A DNA stretch of 64,000 nt from Candidatus Hydrogenedentota bacterium (GTDB lineage: Bacteria > Hydrogenedentota > Hydrogenedentia > Hydrogenedentales > SLHB01): positions 1 through 64,000 of the forward strand of contig JAKPDK010000070.1 in NCBI GenBank assembly GCA_029552745.1, read 5' to 3'. The notes under the pieces are model-generated. The model was not told the DNA's origin. It did no database searches and worked only from the letters and a program-made list of their open reading frames with translations. Shown one piece after another: positions 1 to 64,000 of this stretch; positions within the stretch are counted from its first letter, which is position 1; each line of letters opens with the position of its first letter. The position numbers were made by a program, and so were the translations under genes.

Positions 1-66
1 TTGTCATGGGATGAGGCGGAGAAATGTTCCTTGACAGTTGAATATTTTTCGCACTTCTGCCGATAA
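1..66 (+). CDS. possible 3' end of an upstream gene (partial)
   Basis: The frame starting at base 1 is open until a TAA at 64-66 and gives about 21 residues; the other two plus-strand frames close within 35 bases. It could be the C-terminus of a further cas gene left of the window, but 21 residues cannot be assigned to a family. Existence as coding sequence is an inference from frame openness only. Confidence 0.25.
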   Translation: MSWDEAEKCSLTVEYFSHFCR

Positions 67-91
67 ATAGGACGAGGAGATTCGGGTTGCC

Positions 92-130
92 GAGCCTGAG
101 CAAAGGTACCGATGCGTACCTTTCAGGCTC
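92..130. repeat. strong inverted repeat upstream of cas1
   Basis: GAGCCTG (92-98) plus AAAGGTAC (102-109) pair perfectly with GTACCTTT (116-123) plus CAGGCTC (124-130). This gives a 15-bp stem with a three-base bulge at 99-101 and a six-base loop. No T-run follows on the plus strand, so it is not a standard intrinsic terminator. It lies in the untranslated stretch before the chosen cas1 start and could be an mRNA stability or regulatory hairpin, or a small dispersed palindrome. Confidence 0.6.
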
Positions 131-255
131 TGTTGTCCCCCTCAACGGAAACGGATGGCGTCGGCGGCGGGCGTACCGATGTCCTCTTCACAGGCGCGAA
201 TAGGCTGCAAAACAACACGTCGCCTAAACCGTCCATGCAGGAGGAAATGGGAAAA

Positions 256-1281
256 ATGGAAATTGTTCTAACCGAATTCGGCACCCATTTAGGTAAAAGC
301 GGCGACCGCTTCGTCATCAAACGGCCTAATGAGACACCGGTTGAAATACCGGCGCAGGACGTCAAAGCCATCCTCGTTGCCGGCAAAGGTATCGGTATCT
401 CCACCGACGCGATCGCATTGGCGCTCGAACATGAGATTCCTATTATCTTCCTCACATTCTCCGGAGAGCCCTACGGTCACGTCGTGTCCCCAAGTTCTCT
501 GGGAAATGCCGTCGTGCGGCTCGAACAACTCCGAGCGTACGAAGACGGCAGAGGCGCCTTACTTGCTGCAACCATGCTCCAAGGCAAACTCAAGAACCAG
601 GCAGCTACCTTGCGGTACTTCGCCAAATCCCGGCACGAAGCCGCCCCGGACATTCACAAATTACTTCACAACCAAGCGGACACCATTGAGAACATTGCCA
701 AACAGATGACCGACGTCGTCGACGAAGCCCCTGCTCCTGTCTGCGCCGAAAAGGTACGGCCTGATTTAATGGCCCTAGAGGCACAGGCAGCCCGCCACTA
801 TTGGAACGGCATCGCTCACATACTTCCCGAAGATATCCACTTCCCCGGGCGAGAACGACGTGGCGCCGCCGATCCCTTTAACTGCTCGCTTAACTACGCC
901 TATGCCGTGCTCTACGGCAGGCTAAACCCCGTGCTTATCATCGCCGGTCTCGATCCCTATCTCGGATATCTTCACGCGCTCGAAAACGGAAAACCCGCGC
1001 TTCTTTTCGATTTTATCGAAGAGTTTCGACAATTCGTCATCGACCGCAGCATTATCGGGTTGTTCACCAAAAAATGGCGTCCGAAGTTCGAGGAAAACGG
1101 AAAACTCGACCTCGCAACTCGCAAAAATCTTGCTGCACGCGTACTCGAACGCCTCAGCGACACCGTCGAGTACCAAGGCAAACACGTCCAAATTCTTGAG
1201 CTCGTTCGAACAAAAGCCTACGAGATCGTGCGATTTATAAAAAACCAAGAACCCCACGTGCCCTATGTGGCGCCTTGGTAA
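256..1281 (+). CDS. cas1: CRISPR-associated endonuclease Cas1
   Basis: This is the integrase subunit of the adaptation complex, which inserts new spacers at the leader-proximal repeat together with Cas2. The alpha-helical C-terminal domain carries the recognisable Cas1 segments: an ARHYWNG helix with the catalytic-site glutamate region nearby, GLDPYLGYLH with the conserved histidine, and FDFIEEFR with the acidic metal ligand. The frame is open back to 112, but AGGAGG at 239-244 sits 11 bases before the ATG at 256, so I start there (341 aa, normal for Cas1); ATG 247 is the alternative. cas2 follows after 121 bases. The sequence resembles Cas1 of type III or type I systems rather than the divergent type I-E form. 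Third codon positions favour C and A, unlike the G/T-rich gene that follows the array. Confidence 0.95.
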   Translation: MEIVLTEFGTHLGKSGDRFVIKRPNETPVEIPAQDVKAILVAGKGIGISTDAIALALEHEIPIIFLTFSGEPYGHVVSPSSLGNAVVRLEQLRAYEDGRGALLAATMLQGKLKNQAATLRYFAKSRHEAAPDIHKLLHNQADTIENIAKQMTDVVDEAPAPVCAEKVRPDLMALEAQAARHYWNGIAHILPEDIHFPGRERRGAADPFNCSLNYAYAVLYGRLNPVLIIAGLDPYLGYLHALENGKPALLFDFIEEFRQFVIDRSIIGLFTKKWRPKFEENGKLDLATRKNLAARVLERLSDTVEYQGKHVQILELVRTKAYEIVRFIKNQEPHVPYVAPW

Positions 1282-1402
1282 TGCCCAATGTACCAGTTGA
1301 TACAGAGGATAGACGCCAAACCAAATACCTTTTAGAACCATTTCAAAGCATAAAACAGAGACAACCAACCTAACCTGCAGGGAAACAAGGAGGTTTACCC
1401 CC

Positions 1403-1729
1403 ATGCAAACTCTCGTCGTATTCGACATCGGCAGCAACCGCCTCCGCGCAAAAATCGAAAATGCCTGCCGAGATTATGGCCTGGAACGTGCCCAATTCAG
1501 CGCCTTCATCGGGGAACTGGCACCCGACCGCCGCGCCCGACTCTCCGTTCGGCTCTTGACACTCGTCACACAGCACAAAATGGAAGAAAAAGAAGAACAA
1601 AAAGAACAAGCCCTCCTCATCCAAATGTATCCCATATGCGCGTCCGATTTCGACGCCGCCGTCTCCATCACCCGCGAGGGCTTACAAAAACCGGAGGTAA
1701 AACAAAAACCACAAGTGCTTGTCCTATAA
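1403..1729 (+). CDS. cas2: CRISPR-associated protein Cas2
   Basis: Cas2 is the dimeric scaffold that bridges two Cas1 dimers during spacer integration. The 108-residue product starts with the ferredoxin-like beta strand VVFDI and continues with the family pattern of a basic helix followed by DYGLERAQFSAFIGEL, equivalent to the usual YGxxxQxSVF motif. Strong AAGGAGG lies 8-9 bases before the ATG. The last 15 residues are a Lys/Gln/Val-rich tail beyond the core fold. It lies between cas1 and the leader/array, so cas1-cas2 were probably transcribed together toward the array. Confidence 0.93.
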   Translation: MQTLVVFDIGSNRLRAKIENACRDYGLERAQFSAFIGELAPDRRARLSVRLLTLVTQHKMEEKEEQKEQALLIQMYPICASDFDAAVSITREGLQKPEVKQKPQVLVL

Positions 1730-2006
1730 TATGTTACAACATTACTCGCGTTTTTTCTCGAAGATTGAAAAATGCCCCCAAAATACCCTCAATCTTCGAA
1801 AACGCCTAACCACGGTCTTATCATAGACATATAGCGTATTTTGTAAAGAAAAAACCAAACAAAGAGACCAAAAATCCGCCCGAAAGATGCCAATCTTCGG
1901 GAAGAGAGAGATTCTATGCTTGAAATCCAACCAAGACTTAGAGTTATAATGTCGCAACACATATGCGTGGAGAAAAACAGCATGAAAAAAGCGCCATATT
2001 TTACTC
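1730..2006 (+). promoter_or_regulatory. CRISPR leader with promoter and inverted repeat
   Basis: This AT-rich stretch has no credible ORF and lies between cas2 and the first repeat. A perfect TATAAT at 1945-1950 with TTGAAA at 1920-1925 (19-base spacer) would start transcription near 1957, about 50 bases before repeat 1. An 11-bp inverted repeat, TCGAAGATTGA at 1758-1768 and TCAATCTTCGA at 1789-1799, follows cas2; a further CAATCTTCG half-site occurs near 1891. The degenerate last repeat at the opposite end of the array supports this side as the leader. Promoter assignment is by motif only. Confidence 0.65.
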
Positions 2007-2403
2007 TTAACCCCCTAGACCTGATGAAGAAGGGATAGAAACCGTTCTTCAGTCTCTTCTTCGTATCCCGCCGCCTCCGCTTAACCCCCTAGACCTGATG
2101 AAGAAGGGATAGAAACAGCCCGAGGTTGGCCGCCGTTTTGGCGGCTAACCGTTCTTAACCCCCTAGACCTGATGAAGAAGGGATAGAAACGGTATCGTGA
2201 TTGCCCACGATACACCAGATTTGCTCTTAACCCCCTAGACCTGATGAAGAAGGGATAGAAACGCGTAACTCCATATAATCCCGCTTAATTGTGTCGCTCT
2301 TAACCCCCTAGACCTGATGAAGAAGGGATAGAAACGTAATCACTTCAGGTTTCATGTTCTTTGCCTCCTCTGTTAACCCCCTAGACCTGATGAAGAAGGG
2401 ATA
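2007..2403 (+). CRISPR. CRISPR array, six repeats and five spacers
   Basis: A 36-base repeat starts TTAACCCCCTAGACC and ends GGGATAGAAAC. Repeats: 2007-2042, 2081-2116, 2155-2190, 2227-2262, 2300-2335 and 2373-2403. The first five are identical; the last loses its final bases after GGGATA, which marks the trailer end. Spacers: 2043-2080 (38), 2117-2154 (38), 2191-2226 (36), 2263-2299 (37), 2336-2372 (37). Five of six repeats are preceded by C, so a 37-base repeat unit is possible. The GAAAC 3' end fits type I or III repeats. No effector genes are in the window, so the type cannot be fixed. Confidence 0.98.
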
Positions 2404-2604
2404 TGACCGTATCCAGGGGGATGCAAGTGGGCTTGCTGGCATGTGCGGACGCATAAAAGTCTTCTGTTGTTGTGACTGGGTGTGGCGTCGACAGGTCTTG
2501 GCGATATCCTCGGGCGGTCGGTGAGTGTCGCAGGTCTTTGAAATCGAATGATTCGGTTGGGTACCATTTCGGCGCTGTGAGAGCTAACGATTGGGAGCAG
2601 GTTT

Positions 2605-3957
2605 ATGGTGTACGATGTTACGGAACAGGAAGAAGCCTTAAATAGTTTCGATGCGGCGCGGCGTCGGGACGCGTTGGAAGAGTTGGTGGATGCGGTGCGT
2701 GCGGGGGACGTCGTGTTTCCGGAGCCGCGGCCGATAGTGAATGTGCACCAACATACGTTTTTTTCGTTCAATGGTTATGGGTATTCGCCTTCTTTTTTGG
2801 CGTGGCGGTCGCGTCGAGAAGGTTTGTTGGTTGCGGGGATTGTAGATTTTGATGTGTTGGATGGGGTGGACGAGTTTCTGGATGCGGGGCGTCTGCTAGG
2901 GTTGCGGACGACGGCGGGGTTGGAGACGAGGGTATACGTTCCGGGGTTGGCGCATCAGGTGATGAACTCGCCGGGAGAGCCGGGGATTGCTTATTACATG
3001 GGGGTGGGTTTTGTGAGTAAGCAGAGCGCAGACCGTGAGATGTTGTCTCATTTGAAATCAACCGCTCAAGCTCGGAACGTGGCCATGTTGGAACGTGTAA
3101 ATCGGTATTTGACGCCGGTGGAGATTGATTATGAGCGGGATGTGTTGCCGTTGACGCCTTCTGGAAACCCTACGGAACGTCACCTATGTAAAGCATATGA
3201 TCTGAAGGCGCGTTTGGTGTTTCCTCAAAAGGAGGCGCTGGTGGCTTTTTGGAAGGAGAAGTTGGGGGTGGATGAAGCTCGGTTGGAACGAGCGATGTTA
3301 AATGCGCCGGTGTTTCAAGGTTTGATTCGGTCGAAACTCATGAAGGCAGGGGGGCCTGGGTATATCAAACCGGATGGGCCGGATTTTCCTTTATTGGATG
3401 ATGTGGCGTCGTTTGCGAGACGCGGGGGCGCCGTGCCGACGTATGCCTGGCTGGATGGCACGACAGACGGAGAGGAGAACGTGGCGCGTTTGTTGGACAC
3501 GGTCATGGCGGCGGGTACGGTTGCGGTGAATATCATTCCGGATCGCAATTGGAACTTTGAAGACCCCGCGGTGAAACATACGAAAGTGGAGGCGCTGTAT
3601 ACGTTTGTTCGTGCGGTGAACGAGCGGGGATTGCCGATTGCCGTGGGCACGGAAATGAATGCCTATGGTCAACCGTTTGTCGACCGGTTTGATGTGCCGG
3701 AGCTTCAGCCTGTGGTGGAAGATTTTGTCCGTGGGGCGCTGATTTTTTATGGGCACACCGTGCTGCAACAGGCGGCGGGTTTGGGGTACGTGAGCGATTG
3801 GGCGGCGCGTCATTTTCAGTCGTTACAGGATAAGAACGCGTTTTATCACGAAGTGGGCAAGCTGGCGGATCCGAGCAAGGCGCCCGAGCACTATCGTTTG
3901 CGCGCTGAGATGACGCCGGATGATGTGCGACGTGCCTTGCGGCAGGGTGCTGCGTGA
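2605..3957 (+). CDS. PHP-like metal-dependent hydrolase family protein
   Basis: A 450-aa protein whose residues 42-62 show a PHP-type start, INVHQHTFFSFN, with an HxH metal-binding pair, followed by a strand ending GIVDFDVLDG in place of the usual AxTDHD. Later segments (LETRVY near 110, IAVGTEMNAYG near 348) fit an alpha/beta barrel with acidic ligands. Substrate is unknown; the PHP superfamily mainly hydrolyses phosphoesters. GGAG lies about 8 bases before the ATG. The coding strand is strikingly rich in G and T, unlike cas1-cas2, so a composition break coincides with the array end. It is convergent with uvrA, the two stops being only 9 bases apart. Confidence 0.7.
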   Translation: MVYDVTEQEEALNSFDAARRRDALEELVDAVRAGDVVFPEPRPIVNVHQHTFFSFNGYGYSPSFLAWRSRREGLLVAGIVDFDVLDGVDEFLDAGRLLGLRTTAGLETRVYVPGLAHQVMNSPGEPGIAYYMGVGFVSKQSADREMLSHLKSTAQARNVAMLERVNRYLTPVEIDYERDVLPLTPSGNPTERHLCKAYDLKARLVFPQKEALVAFWKEKLGVDEARLERAMLNAPVFQGLIRSKLMKAGGPGYIKPDGPDFPLLDDVASFARRGGAVPTYAWLDGTTDGEENVARLLDTVMAAGTVAVNIIPDRNWNFEDPAVKHTKVEALYTFVRAVNERGLPIAVGTEMNAYGQPFVDRFDVPELQPVVEDFVRGALIFYGHTVLQQAAGLGYVSDWAARHFQSLQDKNAFYHEVGKLADPSKAPEHYRLRAEMTPDDVRRALRQGAA

Positions 3958-3966
3958 TTGGATTTG

Positions 3967-6903
3967 TCAGGCGGTCTGACGCAACGCCAACTTTTCTTGC
4001 AAGAATTGTCCCGTGTAAGACGTGGGGTTTTGGGCCACGTCTTCCGGGGTGCCTTCGGCGACCACGTTGCCGCCGGCATCTCCGCCTTCCGGTCCCAAAT
4101 CGACGATCCAATCGGCGGTTTTTATGACATCGAGGTTGTGTTCGATGACGAGCACGGTGTTGCCGGCATCGACGAGTCGGTGTAACACATTCAAGAGTTT
4201 TTCGATATCCACGGCATGAAGTCCGGTGGTGGGTTCGTCGAGGATGTAGAGGGTTCTACCTGTTTGCCGTTTCGAGAGTTCCGTAGCGAGTTTGACTCGC
4301 TGGGCTTCTCCACCGGAGAGGGTGGTGGCGCTTTGTCCCAGTTTGATGTATCCTAGGCCGACGTCGAGCAACGTGGCGAGTTTGTTATAAACGGCGGGGA
4401 TGTTTCGGAAGAAGGTGCATGCTTCTTCGACGGTCATGTCCAGCACCTCGGCGATATTTTTCCCCTTGTACCGTATCTCCAGGGTATCACGGTTATAGCG
4501 AGCGCCCTTGCACTCTTCGCATGGGACGTAGACGTCGGGCAGGAAATGCATTTCGATGCGGATCATGCCGTCGCCCTCACAAGCTTCGCAGCGCCCGCCT
4601 TTAACGTTGAAGCTGAAACGGCCGGGTCTGTATCCCCGAGCGCGCGCTTCCGGTGTTCTACTAAACAGTTCACGAATCGGCGAGAACAGCCCCGTGTAGG
4701 TCGCCGGGTTGGACCGCGGTGTCCTGCCGATGGGAGACTGATCGATGTCGATGACCTTGTCGAGATGCTCGAGTCCTTCGATGCGGGTGTGTTTTCCCGG
4801 TTGATGGGTGACCGACTTGTAGATAGCCCGCATAGCGGCGGGATAGAGGGTTTCGTTGATCAAACTCGATTTTCCCGAGCCGGATACGCCCGTGATGCAT
4901 GTGAAGATGCCTAGAGGAATCGTGACGTCGATGTTCTTGAGATTGTTGTGGCGTGCGCCGCGAATGGTGATGTGCTTGCCGTTGCCTTTGCGGCGTTTTG
5001 GGGGCACGGGAATTTGGAATGTTCCTGCAAGCAGCTGGCCTGTTAGAGAAGCCGGCACGCGCATGACTTCTTCTGGGGCGCCTTGCGCCACGACGTGGCC
5101 GCCGTGTACCCCTGCGCCGGGACCTAAGTCGATAACATGGTCTGCTGTGCGAATGGTTTCCTCGTCATGCTCGACGACTATGACGGTGTTCCCGAGATTT
5201 CGAAGGCGTTGGAGGGTGGCAATAAGTTTTCGGTTGTCGCGTTGGTGTAGCCCGATGCTGGGCTCGTCAAGCACATAGAGCACGCCGGTCAAACCCGAGC
5301 CGATTTGTGTGGCGAGTCGGATACGTTGCGACTCCCCGCCGGACAAGGAACCCGCGGCACGACTCAACGTGAGATAGCCTAGCCCGACGTTCACCAAAAA
5401 CCCTAGTCGTTCGCGGATTTCCTTTAGAACCCTTGCCGCAATGAGTTGTTGCTGTTTGGACAGCTCGATGTTCGTGAAAAAATCAAGTGCTTCTACAATA
5501 GACATTTCGGTGACGTCCATGATGGTTTTGTCCGCGACGGTGACCGCCCGTGCCTCCGGGCGGAGCCGCGCGCCTTTGCAAGCCGGACAGGGGCGAGTCG
5601 CCATGAACTGACTGATCATTTCGCGGGCACTTTCGGATTCGGTTTCGCGAAACCGTCGCTCCAGATTGGGAATGACCCCCTCAAAGGGCCGCCGATATTC
5701 CACGACATTCTCTCCACTGGAATAGGCGAATCCTACCTCTTCATCTCCACTGCCGTACAAGACGATTTTCCGGAAGGATTCGGGCAGCTTTTCCCAGGGG
5801 GTATGTTCGCTCTGCCCATAGTGGCGGCACAACTGTCTTAATGCAAGACGGTACATACCATCGAGCACGCGGCGCATGCTCCATGGGCGCACAGCGCCCT
5901 CTGCAATGGACAGCGTGGGATCCGGCACAACGAGGTCGGGGTCGACTTCCAGTGTGGCGCCGATGCCCGTACATTTTGGGCATGCTCCATGCGGATTATT
6001 GAAAGAAAACAGGCGCGGGGCGATTTCTTCAAAACTGATGCCACAATCCACGCAGGCGAAGTGTTCGCTTTGTAATATTTCTTCCGGGGGCGCGCCTTGG
6101 GGTTGATACCAAATGCGTATCAGCCCCTGTCCCAGTTTCAGACACGTCTCCACCGAATCGGTAAGGCGCTGGCCTAACTCGGGTTTGACCACTAACCGGT
6201 CGACAACCACGTCAATGTCATGTTTGACATATCGTTCCAACTCGATGTTCTCGTCAAGTGTGCGAAATTCCCCATCGACTCGGACGCGTACATAGCCCTG
6301 TTGACGCACGTCTTCAAAAAGTCGTTGGTAGGTGCCTTTTCTCTGTCTGACCAAGGGAGCCATCAGTTGGACCCGCGTGTCATGGGGGAGGGAGAGTACC
6401 CAATCCACAATGCTCTGCGGTGTTTGGGTTTGAATTGTTTTTCCGCATTCCGGGCAATGCGGGGTGCCTATCCGCGCAAACAACAGTCTGAGGTAATCAT
6501 AGATCTCGGTGACGGTGCCGACAGTGGAACGGGGATTCCGCTGGACGGCTTTTTGTTCAATAGCAATGGCTGGGCTCAAACCTTCAATGGAGTCGACGTC
6601 GGGTTTTTCCATTTGCTCGAGAAACTGCCGCGCGTAAGCCGAGAGACTTTCAACGTATCGTCGCTGTCCTTCTGCATAGATGGTGTCAAACGCCAAACTG
6701 GACTTACCCGAGCCGCTCAGTCCTGTGATTACAATGAGCTTGTTCCGCGGGATGGAAAGCGACAAGTTTTTGAGATTATGTTCCCGGGCGCCGCGAATAA
6801 CGATGGCGTCTTGGCAAAAGGAGTCAGTTTCAGTCCACGTTTGCTTCTCGTTAGGGTTTTCGCTGTTTTTCCTAGGTTTAGGATTTGAATGTTTTCGGGG
6901 CAT
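3967..6903 (-). CDS. uvrA: excinuclease ABC subunit A
   Basis: UvrA is the damage-recognition ATPase of nucleotide excision repair, working with UvrB and UvrC. Both ABC modules are visible: Walker [10 protein letters not shown] near the N-terminus and GVSGSGKSS in the second half, with signatures [12 protein letters not shown] and [12 protein letters not shown]. Zinc modules CVDC...CPKC and CEAC...CEEC are intact. At 978 aa it is slightly longer than usual because of a basic N-terminal extension of about 30 residues before the [15 protein letters not shown] start. It stands alone, divergent from the regulator at 7090. No LexA-type box is evident in the 186-base divergent region. Confidence 0.97.
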
Positions 6904-7089
6904 GAGAGACCTTCAGTATGTAGCGCACCAAAATAACCATTCATGTGAAGGAACACGTTTTTATTTTACTTCATTTCGACGTTGGGTGTACATATTGTCA
7001 CCGGTTGCAGAAGGCGGACTTGCGGCGTATACTTTTGATAGTGGTGAATTTGACGTCTTTTGAGCAATTATATTCAGGGGTGGTAAACC

Positions 7090-8190
7090 ATGGTAGAGCT
7101 TCCTCCAGACATTCCCGTATATGCTTACATCAAGCGGGAACTGAAAAACCAAATTGAAAGCGGAGAGCTTCCGGAAGGGGCGCGGGTACCGTCGGAATTT
7201 GAGTTGGCGCGCATGTACGGTGTGAGCCGAAATCCCACGCGTCAAGCCCTACGCGACATGGAGTTGGAAGGATATATCATTCGTATCCCTGGGCGAGGTT
7301 CTTTTGTGGCGCCGCGCCAACAACGACAACGCGTGCTTTCCGTGAATGGTTGGCGCACCGTAGCGATAGCGTGTCCCGAACTCGAATGTCATTATACACG
7401 TCTTGTAGTCCGAGGATTTATTGAGGCGTCCGCAGAACGGGGCTTGCACCCCATGGTCTATTTCATGCGGCTGAGCAATGAAGCGGAGTTTGATTTTCTG
7501 GCGGATTTGCGAAATAGCGGCGTGGAGGGGATGGCGTTTTGGCTGCAACATCCTTGTGAGAAGACATTGGAGTTGTTGAAGAAATTTGAGCGCTCGAAGT
7601 TTCCATTTGTGTTGATTGACCGCTATGTGCGGGGCATGAATTCGGATTTTGTGGTGACGGACAATGTAGATGCCGGTTACCAATTGACCAAAGTGCTGGT
7701 GGAAAGAGGACATCGTCGGATCGGGTTCATGACCACAGAGCTAGACAACACAGCCACGGAAGACCGCCACACGGGGTATCAGAAAGCCCTGCAGGAGGCA
7801 GGCTTGGATTATGAGCCTGAACTGATTGCGGTGTTTACGGCAAATGGGGACTCTCCTGGGACATTGGTCAGCCGTGTGATGGCGCACCGGAAGCGTCCCT
7901 CTGCGTTTGTGTGTACTAATGATGGTATCGCGGAAAAACTGGTTGATTGCCTAATGGAGCTTGGCTATCAGGTTCCAGGCGATGTAGAAGTGGCAACCGT
8001 GGACGATAACCAATTTGCGGACGCTTCGGAAATTCCTATGATTACCATCTCGCAGGCGGGATATGAAATGGGTCGGCGGAGTGCTGATGTACTTTTGGGG
8101 AGAATTCAGGATCCCACGCGGGAGTATCAGCAGGTATTTCTCAAAGCGACGCTTCGACTTCCTCAGGAGCAGGCGGTTGCCGAGGGTTGA
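7090..8190 (+). CDS. GntR-type HTH / LacI-type effector-domain transcriptional regulator
   Basis: Residues about 9-75 form a winged-helix GntR domain (AYIKRELKNQIESGELPEGARVPS-type start, then SRNPTRQALRDMELEGYI). Residues about 90-360 match the LacI/periplasmic-binding-protein effector fold, with VERGHRRIGFM, TGYQKALQEAGL and the PSAFVCTNDGIA segment. This hybrid layout is known from sugar-responsive repressors such as AraR. The ligand is probably a carbohydrate but no sugar gene is adjacent. GGGGTGG precedes the ATG by a few bases. The 200 bases after it (8191-8390) hold no recognisable gene or terminator. Confidence 0.88.
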   Translation: MVELPPDIPVYAYIKRELKNQIESGELPEGARVPSEFELARMYGVSRNPTRQALRDMELEGYIIRIPGRGSFVAPRQQRQRVLSVNGWRTVAIACPELECHYTRLVVRGFIEASAERGLHPMVYFMRLSNEAEFDFLADLRNSGVEGMAFWLQHPCEKTLELLKKFERSKFPFVLIDRYVRGMNSDFVVTDNVDAGYQLTKVLVERGHRRIGFMTTELDNTATEDRHTGYQKALQEAGLDYEPELIAVFTANGDSPGTLVSRVMAHRKRPSAFVCTNDGIAEKLVDCLMELGYQVPGDVEVATVDDNQFADASEIPMITISQAGYEMGRRSADVLLGRIQDPTREYQQVFLKATLRLPQEQAVAEG

Positions 8191-8390
8191 TCGCCTCACG
8201 GCAACGAAGCTTTCAGGTGCGAACCAGCCAACAGGAAATTGCAGGTGAAAATCGCCGTTCGTTTGCGGTAGTATGGTTATAACGTTTGGGACGTCCAGCG
8301 GGTTGTATGCGACCTTTGGATTTGGATATGTGAGTAAGGTGACCCGATTCGGACGGGAAAAAGTTTTTGTAGGTGTCGGAGGGCGGGGCA

Positions 8391-8696
8391 ATGAGATATG
8401 CGGCTGCGCTAATCTGCTTAAGTTGTCTGTTGCTAGGTCAACAACCCAGTCAGGATGCTGTTACAGCCACAGATCTTTCCGGCACGGTGCAAACGGCGCC
8501 AAAGACACAGAGCAGTCCTCCAGTGGCAGAAGCGAAACCGGCCTCACCCGAACCGGAACATGCGACTCCCGCTCCCAGTGCCGAGCAACCGCGGGTAGGG
8601 AAGACTCCGCAACCCGTGGCTCCTGAGAAAACCTCGGCGCCAAAGACTCCAGGTAAACGCGTCGCTGCTTTTTGGATCATTCTGCCGGAGAAATAG
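8391..8696 (+). CDS. small secreted proline/alanine-rich protein
   Basis: About 101 residues. MRYAAALICLSCLLLG looks like a signal peptide, followed by a low-complexity region rich in Pro, Ala, Ser, Lys and Glu and a short hydrophobic end (AAFWIILPEK). A GGAGGGCGG element lies just before the ATG at 8391. It ends four bases before the LptD-like gene, whose own linker has similar Pro/Glu/Ser composition, so the two are probably co-expressed envelope proteins. I do not recognise the family. Coding status rests on the signal peptide, ribosome-binding site and tight spacing. Confidence 0.65.
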   Translation: MRYAAALICLSCLLLGQQPSQDAVTATDLSGTVQTAPKTQSSPPVAEAKPASPEPEHATPAPSAEQPRVGKTPQPVAPEKTSAPKTPGKRVAAFWIILPEK

Positions 8697-8700
8697 ACAG

Positions 8701-11700
8701 GTGATATATTTACGTATGTCGCGGGTTTTCGAGCTTGCTGCTTTGGGTGTCGTTTTGATTTTTCCTTCTTATGCTCATGCTGCAGACATCACCGTGCCCA
8801 CGGACGGTGTGGTGAGAGATATCGTTTTTAGCCAAACCGGAAAGATATTTTCGAGCATTTACGATCGCGGCGTTGTGAGGTGCCAGGGCACATCCGGGGC
8901 ACAGGACTCTGTACTTATTCCGGTGGGAAGGGGTCCCTCTTCGTTGGCAGTTCATCCGGATACAAATCGGCTGGCATGTGTGAACCGTATTGACGGAACG
9001 ATTTCAATTATCGACACCGTCTCCAGTGTGGTAGAGACGACCATATCTTGCAAACCGGGCATCCACACGGTCATACCCTGGGACAAGAATGCCTTTCTAG
9101 TCAGCGATAGTTTTTCGAATGTCCTTCAGGTCGTAGATTCAACACAAACGGCACCCACGCGTATTTTTGCTGAAGTATCCGGTGTTCCGGGAGTACTGGC
9201 GGCATCAGAGAGGTTTGTGGCGGTTGGCCGTCGCGTTCCAGCGTCGGTAGTGTTTCTGGCTCGCGATACAGGTCAGCAGACCGGTGTTATCGATTTACCG
9301 GAAACGCCGAAGAGAATTGGGGTTTTGCCACAAAACCGTTTCGTCATTCTGTTAAGTGACCGACTTCTCGTTGTGGATGCAACAGTACCCCGCGTATTAC
9401 ATCAAAAAGAACTTAAGGTCAATGGGTTGTGCACGTCCGAAAATGGGATATTGGTAGGTACTGACGAGGGTTTGATTTTTCTTGGGGATTCTCTTGAGGA
9501 ACTTCGGCGGAGCAGTTTTTCTGATGCAGTGGGTGCCGTTGCGCAATTGGGGTTCCAGGTAGCTTTCTTTGTGCCAACCCGAAAGGAGATTTGCCTGACT
9601 GCATTTGTGCAAACCGCTGAAGCCGTTTCTGCGCAGCCGACACCAGTCTCATCCGTTCCAGAACAATCTCCCGAATTGGGCGTGGGAGTTTCGCAGAGTC
9701 CTGCGGAAGGAGCCGAGTCTCCAGAGCCTTCGACTCCGTCGGAGCCGCCGAGTAAGACCGAAGAACGGGAACCTTTGGAATCATCGACAACCGACCAGTC
9801 TATCGTTGAAGCCTCAAGCCCCCCGCCGGTTCAACCCATACCCACGCCTCCTACACAACAACCGACAGAAGAACGCTCGCCGGCAGTAGCGCCGGAAGAG
9901 GGTCAAAAAACAGAAGAGTCGACGGCAAAAGCTGAGGCATCAGCTGCGAGGGTCTTTGAAAAGGGAAAGCAGCCTAACTGGAAATCTTTGCAACGGACTC
10001 CGTTAGGTGGTAAGGAGACAGCCGCTCCGCGTTTCAGCAGGACTCGGCCTGGGTTGCCCGGCGCGGATGCGCAAGTCCCGGGCATTGCCGAGGCATTAAC
10101 GTCGGGGTTCAACTTAAGTAATATCGGGGGTAGTTTCCAACAACCGGACTGGAGACGTCCGTGGCGGGACATTACGGCCGACGCCATTCACCGTGTCGGG
10201 GACAAAGAAGTTCGAGCCACGGGAAACGTCGAGCTGCAGTTGGACACCCTGCGTTTTCGCGGCGAAGAGCTATATTACAACGATGAAACGGGAGAGATGA
10301 GTGCCCGTGGTGATGTGGTGATTACACAGAATGATTCTGTGTTGACGGCAGATCGCCTGTATTATAAAGTGCCGGCGCCCAGTGAGATTGCCGAAGAACT
10401 CAAGCCGTTTCCCCTGACCTCCGAGCAAGCAGAATTCACCGATCAAGAAGTGGCAAGAAAGAGGCTGTCGTTGGGGCAGCTTACAGCAGATAATGTATAT
10501 ATTTCTGAGCCCTACCGAGAGTTAGAAGCTGACCATTTCGAATATGATTTTGCTACGCGGGCGGGTGTTCTAGAAAATGCCACCGGGCATGTTGCGACGG
10601 TCTATTTTGGTGCCGTTCGGGTTCGCGTGTTGGGTCCCGCGGACGCCGAAGCAGAGGAAGTCTGGGTTACCACGTGCGATCACGACCCGCCTCATTACCG
10701 GATACGGATCAAACGCGCGGCACTTGTTGCCGGAGAATCATTCCAAGGCGAGGGGGCTCAACTTCAAATAGGTTCTTTTCGGACCCCGCTCTATTGGCCG
10801 CGTTGGGGTTATCGGGTCGGCGGTGCCCGCACGCTCGGCTTTGATTTCGACAGTGGGCGTGCGGCGAAATTGGGGTACTATGTGAATTACGCCCATCATT
10901 TCATGGTCAGCCCGGACGTGGAATTGGGGCTTCGGTTATATCCTACCCAGAAGCAAGGGGTGGGCTTTGGGATTGAGGGTTTGTATGATTTTACCAAGAC
11001 GCCGGCCTCTCCGCTATTTTTGGGAAGCGGCGAGTTTCGCTCGATGGTGACCACGAAAGACAACGGCTACATCGAGTTTTACCACCAGCATGAATTATTT
11101 GACGATACGAGACTGCTTTTGCAATGGGAACAGTGGTTTGACCGTGACTTCGTAAAAGACTTTTATTACGAGATATACCGTCATCGGACCGAGCCGCGCA
11201 CCTTCGCTAATGTGACTTATACCCAACCGGACTACATTGCTACAGCAACGGTAAAACAGACTACGAACGATTTTGTTGCGGAAACGGAACGCGCTCCGGA
11301 AGTGACGTTTCATCTGTTGGAAAAACCATTGGTCGATAGGGTCTATGTCAGCTTCGACAGTATAGCGGGCTACAACGAACGTGAACCGGCGGGACAACAT
11401 GCTGCCCGTTTTGTTAATGTGGGACGTGCCACATTTGATTGGGACCTGTCGGAGGCAGTTTCGCTGACGCCGTTTGTCGAACTGGAAGAGACTTGGTATT
11501 CCAACCAGTTTGACGAGGATAAGCAAGACACACGTTTTTCTACCTTGGTCGGGATCACGGGACAGACTCGATTCCACAGAACGTTCCCTGGTATGGCGGG
11601 GTTCTCAGGGTTTAAGCATGTTATCGTCCCGTCAGTGACGTTATCGTATCGTCCTGATCCCACGATGGGTGTGACGGAGACGCCGCGGTTCGACGCGTAC

Positions 11701-12384
11701 GATAATGTTTATGGGCGAACCCGTATCGAAACGAAAATAGATAACATTGTGTTTGGGCGGGATGCGGAAACAAATGACGTGTGGCAGGTCGCTCGGTTGA
11801 CGTTTTACCAAGGGAATGATTTCCACAGCGAAGTCAGAAAATCGGATGATTATGAAATGGAGTTTGACCTGAGACCCAGGCCTTGGTGGGGCGTGCAACT
11901 TGCCGCCGAGACGCATCACATTACAAAAGACCTGAATTTGGATGCACCTTTCTGGTTTGAACGGCTATTCCTAGAGGCGGTGGAAGATATTATCGATAGG
12001 CCTGTAGATCCCGAAACCGTTTATCGTTACAATGCGCAATATGGAGATTACGACCGAATTCTAGGTTATCTTTACTATGACGATCGCGTTTACGCGGGGA
12101 AATTTAACGCGCGCATAGGATATGCGTACACCAAAACCCGCGACCAGGTATTTAATCGCGAAATACTGTATGGCATGGGCTACAAACTCGGAGAAAAGTG
12201 GTCGGTCGCTTTTGAACACCGCTACGATTTTGAGCGCAATGAACTTATGCGCCAGGTATATGAAATTCGTAGGAACCTGCATTGTTGGGAGGCCGCTGTC
12301 CAATTTCGGGAAAGAACGGAAGGGTGGGACGTTGGATTCGAATTGAGTCTTGTCGGTTTCCCGTCGACCCGCGTTAAGTTTTAG
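8701..12384 (+). CDS. lptD: LptD-like LPS-assembly outer membrane protein with N-terminal beta-propeller
   Basis: This 1227-aa protein would insert LPS or a related glycolipid into the outer membrane. A signal peptide is followed at about 30-300 by repeated beta-propeller blades of the YVTN type (LAVHPDTNRLACVNRIDGTI is one). A Pro/Glu/Ser linker spans about 303-430. An OstA/LptA-like jelly roll follows (about 490-650: ITADAIHRVGDKEVRATGNV, later GEMSARGDVVI). The barrel runs from about 700 to the C-terminal Phe, with an aromatic-rich ending typical of outer-membrane proteins. Start is GTG 8701 (GGAG 9 bases upstream) or ATG 8716. The propeller fusion is not part of the usual LptD layout. An M20 hydrolase follows 18 bases downstream. 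Confidence 0.88.
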   Translation: MIYLRMSRVFELAALGVVLIFPSYAHAADITVPTDGVVRDIVFSQTGKIFSSIYDRGVVRCQGTSGAQDSVLIPVGRGPSSLAVHPDTNRLACVNRIDGTISIIDTVSSVVETTISCKPGIHTVIPWDKNAFLVSDSFSNVLQVVDSTQTAPTRIFAEVSGVPGVLAASERFVAVGRRVPASVVFLARDTGQQTGVIDLPETPKRIGVLPQNRFVILLSDRLLVVDATVPRVLHQKELKVNGLCTSENGILVGTDEGLIFLGDSLEELRRSSFSDAVGAVAQLGFQVAFFVPTRKEICLTAFVQTAEAVSAQPTPVSSVPEQSPELGVGVSQSPAEGAESPEPSTPSEPPSKTEEREPLESSTTDQSIVEASSPPPVQPIPTPPTQQPTEERSPAVAPEEGQKTEESTAKAEASAARVFEKGKQPNWKSLQRTPLGGKETAAPRFSRTRPGLPGADAQVPGIAEALTSGFNLSNIGGSFQQPDWRRPWRDITADAIHRVGDKEVRATGNVELQLDTLRFRGEELYYNDETGEMSARGDVVITQNDSVLTADRLYYKVPAPSEIAEELKPFPLTSEQAEFTDQEVARKRLSLGQLTADNVYISEPYRELEADHFEYDFATRAGVLENATGHVATVYFGAVRVRVLGPADAEAEEVWVTTCDHDPPHYRIRIKRAALVAGESFQGEGAQLQIGSFRTPLYWPRWGYRVGGARTLGFDFDSGRAAKLGYYVNYAHHFMVSPDVELGLRLYPTQKQGVGFGIEGLYDFTKTPASPLFLGSGEFRSMVTTKDNGYIEFYHQHELFDDTRLLLQWEQWFDRDFVKDFYYEIYRHRTEPRTFANVTYTQPDYIATATVKQTTNDFVAETERAPEVTFHLLEKPLVDRVYVSFDSIAGYNEREPAGQHAARFVNVGRATFDWDLSEAVSLTPFVELEETWYSNQFDEDKQDTRFSTLVGITGQTRFHRTFPGMAGFSGFKHVIVPSVTLSYRPDPTMGVTETPRFDAYDNVYGRTRIETKIDNIVFGRDAETNDVWQVARLTFYQGNDFHSEVRKSDDYEMEFDLRPRPWWGVQLAAETHHITKDLNLDAPFWFERLFLEAVEDIIDRPVDPETVYRYNAQYGDYDRILGYLYYDDRVYAGKFNARIGYAYTKTRDQVFNREILYGMGYKLGEKWSVAFEHRYDFERNELMRQVYEIRRNLHCWEAAVQFRERTEGWDVGFELSLVGFPSTRVKF

Positions 12385-12402
12385 CTTATCAGGTACGACC
12401 TC

Positions 12403-13596
12403 ATGGAAATGATATCCGAGCGTGTTTTCAGATATGCCACGTCGGCTGCTGTCGAACTTCGTCATGAGTTGCATGCCAACCCGGAATTGCGTTTTCAAGA
12501 GAAATGGACATCGAACCGGATTGCGGCGTTTCTTGAAGAGCATTCAATTCCATTTGACCGTGGTTTTGCGGAAGGCACCGGCATCGTAGCGACACTAAAG
12601 GGCAAATCTCGAAAGTGTGTGGCATTGCGTGCTGAGTTGGATGCGCTGCCAATTCACGAAGAAACGGGACTGCCCTATGCTTCCCAACACCAAGGATGTA
12701 TGCACGCTTGTGGTCACGACGGACACATGGCAGCGCTTTGTGGGGCGGCGGCAGTGTTGGGGGCTGTGCGGGAGTCGTTGCCCGCCACGGTCAAGTTTTT
12801 GTTTCAGCCGGGAGAAGAAACGGCAGGAGGCGCCGAGCTCATGATCCGAGATGGTGCCCTGGATGGCGTTGACGCCATTTTCGCCTTGCACGGTTGGCCC
12901 GATTTACCGTTGGGGAAAGTGGGGATTAAGGCAGGGCCTTTCATGGCTGGAGCCCAAGACTTTTCTGTGCGGGTGTTGGGAAAAGGGGCGCACGGAGCGA
13001 TGCCCCATGCTGGTATTGATCCTATCGTCATCGCCGCACATATCATTACGGGGTTACAGACCATTGTCAGCCGTCGGACTAGTCCCTTGGACGCCGTAGT
13101 AGTGACTGTTGCGCAAATTCATGCTGGGACTAGTACAAACGTGATTCCTGAATCTCTAGAGTTTCGCGGAACGATGAGGGCATTTCAAAAAAATATCCTG
13201 GAGAACTTGCGTTCGAGCTTGGACACTCTTTGCAAATGCACCGCTGAGGCCCATGGAGGTTCCGCATCCGTGACGTTTGGAAACCCGGCTTATCCTCCGG
13301 TTATCAATGACCCAGCGATGACGGAGTTTTTGCGTGAAACTGCTCGAATAGCTCTTGGAAGTGAATCGGTGATCGCGCTCGATCAGCCTGCGATGGTCTC
13401 AGAGGATTTTGCGTTCTATTTGCAAAAGGTGCGAGGTGCCTTTTTCTATCTGGGACTGAACGGGGAAAAAGGTGAGTCGGCGGGTTGCGCGAGGTTGCAC
13501 AGTCCGTATTTTGATTTTCCCGATGCAGCTTTGGAGCCTGCCATTCGTCTATTCGTGGGTATTGCATGGCGCTGTTTTGAAAAATCGGGCGTGTAA
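12403..13596 (+). CDS. M20 family amidohydrolase (N-acyl-amino-acid hydrolase type)
   Basis: This is a zinc- or manganese-dependent peptidase-like enzyme of the M20D branch, which removes acyl groups from N-acyl amino acids, hippurate or indole-acetyl conjugates. Metal-site motifs are visible: HACGHDGHMAAL near 100-112, PGEET near 137, and a C-terminal SEDFAFY with a late histidine (RLHSPYFDF). The lid domain contains GKGAHGAMPHAGIDP, typical of the family. Length 397 aa is normal. ATG 12403 and ATG 12409 are both possible. It directly follows the LptD-like gene, suggesting the same transcript, and is convergent with anmK nine bases away. Exact substrate is not readable from sequence. Confidence 0.92.
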   Translation: MEMISERVFRYATSAAVELRHELHANPELRFQEKWTSNRIAAFLEEHSIPFDRGFAEGTGIVATLKGKSRKCVALRAELDALPIHEETGLPYASQHQGCMHACGHDGHMAALCGAAAVLGAVRESLPATVKFLFQPGEETAGGAELMIRDGALDGVDAIFALHGWPDLPLGKVGIKAGPFMAGAQDFSVRVLGKGAHGAMPHAGIDPIVIAAHIITGLQTIVSRRTSPLDAVVVTVAQIHAGTSTNVIPESLEFRGTMRAFQKNILENLRSSLDTLCKCTAEAHGGSASVTFGNPAYPPVINDPAMTEFLRETARIALGSESVIALDQPAMVSEDFAFYLQKVRGAFFYLGLNGEKGESAGCARLHSPYFDFPDAALEPAIRLFVGIAWRCFEKSGV

Positions 13597-13605
13597 GTGG
13601 ATTAT

Positions 13606-14769
13606 TCAACTTGGGGTTATTTTGCCTAGAATGACGGGGTGAGAAGCGCCCGTTGCCCCGGGGACGTTTGCGGGGGTACCGCAGATCGTCTCGTTGCCGA
13701 GAATGGCAAAGGCAATTGCTTCTTTGGCATCGGAGGACATCCGATAGTCATCGCTGAGACGCACAAGGATGTCGGGAAGGCCCTCCTTTAGGAGTCGAAC
13801 GAGGGTCGTGTTGTGTGCACCACCACCACTAATAATCAAACGTGCGATTTTATGGGTAGGCAAGATAAATCGTTTGCAGGCACGAAGGATACTTTCTGCC
13901 ACAGCTGTGGTAACTGTGGCGATCAAATCTTCCATGGGGTGGGCATCGCGTCTGGCAGACAATGCGTCCCGCAGATAGACTTCCATCCCGAAATCTTCCC
14001 GTCCGGTGCTTTTGGGCGGTATCCGATCAAAATAGGGGTGCGCGAGGAGATAGTCTAGAAACTCTTGAACTACGTTCCCCCGGGAAGCCAACGTGCCGTT
14101 TTCGTCTATGGAGAGTTCACCGCGAGAAAGGAAACGCACCGCCGCATCTATGATCATGTTTCCGGGTCCGGTATCAAAGGCAAATACCTGTTCCAGTTCC
14201 GGAGGCACAACGGTGATATTTGCGATGCCGCCGATGTTAAGGCAGGCAACGACACGGTCGGCACGATGAAACAAAAGCCAATCCACATACGGAACAAGAG
14301 GGGCACCCTGTCCTCCTGCCGCCATGTCCCGCACGCGAAAGTCCGAAACAACAGGAAGTCCGGTTTTTTCGGCGATGACCGCTGATTCCCCAATCTGCAG
14401 GGTACCGCAGGAGTCTGTATCGGCGCGCGGCGGTATGTGAGCAACTGTATGCCCATGCGAAGCAATGAAATCGACGGAGACGGAAAGCGCACGTGCCCGC
14501 TCTATCATTTGTAAGGCGGCATCCGCGAAATGGTGTCCTAGCCGAAAGTTCAAATCACAGATTTCTTGAACGTTTTTATGTGGGGCGAGCAGACGCGTTT
14601 GAAGACCTTCCGGATAGGGCAAGGTGAAGAAATCGAGTAACTTGAATCTCAATTTCGTTCCGGTGCCCGCAATGCGTACGAGTGCGGCATCAATTCCATC
14701 GCACGAAGAGCCTGACATAAGGCCTATAACGTTACGGACCGTCTTTTTTGCCAATTCGCCGATGTTCAT
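13606..14769 (-). CDS. anmK: anhydro-N-acetylmuramic acid kinase
   Basis: AnmK phosphorylates and opens 1,6-anhydro-MurNAc released by lytic transglycosylases, giving MurNAc-6-phosphate for cell-wall recycling in the cytoplasm. The family start VIGLMSGSSCDGIDAALV (ATP-binding and substrate loop) is present. GHTVAHIPP, LNIGGIANIT, AFDTGPGNMIID and the C-terminal LIISGGGAHN follow in the expected order. About 387 aa, normal. ATG 14769 gives an added 14-residue lead before the conserved core; GTG 14778 is an in-frame alternative. Its presence implies murein recycling, in line with a diderm envelope. Confidence 0.95.
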   Translation of the reverse strand: MNIGELAKKTVRNVIGLMSGSSCDGIDAALVRIAGTGTKLRFKLLDFFTLPYPEGLQTRLLAPHKNVQEICDLNFRLGHHFADAALQMIERARALSVSVDFIASHGHTVAHIPPRADTDSCGTLQIGESAVIAEKTGLPVVSDFRVRDMAAGGQGAPLVPYVDWLLFHRADRVVACLNIGGIANITVVPPELEQVFAFDTGPGNMIIDAAVRFLSRGELSIDENGTLASRGNVVQEFLDYLLAHPYFDRIPPKSTGREDFGMEVYLRDALSARRDAHPMEDLIATVTTAVAESILRACKRFILPTHKIARLIISGGGAHNTTLVRLLKEGLPDILVRLSDDYRMSSDAKEAIAFAILGNETICGTPANVPGATGASHPVILGKITPS

Positions 14770-14890
14770 CTCCCTCACCCCTATGAGTTCAAAGACTAAA
14801 TTGTTTTTTAGTTGACACGGATTCGTGTTTTATCGCTTATGAAAATGCTCGTTTTAGTGGTCAGAGTTTGCGCATTTTTCCTATCATACC

Positions 14891-16495
14891 TTAAATGACC
14901 ATTTTTTGATAGGTATCAAAGTCTATCAAACTGCAAAAACGACCAAACTGTGCGAGAAGGTAACTGATGTTGTCTGGTAACGTAACGGCGCTTTCGGTTT
15001 TCAGACCATACTTTTCGAGTACATGAGCCAGGTCACAACGGAGTCGCTGTTCCAATTCACCGCCCCATTTCTTATCCATACCCGCAACGGCGTCGAAAAG
15101 TCTCTGTTTGACGTCCTCCATGATTTCATAGGAGCATCCGCCTCGTGAAGCCGCCGACTGAATGTCCATCAGGATTTCATGCACCAGATACGCAAATTGG
15201 ATATAAAGTAAGTCGTCCAAGGCAGCTTTCTGAAGCTCCATAAAAGAACGAATGCCATTATCCAACGTAAGAAACAGCATTTCGAACAGACGGTCTGCGT
15301 CAGTGAAGACCTCTTGTTCTTCTTTTGCGGCGTGAAACCAATTCCAGACTGTTTTTAGAACACTGGGTATTGTATCGGTGCGTTCATGGTAAGCCACTGC
15401 CCAAGGGATGTAGATCAGTTGGTAGCCGGAATTGCGCAACGCTGCGCAGAGATGGGTATCTTCCGCGTTCGTGCGGAAACGTTCGTCATAGCCTCCGACA
15501 TGGCGTATGGCATCGACCCGAAACACTGCATTTGACCCGAAAAGGAATTCCACCGGACAGATACGTTTATCGCCCCAGTGTTGAGGCATGGCTAGTACCC
15601 GCCATCGGTCGGCGGCTCTCTTGAGACTATTTTCAATGAGGCGCCCTCCAACCCCAGCGATTTTAGGCGAAGCATTTTCGAGTTCCATGACGACGTTGCG
15701 CATATAGTCGGGGTCGGGATGGGCGTCCGTATCGATCGATCCTAACCAGTCGGTTTTGCAGTAATTTACGGCAGTATTTCTTGCGGCGGCGAGACCCCGA
15801 TTTTTCTCATGTCGCAGGATGGTGACGGGGTATTGTCGTGCGATTTCAATGGAATTATCCGGAGTGCCGTCGTCGACCACAATAACTTCATCTAGGGGAT
15901 AATTCTGTAGAAATACGCCCTCGATCGCTGCTTGGATGTATTTTTCAACATTGTAAACTGGCATGTAAAAGGAACAAGATATTTGTTTAGGGGGTAGGTC
16001 GATGTAAAGGTCATGTGAAAAAGTCGCATGGCGAAGTGCAGCAATATCTTCCTGTTGAGGACTTAGCGCGAGGCTGTTTTCCAATAACCGCAACGCAAGG
16101 TCTTTTTTCCCGTGACAAACGTAATATTTAATTAGCAGGTTCAGTGCGCTGACGTTGAAGCGATCCTGCTGTAAACCAAACGTTACCGCCCGCAAGGCTA
16201 GTTCTTCTTGGTTTTGCTTCAAGAAAAATTTCGTGAGTGAGTAGTATATCCAGGGGTCTTTCGCGGAAAGTGCACCTTCCAAAATCTCGTTTGTTTTTGA
16301 TGGTTCTTCTTCGAGCAGCGCCAAATCAAGGTAGAGACGGTCCGAAGAATCAGAAGGAAGTGCTGATATGAGTTGTTTTAATTCGTTTTTGGCTCCCAGT
16401 GTCTGGTAGAAAAGAACGAGGTCTTTGAACCTGCTCGTTTCTTCCGCTTGTCTCCGGAGCATTTTTTCTTGCCAAACGTTTGTTGGTGTGCGCAT
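14891..16495 (-). CDS. family 2 glycosyltransferase with N-terminal TPR-like repeats
   Basis: About 534 aa. The first about 165 residues are helical TPR-like repeats. A GT-A domain follows, starting SCSFYMPVYNVEKYIQAAIEG, with EVIVVDDGTPDNS for nucleotide-sugar binding and a DTDAHPD acidic motif for metal, then GGYDERF and an ED-containing acceptor segment. The C-terminal 130 residues are helical and unassigned. The true start is the ATG at 16493-16495, which overlaps the upstream stop as TGATG, so translation is coupled to the next gene. Together they look like a polysaccharide, glycolipid or protein-glycosylation pair. Acceptor unknown. Confidence 0.9.
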   Translation of the reverse strand: MRTPTNVWQEKMLRRQAEETSRFKDLVLFYQTLGAKNELKQLISALPSDSSDRLYLDLALLEEEPSKTNEILEGALSAKDPWIYYSLTKFFLKQNQEELALRAVTFGLQQDRFNVSALNLLIKYYVCHGKKDLALRLLENSLALSPQQEDIAALRHATFSHDLYIDLPPKQISCSFYMPVYNVEKYIQAAIEGVFLQNYPLDEVIVVDDGTPDNSIEIARQYPVTILRHEKNRGLAAARNTAVNYCKTDWLGSIDTDAHPDPDYMRNVVMELENASPKIAGVGGRLIENSLKRAADRWRVLAMPQHWGDKRICPVEFLFGSNAVFRVDAIRHVGGYDERFRTNAEDTHLCAALRNSGYQLIYIPWAVAYHERTDTIPSVLKTVWNWFHAAKEEQEVFTDADRLFEMLFLTLDNGIRSFMELQKAALDDLLYIQFAYLVHEILMDIQSAASRGGCSYEIMEDVKQRLFDAVAGMDKKWGGELEQRLRCDLAHVLEKYGLKTESAVTLPDNISYLLAQFGRFCSLIDFDTYQKMVI

Positions 16496-18243
16496 CAAGA
16501 TGCGTTTCCTTCGTGTTCCATGGATGAAGAGTCAGTTTGGTATTGTTTTTTAGCTTTTTGTGTCCAAGTTCTGTCGAGTGCCAAAGGCAATAGACGAGCT
16601 TCCGACATAAGGCGTTGGGCTTTTTCGGTTTCTCCGAGTTCAGCAAACATGGCGGATAGCCGTTGGCGAAAACCAGCATGAAGCGGGAAATCTGACAGGT
16701 GTTCGTATAAGAAATGGGCTGCTTCCTCGCGTTGGTTTTGTTCCCATAGGAGTTCCCCCCGGAGCCAGACACCGCTCGTATTTTCCGGGTCAAGAGCAAG
16801 GGCGATGTTCAGATGTTCGATTGCTTCATTAGGTTTGTCATTGCCCACGAGGAAATGTGCCAACCGGACATGTGCCTCTGCGTGTAACATCGCTAAGGAC
16901 GTGTTGTGTCTTGCCAAAGCATAAAGCCAACGGGTCCAAAGGGGAGAGAGGTAGTCTCCGATCAAGTATTCCGGAAAATCAGAAGAAGTCGCTTTCAGCG
17001 TATGTTCCAAAAACCCGCGCTCCAAGTCATCTGCGCCGCAGTACTTGCATGCGGTTGCTGCGTTGAGGGCTAAGGTGGCGCAGTCGGGCTCCAGACGTAA
17101 AGCCCGCAAGAACACTTTCAGGCAACGTTCGGCTTGGAGGTGAGGTTCGCCAGCTTGTTCCGGCGGAGTCCGCAAAAGGGTTTGTCCCAAAATAGACCAC
17201 GCCCTTGGATCTTCAGGCGTTGATGTGACCGCTTTTGTCGCCAACTTTTCCTGAACGGGATAGTATTCGGGTTCCATGCGGAATGCATACTGCAAATAGT
17301 CTTGGAAGAGTCGCTCCACGGGGGGCAGTTCCTTAAACCTTCTGCCCGAGGGTCTTACCGAGGCAACAAAGTTCAGGAGGTCGTCAAGACGCTTTTCCGG
17401 GGCGAACTCTTGCACGCGTCGTAGTCCGTTGGCAGCGATTCTTTCGCGTTCGGTCGAGTTCTCCAGATAGTAAATGATTTTTTCCTCAATATTACGTTCA
17501 TTGAATAACACAATATCCTGTCCATCGGTAAACCAATCGCGAACTTCTTGGTTAGAGTCCTCAAGCATTGCCAAAGCGCCGCACGCCATGGTTTCGAACA
17601 CTCGTAGGTTCAATTCCCCGCGTACAGAGCGGTTGAATACGATACGGGCTCGGCTGAGGGCTTGTGCGTAGTCTTCTCCGAAGAGGCCGCCGATGATGGC
17701 AATGTCATAACGATTGGAAAGTCTGGCAAGGCGATCAAGCAACCACGCGCGCTCTTTCCGATGGATGATATTCAGGTTGCCGATGTAGAGTACGTCGATG
17801 TCGCGGGTTACAGGATGGGGGCGGTGAACAAGGGGATTTGCTGCATACAGAGGCAATACATAATACGGGGTGATCCATTCTGTGGCTAGAATGGGTACAC
17901 CGGGCTTGTCGCTCAGTACGACGTCATATCTTGCCAGATTAAAATGTTGGGCGCCGTGAAATAGGTTCCAGTCTCCTGCGATTGCGACGGTGGGAATCGG
18001 CGAATCTTCGACACCCAAGGGAGGCGGGTCATTTTCGGGGTTCCAGCAAAGAAACAGGTCAGGCGTCCACTCTTTCGCGATACGATTTAGGATATCCAGA
18101 TAGGTCTCTTCCGCAGGGTTGTATTTGTAGTGGGTGGCGGTGCCGTGTTTTGCGCTCAGTGTTCTTATTTCATGAGGCCCCCGGTACAGGCTAAGAACCG
18201 CATAGTCGCAAAAAAAAGGCAGACCTTGCAATAGAACTTTCAT
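16495..18243 (-). CDS. CgeB-like family 1 glycosyltransferase with C-terminal TPR repeats
   Basis: A 582-aa cytoplasmic protein. Residues 1-300 are a GT-B type transferase of the CgeB/spore-maturation group: VLYIGNLNIIHRKERAWLLDRL, then SRARIVFNRSVRGELNLRVFE-like donor-site helix and MACGALAMLEDSNQEVRDWF. From about 330 onward the protein is TPR-rich (AWSILGQTLL, AEAHVRLAHFLVGNDKPNEAI, ALALDPENTSGVWLRGELL). First gene of a two-gene unit; the second starts on its stop codon. TPRs in both members suggest that they assemble with each other or with a protein acceptor, which is inference. Confidence 0.87.
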   Translation of the reverse strand: MKVLLQGLPFFCDYAVLSLYRGPHEIRTLSAKHGTATHYKYNPAEETYLDILNRIAKEWTPDLFLCWNPENDPPPLGVEDSPIPTVAIAGDWNLFHGAQHFNLARYDVVLSDKPGVPILATEWITPYYVLPLYAANPLVHRPHPVTRDIDVLYIGNLNIIHRKERAWLLDRLARLSNRYDIAIIGGLFGEDYAQALSRARIVFNRSVRGELNLRVFETMACGALAMLEDSNQEVRDWFTDGQDIVLFNERNIEEKIIYYLENSTERERIAANGLRRVQEFAPEKRLDDLLNFVASVRPSGRRFKELPPVERLFQDYLQYAFRMEPEYYPVQEKLATKAVTSTPEDPRAWSILGQTLLRTPPEQAGEPHLQAERCLKVFLRALRLEPDCATLALNAATACKYCGADDLERGFLEHTLKATSSDFPEYLIGDYLSPLWTRWLYALARHNTSLAMLHAEAHVRLAHFLVGNDKPNEAIEHLNIALALDPENTSGVWLRGELLWEQNQREEAAHFLYEHLSDFPLHAGFRQRLSAMFAELGETEKAQRLMSEARLLPLALDRTWTQKAKKQYQTDSSSMEHEGNAS

Positions 18244-18320
18244 TCAGGGACACCTTGTATCCTCAATCACTAGAACAAATGAACCTCATTGTACCCAAAA
18301 TAACATGCCGATAATCATTT

Positions 18321-18348
18321 TTGACAGTCTCCAGGGATGAATGATACC
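18321..18348 (+). promoter_or_regulatory. candidate sigma-70 promoter for hpf
   Basis: A perfect TTGACA at 18321-18326 is followed after 16 bases by GATACC (18343-18348), a weak -10. It lies about 50 bases before the hpf start, within the 155-base divergent region. The good -35 and correct location support it; the poor -10 does not. Confidence 0.4.
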
Positions 18349-18398
18349 ATAGGAGCTACCGGAACATTCAGCGCTAAGTAGAATAGGAGCAAGACATT

Positions 18399-18953
18399 AT
18401 GCGCGTTACGATGTCGGGTCGCCATATGGAAATAACCGATGCCCTGAAAGATCATGTTGAAAGTGGTCTCCAGAAGTTGAAGGCGCACTTTGACCGAATT
18501 ATTGATGCGAACGTTATTTTGGCAGTAGAAAAACATCGTCACATTGCGGAAATTACCATACACGCCAACGGGATTCGTATCCACGGTAAGGAATCGACCG
18601 ACGATATGTATAAGTCAGTAGATGCCGTGGTGGAGAAGCTTGATAAACAGATATCGAAATACAAAGACCGCATTAAGAGATATCAACCTCGTAAGGCACG
18701 AGAGGAACGCGAGTACCTCAAGAACATTATCGCTATTGAAGAGCCTGCGGCTCCTGTGGAGGAAACAAAACCCCACCGCGTGATTCACCGCGAGAAACTC
18801 ACGCTAAAGCCGATGACGGTGGAAGAGGCTTCTATGCAGTTGGAATTGGCGGGTGAGCCATTTCTTGTGTTCATGAACGCCGAAACACAGCAAGTGAACG
18901 TAATTTATCCTCAGGGAGATGGCACGTTTGTCCTGATTGAGCCGCCGTTTTGA
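18399..18953 (+). CDS. hpf: long-form ribosome hibernation promoting factor
   Basis: HPF binds the 30S subunit and, in the long form, dimerises 70S ribosomes into inactive 100S particles. The N-terminal S30AE domain (residues 1-100: VTMSGRHMEITDALKDHVESGL, DMYKSVDAVVEKLDKQI) is followed by a linker and the C-terminal dimerisation domain (LKPMTVEEASMQLELAGEPFLVFMN, ending NVIYPQGDGTFVLIEP). 184 aa is normal for the long form. AGGAGC lies before the ATG. It opens a run with hprK, ptsH and ptsI, a known association of stress and PTS-regulatory genes. Confidence 0.95.
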   Translation: MRVTMSGRHMEITDALKDHVESGLQKLKAHFDRIIDANVILAVEKHRHIAEITIHANGIRIHGKESTDDMYKSVDAVVEKLDKQISKYKDRIKRYQPRKAREEREYLKNIIAIEEPAAPVEETKPHRVIHREKLTLKPMTVEEASMQLELAGEPFLVFMNAETQQVNVIYPQGDGTFVLIEPPF

Positions 18954-19034
18954 CGCCGCGTTGCGAATGGATGGTGGTTGCAAGCGTGCAGCGTGGTTTT
19001 TCGCTAAAATTCCCTGGAGGGTCAAGAGGGAGCT

Positions 19035-20003
19035 ATGGACTGCGAAAACCTGCCGTACCACTGTAAGACGAGCATTGCCGTGGCCCGCCTGCTTGATGAG
19101 ATGGCGGGAGACCTTGACCTTCGGGTGATTGCGGGGTATCAGGGTATTGGGAGGTCTTTTCTCACAGCGGATGTAAACCGTCCCGGTTTGGCCTTGAGCG
19201 GTTATCTTGATTATTTTGCGAGCGACCGAATCCAGATTCTTGGGAATACCGAGATCCACTATATGGAGCGTTTGTCGCCTTCGGCGCTCCAGTTTCGACT
19301 GGAACAGATGTTTTCGTTCGAAATACCGGCGTTTTTGCTGTCCCGCAATTTGAAGCCACGTCCGGTTTTCTTGGATATGTGCAACCGGCGGGGCGTGCCG
19401 GTTCTGCAATCCAGCAAATCCACCGACGAAGTAATCAGTCGCGTGATTCTTTTTTTAGCGGAGGAGTTCTCGCCATACACGATGGTACACGGCACGGCGG
19501 TGGACTGTTACGGTGTGGGATGCTTGATTGTGGGCGCGCCGGGTATCGGTAAGAGCGAGACCGCATTAGACCTGGTGGAAAGAGGCCATTTGCTTGTGGC
19601 GGATGACATGGTGACCCTGCACAAGCAACGAGACGACGCACTTTATGCCGAATCCACGCCGGTAATCGAACATCATATGGAAATTCGCGGCGTTGGGATT
19701 ATTGACGTCAAAGGCGTCTTCGGCGTGGGAAGGGTGCGGAACACGAAACGCATTGGTTTGGTGGTTGAACTAGAAGAATGGAAGCAAGACGCCCATTATG
19801 ACCGTACCGGTTTGACAGATGAGCATGTCACCATTTTAGGAGTTAAGATTCCGTATTTGCTAATTCCTGTTCGACCCGGGCGTAACATTGCGGTAATTTT
19901 GGAAGTTGTCGCTTTGAATCACCGACTGAAAGAACTGGGTATCCACCCCGCACAACGGCTGAACCAAAAACTGATCGACATCATGACCGATAACACGCTC
20001 TGA
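19035..20003 (+). CDS. hprK: HPr kinase/phosphorylase
   Basis: HprK/P phosphorylates HPr on a serine and reverses this, coupling metabolic state to regulation. The N-terminal domain (1-130) contains the family segment IQILGNTEIHYM. The catalytic domain has Walker A GAPGIGKSET, the GHLLVADD acidic site, EIRGVGIIDVKGVFG (HprK signature 2) and the C-terminal PVRPGRN. GAGGGAG sits just before ATG 19035. The target serine in the adjacent HPr is conserved, so the pair should be functional. In diderms outside Firmicutes this enzyme usually serves regulation rather than catabolite repression of many permeases. Confidence 0.96.
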   Translation: MDCENLPYHCKTSIAVARLLDEMAGDLDLRVIAGYQGIGRSFLTADVNRPGLALSGYLDYFASDRIQILGNTEIHYMERLSPSALQFRLEQMFSFEIPAFLLSRNLKPRPVFLDMCNRRGVPVLQSSKSTDEVISRVILFLAEEFSPYTMVHGTAVDCYGVGCLIVGAPGIGKSETALDLVERGHLLVADDMVTLHKQRDDALYAESTPVIEHHMEIRGVGIIDVKGVFGVGRVRNTKRIGLVVELEEWKQDAHYDRTGLTDEHVTILGVKIPYLLIPVRPGRNIAVILEVVALNHRLKELGIHPAQRLNQKLIDIMTDNTL

Positions 20004-20175
20004 CTGGCAATATCTTTTTGCTACTTTCTGCAACTTTTCATGGGACATAAGATTATAGACCAGGTCTGTTTTGTGCCTCTTTGAAGTGCAATACTCACGC
20101 CGAATGGAGTATGATTAACGTGTTGCAGGGTTGGTCCCTATACCTGTTTGGGTATCTGTATTCTTAAAACTGCAT

Positions 20176-20448
20176 ATGGAAGAAGTTGTTGAAGAACTAG
20201 TCATCGTGAATCCGCAAGGGTTGCACGCGCGTCCTGCCGCGAGTTTGGTGAAGACGGCACTCCAATTCAAAAGCGATATTCGTGTTGGTGTCAATGGTCA
20301 GCTCGTGAATGGAAAGAGCATTATTGGATTGCTGACACTCGCCGCGGCGCAAGGCACCGTGTTAACCGTAATTTGTCGCGGCGAGGATGCGCGGGAAGCC
20401 GCGGCGGCTCTGCGGGAGTTGGTAGAATCAGGTTTTGGAGAGATGTAG
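20176..20448 (+). CDS. ptsH: phosphocarrier protein HPr
   Basis: A 90-aa phosphocarrier. The active-site segment NPQGLHARPA places the EI-phosphorylated histidine at residue 17, and NGKSIIGLLTLAA places the HprK target serine at 48. The frame is open to a TTG at 20131, but ATG 20176 gives the normal HPr N-terminus; no strong ribosome-binding site is visible for either. The stop is directly followed by the ptsI start with no gap, so the two are translationally linked. The 172 bases between hprK and here hold no clear promoter. Confidence 0.95.
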   Translation: MEEVVEELVIVNPQGLHARPAASLVKTALQFKSDIRVGVNGQLVNGKSIIGLLTLAAAQGTVLTVICRGEDAREAAAALRELVESGFGEM

Positions 20449-22218
20449 GTGGAGATTGCGCTTCGCGGAATAGGGGTTTCCCCCGGTATTGCCATAGGCC
20501 CTGCTTTGCTATACGGGGTACAAACTATCGATGTGCCCAAATACCGGGTGAACGACAAGGCGGCGGAAGTGGCTCGGTTTGAAACCGCCGCCAATGAAGT
20601 GCGTAAAGATTTGCAACTCCTGTATGAACAAACGGCAGAGGAACTGGGCCAAAGCAATGCAGATATTTTTCGGGCACATTTGATGATTTTGGACGATGTG
20701 GATTTTCGAAAGGAAATTGCCGAACGCGTCCATTCGGAAGGGCTGAATGTTGAGCATCTGATTGACGAATACATCGCCAAACATTCCCGAGCGTTACAAT
20801 CATTGGGCGATCCGAGGTTTCAAGAAAAAATTAAGGACTTGCTGGATGTTGGGAGCCGCATCCTCGCCAAACTCTTGAACACCACTTCAGAAAATCTGTC
20901 TCATCTGGAACGCCCCTCTGTGATTGTGGCGCACGACCTGTCGCCTTCCGACACGGCTAATCTTGACATGGTCAACACCTTAGGTCTTGCCACCGACTTA
21001 AGCGGTCCCACGTCGCACACCGCTATTCTTGCCCGTGCCTTGGAAATCCCTGCCGTGGTTGGCTTACGTTATGTGGGCGAGCATACCATGCCGGGTGATA
21101 TCGTGATTCTCGATGGTACTACCGGTCAAGTGATCATACGGCCGACGGAGGCCACACTCGCCCACTACATTGCCGAGAAAAAACGGTTGGAAGAAGAGCG
21201 CAAGGCGTTGATCAGCGCGGAGACGCACCGTCGAAATGTCACCTTGGATGGCTACGAAGTGCCAATTCTTGCGAATATCGAGCTGCCTCAAGAGATATCA
21301 CACAGTTTGCGGAACCAAGCCGAAGGCGTGGGGCTGTTTCGAACGGAGTATTTATACCTAAACCGAGACTCGCTGCCCACCGAGGAAGAACAATTTGAGG
21401 CCTACGCTCAAGTTGCAGCCACGTTTAAGCCACGTATTGTTACGTTGCGCACCCTAGACCTTGGGGGTGACAAATTCGCTTCCCATTTGCGGATGGCGCC
21501 CGAGATCAATCCTCAGTTGGGATGGCGAGCGATACGGTTCTGTCTAGAACGTCCAGATATTTTTAAGGCGCAGTTGCGCGCCATGCTTCGCGCAAGCATT
21601 CACGGCAATGTACAAATCATGTTTCCTTTGATAAGTGGTGTGGATGAGTTGCGCCGAGTAAAGGAAGTAGTCAAGGAAGTTGCGGCTGATCTCGAACGCC
21701 GTAGTGTACCGTTCAACAAAAAGATCAAACTGGGTTCTATGATTGAAGTGCCCAGTGCCGTCATGATCGCTGATTTGTTGGCTCGCGAGTGCGATTTTTT
21801 CAGTATTGGCACCAATGACCTGATTCAGTATTCCATTGCCGTAGATCGTGTGAACGAAAAAATCGCCCACATGTATGAGCCGGCTCATCCAGCGATTCTC
21901 AGAATGATTCACAGTACAGTTCGAGCCGCAAAAGCAGCAAGAATCCCGTGTTCCATTTGTGGCGAGATGGCTGGCGACCCACTCTTTGCGGAACTGCTCG
22001 TTGGGCTAGGTGTGGATGAGTTGAGTATGTCTTCCGTGGCGATCCCACTGGTACGAGCGGAAATCAACGAGATCCGAATGACCGGAGCCAAAAGGTTTGC
22101 GCGACGTCTCTTAAACGTTGAAACGAGTGCCGAAGTCCGAGCGCAATTATTGAAACGTTTCAGAGCCAGGCGTTCAGTTCAGGCGTTGCTAGATACGTCA
22201 CCTGTGCAAGCTCGATAA
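20449..22218 (+). CDS. ptsI: PTS enzyme I (phosphoenolpyruvate-protein phosphotransferase)
   Basis: EI autophosphorylates from PEP and transfers phosphate to HPr. The N-terminal domain begins ALRGIGVSPGIAIGPALL; the phosphohistidine loop GPTSHTAILAR puts the active histidine at residue 190. The PEP-binding barrel has VGLFRTEYLYL, FRTLDLGGDK-like RTLDLGGDK, and the C-terminal CGEMAGDPLF. 589 aa is full length. Start is GTG 20449, immediately after the ptsH stop. No EII permease domain occurs anywhere in the window, so the phosphate acceptor beyond HPr is unknown here. Confidence 0.96.
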   Translation: MEIALRGIGVSPGIAIGPALLYGVQTIDVPKYRVNDKAAEVARFETAANEVRKDLQLLYEQTAEELGQSNADIFRAHLMILDDVDFRKEIAERVHSEGLNVEHLIDEYIAKHSRALQSLGDPRFQEKIKDLLDVGSRILAKLLNTTSENLSHLERPSVIVAHDLSPSDTANLDMVNTLGLATDLSGPTSHTAILARALEIPAVVGLRYVGEHTMPGDIVILDGTTGQVIIRPTEATLAHYIAEKKRLEEERKALISAETHRRNVTLDGYEVPILANIELPQEISHSLRNQAEGVGLFRTEYLYLNRDSLPTEEEQFEAYAQVAATFKPRIVTLRTLDLGGDKFASHLRMAPEINPQLGWRAIRFCLERPDIFKAQLRAMLRASIHGNVQIMFPLISGVDELRRVKEVVKEVAADLERRSVPFNKKIKLGSMIEVPSAVMIADLLARECDFFSIGTNDLIQYSIAVDRVNEKIAHMYEPAHPAILRMIHSTVRAAKAARIPCSICGEMAGDPLFAELLVGLGVDELSMSSVAIPLVRAEINEIRMTGAKRFARRLLNVETSAEVRAQLLKRFRARRSVQALLDTSPVQAR

Positions 22219-22287
22219 TTCCACGAATGTCTCGGGATTTTTCCTACGTTGCGTCTTTGTTGATTATTTAGCGATTAGGGAAATGTA

Positions 22288-23442
22288 GTGCGAAAACGGG
22301 TAACGATTTTAGGTTCAACAGGGTCTATCGGGCGTAATGCGCTCGACGTCGTGCGACGGCACGCCGATCAGTTTGAAGTGGTCGGGTTAGCGGCGTTTTC
22401 AAATGTCAAATTGCTCGCAGAGCAGATTCAGGAATTCCGACCTCGGCTGGCGGCGATAGGGGATGAACGGCAGGCACGAGCTCTACAGGTGCATGGATCT
22501 GACACCCGAATAGTGTCGGGACCTTCCGGTATCGAAGAGATAGCGGCTATGTCGGCCGATGTGGCGCTTTGTGCTATCGTGGGCGCTGCAGGATTACAAC
22601 CCATACTTCGCATAATTGAAAGTGGGGGACGGCTTGCTCTGGCAAATAAAGAGCCTATGGTCATGGCGGGAGCCCTCATCACCGAACGCGCCAAAACATC
22701 GGGCGCCGAGATTATTCCCGTGGACAGTGAACACAGCGCGATTTGGCAGTGTCTTCATGGAAATGACCGCCGAAATGTATATCGAATATACCTGACAGCT
22801 TCAGGTGGGCCGTTCTACGGGAAGTCCCGCGAGCAGCTGGAATCCGTGACGCCGGAACAGGCCGCACGACATCCCACATGGGATATGGGCAAGAAGATCA
22901 GCGTGGATTCCGCAACCTTGATGAATAAAGGTCTGGAAGTTATCGAGGCGATGTGGTTGTTCGATTTACCTCCGGACCGTATTCAGGTGATTATCCATCC
23001 TCAAAGTGTAGTTCATGGGTTGGTGGAGTTTACTGATGGAAGCATATTAGCGCATCTTGGCCCCACGGATATGAGATTTCCCATTGAGTATGCGCTCAGT
23101 TGGCCGGAAAGGGCATCGTCTGCGCTTGGCCGACTTGATTTGACTGTGTTAAAGCAGTTGACGTTTGCGCCGCCGGATTTTGGGAATTTTCCTTGTTTGC
23201 AATTTGCTTTGGAGGCGGCGCGCCGTGGCGGCACTGCCCCCACCATATTAAATGCGGCAAACGAGGTGGCTGTTTCAGCGTTTTGTCACCACCAGATACC
23301 TTTCCTGGCTATTTCAGAAGTCGTTCGTTTTGCTTTGGATACGTGTCCCGTAAGCGATCAGGTGACGTTGGCAAACGTTTTGGAATCCGACCGGTTGGCA
23401 CGCGAGGTAGCCCAACGTAAAATCAAAGAACTAGGAGTGTAG
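22288..23442 (+). CDS. dxr: 1-deoxy-D-xylulose 5-phosphate reductoisomerase
   Basis: Second step of the MEP isoprenoid pathway, converting DXP to 2-C-methyl-D-erythritol 4-phosphate with NADPH. The NADPH site GSTGSIGRNALDVV is at the N-terminus; LANKEPMVMAG, PVDSEHSAIWQ, and LTASGGPF form the substrate and metal site; TWDMGKKISVDSATLMNKGLE-type and HPQSVVHGLVEF motifs follow. 384 aa, normal. GTG start at 22288. The rseP gene follows after five bases, the dxr-rseP order seen in many bacteria. Confidence 0.97.
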   Translation: MRKRVTILGSTGSIGRNALDVVRRHADQFEVVGLAAFSNVKLLAEQIQEFRPRLAAIGDERQARALQVHGSDTRIVSGPSGIEEIAAMSADVALCAIVGAAGLQPILRIIESGGRLALANKEPMVMAGALITERAKTSGAEIIPVDSEHSAIWQCLHGNDRRNVYRIYLTASGGPFYGKSREQLESVTPEQAARHPTWDMGKKISVDSATLMNKGLEVIEAMWLFDLPPDRIQVIIHPQSVVHGLVEFTDGSILAHLGPTDMRFPIEYALSWPERASSALGRLDLTVLKQLTFAPPDFGNFPCLQFALEAARRGGTAPTILNAANEVAVSAFCHHQIPFLAISEVVRFALDTCPVSDQVTLANVLESDRLAREVAQRKIKELGV

Positions 23443-23447
23443 TTGGC

Positions 23448-25214
23448 ATGTTGTTTGACGTGCTCATCTTTTTGCTGGTACTCAGTTTGCTGGTCTTCTT
23501 TCATGAAGCGGGACATTTCATTGCGGCAAAAGCTTGTGGCGTGTATTGCGACCGCTTCAGTCTAGGAATGCCTCCGCGGCTTTTTGGGATACGCATAGGT
23601 GAAACGGATTATTGTATAGGAGCGCTTCCTATCGGTGGCTACGTGAAAATGGCAGGACAAGAAGACGTTCCTAAAGACGACGAAGAACGTCAAAAAGAAT
23701 ACCAGCATGTGCCGCCGGAACGGTGGTTTCAAAACCGACCGATATGGCAGCGCGCTATCGTGTTGGCAGCAGGACCTTTCATGAATTTAGTTTTGGCCGT
23801 GCTGTTATACGGTGCGGTGGTCGCTTTGGGTGAAAACGTACCCGAGTCAAAATTCGAAACGCGCATCGGGTACATCGATCCAGACTCCCCCGCCACACGG
23901 GCGCCGTTGTATGTGCTAGCCTCGGGTCAGGACGAGAAAATTGATGAGAACCGTCAACCTGATGCAGTCGGCTGGCGTACGGGTGATCGGATTATCAGTG
24001 TAAACGGCGAACGGGTAAACAGCATTGAGGATGTTGCGATCAGTGCGGTATTGAGCGGAGGGGCGACGACAACGGTTGAACTGGAGCGGGAAGCGGAGGA
24101 CGGGACAAAAATTCGTTACGTGTCGCCCATTCGTGCGGAGATTTTGCCGGGCGATAAACATCCTCGATTTGGTATCACGGCGTTCAAACCCGCACGGGTA
24201 GGAAAGCTAGTAGAAGGGATGCCGGCGGCCTCGAGCGGCCTTCGGGAAGGTGACCTGGTCGTTCGTTTGAATGGTTCGCCCATTGATGCGCTGACATTTT
24301 CTGATTTTGTGACGAAGGCGACCCCTGATGACGAACTAGTACTGGATGTCTTGCGGGAAAATCAAACAATTGTTGTGCGTCTCAAGCCAACAGTAATGGG
24401 GCGTTTTTTGGGTGTTTTTTTCGATCCACCCCTCGAAACTATGGATGAACAGGAAAGACAGAGACAACCGCGCGTGGTTGCTGTAACCTCCCAACCCGAC
24501 GTGAACTCTGTTTCCTTAACAACAGATGAAAAGGATCAGGCTCATGAGGGTTCCGAGGGTTCGCGTGAAATAAAACTGCGACGCGGCGATGTCGTATTGG
24601 AAGTGGATGGAAAGCCGGCGACGGTGGGTCTGCTTCGTGAGATTGCCATGAGCCGCCCTGACGCGACACTACAATTGAAGGTTCGGCGCCCAAGCGTATT
24701 GTTCGGTTTGATTCAGAAACCGTCGGTGGAGACGTTTGAGGTGTCGTTGACACCCGTCGGAATTTTGGGCATTGTTTGGAAAGAAGACACCGTCTTTTAT
24801 CGTACACCTCCTTCCCAAGTGATACCCGAGTCGCTTCGGCGTTCTAAACTCGCGTTGGAACGTACCGTGCGTACCTTTGCCCTTCTGCTGCGAGGCAGGC
24901 TCAGCATCCGTGACCTCGGGGGTCCCGTTATGATCTATCGAGCTACGACCGAAGCGGCGAGGCAAGGCTGGTCGTGGCTGGTAGAAATCACCGCCTTTAT
25001 CAGTATAAACTTATGCGTCTTCAATTTGTTGCCTTTCCCCGTTCTGGATGGTGGACACCTTCTGTTTTTAGGGATTGAGGGAGTGTTTCGGAAACCGGTA
25101 AACATGCGTGTTGCAGAGGTCATCCAACAGATAGGGCTAGTGCTCATACTGGGACTCATTCTGTTTGTCACGTTTAATGACATTTCCCGGTGGGTTTCCG
25201 ACCTTATGCCGTAA
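23448..25214 (+). CDS. rseP: RseP-type site-2 intramembrane zinc metalloprotease
   Basis: Membrane protease that cleaves transmembrane segments, typically anti-sigma factors after a first cut. HEAGH (residues 19-23) in the first membrane helix is the zinc site, and NLLPFPVLDGGHLLF near the end supplies the third ligand. PDZ modules lie around 130-225 (WRTGDRIISVNGERV), 245-315 (LREGDLVVRLNGSPI) and a third unit around 370-430 (LRRGDVVLEVDGKP). At 588 aa it is about 130 residues longer than the common two-PDZ RseP, and the extra length is this third module with its Gln/Arg- and Asp/Glu-rich linker. AGGAG lies about 12 bases before the ATG. Confidence 0.94.
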   Translation: MLFDVLIFLLVLSLLVFFHEAGHFIAAKACGVYCDRFSLGMPPRLFGIRIGETDYCIGALPIGGYVKMAGQEDVPKDDEERQKEYQHVPPERWFQNRPIWQRAIVLAAGPFMNLVLAVLLYGAVVALGENVPESKFETRIGYIDPDSPATRAPLYVLASGQDEKIDENRQPDAVGWRTGDRIISVNGERVNSIEDVAISAVLSGGATTTVELEREAEDGTKIRYVSPIRAEILPGDKHPRFGITAFKPARVGKLVEGMPAASSGLREGDLVVRLNGSPIDALTFSDFVTKATPDDELVLDVLRENQTIVVRLKPTVMGRFLGVFFDPPLETMDEQERQRQPRVVAVTSQPDVNSVSLTTDEKDQAHEGSEGSREIKLRRGDVVLEVDGKPATVGLLREIAMSRPDATLQLKVRRPSVLFGLIQKPSVETFEVSLTPVGILGIVWKEDTVFYRTPPSQVIPESLRRSKLALERTVRTFALLLRGRLSIRDLGGPVMIYRATTEAARQGWSWLVEITAFISINLCVFNLLPFPVLDGGHLLFLGIEGVFRKPVNMRVAEVIQQIGLVLILGLILFVTFNDISRWVSDLMP

Positions 25215-25284
25215 CTTAAATCATATTCTTGAAAAGAGTCTTTTGGGGTAAAGTGGACAGTTAGAATTCACGAGGTAAAAAGAG

Positions 25285-26589
25285 ATGGGCTTTATCACTT
25301 GTAAATTTGGCGGAACGTCGTTGGCGGATGCTACCTGTTTTCAGAAAGTCAAAAAGATCATTTTGTCGAATCCGGAGCGCAGATATATCGTTCCTTCTGC
25401 CCCCGGAAAACGCACCCCGGAAGATAAAAAGATCACCGACCTTTTGTATGCGTGGCATACGTTGGTGGAACAAGGGCTTGACGCCGGCCAAGTGCAGGCA
25501 TTGATAGCGGACCGTTTTCTCGGGATTAGCCGAGACCTTGGGTTGAAAACCGATGTCAAATCCATTCTGGCGGAGATCGAGTCTCAGTGTGCCAAGCATC
25601 GTGAACCCGATTTTTTGGCTTCCCGCGGAGAATATATCAGTGGTATTTTGCTCGCCGAATTTCTTGGAGCGACGTTTGTTGATCCTGCTGATTATGTACG
25701 GTTTGATGACGAGGGCGCGCTCGATCCGGCAACGTATGAGAAACTCGGGGAACGGCTCCGCGGGGACGGGTTGTTTGTGATCCCAGGTTTTTATGGGGCT
25801 ACGCCGGATGGCCGCATACGCACATTTTCGCGGGGCGGCAGTGATGTGTCCGGCTCGATCGTAGCGCGCGCGACAGGTTCGAGGCTCTACGAGAACTGGA
25901 CGGACGTGTCTGGGTTTCGCATGGCGGACCCTCGTTTAGTTCCCGAGGCGCGGCGAATTGAGGAAATTACTTACCAAGAGTTGCGCGAATTGTCTTATAT
26001 GGGCGCAAACGTCCTTCACGATGAAGCGATTTTTCCGGTACGTGAGCCGGGCATTCCTATCAACATAAAAAATACGAACGAGCCGGATAATCCTGGCACG
26101 CTAATCGTTGCGACCCGTACGGCACGGGAACCTGTATGCGGTATCGCAGGGCGCACGGGCTTTGCCATGGTTAATATTGAAAAGGCATTGATGAATAAGG
26201 AGCGGGGGTTTGGTCGTCGTGTCCTGGCCATTTTTGAAGAAAACGGGATCAGTTTTGAGCATTTGCCCACCAGTATTGACACCATGTCAGTCATTGTCAG
26301 AGAAGAGGAATTGGGACCTCACGGTTCGGTTATCGTCAAGCAAATAGAGCGCGCATGTTCGCCGGACCGCGTGACAATCGTCAACGATTTGGCGTTAATT
26401 GCCACCGTTGGTCAGGGAATGGCGGGGCGAGTTGGCGTAGCCGCGACGTTGTTCACGGCGTTGGCCAATGCGGGAGTTAACGTGCGTGTCATAGACCAAG
26501 GTTCGTCCGAAAACAATATTATCGTAGGGGTGGCAAGCAAAGACCTCAAAGCGGCTGTTCAAGCCATCTATCGAGCCTTTGCTTCTTGA
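25285..26589 (+). CDS. lysC: aspartate kinase
   Basis: Catalyses ATP-dependent phosphorylation of aspartate, entry to lysine, threonine, methionine and diaminopimelate synthesis. The amino-acid-kinase fold begins CKFGGTSLADA; RTFSRGGSDVSGSIVARA is the aspartate-binding segment; NWTDVSGFRMADPRLV and ELRELSYMGANVLHDEA are classic. ACT domains occupy about 320-434 (VNVRVIDQGSSENNIIVGV). 434 aa, a monofunctional enzyme with no homoserine dehydrogenase fusion. It differs from the common 405-aa type in the extended N-terminal insertion around 40-110. GAGG precedes the ATG by 9-10 bases. Confidence 0.94.
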   Translation: MGFITCKFGGTSLADATCFQKVKKIILSNPERRYIVPSAPGKRTPEDKKITDLLYAWHTLVEQGLDAGQVQALIADRFLGISRDLGLKTDVKSILAEIESQCAKHREPDFLASRGEYISGILLAEFLGATFVDPADYVRFDDEGALDPATYEKLGERLRGDGLFVIPGFYGATPDGRIRTFSRGGSDVSGSIVARATGSRLYENWTDVSGFRMADPRLVPEARRIEEITYQELRELSYMGANVLHDEAIFPVREPGIPINIKNTNEPDNPGTLIVATRTAREPVCGIAGRTGFAMVNIEKALMNKERGFGRRVLAIFEENGISFEHLPTSIDTMSVIVREEELGPHGSVIVKQIERACSPDRVTIVNDLALIATVGQGMAGRVGVAATLFTALANAGVNVRVIDQGSSENNIIVGVASKDLKAAVQAIYRAFAS

Positions 26590-26659
26590 GAGCAGCTGCC
26601 GCAGAACGTGTTTTTGAAAATGTGATAGTGACTTGGGGCACATGACGGGAGGGAAACCG

Positions 26660-28096
26660 ATGCGCCGGACGAAAATTGTGTGCACGCTTGGTCCCAGTTC
26701 CAATTCTCCGGAGGTGGTACGGACGCTCATGTCTGAGGGGATGGACATTGTGCGGTTGAACCTCTCCCATGGCGATGCGTCGTCGCACCGGAGTCTGTTC
26801 CATCTTGTGCGTCAAACGGCTCAGGATTTGAACAAAAATGTCGCTATTCTCATGGATTTGCAGGGGCCGAAAATACGCACCGGAAAACTGCAAGATGGAA
26901 AACCCGTTGCACTTGAAAAAGATGCTCCCTTTACAATCACCTCAGAGGAAAAAGAAGGGTCCGCGAGTTGCGTTTCCACGACTTACAAGAATCTTCCTCA
27001 TGACGTGCGTCCGGGTGACCGGATTTTGTTAGCGGATGGCATGATTGAGTTGCGTGTGGAGTCTGTGAACATTCCCGAGGTTCTCTGTCGGGTGGTGCAT
27101 GGGGGGCTGCTTGGGGAGCATAAGGGAATCAACCTGCCGGGTGTACCGGTCAGCGCCCCTTCTTTGACAGACAAAGACGTTGCCGATCTGCAGCTGGCAC
27201 TGGAATTGGGTGCGGATTATGTGGGGCTGTCGTTTGTAAGGAGAGCGGAAGATTTAAGGGAAATTCGTGCTAAGATTGCCGCGGCGGGTAAAAAAACGGG
27301 GGTTGTGGCGAAAATTGAACGTCCTGAAGCATTGGAGCAACTGGAAGACATTATTTCGTTATCGGATGCGGTGATGGTGGCGCGGGGCGATCTCGGCGTC
27401 GAACTTCCCTTGTGCGATGTTCCCCAAATCCAAAAACGTATCATTCGAGATTGTAACCGACATGGGGTGCCGGTGATTACTGCGACACAAATGTTAGAAT
27501 CCATGATTCGTGAGCCTCGTCCTACTCGTGCAGAAGCCACTGACGTTGCAAACGCAATCTATGATGGCACGGACGCTGTGATGCTTTCCGGCGAAACGGC
27601 GACAGGTGCCTACCCGGTGGATGCCGTACGGATGATGAGATGCATTGTGGAACGAGCTGACGAAGCTCGGGCGGAGCATGTTATAGAACAACCTTGGTTG
27701 AATGACAATGAAGACTCTGGTCGAACGTTTAGCTGTGCTATCGGGCACGCAGCTAAGTTGTTAAGCGAGTCGCTCTCGGTTCGACGGATTGTCTGCTTTA
27801 CCAGTTCCGGCTACACGGCACGCATGGTGGCACAGTATCGTCCGCGTGTGCCTATTACGGCATTCACCTTGACGGAAGAGGCAAAGAGAAGATGTGCCAT
27901 GTATTGGGGCGTGGAAGGTGTTCTTTGTGCGGAGGTAGATAGCCTGGACAAGATGACCATAGTGATAGAGCACTATTTGTTGAAACATAACCTCGCGGAA
28001 AAAGGTGACACGGTTGTGCTTGTTGCGGGTACGCCCTTAGCGGTTGCCGGTAGAACGAATTTATTGAAACTACACCGGGTGGGCGAACTTTCGTAA
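26660..28096 (+). CDS. pyk: pyruvate kinase
   Basis: Final glycolytic step, PEP plus ADP to pyruvate plus ATP. RRTKIVCTLGPSSNS is the N-terminal hallmark; ILMDLQGPKIRTG, KIERPEALEQLEDI, VARGDLGVELP and ATQMLESMI build the active site; the C-terminal allosteric domain is present to the end. The frame extends to a TTG at 26633, but GGGAGGG six bases before ATG 26660 selects that start (478 aa). Functionally it balances PEP with enzyme I encoded upstream. Confidence 0.97.
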   Translation: MRRTKIVCTLGPSSNSPEVVRTLMSEGMDIVRLNLSHGDASSHRSLFHLVRQTAQDLNKNVAILMDLQGPKIRTGKLQDGKPVALEKDAPFTITSEEKEGSASCVSTTYKNLPHDVRPGDRILLADGMIELRVESVNIPEVLCRVVHGGLLGEHKGINLPGVPVSAPSLTDKDVADLQLALELGADYVGLSFVRRAEDLREIRAKIAAAGKKTGVVAKIERPEALEQLEDIISLSDAVMVARGDLGVELPLCDVPQIQKRIIRDCNRHGVPVITATQMLESMIREPRPTRAEATDVANAIYDGTDAVMLSGETATGAYPVDAVRMMRCIVERADEARAEHVIEQPWLNDNEDSGRTFSCAIGHAAKLLSESLSVRRIVCFTSSGYTARMVAQYRPRVPITAFTLTEEAKRRCAMYWGVEGVLCAEVDSLDKMTIVIEHYLLKHNLAEKGDTVVLVAGTPLAVAGRTNLLKLHRVGELS

Positions 28097-28152
28097 CCTA
28101 TTGGCTCGAATAAAAGTGCAAACAACTCTTTAATTTTCGTATCCTTGTCTTT

Positions 28153-28905
28153 ATGGTCGGCGAATCAGGAAAGCAATTTACAACGGACTGGTATGTCCGC
28201 GCTTTTGACCGTCTCTATCCAATCATTTATAGCCATCGTTCTGTGGAACAAGCCCGTCGCGAGGTGGATTTTGCTGCGCGTGTTTTATCTTTGAAGCGGG
28301 AAGATACTGTGCTTGACCTGTGTTGTGGTGCGGCACGTCACCTTACGCATTTAAAACGAAAATGTGAGCACATTGTAGGTCTTGATTATTCCTGGTTTTT
28401 GTTGCAGGAAGCCCGCAAACATTTGTGTGTGCGTATCCCGCTCGTCCGCGGAGACATGCGCCAGATACCTTTTGCTCGTTGTTTCGATGTCGTATGCAAT
28501 TTCTTCACCAGTTTTGGGTATTTTATGAGCGACGAAGAGAATGCCCGTGTTTTAGCGGAGATCAACCGTGTCTTGCGATCGGTAGGCAGATTTTTCATCG
28601 ATTACGTCAATTCCGACTATGTCATGAACTCTTTGGTGCCTGAATCCAAAAGACGGAGTGGTGCATTTGAGGTTGTGGAAACCCGTTGGATAGAGGACGG
28701 ACGAGTAAATAAAAGAATTGAGGTCTATCAGAAAGGCAGACTTTATGAAACGCTGACTGAGTCGGTACGCCTTTATTCTCCCCGAGAATTTCAAAACATC
28801 TTGGAAACCCAAGGACTCCAAATTAAGGAATTTTATGGCGACTATGATGGAAGTCCGTTGTCTCCGGCAAAGCCCCGAATGATCGTCGTAGGGCGGAAAA
28901 GATAG
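28153..28905 (+). CDS. class I SAM-dependent methyltransferase
   Basis: A 250-aa Rossmann-fold methyltransferase. Motif I is VLDLCCGAARHLTHL (residues about 53-67), followed by GLDYSWFLLQEAR (motif II acidic residue) and RGDMRQIPFARCFDVVCNFFTSFGYF (motif IV region). The substrate cannot be read. It ends four bases before bshC, so it is most likely the first gene of the bacillithiol transcript; whether it modifies a thiol or simply shares the promoter is unknown. No strong ribosome-binding site precedes ATG 28153. Confidence 0.88.
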   Translation: MVGESGKQFTTDWYVRAFDRLYPIIYSHRSVEQARREVDFAARVLSLKREDTVLDLCCGAARHLTHLKRKCEHIVGLDYSWFLLQEARKHLCVRIPLVRGDMRQIPFARCFDVVCNFFTSFGYFMSDEENARVLAEINRVLRSVGRFFIDYVNSDYVMNSLVPESKRRSGAFEVVETRWIEDGRVNKRIEVYQKGRLYETLTESVRLYSPREFQNILETQGLQIKEFYGDYDGSPLSPAKPRMIVVGRKR

Positions 28906-28909
28906 TGTT

Positions 28910-30460
28910 ATGGCGGATCTATTTCAGAGTTATATCGAAGAATTGCCTCAGCTCGCACCTTTTTTCAGTGCAAGGCCGTTCGAACTATTTGCACATGAAT
29001 TCTCTGCGCCAAGCCACGACCATGAGTTGGTGGAGGTAATCAATTCCTACCAAGAAATGATTGGCGGTCGGGGCTCGCTTGCTCCCGACGACATAGTAAT
29101 TGTAACCGGCCAGCAACCGGGCTTGTTCACGGGGCCTCTTTACACGGTTTACAAAGCTATCACGGCAATACGACTTGCCCAAACGATTTCTCAACGCTTG
29201 GGCGTTCGATGCACGCCAGTATTCTGGAATGCAAGTCACGACCATGATATCGAGGAATCGGGCATTGCCCATTTTTTGACGAAGCGCCGTGAAGTTCTGT
29301 CTATTGAATATCCGGATCGACAGTCTGTTCGGGGTATGCCCATGTATCGGGTTCCTTTGCCTGAATCTTTACACGATTGTGTGCGCGTGGCAGCAGAGGA
29401 AACGAATGGATGGGAGTTTAAGGACGAAATAGTTGGTTTTTTGCACCAGACGCTCAAAGAGTCCCGCTCTTTGGCGGAATGGTTTGCTCGACTCATGGCG
29501 CGGCTTTTCCGTGAAACGCCTTTGGTAATTTTTGATCCGACCTTGCCAGTTGTTCGAGAGAAAGTGGTCACTCTTTTTGAAAAAGAGATTGCGAATCCAA
29601 CCGTTCTTTCACGGATAGTGATGGAAGCGGGGGACAAATTAAGGCGCCTGGGGTTTTCAGCTCAGATCAAGAAAGCCGAAAAGGAATGCAGTTTTTTCCT
29701 GGAGCGAAATGGTTTTCGCAGAAAAGTGATTTTTGAAAAAGATGAGTTCTACTTACCGGAGGATGCTGAGAGAGTCAGTCTGGCGACAATGAAAGAGTGG
29801 CTTGACAAATCTCCCGAGTCTTTTAGCGAGAACGTTGTTCTGAGGCCCATTGCCCAACAAGTGCTGTTGCACCCGGTCGCTTATGTTGCCGGGCCTGGCG
29901 AGATTGCTTACTGGGCACAGTTGCGGGACGTGTTTCGATGGCACGGGGTGGATATGCCGATTGTCTACCCCAGGGCCCGCTGTGTTCTGATGACTACGAA
30001 GGAAAAGCAGATACTCGAAAGATACGGACTGACCCTGTCGGACTTGGAAAAGCCATTGGAAACATTGACAGAACTTGTTATAGCCAAGCAGAATCCCAGT
30101 GGGGACTTGAACGCGTTTAAGACGCAACGCGATCGGTTGGAAGATACACTGGAGCAATTTCAACGAAATATACAAAACATGAAAGGTAAAATACCTGAAA
30201 TGACTCGGGTATTTGTAGCTCAAGTTCGCCAGGGGCTGGATCGGCTGGAAAAAGCGGTTCTTCGTGGTGACCGCGACGTGCTACAGACAGTTGAAAATCA
30301 AATCCGACGTTTGTGTGCGGTGATGTGGCCCATGAAAAAACCCCAGGAAAGAGTGTACACCGTTTTTTCTTTTCTATTTGAACATGGTTGGGAATTGATT
30401 CCGCGGTTGATACACGAAATTGATGAGAGACGATTTACGGTACACGAGGTGGAATTGTGA
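28910..30460 (+). CDS. bshC: BshC, putative cysteine-adding enzyme of bacillithiol synthesis
   Basis: Last step of bacillithiol synthesis, joining cysteine to glucosaminyl malate. Family hallmarks are VTGQQPGLFTGPLYTVYKAI and PVFWNASHDHDIEE near residues 64-125 and a C-terminal coiled coil (about 395-450) before RVYTVFSFLFEHG. 516 aa, normal. Its last four bases overlap the GTG start of bshB1, so the two are translationally coupled. The exact chemistry of BshC is less firmly established than BshA and BshB. Confidence 0.95.
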   Translation: MADLFQSYIEELPQLAPFFSARPFELFAHEFSAPSHDHELVEVINSYQEMIGGRGSLAPDDIVIVTGQQPGLFTGPLYTVYKAITAIRLAQTISQRLGVRCTPVFWNASHDHDIEESGIAHFLTKRREVLSIEYPDRQSVRGMPMYRVPLPESLHDCVRVAAEETNGWEFKDEIVGFLHQTLKESRSLAEWFARLMARLFRETPLVIFDPTLPVVREKVVTLFEKEIANPTVLSRIVMEAGDKLRRLGFSAQIKKAEKECSFFLERNGFRRKVIFEKDEFYLPEDAERVSLATMKEWLDKSPESFSENVVLRPIAQQVLLHPVAYVAGPGEIAYWAQLRDVFRWHGVDMPIVYPRARCVLMTTKEKQILERYGLTLSDLEKPLETLTELVIAKQNPSGDLNAFKTQRDRLEDTLEQFQRNIQNMKGKIPEMTRVFVAQVRQGLDRLEKAVLRGDRDVLQTVENQIRRLCAVMWPMKKPQERVYTVFSFLFEHGWELIPRLIHEIDERRFTVHEVEL

Positions 30461-31170
30461 ATGCGGATATTTTGGTTGTTGGGGCGCATCCGGATGACAT
30501 TGAGATAGGAATTGGTGGGGCAGTCTGCAAATTCTGTCGGGCAGGGTACCGAGTGGTGCTTCTGGACCTGACTCGGGGCGAATCGGGCACGCGGGGGTCT
30601 GTGGAGGAGCGCGCCCGCGAGGCAGCCCGCGCAGCGGATATCCTGGGAGTGTGCGTACGGGAAAATGCGGGTCTCCCTGACGGGGGTCTTGCAAATATCC
30701 CGGAACAGAGGAAAGTCGTTGCTGAGTATATCCGGAAATATACGCCGCGGATTATTCTCGCCCCGATGAACCAGGATAGACATCCTGACCACAATGCGGC
30801 ACACGAGCTCGTACGTGATGCGAACCATCTTGCGGGAGTTGGCGGGCTAGAAAGCGAGTACCCGCGTTTCCGGTCGAAATGGGTTTATTATTATCGGGTG
30901 TACGTCGATGCGGATACGCCGCATTTGGTGATTGACATTTCGAACGAGTTTGAAACCAAGATGGAAGCGCTACGCGCCTATCAGTCGCAGTTCTATAATC
31001 CCAATTATGTTGGCCAGACTACCTACATTTCGACGCCGGAGTTTTGGGAAGCAATACGGGCGCGCGCCGTTTTGCTGGGCGCTCGAATTCAGGCAAAATA
31101 TGCCGAAGGGATTTTTGTTGGCGAGCCCGTGGCAGTCACTTTATTGCCAGGTTTGGAGAAGCCTAAATGA
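30457..31170 (+). CDS. bshB1: N-acetyl-alpha-D-glucosaminyl L-malate deacetylase
   Basis: Removes the acetyl group from GlcNAc-malate, the second bacillithiol step. LmbE/PIG-L fold with VVGAHPDDIEIGIGG (zinc ligands HPDD), then LTRGESGTRGS, the NAGLPDGGL loop and QDRHPDHNAAHELV carrying the remaining histidine ligand. 237 aa. GTG start inside the bshC stop (GTGA overlap) and its own stop overlaps the ATG of bshA (ATGA). Confidence 0.95.
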   Translation: MNADILVVGAHPDDIEIGIGGAVCKFCRAGYRVVLLDLTRGESGTRGSVEERAREAARAADILGVCVRENAGLPDGGLANIPEQRKVVAEYIRKYTPRIILAPMNQDRHPDHNAAHELVRDANHLAGVGGLESEYPRFRSKWVYYYRVYVDADTPHLVIDISNEFETKMEALRAYQSQFYNPNYVGQTTYISTPEFWEAIRARAVLLGARIQAKYAEGIFVGEPVAVTLLPGLEKPK

Positions 31171-32285
31171 AGATCGGTATTAGCTGTCATGCCACAGCAG
31201 GGGGAAGTGGTATTCTGGCGACGGAACTCGGCATCGCTCTTGCTCAACGAGGTCATGAAGTGCATTTTGTGACGGAGGAACCCTTATTCCGTTTACAAGG
31301 ATTTCAGGAACGGTTGTATTGTCACCATGCCGACAAGATTTCCTATCCCGTGTTTACCACCCCGCCCTACACATTTTCGTTAGCGAGCAAGATTGCAGAG
31401 ATTGTGGATGAGTATGGTGTCGACATCTGGCACACCCACTATGCCGTGCCCTATGCCACGTGCGCATTAATTGCTCGCGACATGTTGACGGCGCGCAAGA
31501 ACTTCAAAGTAATCGCTACGCTCCACGGTACCGATATCACCTTGGTTGGCAGTGACCCTTCTTTTTTCCGAGTCACCAAACACACCATGGAGCACAGTGA
31601 CGCCGTGACGGCTGTTTCAAGATGGCTGGCGAAAGAGACCATCGAGACATTTCAAATCCGTAGAGAAATCAAGACCATCTACAATTTCTTCAATGAAGAA
31701 CGTTTTAGCAAGAACTGCGGTGGGAAACCGGAATTGGCGGCGCCACACGAAAAAGTAATTATGCACATCTCGAACTTTCGTCCAGTAAAACGGGTCACGG
31801 ATGTCTTGCGAGTTTTCAAGAAGGTTCTCGAGCGTGTGCCTTCGCGACTTATCATGGTGGGCGAAGGGCCTGAACGGGTGTCTGCCGTGGCTGTTTCTCG
31901 CCAACTCGGTATATGGGAACACGTCCGGTATCTCGGTATTCACAAGAACATAGAATGTTTGCTACCTTGTGCTGACTTGGTCATTCAGCCTAGCGAACAC
32001 GAAAGTTTCGGTTTGGTTCCTTTAGAGGCGATGGTGTGTGGCGTACCGGTTATTGCCACGGCAAGTGGGGGAGTCTGCGAAGTGGTGGAACATGGCGAAA
32101 CGGGATACTTATGTCCCGTGGGTGACATAGACGCCATGGCGGCGTGCGCCATCGAGGTTTTGACGAATCCAACAAAGGCGGAACAGATGGGGAAAAAAGG
32201 CAAAGAGAGGGCGTACCGTCTCTTTTCCAGGGATAACATTGTCTGCCAGTATGAGGAATTGTATTCGGAAGTCCTGAGAAGTTAG
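31167..32285 (+). CDS. bshA: N-acetyl-alpha-D-glucosaminyl L-malate synthase
   Basis: GT-B glycosyltransferase joining GlcNAc from UDP-GlcNAc to L-malate, first bacillithiol step. N-terminal CHATAGGSGILATELGIALA, HTHYAVPYA, LHGTDITLVG, NFRPVKR and the donor site EHESFGLVPLEAMVCGVPVIA are all as expected. 372 aa, full length. Together with bshC and bshB1 the pathway is complete within one overlapping operon, so the cell should make bacillithiol as its main low-molecular-weight thiol. Confidence 0.95.
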   Translation: MKIGISCHATAGGSGILATELGIALAQRGHEVHFVTEEPLFRLQGFQERLYCHHADKISYPVFTTPPYTFSLASKIAEIVDEYGVDIWHTHYAVPYATCALIARDMLTARKNFKVIATLHGTDITLVGSDPSFFRVTKHTMEHSDAVTAVSRWLAKETIETFQIRREIKTIYNFFNEERFSKNCGGKPELAAPHEKVIMHISNFRPVKRVTDVLRVFKKVLERVPSRLIMVGEGPERVSAVAVSRQLGIWEHVRYLGIHKNIECLLPCADLVIQPSEHESFGLVPLEAMVCGVPVIATASGGVCEVVEHGETGYLCPVGDIDAMAACAIEVLTNPTKAEQMGKKGKERAYRLFSRDNIVCQYEELYSEVLRS

Positions 32286-32319
32286 TTTTCCGTGAAGAAT
32301 AAACCAGGAGGATCAAACC

Positions 32320-33747
32320 ATGCCGAAGATTGCGATGATAGGTGCCGGAAGCATTGTGTTTTGCAAAACGTTGTTGATGGATATTCTGGCGACGCCGGCT
32401 CTCCGCGACAGTGAGATCGCTTTAATGAGTCGCACCCAACCCAAACTGGATCGTATCAAACGGTTTGCCGACCGAGTCGTCCAAGACAACAAACTCAACG
32501 CCAAGATTTGGACGACATTAAACCGGCGCGATGCATTAAAAGATGCAGACTATGTCATCGTCATGTTGCAGGTGGGTGGCATTGACGCGTTCCAGCGCGA
32601 TTATGAAATTCCCTTGAAATATGGTGTCGATCAGTGCATCGGCGACACATTGGGGCCGGGGGGCGTGTTTCGTGCCTTGCGTACGATCCCCGAGATGGTC
32701 TCGATTGCGCACGATGTGCTTGAATTGTGTCCGAATGCCTATCTGCTTAACTACGTGAATCCGATGGCACCGGTTTGTTGGTCGCTGGGAACTGTTCGTG
32801 GCGTGAAATTCATCGGCTTGTGCCATGGTGTACAAACCACATTAGATCTCATCTCGAGATATGTGGGGGTGCCGAAAAATGAAATAGACGCCTTGGTTGC
32901 CGGCATCAACCATATGGCGTGGTTTTTGAAAATAGAGCATAATGGCAAGGATTTGTATCCCAGGTTCAAGGAAGTCTGCGAAAAACCAGAGTATTACATC
33001 AACGAAAAAGTGCGTATCGAGGTGATGCGCCATTTCGGATACTTCATGACAGAGAGTACCGGACATCTCTCGGAGTACGTTCCATGGTTCCGGCATAATA
33101 AGAAGGCGCTGGAACTGTATTGCGATGAGCCAGCGTTCGGCGGAGAGTCCGGTGCTTATTACAAATGGTGTCGGCTGATTTCAGAGCGTCTTGAAAACGA
33201 AGACCTCTTAGCAGACGAACCTACCGATCTGAGCCACCGGAGCGTGGAATACTGCTCCTACATTTTGGAAGCCTTGGAAACAGGCAAGCTATTCAAACTG
33301 CAGGGAAATGTCCGGAACGATGGTTACATCACCAACCTACCCAACGGGTGTTGCGTAGAAGTACCCGTTTTTGTCGACAGACTTGGGCTTCATCCCACAG
33401 TGATTGGCAACTTACCTGTCCAATGCGCTGCGCTCAATCAAAGCAATGTGACCGTACAGGGTCTGGCAGTCGAGGCGGCGCTCCAAGGAGATCCTGAACT
33501 GGTTGTGGCAGCGTGCGCGATGGATCCGTTGACTTCGGCGGTTCTCACCCTGAAAGAGGTGCGCGATATGGCGGCTGAAATGCTCGAAGCCGAAAGACAA
33601 TGGCTACCTCAATTTGCAGGGAAGAAGATACGGACAACGCCGATCATCCCAACGCCGCCCGGAACTCCCCACGTGGATGTTCCGCTTGATCCGGCACTTG
33701 CCGTTGTTCACCGCTTTGGCGAACTTGCCCAAAAAGCCCAGGGGTAG
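32320..33747 (+). CDS. glycoside hydrolase family 4 (alpha-galactosidase/glucosidase type)
   Basis: GH4 enzymes hydrolyse glycosides by an NAD- and metal-dependent oxidation at C3 followed by elimination. NAD site GAGSIVFCK at the N-terminus; NPMAPVCWSL, GLCHGVQ with the cysteine and histidine metal ligands, and GINHMAWFL are the family motifs. 475 aa. Of GH4 members it is closest in appearance to MelA-type enzymes acting on non-phosphorylated alpha-galactosides. No signal peptide, so cytoplasmic. AGGAGG lies before the ATG. It leads into genes for two exported Gfo/Idh/MocA oxidoreductases. Confidence 0.9.
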   Translation: MPKIAMIGAGSIVFCKTLLMDILATPALRDSEIALMSRTQPKLDRIKRFADRVVQDNKLNAKIWTTLNRRDALKDADYVIVMLQVGGIDAFQRDYEIPLKYGVDQCIGDTLGPGGVFRALRTIPEMVSIAHDVLELCPNAYLLNYVNPMAPVCWSLGTVRGVKFIGLCHGVQTTLDLISRYVGVPKNEIDALVAGINHMAWFLKIEHNGKDLYPRFKEVCEKPEYYINEKVRIEVMRHFGYFMTESTGHLSEYVPWFRHNKKALELYCDEPAFGGESGAYYKWCRLISERLENEDLLADEPTDLSHRSVEYCSYILEALETGKLFKLQGNVRNDGYITNLPNGCCVEVPVFVDRLGLHPTVIGNLPVQCAALNQSNVTVQGLAVEAALQGDPELVVAACAMDPLTSAVLTLKEVRDMAAEMLEAERQWLPQFAGKKIRTTPIIPTPPGTPHVDVPLDPALAVVHRFGELAQKAQG

Positions 33748-33869
33748 AACGCTCAAGGTTACGGGTGGTGTTCTGATTGTCTAGGTCTTTGCTTTTTGGG
33801 GTTTTCTTAGGTTATTATTAAGTTGCTGTTTCTTTTTTGAGGCGCGATTGCATAAGAAAGGATGGTCCT

Positions 33870-35168
33870 GTGGGGATTTCTCGCAGGAGCTTTTTAAGAA
33901 GAACGGCTGGCGTGGTCTATGTAGCCGGGATGCTCAGCGGGGGCAGCGTTCTGGGTGCGAACGACCGTATCCGGGTGGCGTGTGTCGGCTTACACGGGCG
34001 AGGACGCACCCACATGGATGCCTTTTCTACATCGCCAGATTCGGAGGTAGTGGCACTTTGTGATGTCGACAGACGTGTTTTAGAACAGCGTGCAAAAGAG
34101 TTGCAAAGCAAGACGAGAAAGCGCGTAAAAACGTATTCCGACATTCGGGATGTGCTCGCCGATTCAGAAGTTGATGTCGTCTCTCTCGCAACCCCGAACC
34201 ACTGGCACCCCTTGGGGACTATTTGGGCATGTCAGGCGGGGAAAGATGTTTACGTGGAAAAACCTCTCTCGCACAATATTTGGGAGGGACGTCAGCTGGT
34301 GGCAGCGGCGAAAAAGTACAACCGCATTGTGCAACACGGGACGCAACGGCGCTGTGAACGGGGATGGATTCGGGCTATCGAGCACTTGCGCGAAGGAGCC
34401 ATTGGCGAGGTGTATATGGCACGGGGGTTGTGCTTTAAGCCTCGAGGTTCCATTGGAACATCTCCCGATTCGATGCCGCCGGAATGGTTAGATTGGATTC
34501 TATGGCAGGGACCTGCTGAAGAACGCCCCTATAATTCTCTTTACGTGCATTACAATTGGCATTGGTTTTGGCTGTACGGGAATGGAGATCTGGGAAATCA
34601 GGGCGTGCACCAAATGGATGTCGCAATATGGGGAATGAACAAAGGGCTGCCGGTTCGGGTGTCTTCTACGGGCGGTAGGTTTGGCTATAAGGATCAAGGA
34701 GAGACGCCGAACACACAAATTTGCACGTTTACTTACCGGGATGGCACGGTGTTATCATTTGAAGTGCGCGGGCTTCCTACAAATAGTGAACAGGGAACCG
34801 AAATCGGGAATCTTTTTTATGGTTCCGAAGGCTACATGGTCGAACAGAAGTTTTATGATAAAAAAGGAAAGGAAATTCGTCTGGGCAAAACGACGAAAGA
34901 GAGACCGCGAGAAAAGAATGACGATGACCCTTTTGCGAATTTTTTGAAGGCGGTTCGTTCTAGGGATGCGGCTGATCTCCGCGCCCCTGTTTTTGATGGC
35001 CATATTGCTTCAGCCCATTGTCATTTGGGTAATATTGCTTTTCGGGTGGGACATGATCTTCAGTTTGATCCTGAGACCGAACGGTTTGTGGGCGATTTCA
35101 GCGATGTGGCGAACCAGTTTTTGAGAAGAGAATACCGTACAGGTTTCGAGGTTCCGCAGCTGGCGTAA
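33870..35168 (+). CDS. Tat-exported Gfo/Idh/MocA family oxidoreductase (copy 1)
   Basis: NAD(P)-dependent sugar or inositol dehydrogenase family. The N-terminus GISRRSFLRRTAGVVYVAG is a twin-arginine signal. The Rossmann start RVACVGLHGRGRTH, ATPNHWHPLGTIWAC, and VEKPLSHNI with the catalytic lysine follow. The C-terminal alpha/beta domain has the YVHYNWHWFW...GNQGVHQMD segment usual in PVC-type homologues. The frame is open to TTG 33837, but the GTG at 33870 after AAAGGA matches the start of the neighbouring paralogue. About 432 aa. Substrate unknown. Confidence 0.9.
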   Translation: MGISRRSFLRRTAGVVYVAGMLSGGSVLGANDRIRVACVGLHGRGRTHMDAFSTSPDSEVVALCDVDRRVLEQRAKELQSKTRKRVKTYSDIRDVLADSEVDVVSLATPNHWHPLGTIWACQAGKDVYVEKPLSHNIWEGRQLVAAAKKYNRIVQHGTQRRCERGWIRAIEHLREGAIGEVYMARGLCFKPRGSIGTSPDSMPPEWLDWILWQGPAEERPYNSLYVHYNWHWFWLYGNGDLGNQGVHQMDVAIWGMNKGLPVRVSSTGGRFGYKDQGETPNTQICTFTYRDGTVLSFEVRGLPTNSEQGTEIGNLFYGSEGYMVEQKFYDKKGKEIRLGKTTKERPREKNDDDPFANFLKAVRSRDAADLRAPVFDGHIASAHCHLGNIAFRVGHDLQFDPETERFVGDFSDVANQFLRREYRTGFEVPQLA

Positions 35169-35226
35169 AAGGACGCCGGTTGTTCGGGTTGTTTGGAGTT
35201 TTTTCATCATGAAAGGAGAGGCTGAG

Positions 35227-36546
35227 ATGGGTATTTCAAGGAGAAAATTTCTAGGGGCTTCGGCTTCAGCGGTGCTGGTGGCAGGCACGATGGCTAAGGG
35301 GAAGGTTTTCGGTGCCAATGACCGAATTGGGGTGGCTGTCATCGGAATTCACGGGCAAGGTAATTCTCATATCAAAGAATTCATCGATGCTCAGAAAAAC
35401 GAGGTGGATTTGATCGCCCTGTGCGACGTTGATTCTGACGTCTTAAAACAGCGGGTGGAAGAAGTGCGTCAGAAAACCGGAAAGAAACCAAAAGCGTACC
35501 GTGATATGCGAGACTTGTTCGAAAACAAGAAGATCGATGCGGTCTCGACAGCCACACCAAATCATTGGCACACGTTGGTCACGGTTTGGGCTTGCCAAGC
35601 CGGTAAGGACGTCTATGTTGAAAAACCGTTGTCTCATGATATTTGGGAGGGGAGGCAGCTCGTAGCCGCGGCAGAAAAATATGGCCGTATGGTGCAACAT
35701 GGCACGCAGAACCGTTCCAATGCAAGGCTCATGCGGGATATCAAACTGATTCAAGATGGGTTTATTGGAAAAATAGTCCATTCTCGGGGTTATGTGTACA
35801 AAAACGGCAACCGACATGCCATAGGCTACGGGAAACCCGCACAGCCCCCAAAGAATCTGGATTGGGAACTCTGGCAGGGACCAGCACCGGAACGCGAGTA
35901 TCTTGCAAGAGAAGACGGTTCAGGTCTTTTTGTGCATTATAACTGGCATTGGTTCTGGCATTATGGCAACGGGGAGATCGGTAACCAGGGTGTCCACGAG
36001 ATGGACGTTGCCGTTTGGGGTCATAACCGGGGATTGCCCGTAAAAGTTTACAGTTCGGGCGGTCGTTACGGCTGGGATGACCAGGGCGAAACACCCAACA
36101 CCCAAGCTACCGTATTCACGTATGCTGATGGTTCTATGGTGACTTTTGAGGTGCGGAATCTTGGTTCCTTCCCCGAAGCATGTGAGGACGCCTGCGGCAA
36201 CAGTTTCTTTGGTACGGAAGGCTACTACGTGAAGAACAAGGGGTTTTTCAATTATAAGAATGAGCCGATCCCTGTGGAAGGAGACCTTGCCAAAGAGCCT
36301 GAAAGCGCAGGCCGCATAGGTAATTGGCTTAAAGCCATCCGTACGCGCGATCCGAAGTATCTAACCGCACCACCGCTTGTGGGTCACATTTCCTGTGTGC
36401 ATTGTCATCTCGGTAACATTGCGTATCGTCTGGGACGGTCTTTGCAGTTTGATCCTGTCACCGAATCGTTCAAGGGAGATGAAGAAGCTAACCGTTTCCT
36501 GAAACGCGAATATCGGCCTGGTTTCGAAGTGCCTCAGCTCGCATAA
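35227..36546 (+). CDS. Tat-exported Gfo/Idh/MocA family oxidoreductase (copy 2)
   Basis: A tandem paralogue of the preceding gene, 439 aa. Twin-arginine start GISRRKFLGASASAVLVAG, Rossmann start GVAVIGIHGQGNSHI, VEKPLSHDIWEGRQLVAAAEK nearly identical to copy 1, and the shared C-terminal HLGNIAYRLGRSLQFDP and REYRPGFEVPQLA. AAAGGAGAGG precedes ATG 35227. The two copies probably act in sequence on related periplasmic sugars or form a heteromer; this is inference. An intrinsic terminator follows, inside the opposite gene's coding end. Confidence 0.92.
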   Translation: MGISRRKFLGASASAVLVAGTMAKGKVFGANDRIGVAVIGIHGQGNSHIKEFIDAQKNEVDLIALCDVDSDVLKQRVEEVRQKTGKKPKAYRDMRDLFENKKIDAVSTATPNHWHTLVTVWACQAGKDVYVEKPLSHDIWEGRQLVAAAEKYGRMVQHGTQNRSNARLMRDIKLIQDGFIGKIVHSRGYVYKNGNRHAIGYGKPAQPPKNLDWELWQGPAPEREYLAREDGSGLFVHYNWHWFWHYGNGEIGNQGVHEMDVAVWGHNRGLPVKVYSSGGRYGWDDQGETPNTQATVFTYADGSMVTFEVRNLGSFPEACEDACGNSFFGTEGYYVKNKGFFNYKNEPIPVEGDLAKEPESAGRIGNWLKAIRTRDPKYLTAPPLVGHISCVHCHLGNIAYRLGRSLQFDPVTESFKGDEEANRFLKREYRPGFEVPQLA

Positions 36547-36550
36547 AGAA

Positions 36551-36916
36551 TTAGCGAGAAGAATCCTGTTCCCTTTTTACAGCCCGACGTTTTCGTCGGG
36601 CTTTTTGTTTGCGGAGTTTCTCGATTCGCTGGTGGAGGCTACTTTGCTTTCCAAAAAGGCGTTCTTCCATTAGTTCGCATAGTCGGCGTCGAGCCAGGAA
36701 TCGGTTAAGTGATTGTGACCTTTCCCGCTGCATTTTCACTTCCAGCCCCGATGGTTTATGCAAAAGGTGCACGCACGTTGCAGAACGGTTTACATGCTGC
36801 CCGCCAGGACCGCTCGACCGCACGAATTTTTCTTCAATATCTTCTTCCCGTATACCGCAGCGGGTCATACGGGCAAGCAGTTCGGCCTGTTTTTGGGGAC
36901 TCACGTTGAATTTCAT
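36551..36916 (-). CDS. peptide chain release factor-like protein (GGQ, no stop-codon recognition domain)
   Basis: About 121 residues. RSSGPGGQHVNRSATCVHLLH contains the GGQ motif that triggers peptidyl-tRNA hydrolysis; the stop-codon recognition domain of RF1/RF2 is absent. The tail (last 40 residues) is very basic, as in ArfB and mitochondrial MTRFR/C12orf65-like rescue factors, where it enters the empty mRNA channel. The most likely role is rescue of stalled ribosomes. ATG 36916 is preferred over TTG 36934. Its last codons overlap the terminator of the convergent gene. Confidence 0.88.
   Translation of the reverse strand: MKFNVSPQKQAELLARMTRCGIREEDIEEKFVRSSGPGGQHVNRSATCVHLLHKPSGLEVKMQRERSQSLNRFLARRRLCELMEERLFGKQSSLHQRIEKLRKQKARRKRRAVKREQDSSR
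36581..36610 (+). terminator. intrinsic terminator of the Gfo/Idh/MocA pair
   Basis: A perfect 9-bp stem AGCCCGACG (36581-36589) / CGTCGGGCT (36594-36602) with a TTTT loop is followed by TTTTGTTT. It lies 35 bases after the stop at 36546. On the minus strand the same bases encode KARRKRR in the tail of the release-factor-like protein. Confidence 0.9.
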
Positions 36917-37154
36917 ACTTCTTGAATAGCCCAACTATTCACACCGTATTCTATCTTCGGAAAAGGGTGAGAAGTAAAACGGTAAGCCAAACTCACAGCA
37001 AGGGATTAACAAACCAGGCACGCCAGTGACCTAAACGTTTCGTGCATGGGGTTAAGGGTGCCTGCAACCCGAGGAAGAAAAAACGGCCCCCGCATTTATG
37101 TTGTCTAGCGCGCCTTCAAGTGATTTGGATGGAACATCCCTTTTGCACGCCGGT

Positions 37155-37358
37155 TCACATCGTCACATTTACTGCGTTTCCAATTTCGGGATCAGTGGAT
37201 GCTGTTACAGCCTGAATCAGGTGCAGAGCAGCTTTGCCCACATCTGCTACAGGCTCCACTTGAACGCGGCTTGCCATGCTCTCCAAGGATTTTTGCAACT
37301 CCGGAGGTTCTGAAGCCCTTATGCCCGAAATCGCCGCTATGGAAATACTGCCGCTCAT
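37155..37358 (-). CDS. small protein, distantly YjfB-like
   Basis: A 67-aa product starting MSGSISIAAISGIRASE, with a near-ideal AAGGAGGA seven bases before its ATG. The layout (short Ser/Ile/Ala start, LQKSLESMAS helix, a second helix, and an IGNAVNVTM end) resembles the small YjfB family of putative motility proteins, but the match is by eye and weak. No flagellar genes are in the window. The preceding gap, 36935-37154, shows nothing recognisable. Confidence 0.6.
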   Translation of the reverse strand: MSGSISIAAISGIRASEPPELQKSLESMASRVQVEPVADVGKAALHLIQAVTASTDPEIGNAVNVTM

Positions 37359-37484
37359 TTCTTGTCCTCCTTGACCTTGGCGGCTCTCATACCCTACCTG
37401 GTATTTAACTTTTCCTACCTTATCGTTATCGGCAGATTCGCGGAAAACTTTAGTCCGTTTTTGGTGTGAAAACCGTTTGAAACT

Positions 37485-37523
37485 AAAAGGGCGCGCGTTC
37501 ACCGATTTCGTCGGTAAACACGC
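37485..37523 (-). terminator. intrinsic terminator of the ceramidase-like gene
   Basis: On the minus strand a 13-bp stem (37511-37523 with 37493-37505, two G-T wobbles) with a five-base loop is followed within three bases by CCTTTTAG. It lies 27 bases after the stop at 37550. Confidence 0.7.
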
Positions 37524-37549
37524 ACCCTGAAGAGATCTCTGTGGGAGAT

Positions 37550-38809
37550 CTATTGCAGTTTTTGAGGTTTCGGGCTCTCCTCGACCAATTTCAGAGCCTC
37601 ATTGATATAAATCTCCCCTGTACGTTCACCGAGACAGGTCCGGCTTATATAGGCGTACTTGTCAAAACTATTCCAATCCTCTTTCACGAGCATATATCCA
37701 AACGCATCGTTCGTGAGCCCAAACAGAAAGTTATGCTCTCCTTGCATTTTGCGTTTCAGATAAAATCCGATGTTGGGCAAGGCTTCTCCGGGAATCGTTA
37801 AGATTTGAGCGTTACCGATGTTTACGAGATTAACCTGAGCTGTGACCTCGCCTTTGTCGATTGAAGGATATTTCAAGGGCGAATGGCTAATAGCCGAGAG
37901 AATCGTCTTCGACTCCACCGGGAAGGTTACAGCGCGAGATGCGCAATACAGAGAAGGGTTATCCTGAATGGGTGCGTTGGCGATTATTCGCAAGGCTTCG
38001 TCGGCTAGTAATGTTCCGATGCGAACGCACTCGTCCCACGTGCGCATGTCTTTACCATCCGGCCCTCGATTGTCAGCAGTGACCATACCGCCTTGCGCAC
38101 TATTCATGAAGATGCCGACACCGCCGCCTTTTTCAGCGATTCGATCGTAAAGGGGGCCACAAAAGTCTGGACTTAAGATACCCTGTTCATCTCCTATTAC
38201 TTCGGGGTGGCAGGCATAGTTGACCAGGGTCGCGATGGGTTTCTGATTTTTGTCCATTACTTGAAGGACATGGCAGCGCCGATCGTACAGGTCTTCCGCG
38301 TAGTAGTTATACGCGATTTTTCCGTTGGCTTTGTCGGTTGCGACACGCAGGACCGCGGGTTGTAAATTGCTGACGGCTTTGTTTATCACTTTTGCCATTT
38401 TTTGACACACCGTGTCTAAGTATTCCAGGTTTGCGCCGGTGTTGCCCTGTTCATCCGCAAACGCGTAGCAATCGGGAGCACTGTGCGTATGCGTAACCCC
38501 AATGAGGATATTTTCCGGGGGCACTCCTTTGACAAGCGCGCGTGCTTTATTGCCCAGAACACTTGGAAATCCTAAGAAATCCGCTCCGACTATAACCACG
38601 GTTGTATTGTCTTGCCGAAGGGCAAGTGCGCGCACGGTTAGGTCTCCGATCTTTTGCGTAACGGGGTTTGGAACACCTATGCCTCCGGAGACGGGCAGCA
38701 GTGGGTCGGGTGTTACAATTTCGACCGCCACACCAGCCTGAAATTCGGCGGGTGCCAGACTCGAAAATGTGATTCCCATTACAAGGATAGCGGCTATCTT
38801 CCAGCTCAT
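37550..38809 (-). CDS. secreted neutral/alkaline ceramidase-like protein
   Basis: About 419 aa starting with a signal peptide (SWKIAAILVMGITFSSLAPA). The mature part opens FQAGVAVEIVTPDPLLPVSGG, then VRALALRQDNTTVVIVGADF and GVTHTHSAPD, the pattern of the N-terminal domain of neutral/alkaline non-lysosomal ceramidases, whose His residues bind zinc; NYACHPEVI and NSAQGGMVTADNRGP follow. Many PVC-type genomes carry several such proteins with no known sphingolipid link, so the substrate is open. AAAGGAGG eight bases before ATG 38809 decides the start. A 240-base gap to the next, divergent gene shows no clear promoter. Confidence 0.85.
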   Translation of the reverse strand: MSWKIAAILVMGITFSSLAPAEFQAGVAVEIVTPDPLLPVSGGIGVPNPVTQKIGDLTVRALALRQDNTTVVIVGADFLGFPSVLGNKARALVKGVPPENILIGVTHTHSAPDCYAFADEQGNTGANLEYLDTVCQKMAKVINKAVSNLQPAVLRVATDKANGKIAYNYYAEDLYDRRCHVLQVMDKNQKPIATLVNYACHPEVIGDEQGILSPDFCGPLYDRIAEKGGGVGIFMNSAQGGMVTADNRGPDGKDMRTWDECVRIGTLLADEALRIIANAPIQDNPSLYCASRAVTFPVESKTILSAISHSPLKYPSIDKGEVTAQVNLVNIGNAQILTIPGEALPNIGFYLKRKMQGEHNFLFGLTNDAFGYMLVKEDWNSFDKYAYISRTCLGERTGEIYINEALKLVEESPKPQKLQ

Positions 38810-39048
38810 GGTCGGTCCTCCTTTTTGGAAACAGTCATAGAGTTCGTTATGACGCTTCCGAAGTTTTGAGACTCTATTGCTTTCTTGCACGTGTTTCGCT
38901 ACTTCATTTCAAGCCACAGGAATCTACATCAAACTATTTTGCCATTCCTTGAGAGGAAAACTCCAATGTAGGTTTGGAAAACCGCTCGCGGCAAGAGTAA
39001 CATACCGTGTTACGAGGTTGAGGTAGTCATCGATATAGGATTGCGATC

Positions 39049-40320
39049 ATGAAACAGAAACTATCAATTAGCCGAAGGGATTTTTTGCGCCGGTCTGTGG
39101 TGGTAGGTGCAGGTATCTCGATTCTTCCGCGTCGTGTGTTTGGCGGGCAGGGTTACACGCCTCCCAGTGAGGAAATCACCCGGGCTGTCATCGGTGTGGG
39201 TGGTATGGGCAAGGCGCACTTGCGTTACCCCGGCGCGAGGACGCTCGCCGTCTGTGATGTGGACGAAGTTCATTTGAAGCAAGCCATGGAGATTGCCGGA
39301 GATGGCGTCCAAGGTTACAAAGACTTTCGGGAGGTTTTGGCAAGACCCGATATTGATGTGATTCATATCGCTACCCCACCGCATTGGCATGCTTTGATTA
39401 CGATTGCTGCCGCAAATGCCGGTAAGGATATCTGGTGTGAAAAACCGTTCACTCGAACAATCGGCGAAGGATTGAAGGTTATTGATGCCGTGCAGAAAAA
39501 CGGGCGTTTGTTGCGAATTAACACATGGTTCCGTTTTCAAGACAATTTCTATGGTTTTGGCACGCCGGTCTTACCTATTAAGAAGGCTGTAGACAGCGGC
39601 ATGTTCGGATGGCCCCTAAAGGTAATGGTGGGAGGTGCGACCGGTTTTGAGTGGAAATTTTACTGGTGTGGCAGGACGGATTTGGTGCCGGAGCAGGTGC
39701 CCCCGCAACTTGACTATGACTTCTGGTTAGGTCCGGCGCCGTATAAGCCCTATCACCCTCATCGTGTGCATGGAACCTTTAGAGGATATTGGGACTATGA
39801 CGGCGGTGGTCTGGGTGACATGGGGCAGCACTATCTGGATCCCGTGCAGTATCTGCTCGGTAAAGATGATACCTCTCCAGTCGAAATTGAGGTGGACGCA
39901 CCACAACAGCATCCGGACGCCGTGGGAACCTGGCGCCGTATTGTTCTGAGGTATTCGGACGGGTGCGAGATCATTTTGGACGGTGAAAATACGAAAAAGC
40001 GGGTACCCTTTATTTCGGGTCCTGAGGGGGAGTTGTATCGAGGTTTTGAATCGACGATTCCTAACTTTGCGAAAAAGGTGGCGGCATTGCCGGATCCTGA
40101 ACCCCAAGTTACTAACTTCTATGAAGCCGTTCGGAACAGAACGCGTTTTGCATTGAACGAGTCAAATGGACACCGTTCTTGCACATTGGTAAATCTCGCC
40201 AAGACAGCGGTGCAGCTCGGACGTAATCTTCGGTTCGATCCGAAAAAGCAGCGGTTTGTTGACGATGATGCCGCAAATCGGTTGCTTGATCAACCGATGC
40301 GTGCTCCATGGCATATTTGA
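39049..40320 (+). CDS. exported Gfo/Idh/MocA family oxidoreductase (copy 3)
   Basis: 423 aa, more diverged from copies 1 and 2. Twin-arginine start SISRRDFLRRSVVVGAGISI; Rossmann start RAVIGVGGMGKAHL; ATPPHWHALITIAAANAGKDI then CEKPFTRTIGEG with the catalytic lysine; WDYDGGGLGDMGQHYLDPVQYLL in the substrate domain. Expected outside the cytoplasm. The HEAT-DUF1080 gene follows after 54 bases on the same strand, a pairing that fits oxidation of a sugar at C3 followed by cleavage. Confidence 0.9.
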   Translation: MKQKLSISRRDFLRRSVVVGAGISILPRRVFGGQGYTPPSEEITRAVIGVGGMGKAHLRYPGARTLAVCDVDEVHLKQAMEIAGDGVQGYKDFREVLARPDIDVIHIATPPHWHALITIAAANAGKDIWCEKPFTRTIGEGLKVIDAVQKNGRLLRINTWFRFQDNFYGFGTPVLPIKKAVDSGMFGWPLKVMVGGATGFEWKFYWCGRTDLVPEQVPPQLDYDFWLGPAPYKPYHPHRVHGTFRGYWDYDGGGLGDMGQHYLDPVQYLLGKDDTSPVEIEVDAPQQHPDAVGTWRRIVLRYSDGCEIILDGENTKKRVPFISGPEGELYRGFESTIPNFAKKVAALPDPEPQVTNFYEAVRNRTRFALNESNGHRSCTLVNLAKTAVQLGRNLRFDPKKQRFVDDDAANRLLDQPMRAPWHI

Positions 40321-40374
40321 TTAAAGGTGGTTTTCACTTCATAACGGCAGACAGAGAGGAAGGTTTTAGATACT

Positions 40375-42594
40375 ATGTCGCAGTTAAAATCGTCCATGAT
40401 GCTCGTGTTGATGTGGGGCTTGTTCTCATTTTCAGCCTGTTTCGGCGCGGAACTATCCGGTGGTGTTTTGGGTGACTTGCCCGCTCAGGATGGCGCAACT
40501 TTTCACGCGAAGATGGAGTCTATCTTGAGGCTTGGTCCCGCGGCATGGCAAGAAGTCTGTTTGAAGCTTCAGTCAAACGACCTCACGGAGAAAACACAGG
40601 CTCAGTATGCGGTGAGCGGTCTGGTGAAATATGTTTCTCAAAATAAGTTGCGAAGCCAGCGGGAAACCGTTGCCATCGTGCTCGCGCAGGTCTTGCAGGA
40701 AATGTCTGACAAAGAGCAACAGGCGTTTTTGCTGGAGCAGTTGGGGCTTCTTGGTAGTCCGAAGTCAATCGAGGTTGTGAAAGGCTATATAGCGGACGAG
40801 CGTCTCTGCGACCCGGCGTGCCGTGCCTTGGTTTCTATATCAGGCCTGGCTGCGGAGTCCGCGCTTCTCAAAACTGCTGATGTTTTGTCGGACCCGTGCG
40901 CGCCGCACGTGATTAACGCGCTGGGAAAACTTCGATCCCGGCGGGCGATACCCTTGCTTAAAAAATACATGTCTTCATCGGATGCCCGATTGCGGCAGTG
41001 CGCCGTATGGGCGCTTGCTGAAATAGGCGAACCTTCCTATTTGTTGGATTTTCAGCGGCTTATCCAGGATACAAACTCCGCAGCAGATCCGACTTTTCCA
41101 TGGGAATGTTATTTCCATTATGCCTCCCGATTGACAGAACGCGGACGCGAACGTGAGGCACAGGGCTTGTGCAAGGTCGTACTCGATGCGCCTGAAAGAA
41201 GGTATCCTTCGCATGTACGCTGTGCGGCGTTGAACGGGCTGGTGAAAGCGTTGGGAAAGCGCGCTCTTCCTGTTTTGTTCCAAGCAGTTGAGAGCGGAGA
41301 CGCCGCCTATCGCGCGACGGCGCTGCAAAATGCTCAAGCACTTCGTGGCGCAGGAATCACGGAAAAATGGTGCCAGAAGTCTGCGCAGGTCGATGCTGAA
41401 AAGCGCGCTGAAATTATCCGGATGTTAGGGGCACGCAACGACAAACGCGCCGCGCCTTATTTGGAGAAGTTTATCGAGGACAACGATGAGCGTGTGCGCG
41501 TGGCGGCAGTGAACGCGCTGGTTGCGATAAAAGACCCGCAGACCGTCTCTGTATTGATGGAACGTTTGAAAGTGGAGCAGGAGCCCGCCGTGCTTCATAC
41601 CATAGAAGCAGCCCTGTTGCGCCTACCGACGGAACAAGTTACGAATGCACTGGTTCGTGTTTATCCCGGGCTGGGAACAAAGGGGAAGACCTTGGCAAAC
41701 CGAGTTTTCGGAGCGCGTCCATCTCCTGCGGGTGCGGAGGCAGTGCGTTGTGCCCTCAACGATGCGGATTCGGAGGTGCGAGTGGCTGCCCTTGAGGCGA
41801 TAGGAAACGTGGGAAGTTCTTCGGATCTGCCTGTCCTTTTGGAGAGGCTTTTGGGCGCGCAGTCCGATGCGGAAAGAAAAGCGGCGAAAACGGCGACGGT
41901 ATCTTTGCTTTCCCAGGTGCCTGATTTTCCAAGTCGGTTGGCGCCTCTCACGACCGTTTGGCAGTCAGCCAGCGGGGAGGCCAAAGCCGCTATCCATGAT
42001 GCGATTCAGACCCTTTGCGGTGTTCCTGATGCGGAGGGGTTTGTTTGCCTGTTTAATGGTGTTGATCTCACCGGATGGGTGGGGGATACGGAAGGTTACG
42101 TGCCCGAAAACGGACTTCTGGTTTGTAAACCCGGCGGCAATCTTTACACCGAAAAGGAGTATGGAAATTTTGTGTTTCATTTTGAATTCAAATTGACTCC
42201 TGCTGCAAACAATGGCCTCGCCGTGAGGGCACCGATAGGCGGTGGCGCGTACAACGGGATGGAGATTCAGATTCTGGATGATTACGCCGACGTCTATAAG
42301 GATCTCAAACCGTGGCAGTACCATGGTTCTATCTATGGGATTGTTCCTGTTAAACGGGGTTATTTGAAGCCCGCCGGAGAATGGAATGTTGAGCAGGTGA
42401 TTGCGAACGGGCGCCGAATTACCGTGGTACTCAATGGGGAAACAGTGGTTGATGCAGATTTAGACCAAGCCACCAAGCCCCAACCGATGGACGGCAAACT
42501 TCATGAAGGGCTTGACCGGGAAAAGGGTCATTTGGGCTTTCTTGGACATGGCAGCGTCCTGGAGTTCCGAAATATCCGTATCAAAGAACTGTAG
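40375..42594 (+). CDS. secreted HEAT-repeat protein with C-terminal 3-keto-disaccharide hydrolase (DUF1080) domain
   Basis: 739 aa. A signal peptide (MLVLMWGLFSFSACFG) is followed by HEAT-like repeats across about 60-540 (RVRVAAVNALVAIKDPQTV and EVRVAALEAIGNVGSSSDL are clear units). A beta-jelly-roll DUF1080 domain occupies about 555-739: FVCLFNGVDLTGW, LKPWQYHGSIYG, GEWNVEQVIANGRRI, and the ending HLGFLGHGSVLEFRNIRIK. DUF1080 proteins cleave 3-keto-glycosides, products of C3 oxidation by Gfo/Idh/MocA enzymes such as the one encoded upstream. The HEAT part may bind a partner. GAGGAAGG precedes the ATG. Confidence 0.9.
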   Translation: MSQLKSSMMLVLMWGLFSFSACFGAELSGGVLGDLPAQDGATFHAKMESILRLGPAAWQEVCLKLQSNDLTEKTQAQYAVSGLVKYVSQNKLRSQRETVAIVLAQVLQEMSDKEQQAFLLEQLGLLGSPKSIEVVKGYIADERLCDPACRALVSISGLAAESALLKTADVLSDPCAPHVINALGKLRSRRAIPLLKKYMSSSDARLRQCAVWALAEIGEPSYLLDFQRLIQDTNSAADPTFPWECYFHYASRLTERGREREAQGLCKVVLDAPERRYPSHVRCAALNGLVKALGKRALPVLFQAVESGDAAYRATALQNAQALRGAGITEKWCQKSAQVDAEKRAEIIRMLGARNDKRAAPYLEKFIEDNDERVRVAAVNALVAIKDPQTVSVLMERLKVEQEPAVLHTIEAALLRLPTEQVTNALVRVYPGLGTKGKTLANRVFGARPSPAGAEAVRCALNDADSEVRVAALEAIGNVGSSSDLPVLLERLLGAQSDAERKAAKTATVSLLSQVPDFPSRLAPLTTVWQSASGEAKAAIHDAIQTLCGVPDAEGFVCLFNGVDLTGWVGDTEGYVPENGLLVCKPGGNLYTEKEYGNFVFHFEFKLTPAANNGLAVRAPIGGGAYNGMEIQILDDYADVYKDLKPWQYHGSIYGIVPVKRGYLKPAGEWNVEQVIANGRRITVVLNGETVVDADLDQATKPQPMDGKLHEGLDREKGHLGFLGHGSVLEFRNIRIKEL

Positions 42595-42611
42595 GACAAA
42601 ACGCCGAAATT

Positions 42612-44783
42612 CTATTCCGCAATATTACGCGACTCTGCTATCTCATGGGCACAACGGCCGATCTCGGACAGGCGCTGCACCTTGGGTTCGAGACGTTCAA
42701 TCGTCTCTTGCTGTTCCCGTCGGAGGGCTTCTTCTTCCTCCATCACTTTTTGAAGCTCTTCTTCCAATGAACGGATGGTGCCGGCGAAGGTGGATCGTAT
42801 AGCTTGAGCAAATTCTTCTCGCCGCCGCGCAAGCAAATCTTTTAACTGTGCCTTCACGGAAGCGACGGGCTGTCCCGTATCCGTCTTTGTCCCGTGGAGA
42901 AGTACATTTTCCACTCGTTTTTTGAGGATGGCGTTTAGTCGTTCTAGCAAGACCCCTTTACTTGTGGCGGCACGTAGTACCGTCCCAATAATGGCTCCGG
43001 CGGCAGTGCCAATCCCGGCACCGATAAGGAGCATTTGTTCATCCCATCCGGCTGGACTACCAGCAATAACGCCTCCCGTGCAGGCGCCCAGCAGGATGCC
43101 TATTAGAGTGAAGCCGAAATACGATGCTGCCAAGCTAACCTCGACAGGCGGCAGACTCGCACGTGATACTTGAATGGTCTCCCTTCCATATTGTGGGAAT
43201 CCGGTTTGTAATTCTGTGATCTTCTCGAGAAACCGGTTCTCGATGCTTTGGATGTCTCGGTTAACTGACTCGCAGAGGTCTTCGACAAACGCGTCGAGTA
43301 GCCTACCGGCTTCGACTAACAAGGGTTCGTAGGCTTGACGTTTTGCTGCACGTAAATGGTCTCCAGAAGCCAGCCATTCCCGCAATGGCTTGAGTATCTG
43401 TCGATCGACTGCTGTTTCAGACAAGTAACTGTCCACGAGAGACTCATAGCCCTCATATCGAATGCCCTCGAATTCACCACCCCGCGTCATAGTGTCAAAC
43501 AAGGTCTCCGCCTGACGGGCGCGTTTTCTTTGGTAATCCAACTGAGCGCTGAGTGATTCCCTTAATTGGCGTAATTCATCCAAACGAGGCATCTCGCGCA
43601 CCATATCGAGTTTGACTTCAAGCGGTCGGGCATATTTCCAGGCTCGAGCATCTATGAAGAAACAAACCGACTCGATGATCGCCAGTTCGCGATTTTCGTT
43701 ATACAAATAAGAAAGCAAACGTCGCCGAAAAGCGTCCAAGTTCGACTGTGCCAAGAGATGCTCCGCTACAGCGCGATCCGGGTCGGAGTCGGCTAGCAGG
43801 TCACGCTGAATGCGGAACGGTATCTTGATTTTGTTGTTTTCGTCTAGGTCTTCCAATCGGATTTCGCGGTTCAACAGCTGTGTGCCGATAAGGCCATACA
43901 AGGCAGAAACGAAGAACAACTCAGGGTTTTCCACGACGCCTTCAAGACTGCGGAACAGATCCTTTGCGGGACCTCTCCTGCCAAGGGGGTCAATTTCTTC
44001 GGGATTGAGTTGATCGGACTTGTTGATGACAAAAAAGACCTTTCTTCGGGACTCATTGACGAGTCGTTGGATGAAATCTCGATTTTGGGTGTTTCCGGCG
44101 CTTTGACTGTCTATCAAACAGACCACCAAGTGGCTACGAGGTATGATCTCGTCCACGATTTTCTCGTGCGTTTCCAGAATACTGTGCACGCCCGGCGAGT
44201 CGACAAAACAAACATCTTCCGCCAGGTTCTCCGTGGGAACGTAAACTAGCACTTCTTCAAACTTCGCACGAAGTCCGCGAAGATGAGGAAAGTCCTCTTC
44301 GGCGCTGAGAGTAACCAAAGTGCCGAGTGTCTTGACCATTTCTTTGGCTGACGCGTTAGGGAATGATATGGCGATGTGTCTATTCGTTTCGTCAAGGCTT
44401 ATGTCCGCGTCGATACCACACGAAGTCAAGAGGGTGCACAGCGCTTCCAATTCGCCTTCAGCCGGAAGTGCCGAGAGCCGAAGCAGTGCTCTCATAGGTT
44501 CTCCGCGCAAGATATGGGTGATTTTCATCGTGCACTCTTCTAGCACAGTAGGCAGGTAGCGGTCTCCTAGGAGTGCATTGATGAGGGTTGATTTCCCGAC
44601 GTTGAAGGCACCTATAAAGACGACGCGATACTTGCCTTCCCGCAGCTCTGTGCGTTTTCGTTCAATCTGCACGCGTTCTTCATCCGGGTCGCCCTGAAAA
44701 TCCGGATCTTGCAGGAAGTCTTCTAATTCGTCGAGTGCCTGAAATGCCCATGCTCGGTTTTCTGCGTGCTTTTCGATGCTCAT
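42612..44783 (-). CDS. dynamin-like GTPase, membrane-associated
   Basis: 723 aa. G1 GAFNVGKST (about 56-64), G3 DSPGVHS and G4 NKSD define a dynamin-type GTPase; a threonine for G2 lies in EECTMKI. A long helical middle follows. About 570-625 are two Gly-rich hydrophobic stretches (FTLIGILLGACTGGVIAG and LLIGAGIGTAAGAIIGTVL) able to form a membrane hairpin, and the C-terminus is coiled coil. This fits bacterial dynamin-like membrane remodelling proteins. It is single, without the usual tandem partner. AGGGGC precedes the ATG. Function in the cell is unknown. Confidence 0.85.
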   Translation of the reverse strand: MSIEKHAENRAWAFQALDELEDFLQDPDFQGDPDEERVQIERKRTELREGKYRVVFIGAFNVGKSTLINALLGDRYLPTVLEECTMKITHILRGEPMRALLRLSALPAEGELEALCTLLTSCGIDADISLDETNRHIAISFPNASAKEMVKTLGTLVTLSAEEDFPHLRGLRAKFEEVLVYVPTENLAEDVCFVDSPGVHSILETHEKIVDEIIPRSHLVVCLIDSQSAGNTQNRDFIQRLVNESRRKVFFVINKSDQLNPEEIDPLGRRGPAKDLFRSLEGVVENPELFFVSALYGLIGTQLLNREIRLEDLDENNKIKIPFRIQRDLLADSDPDRAVAEHLLAQSNLDAFRRRLLSYLYNENRELAIIESVCFFIDARAWKYARPLEVKLDMVREMPRLDELRQLRESLSAQLDYQRKRARQAETLFDTMTRGGEFEGIRYEGYESLVDSYLSETAVDRQILKPLREWLASGDHLRAAKRQAYEPLLVEAGRLLDAFVEDLCESVNRDIQSIENRFLEKITELQTGFPQYGRETIQVSRASLPPVEVSLAASYFGFTLIGILLGACTGGVIAGSPAGWDEQMLLIGAGIGTAAGAIIGTVLRAATSKGVLLERLNAILKKRVENVLLHGTKTDTGQPVASVKAQLKDLLARRREEFAQAIRSTFAGTIRSLEEELQKVMEEEEALRREQQETIERLEPKVQRLSEIGRCAHEIAESRNIAE

Positions 44784-44919
44784 AAGCCCCTAGTTCCTGT
44801 TGGTTTTGCCCATATGTTCCGCTAATGACAAAAGACGCCGAAGACTCGGAAGGTAGCGATTACACACACGAATCATTATCAAGCCCACGTGCACAGAAAT
44901 CAAGCCGATCCAAGGTTTT

Positions 44920-47709
44920 CTAGTTCTGCAAAGGCTCTCCCCGCAACATCACGGTCACATAAGCTCGGGGGTTCAGTTTTTCTGTCGGCGCACATGAAAA
45001 TTCCAAAAGGTTTTCTCCCTGTCTCAGGTCGATACGGGTAGTCGCTAGGGTGCCGCTCTCCATCGGTTGTCCGTCTGGATTATAAAGGGTCCACTTGGGC
45101 GAATCGTACTCCAGATACCAACCGCTTTCTATTGCGACAGGAAACGTTACTCTGTTTCCGTTTGCCGTAAGCGCGGGCTCACAGATTTTGTTTTTTACCA
45201 ACGACAACGCGTGAATGGGGCGTAAGGTGCAGCCAGCTTTCTTGTTAGAAGGCAGGTTGGTAAACCAGAAGTTAAGTGAAGCGATCTGGTCGTAGTCAAG
45301 CCCCATATGGAAAAGAGGATAATACATGTGGGATTTTTCTAAGGGCCAAGGGTAGTCGAGGAATTTTTCGCTGTCCAGTTCAACCAGTTCGAAATATTTC
45401 CAGCCGGTAAAATCCAGGCTAACATAGTGTTCTCCCAGAGCCCTATAAACAGTGTGCTCCGGACTGTTGATTTGAATGTTGAGCACCTCTCCTTGCCCAT
45501 CTCCTTGTATCCAGACCCCTAGTCCGGCGCATTGTCCCAGTTTCAGCGGCGGGTCGAAGTTTCTGCCGATTTGAGCCCAGGGAATGGTTTCGTCGTTGCT
45601 TGGACCATGCAATTCTGCACCCTTTTCCGTTTTATTCAAGGTGATTTTGGACTCGGGAAAACGGTGTTGATACGCTTCCAGGTTGGAGAAGTCCTCAATA
45701 GCAACTCCATCCGGGCTATCATAAGGTGCAACGGACATGAGCGTCTGGATGCGAAATCGTAGCGGCTGCGAAGAGAAGGGATTATTTATCGTCCAGCGTT
45801 CGGTACCGTCTTGGAGTCCACACACTTTGTGACGAGGGTATTGGGCTGGGTGAAATTCCCATTGTCCGTCGGCACCTTGTTGTAAGGTGAAGTCCTTTCC
45901 CGATTCGCGGAGGGCAGTCTTGATTTTTTCCGAGAAATACTTTTTGTGACGCAGTGTTTCGTAGGCCTGGAACAGAGGCGCCAGGCGGTTGTAAGCCGGA
46001 GTGGCTTTCACGCTGGTAGGACTTATGCCGATCAAGGCGAAACCGCTATCAGACCCGATGCATTTTGCCAGAAGGTACTCGATGATTTCTGGATACGTGG
46101 GCTCGACAAAAGTGCTTCGGGGACCGTCCGCCCATTTTTGCACCGCCCACCAGCCTAGATTCGTTGGAAGAAAAGAGGCTTGGGCTTCGCGATTAGCCAT
46201 GAGATGAAAATCGATGAAGGCTCTATAGCCCCGGCTGGGGCAGTCCCAGGCTCCCATACGTGAGCGCACGTACCACAGGTGGTGGTGGAACGTGCTCATC
46301 TCGAAGAGAGCGGGTCGGTGAAGTCTTCTTGCAATTTCAAAAGTGAACTTGGACCCGTAGTACCAGGCAAACTCGGGACCACCGAGAATGTCCTCGCCGT
46401 CCAAAGCGTCCAGGTAGATCATATCAAACTCGCAATCGTTAAACGCATCGGCCGTATGTTGGGCTACTTTTACAAATAGATCGGCATGTGGGTCCGGTGC
46501 GAATAGGCCAAAGCATTCTTTCAGATGATGGACAGGAGTCCCTTTTTTGTGGGGAGCGGCCTGGGTGCCATGGGCACCGCGCCGACAGTTGGTAAAGGCA
46601 AAAGGCACTTGCTTATTAAGCCCGGAATACTCGATCAATTCATTATCGATTTGCAGTGTGACGCTGTTTCTGACAAAAAAACCAGTGATGGTCGACATCT
46701 TTTCGACAGATTCTTCCACGGGAACGGTGTCCGCATTTTCGGCAAGGTCGGCAGCAAGAGTGAAGGTCGCATCCTTACCCAATCCGGGGTCAGGCGTGGG
46801 GGTTACAAAGGGTGAATCTTTAGCGATAAAGAAGGCGTACGTGTGCAGACCCGCTGCAATGCCCGCCTCATGTAATCTGTCCAGGACGTTTTTCAGACTC
46901 TCTTTGCCTTTCGGAAAAAGGTCGGGGTTTGGTGTGTAATCGCCAAAGCGCAGCGATTTGCCCGTGTGAAAATCAATTTGATTTAGCCCAAAATTTTTGG
47001 CTAAAGCGATCCATTCTTCCACCGTGCTCTCTGTAATGTCCCCAAAATCAAAAAGATAGGAACCGCGATTGATTTCTGCATCCATTGCCCAAGGTCCACC
47101 AATCGGTTGGTCGTATTGGGGTAATTCGGGTGAAGATCGAACGACTTCCTTCAGTATTTCCCTGACTCGTGCGGATGTACTACCGACAATGGCAACTTGT
47201 GCATTGGTGAGCCCCAATTGTGTGTAGGCACGCGCACGAAGTTCGGTGTTCGGACCGGGGAATTCGTCTACGCGCGTCTCAAGATTCTGCGCCAAAGCGC
47301 ACGCAACAAACTCTTTTTGGGCTTGCTCTTCCTTAGAAAGTAACTTTACGTTCAGAAAGGTAATGGCGTCAATGTTTTCGCCGCTCACATCGACAAGCCG
47401 AATGCTTGTAAAACGGCCTTGGACATGGGGTTTCAAAATGGCTCGTACGTCGGCGTCCGCAAACTCCACTAAGTATTGCGCCCCTTGGTTCTCAACCCGT
47501 GTCGCAGGGTATTCCTTACCCGCCTTGACCACACCGGCACAAAGGTTCGTCTCGTGGTGGTTCAGGAAATCTTTACCTGATGCTTTGTCCAGGAAGGAGA
47601 GGTTTGTTCCGTCAGCGCCAATTTCGTATCGAAACTCCGAAGTTTCCAGCACGACGGCGGGTTCACTTCCGACAATCCCCAAAAGTACCAATAAAGCAAC
47701 CAGTCCCAT
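44920..47709 (-). CDS. large secreted glycoside-hydrolase-like protein, family not recognised
   Basis: 929 aa with a hydrophobic signal start (GLVALLVLLGIVG). Residues about 20-190 are a beta-sandwich reminiscent of the N-terminal domains of GH31/36-like enzymes (FRYEIGADGTNLSFLDKASGK). About 210-610 have TIM-barrel features: NFGLNQIDFHTGKS, HEAGIAAGLHTYAFF and FDMIYLDALDGED, where an Asp could be the nucleophile. An inserted segment (about 300-390) looks beta-rich. The C-terminal third contains a carbohydrate-binding-like beta-sandwich (LGVWIQGDGQGEVLNIQI). AAAAGGGGG precedes the ATG. Sugar hydrolysis is inferred, not shown. It follows the DUF362 gene by 15 bases. Confidence 0.7.
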   Translation of the reverse strand: MGLVALLVLLGIVGSEPAVVLETSEFRYEIGADGTNLSFLDKASGKDFLNHHETNLCAGVVKAGKEYPATRVENQGAQYLVEFADADVRAILKPHVQGRFTSIRLVDVSGENIDAITFLNVKLLSKEEQAQKEFVACALAQNLETRVDEFPGPNTELRARAYTQLGLTNAQVAIVGSTSARVREILKEVVRSSPELPQYDQPIGGPWAMDAEINRGSYLFDFGDITESTVEEWIALAKNFGLNQIDFHTGKSLRFGDYTPNPDLFPKGKESLKNVLDRLHEAGIAAGLHTYAFFIAKDSPFVTPTPDPGLGKDATFTLAADLAENADTVPVEESVEKMSTITGFFVRNSVTLQIDNELIEYSGLNKQVPFAFTNCRRGAHGTQAAPHKKGTPVHHLKECFGLFAPDPHADLFVKVAQHTADAFNDCEFDMIYLDALDGEDILGGPEFAWYYGSKFTFEIARRLHRPALFEMSTFHHHLWYVRSRMGAWDCPSRGYRAFIDFHLMANREAQASFLPTNLGWWAVQKWADGPRSTFVEPTYPEIIEYLLAKCIGSDSGFALIGISPTSVKATPAYNRLAPLFQAYETLRHKKYFSEKIKTALRESGKDFTLQQGADGQWEFHPAQYPRHKVCGLQDGTERWTINNPFSSQPLRFRIQTLMSVAPYDSPDGVAIEDFSNLEAYQHRFPESKITLNKTEKGAELHGPSNDETIPWAQIGRNFDPPLKLGQCAGLGVWIQGDGQGEVLNIQINSPEHTVYRALGEHYVSLDFTGWKYFELVELDSEKFLDYPWPLEKSHMYYPLFHMGLDYDQIASLNFWFTNLPSNKKAGCTLRPIHALSLVKNKICEPALTANGNRVTFPVAIESGWYLEYDSPKWTLYNPDGQPMESGTLATTRIDLRQGENLLEFSCAPTEKLNPRAYVTVMLRGEPLQN

Positions 47710-47724
47710 AAAGCCCCCTTTTTA

Positions 47725-49005
47725 TCATCTTTTCGCTCCTGCTGGATGTTTCTTGAATGCTGAAATTTCAGGTGCCTCCCGGATGCACGTGAGGAGCACT
47801 CGCGTAGACCGTTTGAGCAAATCGGCTGTTTTTTGGACATATTCGGGAGATGCTACGCCTACTTCGGGGAACCCTTCGTCTGTTTCCGGCACTTGCCCCC
47901 AGTTCTGAAACAGCTTCCCCCAATCGCTCTGCAGACAGGCCTCCATCATTTTCTTGCTCTTTCTCGGATACCAGTACATGTCGTGATACAACACACTGGC
48001 GATATAAGCCCAAGGGGCGAGCCACGTTTTGAGCGACCACTCGATCGGTTTCTTGAGACGCCCCCAATAAATCTTGTGCTGCATGCGACTAGCAAACGTC
48101 ATCTCCTTAAACGGACCGACAAAATGCCAATTCTCCTGCGCAGCGGATTTATCGCCTACGATTTCGATTTCTTCCACATTGCCGCAGCCGAGTCCCAGGT
48201 CGTGAGCCAACCGGATATATTTGCAGTCTTTCAAAGGATCAAAGCCCATCATTTTGGCGGCGACCGCGTCAATGGCAACCTGGTCGGCAGAAGCCAAAAT
48301 AACATTCTTGACATAAGGCGTCATACAGCGCGGGCCGGGTCCGTCGCCTGCGAACGTACCGTCCATCACCGCAAATACGCCGCGGTGGATTTTTTTCTGA
48401 ATCATCAGTAAATCCACAAGGGTCTCATGAATGACAGGGTGAGTCCAGTGGCGGTGCTCGTTCAGCAAACCACCGAAGGCGTTTTTCATTGCCCCTGTCG
48501 TTGTCGTAAAGACGTGTGTTTTTACGGTGGGCAAGTGAATAATATTTTCGCCTAGGAACCGCTTGGGAATAGAAAACCCCTTCGGATATACGTCATTAAG
48601 ACACAAGAACTTATCGGTCAAGTCTCCCACAGCATCTCGGATATGGATCCATTCCTCCCCCTCATACAGATGCACATTCTCTAAGCCATACTTTTCGATA
48701 ACGTCAATCTGCTTGTTTTCACGTTCCCCCAGATGGGCGTCAATTACCACTGTGCGATTGTGACACCCGTGAATTCGACTCAAATCGTAGCCGTCCGTCT
48801 GCATCGCCCGAATTACACCGTCCAATTGCCAGGGCGTCGTCGAGGAAGCGGGGAAGAAAAAATGCCAGGAAATATTAATTTTCAGAGCCGTTTCTGCGTC
48901 TTTGGGCAGATATTCTTGATATCCGGCAAGATTCAATAATTCATGATAATCTGCCCGAACCGTTGCGGGTGTCGTTCGTAATACGGCAACTTTTGAAGTT
49001 TTCAT
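47725..49005 (-). CDS. DUF362 domain-containing protein
   Basis: About 426 aa from ATG 49005 (MKTSKVAVLRTTPATV). The DUF362 pattern is clear: ALKINISWHFFFPAS, IHLPTVKTHVFTTTTGAMKNAFGGLLNEHRHW, VMDGTFAGDGPGP and SADQVAIDAVAAKMMGFDP. The C-terminal 130 residues are helical with aromatic clusters. No ferredoxin-type CxxCxxC motif is present, unlike some DUF362 proteins. The biochemical role is unknown. It is probably co-transcribed with the downstream glycosidase-like gene. Confidence 0.85.
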   Translation of the reverse strand: MKTSKVAVLRTTPATVRADYHELLNLAGYQEYLPKDAETALKINISWHFFFPASSTTPWQLDGVIRAMQTDGYDLSRIHGCHNRTVVIDAHLGERENKQIDVIEKYGLENVHLYEGEEWIHIRDAVGDLTDKFLCLNDVYPKGFSIPKRFLGENIIHLPTVKTHVFTTTTGAMKNAFGGLLNEHRHWTHPVIHETLVDLLMIQKKIHRGVFAVMDGTFAGDGPGPRCMTPYVKNVILASADQVAIDAVAAKMMGFDPLKDCKYIRLAHDLGLGCGNVEEIEIVGDKSAAQENWHFVGPFKEMTFASRMQHKIYWGRLKKPIEWSLKTWLAPWAYIASVLYHDMYWYPRKSKKMMEACLQSDWGKLFQNWGQVPETDEGFPEVGVASPEYVQKTADLLKRSTRVLLTCIREAPEISAFKKHPAGAKR

Positions 49006-49238
49006 AGCTGATTTTGCAACCCTTTTGCGTATTGTATCGGTTGGCAGCAGCCCTCGGCAAACTGCCACACGGTTGATCTAATTCTGACTGTTTTATCCAA
49101 AAATCCTTTTCTGCCGTCGTAGTAAAAAGTAAGGCAACTCCTTAGCTTAAACAGGCGTTTGCTCCAATACCCCATACAATGATTCAGGTTCGTCACATAA
49201 GTTATTCAAAAGTTCCGACTGGCTGGGTATTTTGTTTT

Positions 49239-49276
49239 ATCGCAAAAAGCGATCAAGCCGACGCTGGGCGTCGGCT
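49239..49276 (-). terminator. intrinsic terminator after the secreted 648-aa gene
   Basis: A perfect 9-bp stem (49256-49264 / 49268-49276, three-base loop) followed on the minus strand by a second small hairpin with a T5 loop (49239-49253). It begins 37 bases after the stop codon at 49313. Confidence 0.75.
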
Positions 49277-49312
49277 CAATCGCTGCGATTGTGGGGGTGC
49301 TAGAAACGCGGG

Positions 49313-51256
49313 CTAATACATCGCGGGAGATACGATGTATGCCAGGTTGTGCAATAACATGTAGTCCAATCCCGGATAGGATTGCCCATCGGCTCCTTGT
49401 TGACCGTAATTTGCATCCGCTAGACTGCGCAAGAAGCGGTGGGATGCACACCAGCCACTACCGATTTCGCTTTGGTCGACGGGGTAGCGAGGCTCGTGAT
49501 TAGAAGGCGCCGCAGCGAGCTGTGCCGAAGATGCTGTGTCGATTGTATAGTGGTGGCCCGCCCAGTTTGGTTGAGCAGTGGCAACATATTTAAACATTGC
49601 CGCGTAAGCGTATTGATAAACCCACCAATCTTCTTTATCGCACAAGGATTGGAGGTTGTCCAATGTATCATTGCCCCAACCGTTGCCGGCAGCTGCCACG
49701 GCGCAACTCATGTGCAGATTGTCAAGGTTCATATAAGCCGGGTTATTGGGGTCAGACAGGGAATTCCACATCGTCCTTTGAAGGTCACTAATGGACGAGT
49801 TGTAATCCACCGCGCCGTCCGTTATATAAACAAGAACCTTGTTTAGACCGTGCGCGTACGAAGTGGCGTCAGCACCTCTAGCAACGTCATTACCTGTAAC
49901 GGGATTCTTGATTATCCATCCGCCGTTTTTCACGTGCGTCACGATGTTGGTTGCTTCGGTTATCGCAAATTGCCTCAGATTCAGGCCGTTTACGACCAAA
50001 TCTCCCGGCAAGAAAGTCTTCGCCAAAGCAAGCCCGAACATGACATGGTAGACCTGATCCTGGCTCATTTCCTTATTTGTGACGACCGGGTCACTGTAGT
50101 CGGACTCCATATAGGTGATACCAGGGAAGTTGTATTGGAAACCTAGCGGTACCTCGTCGCGGATAAAGAAACCGGGCGTGTCAGGCCAATTCGGCACGAA
50201 ACTGCTTTCGGCGTTGACATCCAACCGCTGAAGCGCGCGTAGTGCGTAATAGAGTTCCGTAGCGCACTCGTTCAATCGGTTCGGATCACCCTCGTTGAAA
50301 TCAGGATAGTTCTGAGGGTTGTTCAACATGTAGTATTCCGTAGCAAGAGTCCCAATATACCAGCCCAAACGAATTGTTTGGTCGCTCCATTTCATGAAGC
50401 TCAGGGAGTCAATTCGATAGGTGGCTACGTTACTATTACCTTGTTGACTTTCTCCGACCACAACGTACCGATTCCGCAAAATATCTCTGTAGTCCCAATA
50501 TTTGCTGGTATTAGGATTTGTGCTGTGCTGAACAAAAGTCGCTGTCACAGACTTATTGCTTGTCATGGTGAGCCACTGGGGATTGTCCAGTCCTGTCAAA
50601 TCTCCCGACCAGCCATTGAATTTGTTCCCGGGATTGGGCCAAGCGGTAAGTTTCACCACGGTGCCGGCCTCATATCCGCCGGATGGTTGCGGAGGATCCA
50701 AAGCGATGGTCCCGCTTCCAGAAACGCTGGTATTTAACGTGTATTTCACAATCATAGGGTTGCCGCCTATGGTGACGTCGTCAATGTACCAGCGGCTGCT
50801 CGAGGATCCCGAAGCTCGGAAACGAATACCGAAATTAGGGTTGTTAGCACACGAAGCAGGGAGCACCCATGCCTTATAAGTCCACCCGAATTTTCCCGCT
50901 GGACTCTCAAGTGCTGTCCATGTCTGACCAAAATTGGTTGTGTACTCTACGTAAATCCTTTCCCATGAATAGGCTACACGACAATACCGCCAATAACTCA
51001 AGGTGATCCCGTCATACCCCGCTGTACTGCGAGCTTTGGTCAATTTGTCAGAGCTGTTAAACTCAACCGACCATATACCACTCACTTTATAGGTATAATT
51101 CATCTGGGTACCTTCGTTAATCCAACCTCCCGCGGTGACATTACCGCTTTCAAAATTGTCAAAGAATAATGTGTCTGACTGCGCCCAGGGCGCAAACAAA
51201 CATGCAGTGACCAACAACGCGATTCTTAGACTCTTGTGATTGCTTCTCTTCATCAT
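49313..51256 (-). CDS. large secreted protein with jelly-roll and InlB-type repeat domains
   Basis: About 647 aa. Signal peptide (LRIALLVTACLFAPWAQS); a beta-jelly-roll of the MAM/discoidin-like type at about 25-175 (FDNFESGNVTAGGW start, SSSRWYIDDVTIGG end); one divergent InlB-type bacterial repeat at about 180-255 (VKLTAWPNPGNKFNGWSGDLTG). An alpha-helical region of about 390 residues follows with conserved-looking Trp/Tyr motifs, family not recognised. GAGGAGG six bases before ATG 51256 decides the start. It is expected at the cell surface or secreted. It has its own strong promoter and an unusual hairpin in the leader. Confidence 0.8.
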   Translation of the reverse strand: MMKRSNHKSLRIALLVTACLFAPWAQSDTLFFDNFESGNVTAGGWINEGTQMNYTYKVSGIWSVEFNSSDKLTKARSTAGYDGITLSYWRYCRVAYSWERIYVEYTTNFGQTWTALESPAGKFGWTYKAWVLPASCANNPNFGIRFRASGSSSSRWYIDDVTIGGNPMIVKYTLNTSVSGSGTIALDPPQPSGGYEAGTVVKLTAWPNPGNKFNGWSGDLTGLDNPQWLTMTSNKSVTATFVQHSTNPNTSKYWDYRDILRNRYVVVGESQQGNSNVATYRIDSLSFMKWSDQTIRLGWYIGTLATEYYMLNNPQNYPDFNEGDPNRLNECATELYYALRALQRLDVNAESSFVPNWPDTPGFFIRDEVPLGFQYNFPGITYMESDYSDPVVTNKEMSQDQVYHVMFGLALAKTFLPGDLVVNGLNLRQFAITEATNIVTHVKNGGWIIKNPVTGNDVARGADATSYAHGLNKVLVYITDGAVDYNSSISDLQRTMWNSLSDPNNPAYMNLDNLHMSCAVAAAGNGWGNDTLDNLQSLCDKEDWWVYQYAYAAMFKYVATAQPNWAGHHYTIDTASSAQLAAAPSNHEPRYPVDQSEIGSGWCASHRFLRSLADANYGQQGADGQSYPGLDYMLLHNLAYIVSPAMY

Positions 51257-51282
51257 GATTTTCCTCCTCGTTCTGGTGTCCA

Positions 51283-51311
51283 AAAAAATTAAGCGGCTGA
51301 TTTCAGCCGCT
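51283..51311 (-). terminator. terminator-like hairpin in the leader of the secreted protein gene
   Basis: AGCGGCTGA (51292-51300) pairs perfectly with TCAGCCGCT (51303-51311). On the minus strand the stem is followed by TAATTTTTTTGG, a complete intrinsic terminator that lies about 27 bases before the start codon at 51256 and about 195 bases after the promoter at 51506-51534. It could be an attenuator of this gene or the end of the rpoD-tRNA transcript. Confidence 0.75.
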
Positions 51312-51505
51312 CAGACCCTAGGTTAGTTATTTGCTTCCTCCACAGGCTCATTATTGAGACATCTGCATTTTCGGGATGTGCCGATCATCTCAAGTTATGA
51401 TTACAAGTAAGCATATTCACGATATCTTATGCCGTCTACCTGCACTTTTCTCGTCACAATATGATGTCATTTATGTCTCATTAAGCTGAATGTCATGTCA
51501 TTTAG
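51312..51505 (-). promoter_or_regulatory. 194-base untranslated leader, no gene
   Basis: Between the promoter at 51506-51534 and the terminator-like hairpin lies an AT-rich leader without a credible ORF. Small hairpin potential is visible (CTCA-ATAA-TGAG near 51349-51360). Repeated ATGACAT on the minus strand occurs in its 5' part. I recognise no known riboswitch consensus. Confidence 0.4.
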
Positions 51506-51534
51506 CTTATAACATAAAGTGCAAGATTTGTCAA
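51506..51534 (-). promoter_or_regulatory. near-consensus sigma-70 promoter
   Basis: On the minus strand TTGACA (51534-51529), a 17-base spacer and TATAAG (51511-51506). This is one of the best promoters in the window and it reads toward the secreted-protein gene at 51256, giving a leader of about 240 bases. Confidence 0.8.
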
Positions 51535-51751
51535 GTTAATTTTTTATTAAGATTTCTTAGGTCGACGCAAAAGGGAGTGCTTTCTATTGCATAACCGGAG
51601 TTACGTCTTGTGGGCATTGCTGGCATCAAGCGTCAGATCTAAAGAGCATAGTGGAACGTTGAGAAGTGAATAGGTTTTTGTCTGTCGGGGATGGCCCGTA
51701 GGTCGTGAAAAGGCTTCTCAGGAATACGTTCTTGAGTATCTACCGTATGTA

Positions 51752-51827
51752 TGGTGGGCCTGGCTGGAGTCGAACCAGCGACCAAGTGATTATGAGTCAC
51801 CTGCTCTGACCTCTGAGCTACAGGCCC
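51752..51827 (-). tRNA. tRNA-Met (CAT anticodon)
   Basis: Cloverleaf: acceptor GGGCCTG/CAGGCCC, D-stem GCTC/GAGC, anticodon loop CTCATAA, T-arm GCTGG TTCGACT CCAGC, discriminator A and encoded CCA. The anticodon stem fits elongator tRNA-Met better than a tRNA-Ile2. It lies 16 bases after the rpoD stop on the same strand, so it is probably cut from the rpoD transcript. Confidence 0.95.
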
Positions 51828-51843
51828 ACATGCGGGCGGAAAA

Positions 51844-53877
51844 CTAGTTGCTCATGCTCCACTCAATAAGCTCGCGCAATAGGCGTGCCCGAGTCGGGTG
51901 GCGCATTTTTCGCAAGGCTTTTGCCTCAATTTGTCGCACGCGTTCGCGGGTGACGTTAAATACGCTTCCCACTTCTTCCAGTGTGCGCGGATATCCATCT
52001 CCCAGTCCGAAGCGGAGCTGCAAGACTCTCTTTTCTCGTTCTGTCAGGGTGTCGAGTACCTTTTCCAGTTTTTCCTGGAGTACGCTGAACGCGGCTGCAT
52101 TGGCCGGGGACTCGGCGGTTTTGTCTTCGATGAAATCGCCGAAGCTGCTATCTCCGTCATCGCCGACGGGTGTCTCAAGGCTGATGGCTTCCTGAGATAT
52201 TTTTAATATGCTTCGCACTTTGTCAGCTGACATTTTCATTTCGAGGCCGATTTCATCCGCCGTGGGTTCTCTGCCGTATTTTTGTACCAGCTGACGTTGC
52301 GTACGCACTAGTTTGTTGATGGACTCGATCATATGAACGGGGATACGGATCGTGCGCGCCTGGTCAGCGATGGAACGTGTAATTGCCTGGCGTATCCACC
52401 AGGTGGCGTACGTACTAAACTTGTACCCACGTTGATATTCAAATTTGTCGACCGCTTTCATCAGACCGATATTGCCTTCCTGGATGAGGTCCAGGAATGA
52501 CATACCGCGGTTCGTATATTTCTTCCCGATACTTACCACAAGACGGAGGTTCGCTTCAACTAATTCCATCTTTGCTTCATAGATGCGGTTTTCGTGTTCC
52601 GTAATTTTGACGATGAGATCGTTGATTTCGTCGGCTTTTAGCCGGGCATCTGTCTCGATTTGGTCGATTTTACGTTTTGCAAGGCGTAGGCGGCGTTCCG
52701 CATCAAAAACGAGTTCCGGCTCGACGTTCAATTTCAGATTTCCGGCCGTAGAGCGGCGTAGCTGGTTTGCCAGTTCTTCGACTTGGTCTTGCGGTACACC
52801 CAATTCTCGTTCCACGCGATCGATTTCGTCTCGGGCGGCGGCAATTCGACGTTTTAACCCTTTGATCTTCCGAGCGATTTTCAAAATCTCTTTGTTTTTT
52901 AGCCGAAACTGGCGCGCGATATTTGTCTGTTCTTTACGCAGCAATTCGACTTGATTTTTTACTTCTTGAATAGTTTTTTCCGATACATTTGCCCGAAGCA
53001 GGCGTTTTTCTTCCTCTTGGATTTGTTCGTCTAGTTCGGACATGCGTTCCATGAGTTTGGGAAGTTCTTTTTGAAACTTCTGCTGCATGCTGGGCTCCAG
53101 AATGTCCGTCACTTGAGCAAAATTCAGGCGGCCTGCAAGAATGCGGGAACCCAACATCATGATCTCTTTAAATGTGTAGGGGGTACTTAGTAATAGGTCA
53201 GTCAGAGCTTGCTCTGCGGCTTCAATCCTTTTTGCGATGGCAATTTCTTGATCTTTTGTTAAGAGCGGAACGCGTCCCATCTCGCGAAGATACATGCGCA
53301 CCGGGTCATCGGCGCGTTCCGGGAGGTGCGCGGTGGAGGCTTCCCGGCGTGATTGGTCACGTCGGGCTTGTCGCTCCCGCATCTCCTGTAATTTTTGGGT
53401 TTCGGCTGTTATCCGTAAATCGTCCACGACTTCGACGTCGATATCTGCCAGTTCGAGCATTTTTTCGTCGATTTCTTCTGGCGTGGCGTCAAGGGGAATC
53501 ATAGTTTGCAATTCTTCGAAAGTTATCTTCCGTTTGGTTTTTGCCCCGCCTGATGTCATAGGCGGAGATATCTTCACTTGACCGGTTTCGGGGCTTTTGG
53601 GTGGAAGATCCTTTTTGGCGTGCGTTTTTTTTGTCTTTCGATAGTCTTTTTCTTTGCTTGTTTTGACTTTAGATGTTGCAATAGAAGCGTGCTCTCTGCC
53701 ACCCGACGAAAGGGGAGACCCCTTCTTGTTCTTAGACTTACTCTTCTTTCGGCTTGTTTTGGGCGCTGTAGCAACAGCGCCATCGTTGCTACCTGACGAA
53801 GTGAAGGATACCTCTTTGTCTACGGACTTACTCTTTTTTCTACTCTCCTTGTCTTTTGGTCTCTCATGTTTCGGCAT
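51844..53877 (-). CDS. rpoD: primary sigma factor RpoD (sigma-70)
   Basis: 677 aa. Region 1.2 [17 protein letters not shown] at about 191; region 2 [20 protein letters not shown] and [15 protein letters not shown] recognise the -10 element; region 3; region 4 [22 protein letters not shown] recognises the -35. The first about 120 residues are a Lys/Ser-rich low-complexity stretch with repeated RKKSKS-type blocks before a short region-1.1-like piece. Between 1.2 and 2 is a long coiled-coil insertion (about 270-390). AGGAGG lies 12 bases before the ATG. It follows dnaG by 78 bases, the conserved dnaG-rpoD order, and runs into tRNA-Met. Confidence 0.97.
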
Positions 53878-53955
53878 TTCTTGTCAAGGCCTCCTCACAG
53901 AATCAGCTGTTATATAACGCGTGAAAAACTTTTTGATGGTAACCCTTGTAGCGCA

Positions 53956-55719
53956 CTAAGTGGCACCGATTTTTTCCGCCTGTTTTTTTAATTCTATTTG
54001 TCGAGCGATCAGAACTTTGATAAGTTCCGTGTCTCTATTTTCTTCAGCCTTTCGAATGGCTTCACTGTTTTTCTTAATGCACGCGTTTAACGCTTCGTGT
54101 TTAAGCCGTTTGATACGTTTTTCGACCAATGCTTCGCGATGGTCCGGCGAAATAGACGGTGAATTTGCTGCGGCGGCTAACAAAGCGGAAGCATTTTCAT
54201 CTTCAGGGGATAAGACGGCTTCTTTATCTTTTTCATTCAGCACGATATCCAATACATCTTTTAGGGGACCGGGTTCCATGGGTGTGTCTGCGAGGGCTTC
54301 CCGGGTTTTAGTCCGCAAAGGTTCTGACTGCAGCAGAGCCGCAATGAAGGCGCAGTCGTCTAAGTTGACCGCGTTTTTCTTTTGGGTTGGAGAATTGGAT
54401 GTAAACCTGTTCGATGCGCCGTCTTCTTCCTGAATGCGGTGGAACTCTCGTTGCAGTGACCAAAAGTCAACACGTAGTTCGCGGCTGATACGTTTAAGAT
54501 ATTCCTCTCTCCGCAACGGGTCGTTGACGGTATGTAAAATCGTGAACAATTCCCGCGCGATTTCTGTGCGCCCTTCAACGGTTTCCGTTCTTTCTGAATT
54601 CATTCGGATATAGAAAGACACGAAGTCCAGGGCGGCTGAGAGCAATTTTTTGAAAGCGTCAGCCCCTTGTTTTTTTATGAAATCGTCGGGGTCGTTTCCG
54701 TCGGGCAGAACAAGTGCGCGAACCGACAGACCAGCGGCAGTAAGGAGCGCGACCCCTCGCAAGGCGGCTCGGATACCGGCAGCGTCGCCGTCATAGACCA
54801 CGATCACTTCGGGAACGTGTCGTCGAAGGCGCGTGGCTTGTTCGATGGTAAGTGCGGTACCGCAAGTGGCAACGACATTTTCTATGCCGCTATCGAAGCA
54901 GCGCATGAGGTCGAAATAGCCCTCGACAAGGAGGGCGCATTTTTCTTGGCGCAGCGCATTACGCGCTTCGTAAAGGCCAAATAATTCTCGTCCTTTTTGA
55001 TAGATGGGGTTTTCTGGAGTATTGATGTACTTGGCATTCGTAGCGTCGCCGCTGAGGTCGCGCCCGCCAAAGGCTATAATTCTACCTGCCGTATCTCGGA
55101 TGGGTATCATGAGGCGGTGTCGGAAAAAGGAATAGAGCTTTCCGTGTTCTCCTCGGCGGACAAGCCCGGAAGAAAGGAGAACGTCGTCCTTGAATCCAGC
55201 CTTTTTTACGGCGAGTACAAGGGAATCGTAATCGTCGGGTGCGTAGCCGATTCCAAATCGTTTAACAGTGTCGATTGACAAGGTTCTGCCGGCAAGATAA
55301 TGGCGCGGAACGCTGCCCTTGAGAGGATCGCTCAAATAGTTTTGGAAAAACTTCGCGGCGACATTGTTGAGTTCTAAAAGTCGGGCTCGCAGGTGTTCTT
55401 CGTTGTCTGTTCTTTCCGTTGTGGCAGGCAGGCGGATTCCGGCGCGTTCGGCAAGCCGGCGCAAGGCGTCGTTAAAGGATAGCCCTTCAAACTCGCGCAG
55501 AAAAGCAATAACGTCTCCACCTTTTTGACAACCGAAACAATAGAATTTCTGTTTTTCCCGGGTCACGTGAAAAGATGGCGTTTTTTCTTGGTGAAAGGGA
55601 CATAATGCAACATAACGGTTGGACCCGGATGGTTTCAGGTCCACAACCGCGCCGACGATATCAACAATATCGACGGCAGCGAGCACCTGAGCAATGACTT
55701 CTGGAGGATACTTACGCAA
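53956..55719 (-). CDS. dnaG: DNA primase
   Basis: Makes RNA primers at the replication fork with the DnaB helicase. The CHC2 zinc site is present (CPFHQEKTPSF then FYCFGCQKGGD); the TOPRIM core has LLVEGYFDLMRCFDSG and VIVVYDGDAAG; the C-terminal helicase-interaction domain is helical. 587 aa. The only reasonable start is TTG 55719 (RKYPPEVIAQVLAAVDIVDIVG follows), giving low initiation strength, common for dnaG. Upstream, 55720-55888 holds no gene. Confidence 0.96.
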   Translation of the reverse strand: MRKYPPEVIAQVLAAVDIVDIVGAVVDLKPSGSNRYVALCPFHQEKTPSFHVTREKQKFYCFGCQKGGDVIAFLREFEGLSFNDALRRLAERAGIRLPATTERTDNEEHLRARLLELNNVAAKFFQNYLSDPLKGSVPRHYLAGRTLSIDTVKRFGIGYAPDDYDSLVLAVKKAGFKDDVLLSSGLVRRGEHGKLYSFFRHRLMIPIRDTAGRIIAFGGRDLSGDATNAKYINTPENPIYQKGRELFGLYEARNALRQEKCALLVEGYFDLMRCFDSGIENVVATCGTALTIEQATRLRRHVPEVIVVYDGDAAGIRAALRGVALLTAAGLSVRALVLPDGNDPDDFIKKQGADAFKKLLSAALDFVSFYIRMNSERTETVEGRTEIARELFTILHTVNDPLRREEYLKRISRELRVDFWSLQREFHRIQEEDGASNRFTSNSPTQKKNAVNLDDCAFIAALLQSEPLRTKTREALADTPMEPGPLKDVLDIVLNEKDKEAVLSPEDENASALLAAAANSPSISPDHREALVEKRIKRLKHEALNACIKKNSEAIRKAEENRDTELIKVLIARQIELKKQAEKIGAT

Positions 55720-55888
55720 GACAGTACTTAAGGGTTTACCTGTTAAATGGTTACAAAGTTAGGATGCCGGTTGAAGACATGCTAAGTTATTGTCAAATGA
55801 CGCGACAACTTTACTTTTAAGACAGATCTATCCACTGACCCGTCAACACTGAGGAGCTTACCACAGGTTCAGATGTTTTGTCAACTGG

Positions 55889-55972
55889 CTGTATAAGTCC
55901 AGTACCTTTGCATTTTTTGTTATGTTGGAAAAGGAGGTAAAGAGACCATCCTCCATGAAGGTTATTAAGAGA
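55889..55972 (+). repeat. duplicated intergenic element, copy A
   Basis: About 83 bases shared with copy B at 57363-57445. It starts CTGTATAAGTCCAGTACC, contains a CATTTTTTG tract, then a GGAGG...CCTCC hairpin directly before an ATG (55955) and ATGAAGGTTATTAA. The short frame from that ATG runs only to a TAG at about 56026, about 23 codons. Whether it is a small gene, an RNA or a mobile-element end is unknown. Confidence 0.7.
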
Positions 55973-56025
55973 ACGTCACTGACGCGTACCGTCATAGGTG
56001 GGTTTGATCTATCTATGACCCCTTA

Positions 56026-56113
56026 GTCCTCGCGCACGCGCGGGGGATGAAAGCCCGCAGCAAATGTTCGGGGCAGTCATTAAAAAGTTCTCGCGCATGC
56101 GCGGGGGATGAAC
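56026..56113 (+). repeat. two orphan type I-E-like CRISPR repeats
   Basis: Two units of about 28 bases at 56026-56053 and 56087-56113, sharing GT-CTCGCGCA-GCGCGGGGGATGAA with about three differences. Start-to-start distance is exactly 61, as in type I-E arrays (28-29 repeat plus 32-33 spacer). The GC-rich palindrome with a GATGAA tail resembles I-E repeats. No I-E cas genes are in the window and there are only two units, so this is a relic or a coincidence. Confidence 0.55.
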
Positions 56114-56159
56114 TCGCCACGTTGTTCTAATGTCATCCTTCTAATGTCATCCATTTTCT

Positions 56160-56228
56160 TAGTCCCCTGCACGGGAGGGGACAAAGGGGGGCTGAACCCT
56201 GCGCAGGGGATAGAAAGCCGCCCCCCGC
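56160..56228. repeat. GC-rich palindromes
   Basis: GTCCCCT (56162-56168) pairs with AGGGGAC (56176-56182), and CCCTGCGCAGGG (56197-56208) is a perfect palindrome. They bridge the orphan repeats and the dispersed palindromic element at 56229. Confidence 0.5.
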
Positions 56229-56378
56229 TGTCATTGCGAGGAGTACTGCAGGCCCGACGGGGCAATCCCCTTGGGAATCAGGGGGAAACCCGGTGATGGG
56301 ACAGGTCGTAACGCGTGGTGCCCTACAAAAGATGAGGGGATTGCTTCGTCACTTGGGAACTCGGTCCGCGCAATGACA
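56229..56378. repeat. dispersed palindromic repeat (TGTCATTGCGAGGAG type), copy 1
   Basis: Starts TGTCATTGCGAGGAG and ends with the diverged inverse CGCGCAATGACA; inner arms GGCAATCCCCTT and GGGGATTGCTTCG also pair. About 150 bases, no ORF of its own. Related units occur at 57563-57716 and 57795-57840. Non-autonomous REP/MITE-like element. Confidence 0.75.
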
Positions 56379-56501
56379 ATCGGGTGTATAACCTCAGGTC
56401 TAAGTTAGCAATGCACGGTGAGACGTTTGTGAGCTTATATACCAATTTCGGACAAAACCACCGAAGGCAGAAGGGTTATGACGCTGATAGATTGGCTTCG
56501 G

Positions 56502-57074
56502 TCAGACGAGTTCGATTCCGACTGCTGCGAGTGCCTTCCGCAACTCATCGGGGTTGAAAGGCTTTTTCAATAAAGCGACTCCCTTATCGACAAGGTCTTT
56601 AAGGGGCTCTGCAGCGTCGGAGGATACCACGGCAATGACAGCTGTTCCAGGTCGTTCCTCGGGCTCCGTCAGTCGTCTGCAGATATCGGAGGCATTTGTT
56701 CCTTGAAAAGCCATATCAACAATGGCGACATCAGGTTCAAAGAGGGCAACCAACCGTCCCGCATCGAAACTATCGCGTGCGATTTGGAAATCACAAGCAT
56801 TACGCGTTTTTTCCAACTGTTTTTGGATATTGCTTACTAAGGTATTGTCCTGGGAGATCAACAAGATTTTGCAGCGCTCTTCTCGGAGTTCAGGCGGAAG
56901 GGGGATGTTGTGTTCGCGCATAAACTTGATGACGTTTTCGTGGCGGACCCGTCGGTGACCGCCAGGCGTCTTAAATGCATGTAACGCCCCCGATTCTGTC
57001 CATTTGCGAATGGTATCAGACGTGACATGACAAAACGCTGCAACTTCTGAAGTCGTATAAGCTGGTTTTTTCAT
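56502..57074 (-). CDS. MerR/excisionase-type HTH protein with receiver domain
   Basis: 190 aa. Residues 1-58 are a helix-turn-helix of the MerR/excisionase class (YTTSEVAAFCHVTSDTIRKW, GGHRRVRHENVIKFM). Residues about 68-188 are a CheY-like receiver: ILLISQDNT start, VAIVDMAFQG with the phospho-acceptor Asp, AVVSSD, and LLKKPFNPDEL with the conserved Lys. Order is DNA-binding first, receiver second, the reverse of typical response regulators. No histidine kinase is nearby. It sits 83 bases after tRNA-Thr on the same strand and may be read from the tRNA promoter. It lies inside a repeat-rich patch. Confidence 0.88.
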   Translation of the reverse strand: MKKPAYTTSEVAAFCHVTSDTIRKWTESGALHAFKTPGGHRRVRHENVIKFMREHNIPLPPELREERCKILLISQDNTLVSNIQKQLEKTRNACDFQIARDSFDAGRLVALFEPDVAIVDMAFQGTNASDICRRLTEPEERPGTAVIAVVSSDAAEPLKDLVDKGVALLKKPFNPDELRKALAAVGIELV

Positions 57075-57157
57075 CTACCTAAACCCCATGCGCGCTTCTT
57101 GGGTGAAAGAGGCTACTTGCTCTCTGGTGCGCAGTTGGGAACTTCATTGACACATCA

Positions 57158-57233
57158 TGGAGCTGGATCGGGGATTCGAACCCCGGACCCCGTCATTACG
57201 AGTGACGTGCTCTACCGACTGAGCTAATCCAGC
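57158..57233 (-). tRNA. tRNA-Thr (CGT anticodon)
   Basis: Acceptor GCTGGAT/ATCCAGC, D-stem GCTC/GAGC, anticodon stem CGTCA/TGACG with loop CTCGTAA, T-loop TTCGAAT, discriminator T, encoded CCA. Eight bases after tRNA-Phe on the same strand. Confidence 0.96.
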
Positions 57234-57241
57234 GAAAAAAA

Positions 57242-57317
57242 TGGTGCCAAGGGGCAGGATCGAACTGCCGACACCCGGATTTTCAGTCCGGTGCTCTACC
57301 AACTGAGCTACCTCGGC
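57242..57317 (-). tRNA. tRNA-Phe (GAA anticodon)
   Basis: Acceptor GCCGAGG/CCTTGGC (one G-T pair), D-stem GCTC/GAGC, anticodon stem CCGGA/TCCGG with loop CTGAAAA, T-loop TTCGATC, discriminator A, encoded CCA. Confidence 0.96.
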
Positions 57318-57328
57318 ACCGCGACAAT

Positions 57329-57358
57329 AGAATACGACAATTCCCCTCGCCGTGTCAA
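57329..57358 (-). promoter_or_regulatory. promoter of the tRNA-Phe/tRNA-Thr unit
   Basis: Minus strand TTGACA (57358-57353), 18-base spacer, TATTCT (57334-57329), 11 bases before the tRNA-Phe 5' end. A perfect -35 at the right distance supports it. Confidence 0.75.
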
Positions 57359-57362
57359 GACC

Positions 57363-57445
57363 CTGTATAAGCCCAGTACCTTTGGCATTTTTTGCTATGT
57401 GGGATGAGGAATTGAAGAGAGGATTTTCCATGAAGGTCATTAAAG
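57363..57445 (+). repeat. duplicated intergenic element, copy B
   Basis: About 75-80% identical by eye to copy A (55889-55972). The hairpin before the ATG (57430) is GGAA/TTCC-like instead of GGAGG/CCTCC, including one G-C to A-T pair exchange. The frame after the ATG (MKVIKEKAPAHG) ends after 17 codons and diverges from copy A, which argues against a conserved peptide. It starts just beyond the tRNA promoter. A hairpin CCGTACTA/TAGTACGG follows at 57527-57550. Confidence 0.7.
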
Positions 57446-57562
57446 AAAAGGCACCCGCGCATGGCACCTTGAAATACGTTTGAAGTCCTTTACGAAACTC
57501 TTCAACATTTGGGATTACCTGTTTTTCCGTACTACGTCGTCCTAGTACGGAATTGCCCTACC

Positions 57563-57716
57563 CCTGTCATTGCGAGGAGTGCCGTTAGGCACGACGTGGC
57601 AATCTCCTTGGAACTTTGGAGATGCCCCGGACTCTGTCTTGCCGATAATTCTCTTGCGCTGCGCGGTTGAGGGGATTGCTTCGTCGCTTCGGGGACTCGC
57701 TCCTCGCAATGACAGG
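57563..57716. repeat. dispersed palindromic repeat, copy 2 (best preserved)
   Basis: Termini CCTGTCATTGCGAGGAG and CTCCTCGCAATGACAGG are perfect inverse copies (17 bp), and inner segments GACG..GCAATC continue the pairing to about 50 bases. 154 bases long. Short ORFs through it are accidental. Confidence 0.85.
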
Positions 57717-57794
57717 AGGAGGTACCGTGTAAAGGGATTTGTCTTGGTGAGCACGTGGTAGGGTGCGAGACCTTGCGCCTCTACAAAAAGAAAC

Positions 57795-57840
57795 GGGATT
57801 GCTTCGCCGCGCAGGGGACTCTATTCCTTGCAATAACAAT
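57795..57840. repeat. dispersed palindromic repeat, right half only (copy 3)
   Basis: GGGATTGCTTCGCCGCGCAGG...TTGCAATAACA matches the right half of copies 1 and 2 with several changes; the left half is missing. The rest of 57841-57996 holds nothing I recognise. Confidence 0.65.
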
Positions 57841-57996
57841 ATAAACATAGGGAACCTGGACAAGGGTACCTAGGGTGAAAACACCGCAAAACAAGTCACT
57901 GACTCGCTTCTATAAGTCCATGAAACAAGGTGGAACTCGTCCCTCCAAAGTGCGAAAAGACAAGGGACGATCGGCGGAAAGAGACGATCTAAATCC

Positions 57997-59487
57997 TTAG
58001 CAATTCGGCAAGAAGGCGCCCATATCTTTCAGCGTTTTTTGGAGCTCTTTAATTGAAATGCTTCTTGTATCAAGGTTCGTTTTTGAGGCAAGCGCCGCTG
58101 CGACGCCTGCGGCTTGGCCTGTAATGTAACACCCAGGCATGACTCGAATGGAAGACTGCATGTAGCGGTCGGTGCTTATACACCTTCCCGCCACAAGCAC
58201 GTTGTTCAACGTTTTGGGAGTAAGAGAGCGATAAGGAATCCCATAATTCTCTCCAGTACCAAGTCGGAAAGAGGTATGTTCTCTTAGGAAGGTTTCGTAA
58301 CTTTCTTTGTCCGGACGCGCAATGTGGATGTCCACTGGATACGAATACCTTCCAATTTCGTCCTCAAAAACAGCCCGAGTCTTGAAATCTTCCAGATTCA
58401 GGACGTAGTCGCCGATAATTCTGCGGGTTTCCCTGACGCCCAAAAGCGAACCCGTTGCCACCAACTCCATTTGCTCAAATCCTTTAAGGTACTCTTTGTA
58501 GTATCGCTCATATTCCAATAACGATTTTCTGCCCCAGAGGAGTGCTTTAGTCAACGATTCTTCATCGGTGCCGTCTAAACCAAACGTGTGACCGATGTTT
58601 CCGCCTCCGAGCGTATTCCCGACACGCCACATTCCCGGAAGATGTCGGTCTTCCAACGTAAAAACCCCGTCCTGGAAGGCTCTCTCGAGTTGGCTACCAC
58701 CTGCTCCCAAGCCTGAAGCATGCACTTTGTCCCAATCAATATTTGCCCATAAACTGCAAAGAGTTCCGGGCATCATGCCGCCGTCGGCGTCTCCCTTTTC
58801 GAAAGGCGCCCCCGCAAAGGCGCAAAGGTCTCCATCACCCGTTGCATCAATGTACATTTTCGCTTTAATGGCATAGAGCCCACTTTTGCCTGAACAAACT
58901 GCCGTTTGGACGCTACCGCGGTGTGTCAAGACGTCTATCAATTTCGTATAAAAGGAGAAGACAACATCCGCTTCAGTCAACAAGTTGTCATAAACGCGTT
59001 TCAGCGTCTCCGCACGGATGCCCATCCCATCGGGTGGAACGGTACCATCCGCTTTACGCAACGTCTCGAGAACCTCTTTCCCGATTCCTCCGGCCAAGAA
59101 GTTCTTGCCGTCTGTGAATTGCATAAATGCAGGCACCATTCCCGCCGTGCCCATCCCTCCAAGACAGGAATGCGCCTCGATGAGCCTGACATGACAACCC
59201 TGTCGAGATGCCGCCAAGGCAGCAGCGACACCTGCGGGTCCGCCACCCACAACAAGTACGTCACACTCGTATTTGACAGGTATTTTCTTGGAATAAACAA
59301 CCTGTTTTTTCAAATGTGGGTTTTCGTCCTTTGTGGGGTGAGGATGTTGCCTTTGCTCATGCTTCATGGTAGTTCCTATTTCCTGATTGCTGGCCTGTCC
59401 GTAGGAGTTTGTCATTTTTGTGATAATGGTGGCACCTGAACTAACCAGAAAAGTCCGTCGAGAAAGCCCAGATTTTCTTCTACGCAT
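57997..59487 (-). CDS. Tat-exported FAD-dependent oxidoreductase
   Basis: 496 aa. Twin-arginine motif SRRTFLVSSGATI at the N-terminus, a hydrophilic His-rich spacer (35-65), then the FAD-binding GGGPAGVAAALAASRQG with the acidic end LIEA at about 76-100. LGGMGTAGMVPAF, DATGDGDLCAFAGAPFEKGD and the closing AGRCISTDRYMQSSIRVMPGCYITGQAAG are typical of the FAD_oxidored family common in PVC-type bacteria. Substrate unknown; probably a periplasmic sugar or organic acid. GAGGGGAG precedes the ATG. Divergent from the UroD-like gene. Confidence 0.88.
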   Translation of the reverse strand: MRRRKSGLSRRTFLVSSGATIITKMTNSYGQASNQEIGTTMKHEQRQHPHPTKDENPHLKKQVVYSKKIPVKYECDVLVVGGGPAGVAAALAASRQGCHVRLIEAHSCLGGMGTAGMVPAFMQFTDGKNFLAGGIGKEVLETLRKADGTVPPDGMGIRAETLKRVYDNLLTEADVVFSFYTKLIDVLTHRGSVQTAVCSGKSGLYAIKAKMYIDATGDGDLCAFAGAPFEKGDADGGMMPGTLCSLWANIDWDKVHASGLGAGGSQLERAFQDGVFTLEDRHLPGMWRVGNTLGGGNIGHTFGLDGTDEESLTKALLWGRKSLLEYERYYKEYLKGFEQMELVATGSLLGVRETRRIIGDYVLNLEDFKTRAVFEDEIGRYSYPVDIHIARPDKESYETFLREHTSFRLGTGENYGIPYRSLTPKTLNNVLVAGRCISTDRYMQSSIRVMPGCYITGQAAGVAAALASKTNLDTRSISIKELQKTLKDMGAFLPNC

Positions 59488-59631
59488 GGATGATTCTCCC
59501 CTCTAGTTTACACGTTATCTCTTGAGAAAAACACAGAAAGAAGTTGAACATACCCCAGGCTTAAGATTACCCTATCGGCTTATTTCCACTTTACTATTAT
59601 GGCACTGCCGTTTCAACGGAGGTTTTTGTTA

Positions 59632-60636
59632 ATGACACCGCGTCAACGAGTTATTCGTGCAATTGAATTGGGACATCCCGATCGTGCCCCCCGTGATCTT
59701 TGGGCGCTTGCGGGGGTTTCCATGTTTCGTCGACAAGAATTGGAGGAGGTGCTCTCGTTATTCCCTACGGACTTTGCTTCACCGCCGGGGGTGTACGGGC
59801 GTTCTACTCGTCAACGCGGAACCGCCGCCCAGGTAGGTACGTACGTCGATGAGTGGGGTTGTGAATGGACAGTGGCGGAGCCCGGCGTCTGCGGGGAAGT
59901 GAAGAACCCCATTTTGGAGGATTGGAGCCGCTTGGAAGACTGGACACCGCCCTGGGAGCTACTTGACGAAGCTGATTTCAGCAAAGTGGATGATTTTTGT
60001 AAGAACACGGATAAGTTCGTTAAAGCCGGCACGCACACGCGCCCGTTCGAGCGCATGCAGTTCTTGCGCGGCACAGAGAACCTTTTTCTTGATATAGCGA
60101 TGATGTCAAGTGAGTTCATGGAGCTTTGTCGGAGAATACATGAGTTTAATTTGCGCGAGATGGAGCTTTGGTCAAAGACAGCCGTAGATGCTGTGGGATT
60201 TATGGACGACTGGGGAACGCAGCACAATCTGTTGATCTCCCCGGTTCTGTGGCGCGAGATCTTCAAGCCCATGTACAAGGATTATTGTGACATTCTCAAG
60301 GCAAAGAGCAAATATGTATTTTTCCATTCCGACGGACATACCCAAGAAATTATCCCAGACCTGATCGAAATAGGCATTGATGCGCTTAATACTCAGCTTT
60401 TTTGTATGGATATAGAGGAGTTGGGTAGGAAATTTAAGGGGCGTATCACGTTTTGGGGGGAAATTGACCGTCAGAATATTTTACCGTTTGGCTCGGTTGA
60501 AGATGTCCGTGCAGCAGTCCGACGGGTACGGCGCGCACTGGACGACGGTTCGGGAGGGGTTATTGCTCAGTGCGAATGGGGAAACCGCGACCCAAAGGAA
60601 AACATCATTGCCGTTTTTGAGACGTGGTTAGAATAG
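59632..60636 (+). CDS. uroporphyrinogen decarboxylase-like (URO-D superfamily) protein
   Basis: 334 aa in the URO-D/cobalamin-methyltransferase barrel fold. Starts TPRQRVIRAIELGHPDRAPRDLW, the usual opening, with DWGTQHNLLISP, FKPMYKDYCDIL, FFHSDGHTQEIIPDLIEIGIDALN and FWGEIDRQNIL. The family includes true HemE and corrinoid methyltransferases; the residues here fit the latter-type branch found in many copies in PVC-like genomes, not housekeeping HemE. GGAGG nine bases before ATG 59632 decides the start. Confidence 0.85.
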   Translation: MTPRQRVIRAIELGHPDRAPRDLWALAGVSMFRRQELEEVLSLFPTDFASPPGVYGRSTRQRGTAAQVGTYVDEWGCEWTVAEPGVCGEVKNPILEDWSRLEDWTPPWELLDEADFSKVDDFCKNTDKFVKAGTHTRPFERMQFLRGTENLFLDIAMMSSEFMELCRRIHEFNLREMELWSKTAVDAVGFMDDWGTQHNLLISPVLWREIFKPMYKDYCDILKAKSKYVFFHSDGHTQEIIPDLIEIGIDALNTQLFCMDIEELGRKFKGRITFWGEIDRQNILPFGSVEDVRAAVRRVRRALDDGSGGVIAQCEWGNRDPKENIIAVFETWLE

Positions 60637-60865
60637 GTTACAGCCGTTTCCTTTCGCCAGCAGAACCCCTTTTGTCGTAGTGGGCGTGTGAATAATTTGA
60701 CTGATTTGAAAATGAGTCGCAAAATATGAAATGTTTTCCTGTTTCCTATTGTTCTGAATAGTGAGGTTGTTAAGGGATAAAGATAGCGAATACACTCTCG
60801 AAAGAGGCGTGGGCGACTTTTTAATTGAATAGACGTGGGGCAAAACTACTAACGAGGTGACGAAC

Positions 60866-61618
60866 GTGACATCAAAAAAACGCTGGAGCGACGTGTACAA
60901 ATCGGAAAACCCGTTCCAGCTGCCTCAGGCTTTACTTCATGCACTGAGGCAGAAGTCGAAAGAATTTAAAACAAAATCTGAGGTGAAATATCTCTGGATT
61001 TATGTTTCACATGATTCTCTCGATGATAATGGAACGCCCTCCAAAAGGCTCTCGACCGAAGAATGGCTTAATGTGATTGATGAGGCGGCTTCGCTCGGCG
61101 TTCAATACGTGGTGATCAGTGTAGGAACTTCGTTAAACGAACACCCCGAGGTCAAGGAAATTTGTCAATGGGCGCAGTCGATGTACGGCATGCACGTGGG
61201 GGTGCATTTGTACTGTGAAAAGTTGACACCCGATGAGAGCGTGTTATTGCTTGACTTGGACAAATCGAAAACGGCTGTCTTTTTGGATTGCTGTGATCCC
61301 GCCGTGGAGGCTCGTTTCAAAGAACACGGATTTGACGTCTACCCTGCCTTAGGGCAAGACCAAGAGCACGTTTCGCCGGAATGTCATCTTCCGGAGGAAA
61401 TGACCTGTGTGGGTGCTGCTGGAACGCTGTACACGTGCGGATTGGTTTTGGGCGAAACCGAGTATCGTCTCGGGCATTTTTTTGAACGTCCTTTGGATAG
61501 TGTGATGCACGATCCCTCTTTACCCCATAGCATTCCTGAAGGGCTTCCGAAGTCAAAACACCGTTGCAACGGTTGTCCGCCTTTGATGGTTCAGAAAATG
61601 CAAGAGCGAACAAAGTAG
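60866..61618 (+). CDS. radical-SAM-like protein without the 4Fe-4S cysteines, with SPASM-type C-terminus
   Basis: About 250 aa. Segments follow a radical-SAM barrel: KYLWIYVSHDSLDDNG where CxxxCxxC would be, LSTEEWLNVIDEAASLGVQYV, ISVGTSLNEHPEV where GGEP would be, CQWAQSMYGMHVGVHLYCEKL and SKTAVFLDCC. The SAM-cluster cysteines and GGE are replaced. The C-terminal part keeps Cys at about 173, 181, 191, 234 and 237 (TCVGAAGTLYTCG, HRCNGCPPLM), matching a SPASM auxiliary-cluster domain. It may be a non-catalytic partner or an Fe-S carrier. GAGGTGA precedes GTG 60866; GTG 60857 is an alternative. The 229-base gap before it shows nothing clear. Confidence 0.75.
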   Translation: MTSKKRWSDVYKSENPFQLPQALLHALRQKSKEFKTKSEVKYLWIYVSHDSLDDNGTPSKRLSTEEWLNVIDEAASLGVQYVVISVGTSLNEHPEVKEICQWAQSMYGMHVGVHLYCEKLTPDESVLLLDLDKSKTAVFLDCCDPAVEARFKEHGFDVYPALGQDQEHVSPECHLPEEMTCVGAAGTLYTCGLVLGETEYRLGHFFERPLDSVMHDPSLPHSIPEGLPKSKHRCNGCPPLMVQKMQERTK

Positions 61619-61720
61619 CTTCTTGCTGTTGTGATGGAGCCGCCTTTTTCACCCAGTTACCTTTCAAATACGAGTGTGTTTCATGACGAGAAAGCGCAAG
61701 TAGGAAATGAGTTGGATTTC

Positions 61721-61749
61721 TTGACACTCGTATGTTCGTGTGGTAATAT
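61721..61749 (+). promoter_or_regulatory. promoter of the tRNA-Gly-Lys-Leu-tig-clpP run
   Basis: TTGACA (61721-61726), 17-base spacer, TAATAT (61744-61749), 13 bases before the tRNA-Gly 5' end. Confidence 0.8.
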
Positions 61750-61762
61750 AAGCCCGAGCTGA

Positions 61763-61837
<75 letters not shown>

Positions 61838-61888
61838 GATTTTCTTTATGCGGCGGGGCCTGCGAAGAGTTCTATCGGTTTCCAGGAT

Positions 61889-61965
61889 GGGTCGCTAGCT
61901 CAGCTTGGTAGAGCAGGGGACTCTTAATCCCAAGGTCGGGGGTTCGATTCCCCCGCGACCCACCA
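61889..61965 (+). tRNA. tRNA-Lys (CTT anticodon)
   Basis: Acceptor GGGTCGC/GCGACCC, D-stem GCTC/GAGC, anticodon loop CTCTTAA, T-arm GGGGG TTCGATT CCCCC, discriminator A, encoded CCA. Confidence 0.97.
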
Positions 61966-62043
61966 GCGGTTGCCGACTCCAGATACGGGAAGGCGGTCGA
62001 CTCCTCACGCAGACGCGGAGCTGTTTCGGTAACGAGGTTCCGT

Positions 62044-62128
62044 GGGCGAGTGGCGGAATTGGCAGACGCGCTGGACTTAGGATCCAGTACCGCAAGGCGT
62101 GCGGGTTCAAGTCCCGCCTCGCCCACCA
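62044..62128 (+). tRNA. tRNA-Leu (TAG anticodon)
   Basis: Acceptor GGGCGAG/CTCGCCC, Leu-type D-arm (GCGGAATTGGCAGACGC), anticodon stem CTGGA/TCCAG with loop CTTAGGA, long variable arm, T-loop TTCAAGT, encoded CCA. Its 3' end is 23 bases before the first possible tig start. Confidence 0.96.
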
Positions 62129-62151
62129 GAGACTTTCAGTTCGTAATGTGA

Positions 62152-63627
62152 ATGCAACCAAAAGATAAGCGATTGACAACTATGACAGACAACGAGAGCA
62201 AACCGACAACCGATTCCGAACACGAAGATAATTCAACAGCAGATGTGGCTACAGCCGAACATACGCATGCCCACGGAGAAGAAACGGAAGAATTCCAGTT
62301 TGTGGAAGACCCTTCTTTTGATGTCTCCTACAAGGGTGACTGTGCTTATGAGGTGAAGGTCGTCATACCGGCAGCGAACGAAGAAAAACAGACGACGGAA
62401 CTGTTTGATGAACTGAAGCACGAAGCCACCGTTCCAGGTTTTCGCAAGGGGCGTGCTCCGATTAAACTCATCCAGAAGAAATTTGAAAAATACGTTCGAT
62501 CCGAAGTAGAGAGTCGACTGATTTCGGAAGCGTTTCGAAAGCTCGTCAAAGAGCAAGACCTTCATCCGGTTACGACGCCGGATATCGAAGGGATCGACAA
62601 GGACCAGGTTCGTCAACCCGGGGAACCTATTTCTGTGACCTTGAAATTTGAGGTTGCCCCTCGAGTGACTCTCGGGAAATACCGTGGTATTGAATTGACC
62701 CGAGAGGTGAGAAAAGTCTGCGACAAAGAAGTTGAAGAAGCCCTTGAGAACCTTCGGAACCGCTACGCAGTTTATGAGCCCTTGAACGAGGGCAGTGCGC
62801 AGGCGGGAGATCAGGTCGTCATTGATTTTACGGGCACGGTAGATGGTGAGCCATTCCGAGGGGGCACAGCTCAAAATTATCCGTACATTTTGGGGACTCA
62901 ACGTTTCTTTCAGGAATTTGAGGACGTTTTATCGGGGGCGCAAGTCGGTGCCGAGTTGGAATGCAGCGTTGCATTGCCCCAGGACTATTTCAACGAGGAA
63001 CTTCGCGGCAAGACGGCTAAGTTTCAGATTCGCGTGAAAGAGCTGCGGCGTAAAAAGATGCCGGAGTTAAACGATGAATTTGCGAAGTCGGTGGGGTATG
63101 AATCAGTGGATGAACTGCGCAAAGCCGTTCGGGATCGCTTGGCCCAGGAATACCAGAATCAATCTCAAGCAGAACTGGAGAATCAAGCCCTCGAAAAGGT
63201 GATTTCAGCGAGTACGTTTGAGATTCCAAAGAGTGTTTTGGATAGTACAACGGAAGACTATTATCAGGAAGAAGTCCGTAATCTTTTGAGAAACCGGGTT
63301 CCCATCGAAACGGTTGAGCAACGCGCCGAAGAAATTCGTAACAGAGCGAGAGAGATGGCTTTGCGTGATGTAAAGGCTTTTGTGGCCCTAAATGAAATTG
63401 CGGAAGCAGAAGGTTTGACCGTTTCGGACGACGATATGGAAGAGCATCTAGAGGCGACATCGGCGCGCATGGGAATCGCGTTGGACAAACTGATGCAGTA
63501 TGTGGGAGAGGACGAAGACCGTCGGTCTTCGTATGCGTCGCGGATTCTGCGCGTGAAAGCGTTGAAGGTTATTATTGATAACGCGAACATCGTAGATCAG
63601 GAAGTTACTGAAGACCAGAGTAAATGA
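62152..63627 (+). CDS. tig: trigger factor
   Basis: Ribosome-bound chaperone and prolyl isomerase. The ribosome-binding loop GFRKGRAP is at about 102-109; the FKBP-type PPIase domain ([20 protein letters not shown]) at about 222-305; the helical chaperone domain follows ([18 protein letters not shown]). 491 aa is longer than usual because of an acidic, His/Glu-rich N-terminal extension of about 55 residues ahead of the normal start ([19 protein letters not shown]). Both ATG 62152 and ATG 62182 are possible, neither with a good Shine-Dalgarno. Its stop overlaps the first clpP ATG. Confidence 0.95.
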
Positions 63628-63638
63628 ACAGAGAAACT

Positions 63639-64000
63639 ATGCAGAAAAAACCTGTGGAAATCGAGGCGGTAACGATCTACGAACAGACCAGTCGCGGAGA
63701 GCGACCGTATGATATTTATTCGAAACTATTAAGCGATCGGATTGTCTTTCTGGGTATGCCCATTGATGATTATGTGGCAAACTATATCATCGCACAACTG
63801 CTTTATTTGGAAGCAGAGGACCCGGACAAAGACATCATGCTGTATATCAACTCACCGGGAGGGAGTGTGACCGCCGGGCTCGCGATCTATGATACGATGC
63901 AATACATTAAGCCCGACGTTTCAACGTTATGCCTGGGCCAGGCGTCCAGCATGGCTGCCGTTCTGATGAGCGCCGGGACAAAAGGGAAGCGATTCGCTTT
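63639..64000 (+). CDS. clpP: ATP-dependent Clp protease proteolytic subunit (truncated by window end)
   Basis: 121 residues visible. [21 protein letters not shown] is the ClpP N-terminus, [19 protein letters not shown] the oxyanion region, and [10 protein letters not shown] holds the catalytic serine. The histidine and aspartate of the triad lie beyond base 64000. ATG 63624, overlapping the tig stop as ATGA, is an in-frame alternative. The tig-clpP order is conserved in many bacteria. Confidence 0.96.

Follow-up and report, generated by a model that had tools for sequence, protein, structure and literature searches.

The open reading frame at 60866..61618 of the window (the whole 64,000-nucleotide stretch of Hydrogenedentota DNA analysed here) encodes a 250-aa pseudo-radical-SAM/Twitch protein. 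It is descended from radical-SAM enzymes, has lost the site for radical SAM chemistry, and has kept the four cysteines of a single auxiliary-cluster domain. We are highly confident of this identity, which covers homology, the absent radical-SAM site, four invariant cysteines, selection, distribution, and gene neighbourhoods. What the protein does is a more tentative matter. We propose a phylum-specific, non-radical pseudo-radical-SAM protein with one Fe-S (or Zn) site that would act as a binding or redox-regulatory module, and to this mechanism as a whole we give slightly less than an even chance.

The gene is an open, intact frame on the + strand (as are all features below unless marked otherwise), with a GTG start and the stop codon included in its coordinates. 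The sequence GAGGTG at 60854..60859, 6 nt upstream of the GTG at 60866, reads as a ribosome-binding sequence. An alternative in-frame GTG lies at 60857, and the start at 60866 is favoured because relatives open with an 'MTSKKRW'-like sequence at the homologous residue. Pairwise dN/dS between close family members was 0.06-0.13, which points to purifying selection on a maintained gene. The original prediction was to be abandoned if the frame proved broken; the frame is intact, and with these selection data a pseudogene reading of 60866-61618 was dropped.

Kinship with radical-SAM/SPASM enzymes, as first claimed from one sequence, had to be tested on the family because the single protein scores below every curated cut-off. 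Searched alone, the window protein matched Pfam SPASM across the entire 67-position model (E=0.011), Radical_SAM from a point after the cluster motif (E=0.13), PqqE (E=0.0025), and TIGR04085 (E=0.0064), all four below their cut-offs. The C-terminal part of 28 of the 29 family members used for profile building matched Pfam SPASM (E<=1; best 2.3e-7), and 27 of the 29 matched the TIGR04085 SPASM-domain model (E<=1; best 8e-8). The profile comparison, weak for the single protein, thus left no such doubt at the family level.

The nearest intact relatives are 380-430-aa radical-SAM/Twitch proteins of Hydrogenedentota (alignment A2). The family profile aligns with them over the stretch between alpha-1 and roughly alpha-4 (HMM E-values down to 5e-11), and hhalign of the family against intact radical-SAM/Twitch proteins gave 97% and E=6e-11, in support of the derivation that had been proposed. 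By these two comparisons and by fold matches to PqqE, CteB, and SuiB, the family belongs by descent to the radical SAM superfamily. Both groups share the alpha-1 motif 'WLxLVDEAAxLG', the order of barrel elements, and the order of the Twitch cysteines (C281-x17-C299-x40-C340-x2-C343 in the intact relatives). The intact relatives, however, are ~150 aa longer and carry CNLxCxxC, GGGEP, and TNGT, none of which is found in the window family. On our reading of the alignment, the family appears to have lost about one beta-alpha barrel unit, and the five barrel strands in both AlphaFold models are consistent with such a loss. No close intact paralogue was seen in the window genome, where the best SPASM protein tested gave E ~5e-5. 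As a separate observation, an intact radical-SAM/SPASM protein with the motif CNLRCIHC (G000:C109:20754-21923, locus L146) scores 440 bits against TIGR04347 (cut-off 525) despite the pseudo-SAM name of that model.

The segments read in the original prediction as replacements for the two catalytic motifs are as described. VSHDSLDD (residues 47-54) opens the beta1-alpha1 loop (residues 47-62; 61004..61051), where intact relatives have CNLxCxxC, and VGT (residues 86-88; 61121..61129) aligns with GGGGEP of the intact relatives, where the SAM-binding GGE(P) motif would lie. The family bears out the loss: CxxxCxxC, expected of an active radical SAM enzyme, occurs in 0/57 members, and no GGE column is conserved at the end of beta-2, the string GGE being found in 2/57 members elsewhere. 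In the alignment of 57 members the columns of the beta1-alpha1 loop vary and none of them conserves a ligand residue, hence there is no visible substitute for CxxxCxxC. Barrel strand beta-1 (residues 42-46, YLWIY; 60989..61003) and helix alpha-1 (residues 64-76; 61055..61093), both assigned by DSSP on the AlphaFold model, flank this loop. W44 of beta-1 is invariant (57/57), and W67, D72, and E73 of alpha-1, whose motif is common with intact radical-SAM proteins ('ERWLxLVDEAAALG'), are essentially invariant. In alpha-2, W102 is invariant and Q104 nearly so. The alpha-1 motif recurs in the intact relatives, whereas W102 and Q104 do not, which makes these two residues a candidate binding interface.

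The window protein has cysteines at 173, 181, 191, 234, and 237, all of them listed in the original prediction. Four are conserved: C173 (61382..61384), C191 (61436..61438), and C234 (61565..61567) are each invariant in 56/56 members, and C237 (61574..61576) in 55/55, followed by an invariant P238. Position 181, on the other hand, is Cys in just 22/56. Cysteines in columns 30/31 and 100 were considered as extra ligands and set aside, being frequent yet not invariant. The spacing of the conserved set, C-x17-C-x42-C-x2-C, is nearly fixed, and we regard these residues as putative cluster ligands. Compared with PDB sequences, the family profile matched CteB (5wgg, E=0.0012) and, weakly, BtrN (E=0.065). 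In this weak match the four Twitch cysteines of BtrN fall on the same columns as those of the family, which is why we describe the retained segment as a Twitch domain, half of a SPASM domain (residues 173-238; 61382..61579; Pfam SPASM match over the whole model). Thus, auxiliary-cluster cysteines were indeed kept, but the pattern is the four-cysteine, one-cluster half-SPASM (C-x17-C...C-x2-C) and not the full SPASM with its seven cysteines and two auxiliary clusters.

Structure prediction gave no sign of an unrelated fold, the other outcome that would have counted against the original prediction. AlphaFold2 models of the window protein (pLDDT 84.8, pTM 0.79) and of a distant family member (pLDDT 87.7, pTM 0.81) agree in the order of their elements and match radical-SAM/SPASM structures. 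For the distant member, the top three Foldseek matches in the PDB were PqqE (1.7e-5), CteB (2.8e-5), and SuiB (4.0e-5). For the window model, AbmM, SuiB, and biotin synthase were among the best, with MTHFR at the top of the list. TIM-barrel geometry common to both folds explains the MTHFR chains, and an MTHFR-like assignment was dropped because the sequence profiles favour the radical-SAM line. With MTHFR listed and with modest TM-scores for the radical-SAM matches (0.34-0.53), the structural evidence backs the sequence evidence but cannot stand alone.

As far as our searches reached, the family is restricted to Hydrogenedentota. A protein search found a match in 50 of 60 relatives, and the profile of 29 members found one in 58/68 Hydrogenedentota genomes, nearly always as one full-length copy, with 10/11 sampled families of the phylum represented. 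The same profile found full-length members in 0/318 genomes of other phyla, where it gave two matches, both weak and partial and both to the SPASM region. A contig scan with one degenerate peptide pattern, and hence of limited sensitivity, recovered full-length relatives nearly all in Candidatus Hydrogenedentota bins. The exceptions were records named Nitrospiraceae and Rhodothermaeota and two titled 'uncultured bacterium'. The Nitrospiraceae and Rhodothermaeota records (L052, L066) match genomes placed in the family and order of the window genome, and their names are probably wrong. One genome of GTDB family f10 has a second Twitch copy (G065:C332, locus L126) that is followed, as in family f1, by tig- and clpP-like genes; its contig is 4.3 kb long and this copy is perhaps contamination.

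The mechanism we propose begins with an ancestral radical-SAM enzyme bearing a Twitch domain, whose descendants lost the GGE motif, the loop for the SAM-binding [4Fe-4S] cluster and, it appears, roughly one beta-alpha barrel unit. Because of these losses, SAM cleavage is not expected. We infer that a metal is bound, that the metal is a [4Fe-4S] cluster, that SAM is left uncleaved, and that the role is one of binding or regulation. The four Twitch cysteines most probably form the complete ligand set of one auxiliary [4Fe-4S] cluster, and the remaining partial barrel may bind a ligand or a protein partner, with the cluster stabilising or redox-gating that binding. The protein would then be a stand-alone regulatory or scaffold module that, in one lineage, is operonic with a sugar kinase. 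A plausible though less probable account is that the Twitch cluster became the sole functional centre, giving a stand-alone one-cluster Fe-S redox sensor or electron carrier that would work without SAM chemistry. In BtrN, four cysteines ligate the [4Fe-4S] cluster of the Twitch site, and the potential of this cluster lies near -765 mV (PMC9012708).

The original prediction went further and suggested a dedicated non-radical partner, electron carrier, or regulator derived from a radical-SAM enzyme. A radical-SAM partner encoded alongside found no support: among 616 neighbour ORFs at 55 loci, a pattern test that recovers 11/11 known intact relatives found 0 radical-SAM genes, and the nearest SPASM protein of the window genome is only weakly related. 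A dedicated radical-SAM partner in an operon was therefore dropped, and the idea of a dedicated partner in general is weakened. There is still some case for a trans-acting partner or electron carrier, whose low-potential Twitch cluster would exchange electrons with a radical-SAM enzyme encoded elsewhere. Auxiliary clusters have been observed (SuiB) or proposed (BtrN and PqqE) to accept electrons (PMC9012708), and the window genome offers 39 Radical_SAM matches, 7 SPASM proteins above cut-off, and one PqqD-like protein. Against it stand the 55 loci with no radical-SAM neighbour and the near-universal presence of the gene in the phylum, whereas its closest intact relatives were detected in few genomes; we consider this explanation unlikely.

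The neighbourhoods also bear on a carbohydrate-related role, in which the protein would be a non-radical enzyme or specific binder for such a substrate, working with an FGGY kinase where one is present. A XylB-like FGGY sugar kinase, scoring below the XylB cut-off, lies directly upstream in GTDB family f1 plus one f4 genome (loci L033, L034, L039, L040, L042, L043, L045, L052, L053, L059, L107, and L108), with a gap to the Twitch gene of -4 to about +19 nt. An orthologue of this kinase (>=65% identity) occurs in 13 genomes and the pair is adjacent in 12; the 13th, G020, has no more of the kinase than a fragment truncated by the end of a contig. In an f10 subgroup, GntR-type and enolase-superfamily genes are found upstream of the family gene. 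These arrangements fit a carbohydrate role, but most genomes bearing the gene lack the kinase orthologue, including the window genome, whose best paralogue is 41% identical, and operon neighbours vary from family to family. We therefore dropped the FGGY kinase as a general partner, given a pair found in 12 genomes only and a window genome without the orthologue, and the carbohydrate reading as such seems improbable to us.

No gene partner is conserved throughout the phylum. In several lineages the Twitch gene stands alone, flanked by divergent pilQ-P-O-N-M and, on its other side, by a convergent MshEN-HDOD gene; the divergent pilM-N-O-P-Q operon was seen at loci L041, L046, L048, L119, and L121-L125, in several families. 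At the window locus, a URO-D/MtaA-like gene (59599-60636, +; PF01208 E=1.3e-14, far under the MtaA cut-offs) ends 229 bp upstream of 60866-61618, and tRNA-Gly, tRNA-Lys, and tRNA-Leu follow downstream, then genes read as tig and clpP. Elsewhere in the window we noted an FAD-dependent oxidoreductase with the twin-arginine-like N-terminus SRRTFL (57997-59487, - strand; PF12831 E=5.8e-104) and a MerR-type HTH fused to a response-regulator receiver domain (56502-57074, - strand; PF12728, PF00072). A Nif11-domain protein (PF07862) of ~80 aa, without an evident core peptide, is encoded convergently, downstream of the Twitch gene and at most a few hundred bp from it, at loci L047, L048, L054, L055, L058, L064, L105, L121, L123, and L124 (for example, L048:9049-9288 and L048:9313-10791), in a row with the MshEN-HDOD gene. 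It scores above cut-off in 13 genomes and lies beside the Twitch gene in 11 of these 13. This small, convergent gene is absent from the window genome, and we rejected its product as a partner.

The four cysteines might instead hold zinc, making the protein a structural or protein-binding zinc module. Invariant cysteines at a nearly fixed spacing would suit such a module as well, and CxxC pairs are common in zinc sites too. BtrN, however, with the same cysteine order, uses its site for [4Fe-4S] (PMC9012708), and a zinc module strikes us as a little more improbable than a carbohydrate role. Least credible by far is a decaying gene heading for loss, an idea that the missing catalytic motifs and the 10/68 Hydrogenedentota genomes with no profile match, several of them incomplete, might suggest, but that the selection data already contradict, together with the intact frame, the invariance of four cysteines and of further residues, and the breadth of families that carry the gene.

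The function of auxiliary SPASM/Twitch clusters is still debated (PMC9012708). The family offers a natural protein with no SAM cluster and an invariant auxiliary site, so that the auxiliary site could be studied with no need to remove a radical-SAM cluster by mutation. Hydrogenedentota have seen little experimental work, and the family provides this phylum with a conserved protein of its own that can be tested.

Among known systems, BtrN, a Twitch radical-SAM dehydrogenase (PDB 4m7s/4m7t), is similar in size to the window protein, and its four-cysteine Twitch site aligns column by column (C-x17-C...C-x2-C) in the weak match given above. BtrN differs from the window family in having a radical-SAM cluster (C16, C20, C23), and the reaction it catalyses is a radical oxidation (PMC9012708). 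PqqE, CteB, and SuiB resemble the family in fold by Foldseek, the family having the first half of their SPASM pattern, and the alpha-1 segment of PqqE resembles that of the window protein. These three enzymes act on peptides and have an active radical-SAM site and a full SPASM domain that holds two auxiliary clusters. The GeoRSP SPASM protein TIGR04304 is, by its name, the SPASM-domain member of a system in which a radical-SAM protein also occurs. It gave weak matches in 9/29 members that did not approach its cut-off of 300 bits and no match to the window protein at E<=1, and the adjacent radical-SAM gene of that system was likewise missing at our 55 loci. The NCBIfam families TIGR04347 (pseudo_SAM_Halo) and TIGR04150 (pseudo_rSAM_GG), judged by name, are radical-SAM-like and regarded as non-radical; their models are 390 and 407 positions long, compared with 250 aa for the window protein, and neither matched it. 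In the literature library that was searched, no paper on the family of the window protein or on 'pseudo-rSAM' was found. With no match to TIGR04347, TIGR04150, or TIGR04304 and no such paper, we treat the family as separate. Cluster-less pseudo-radical-SAM families are already named in NCBIfam, and what is new here is a pseudo-radical-SAM/Twitch family of the Hydrogenedentota.
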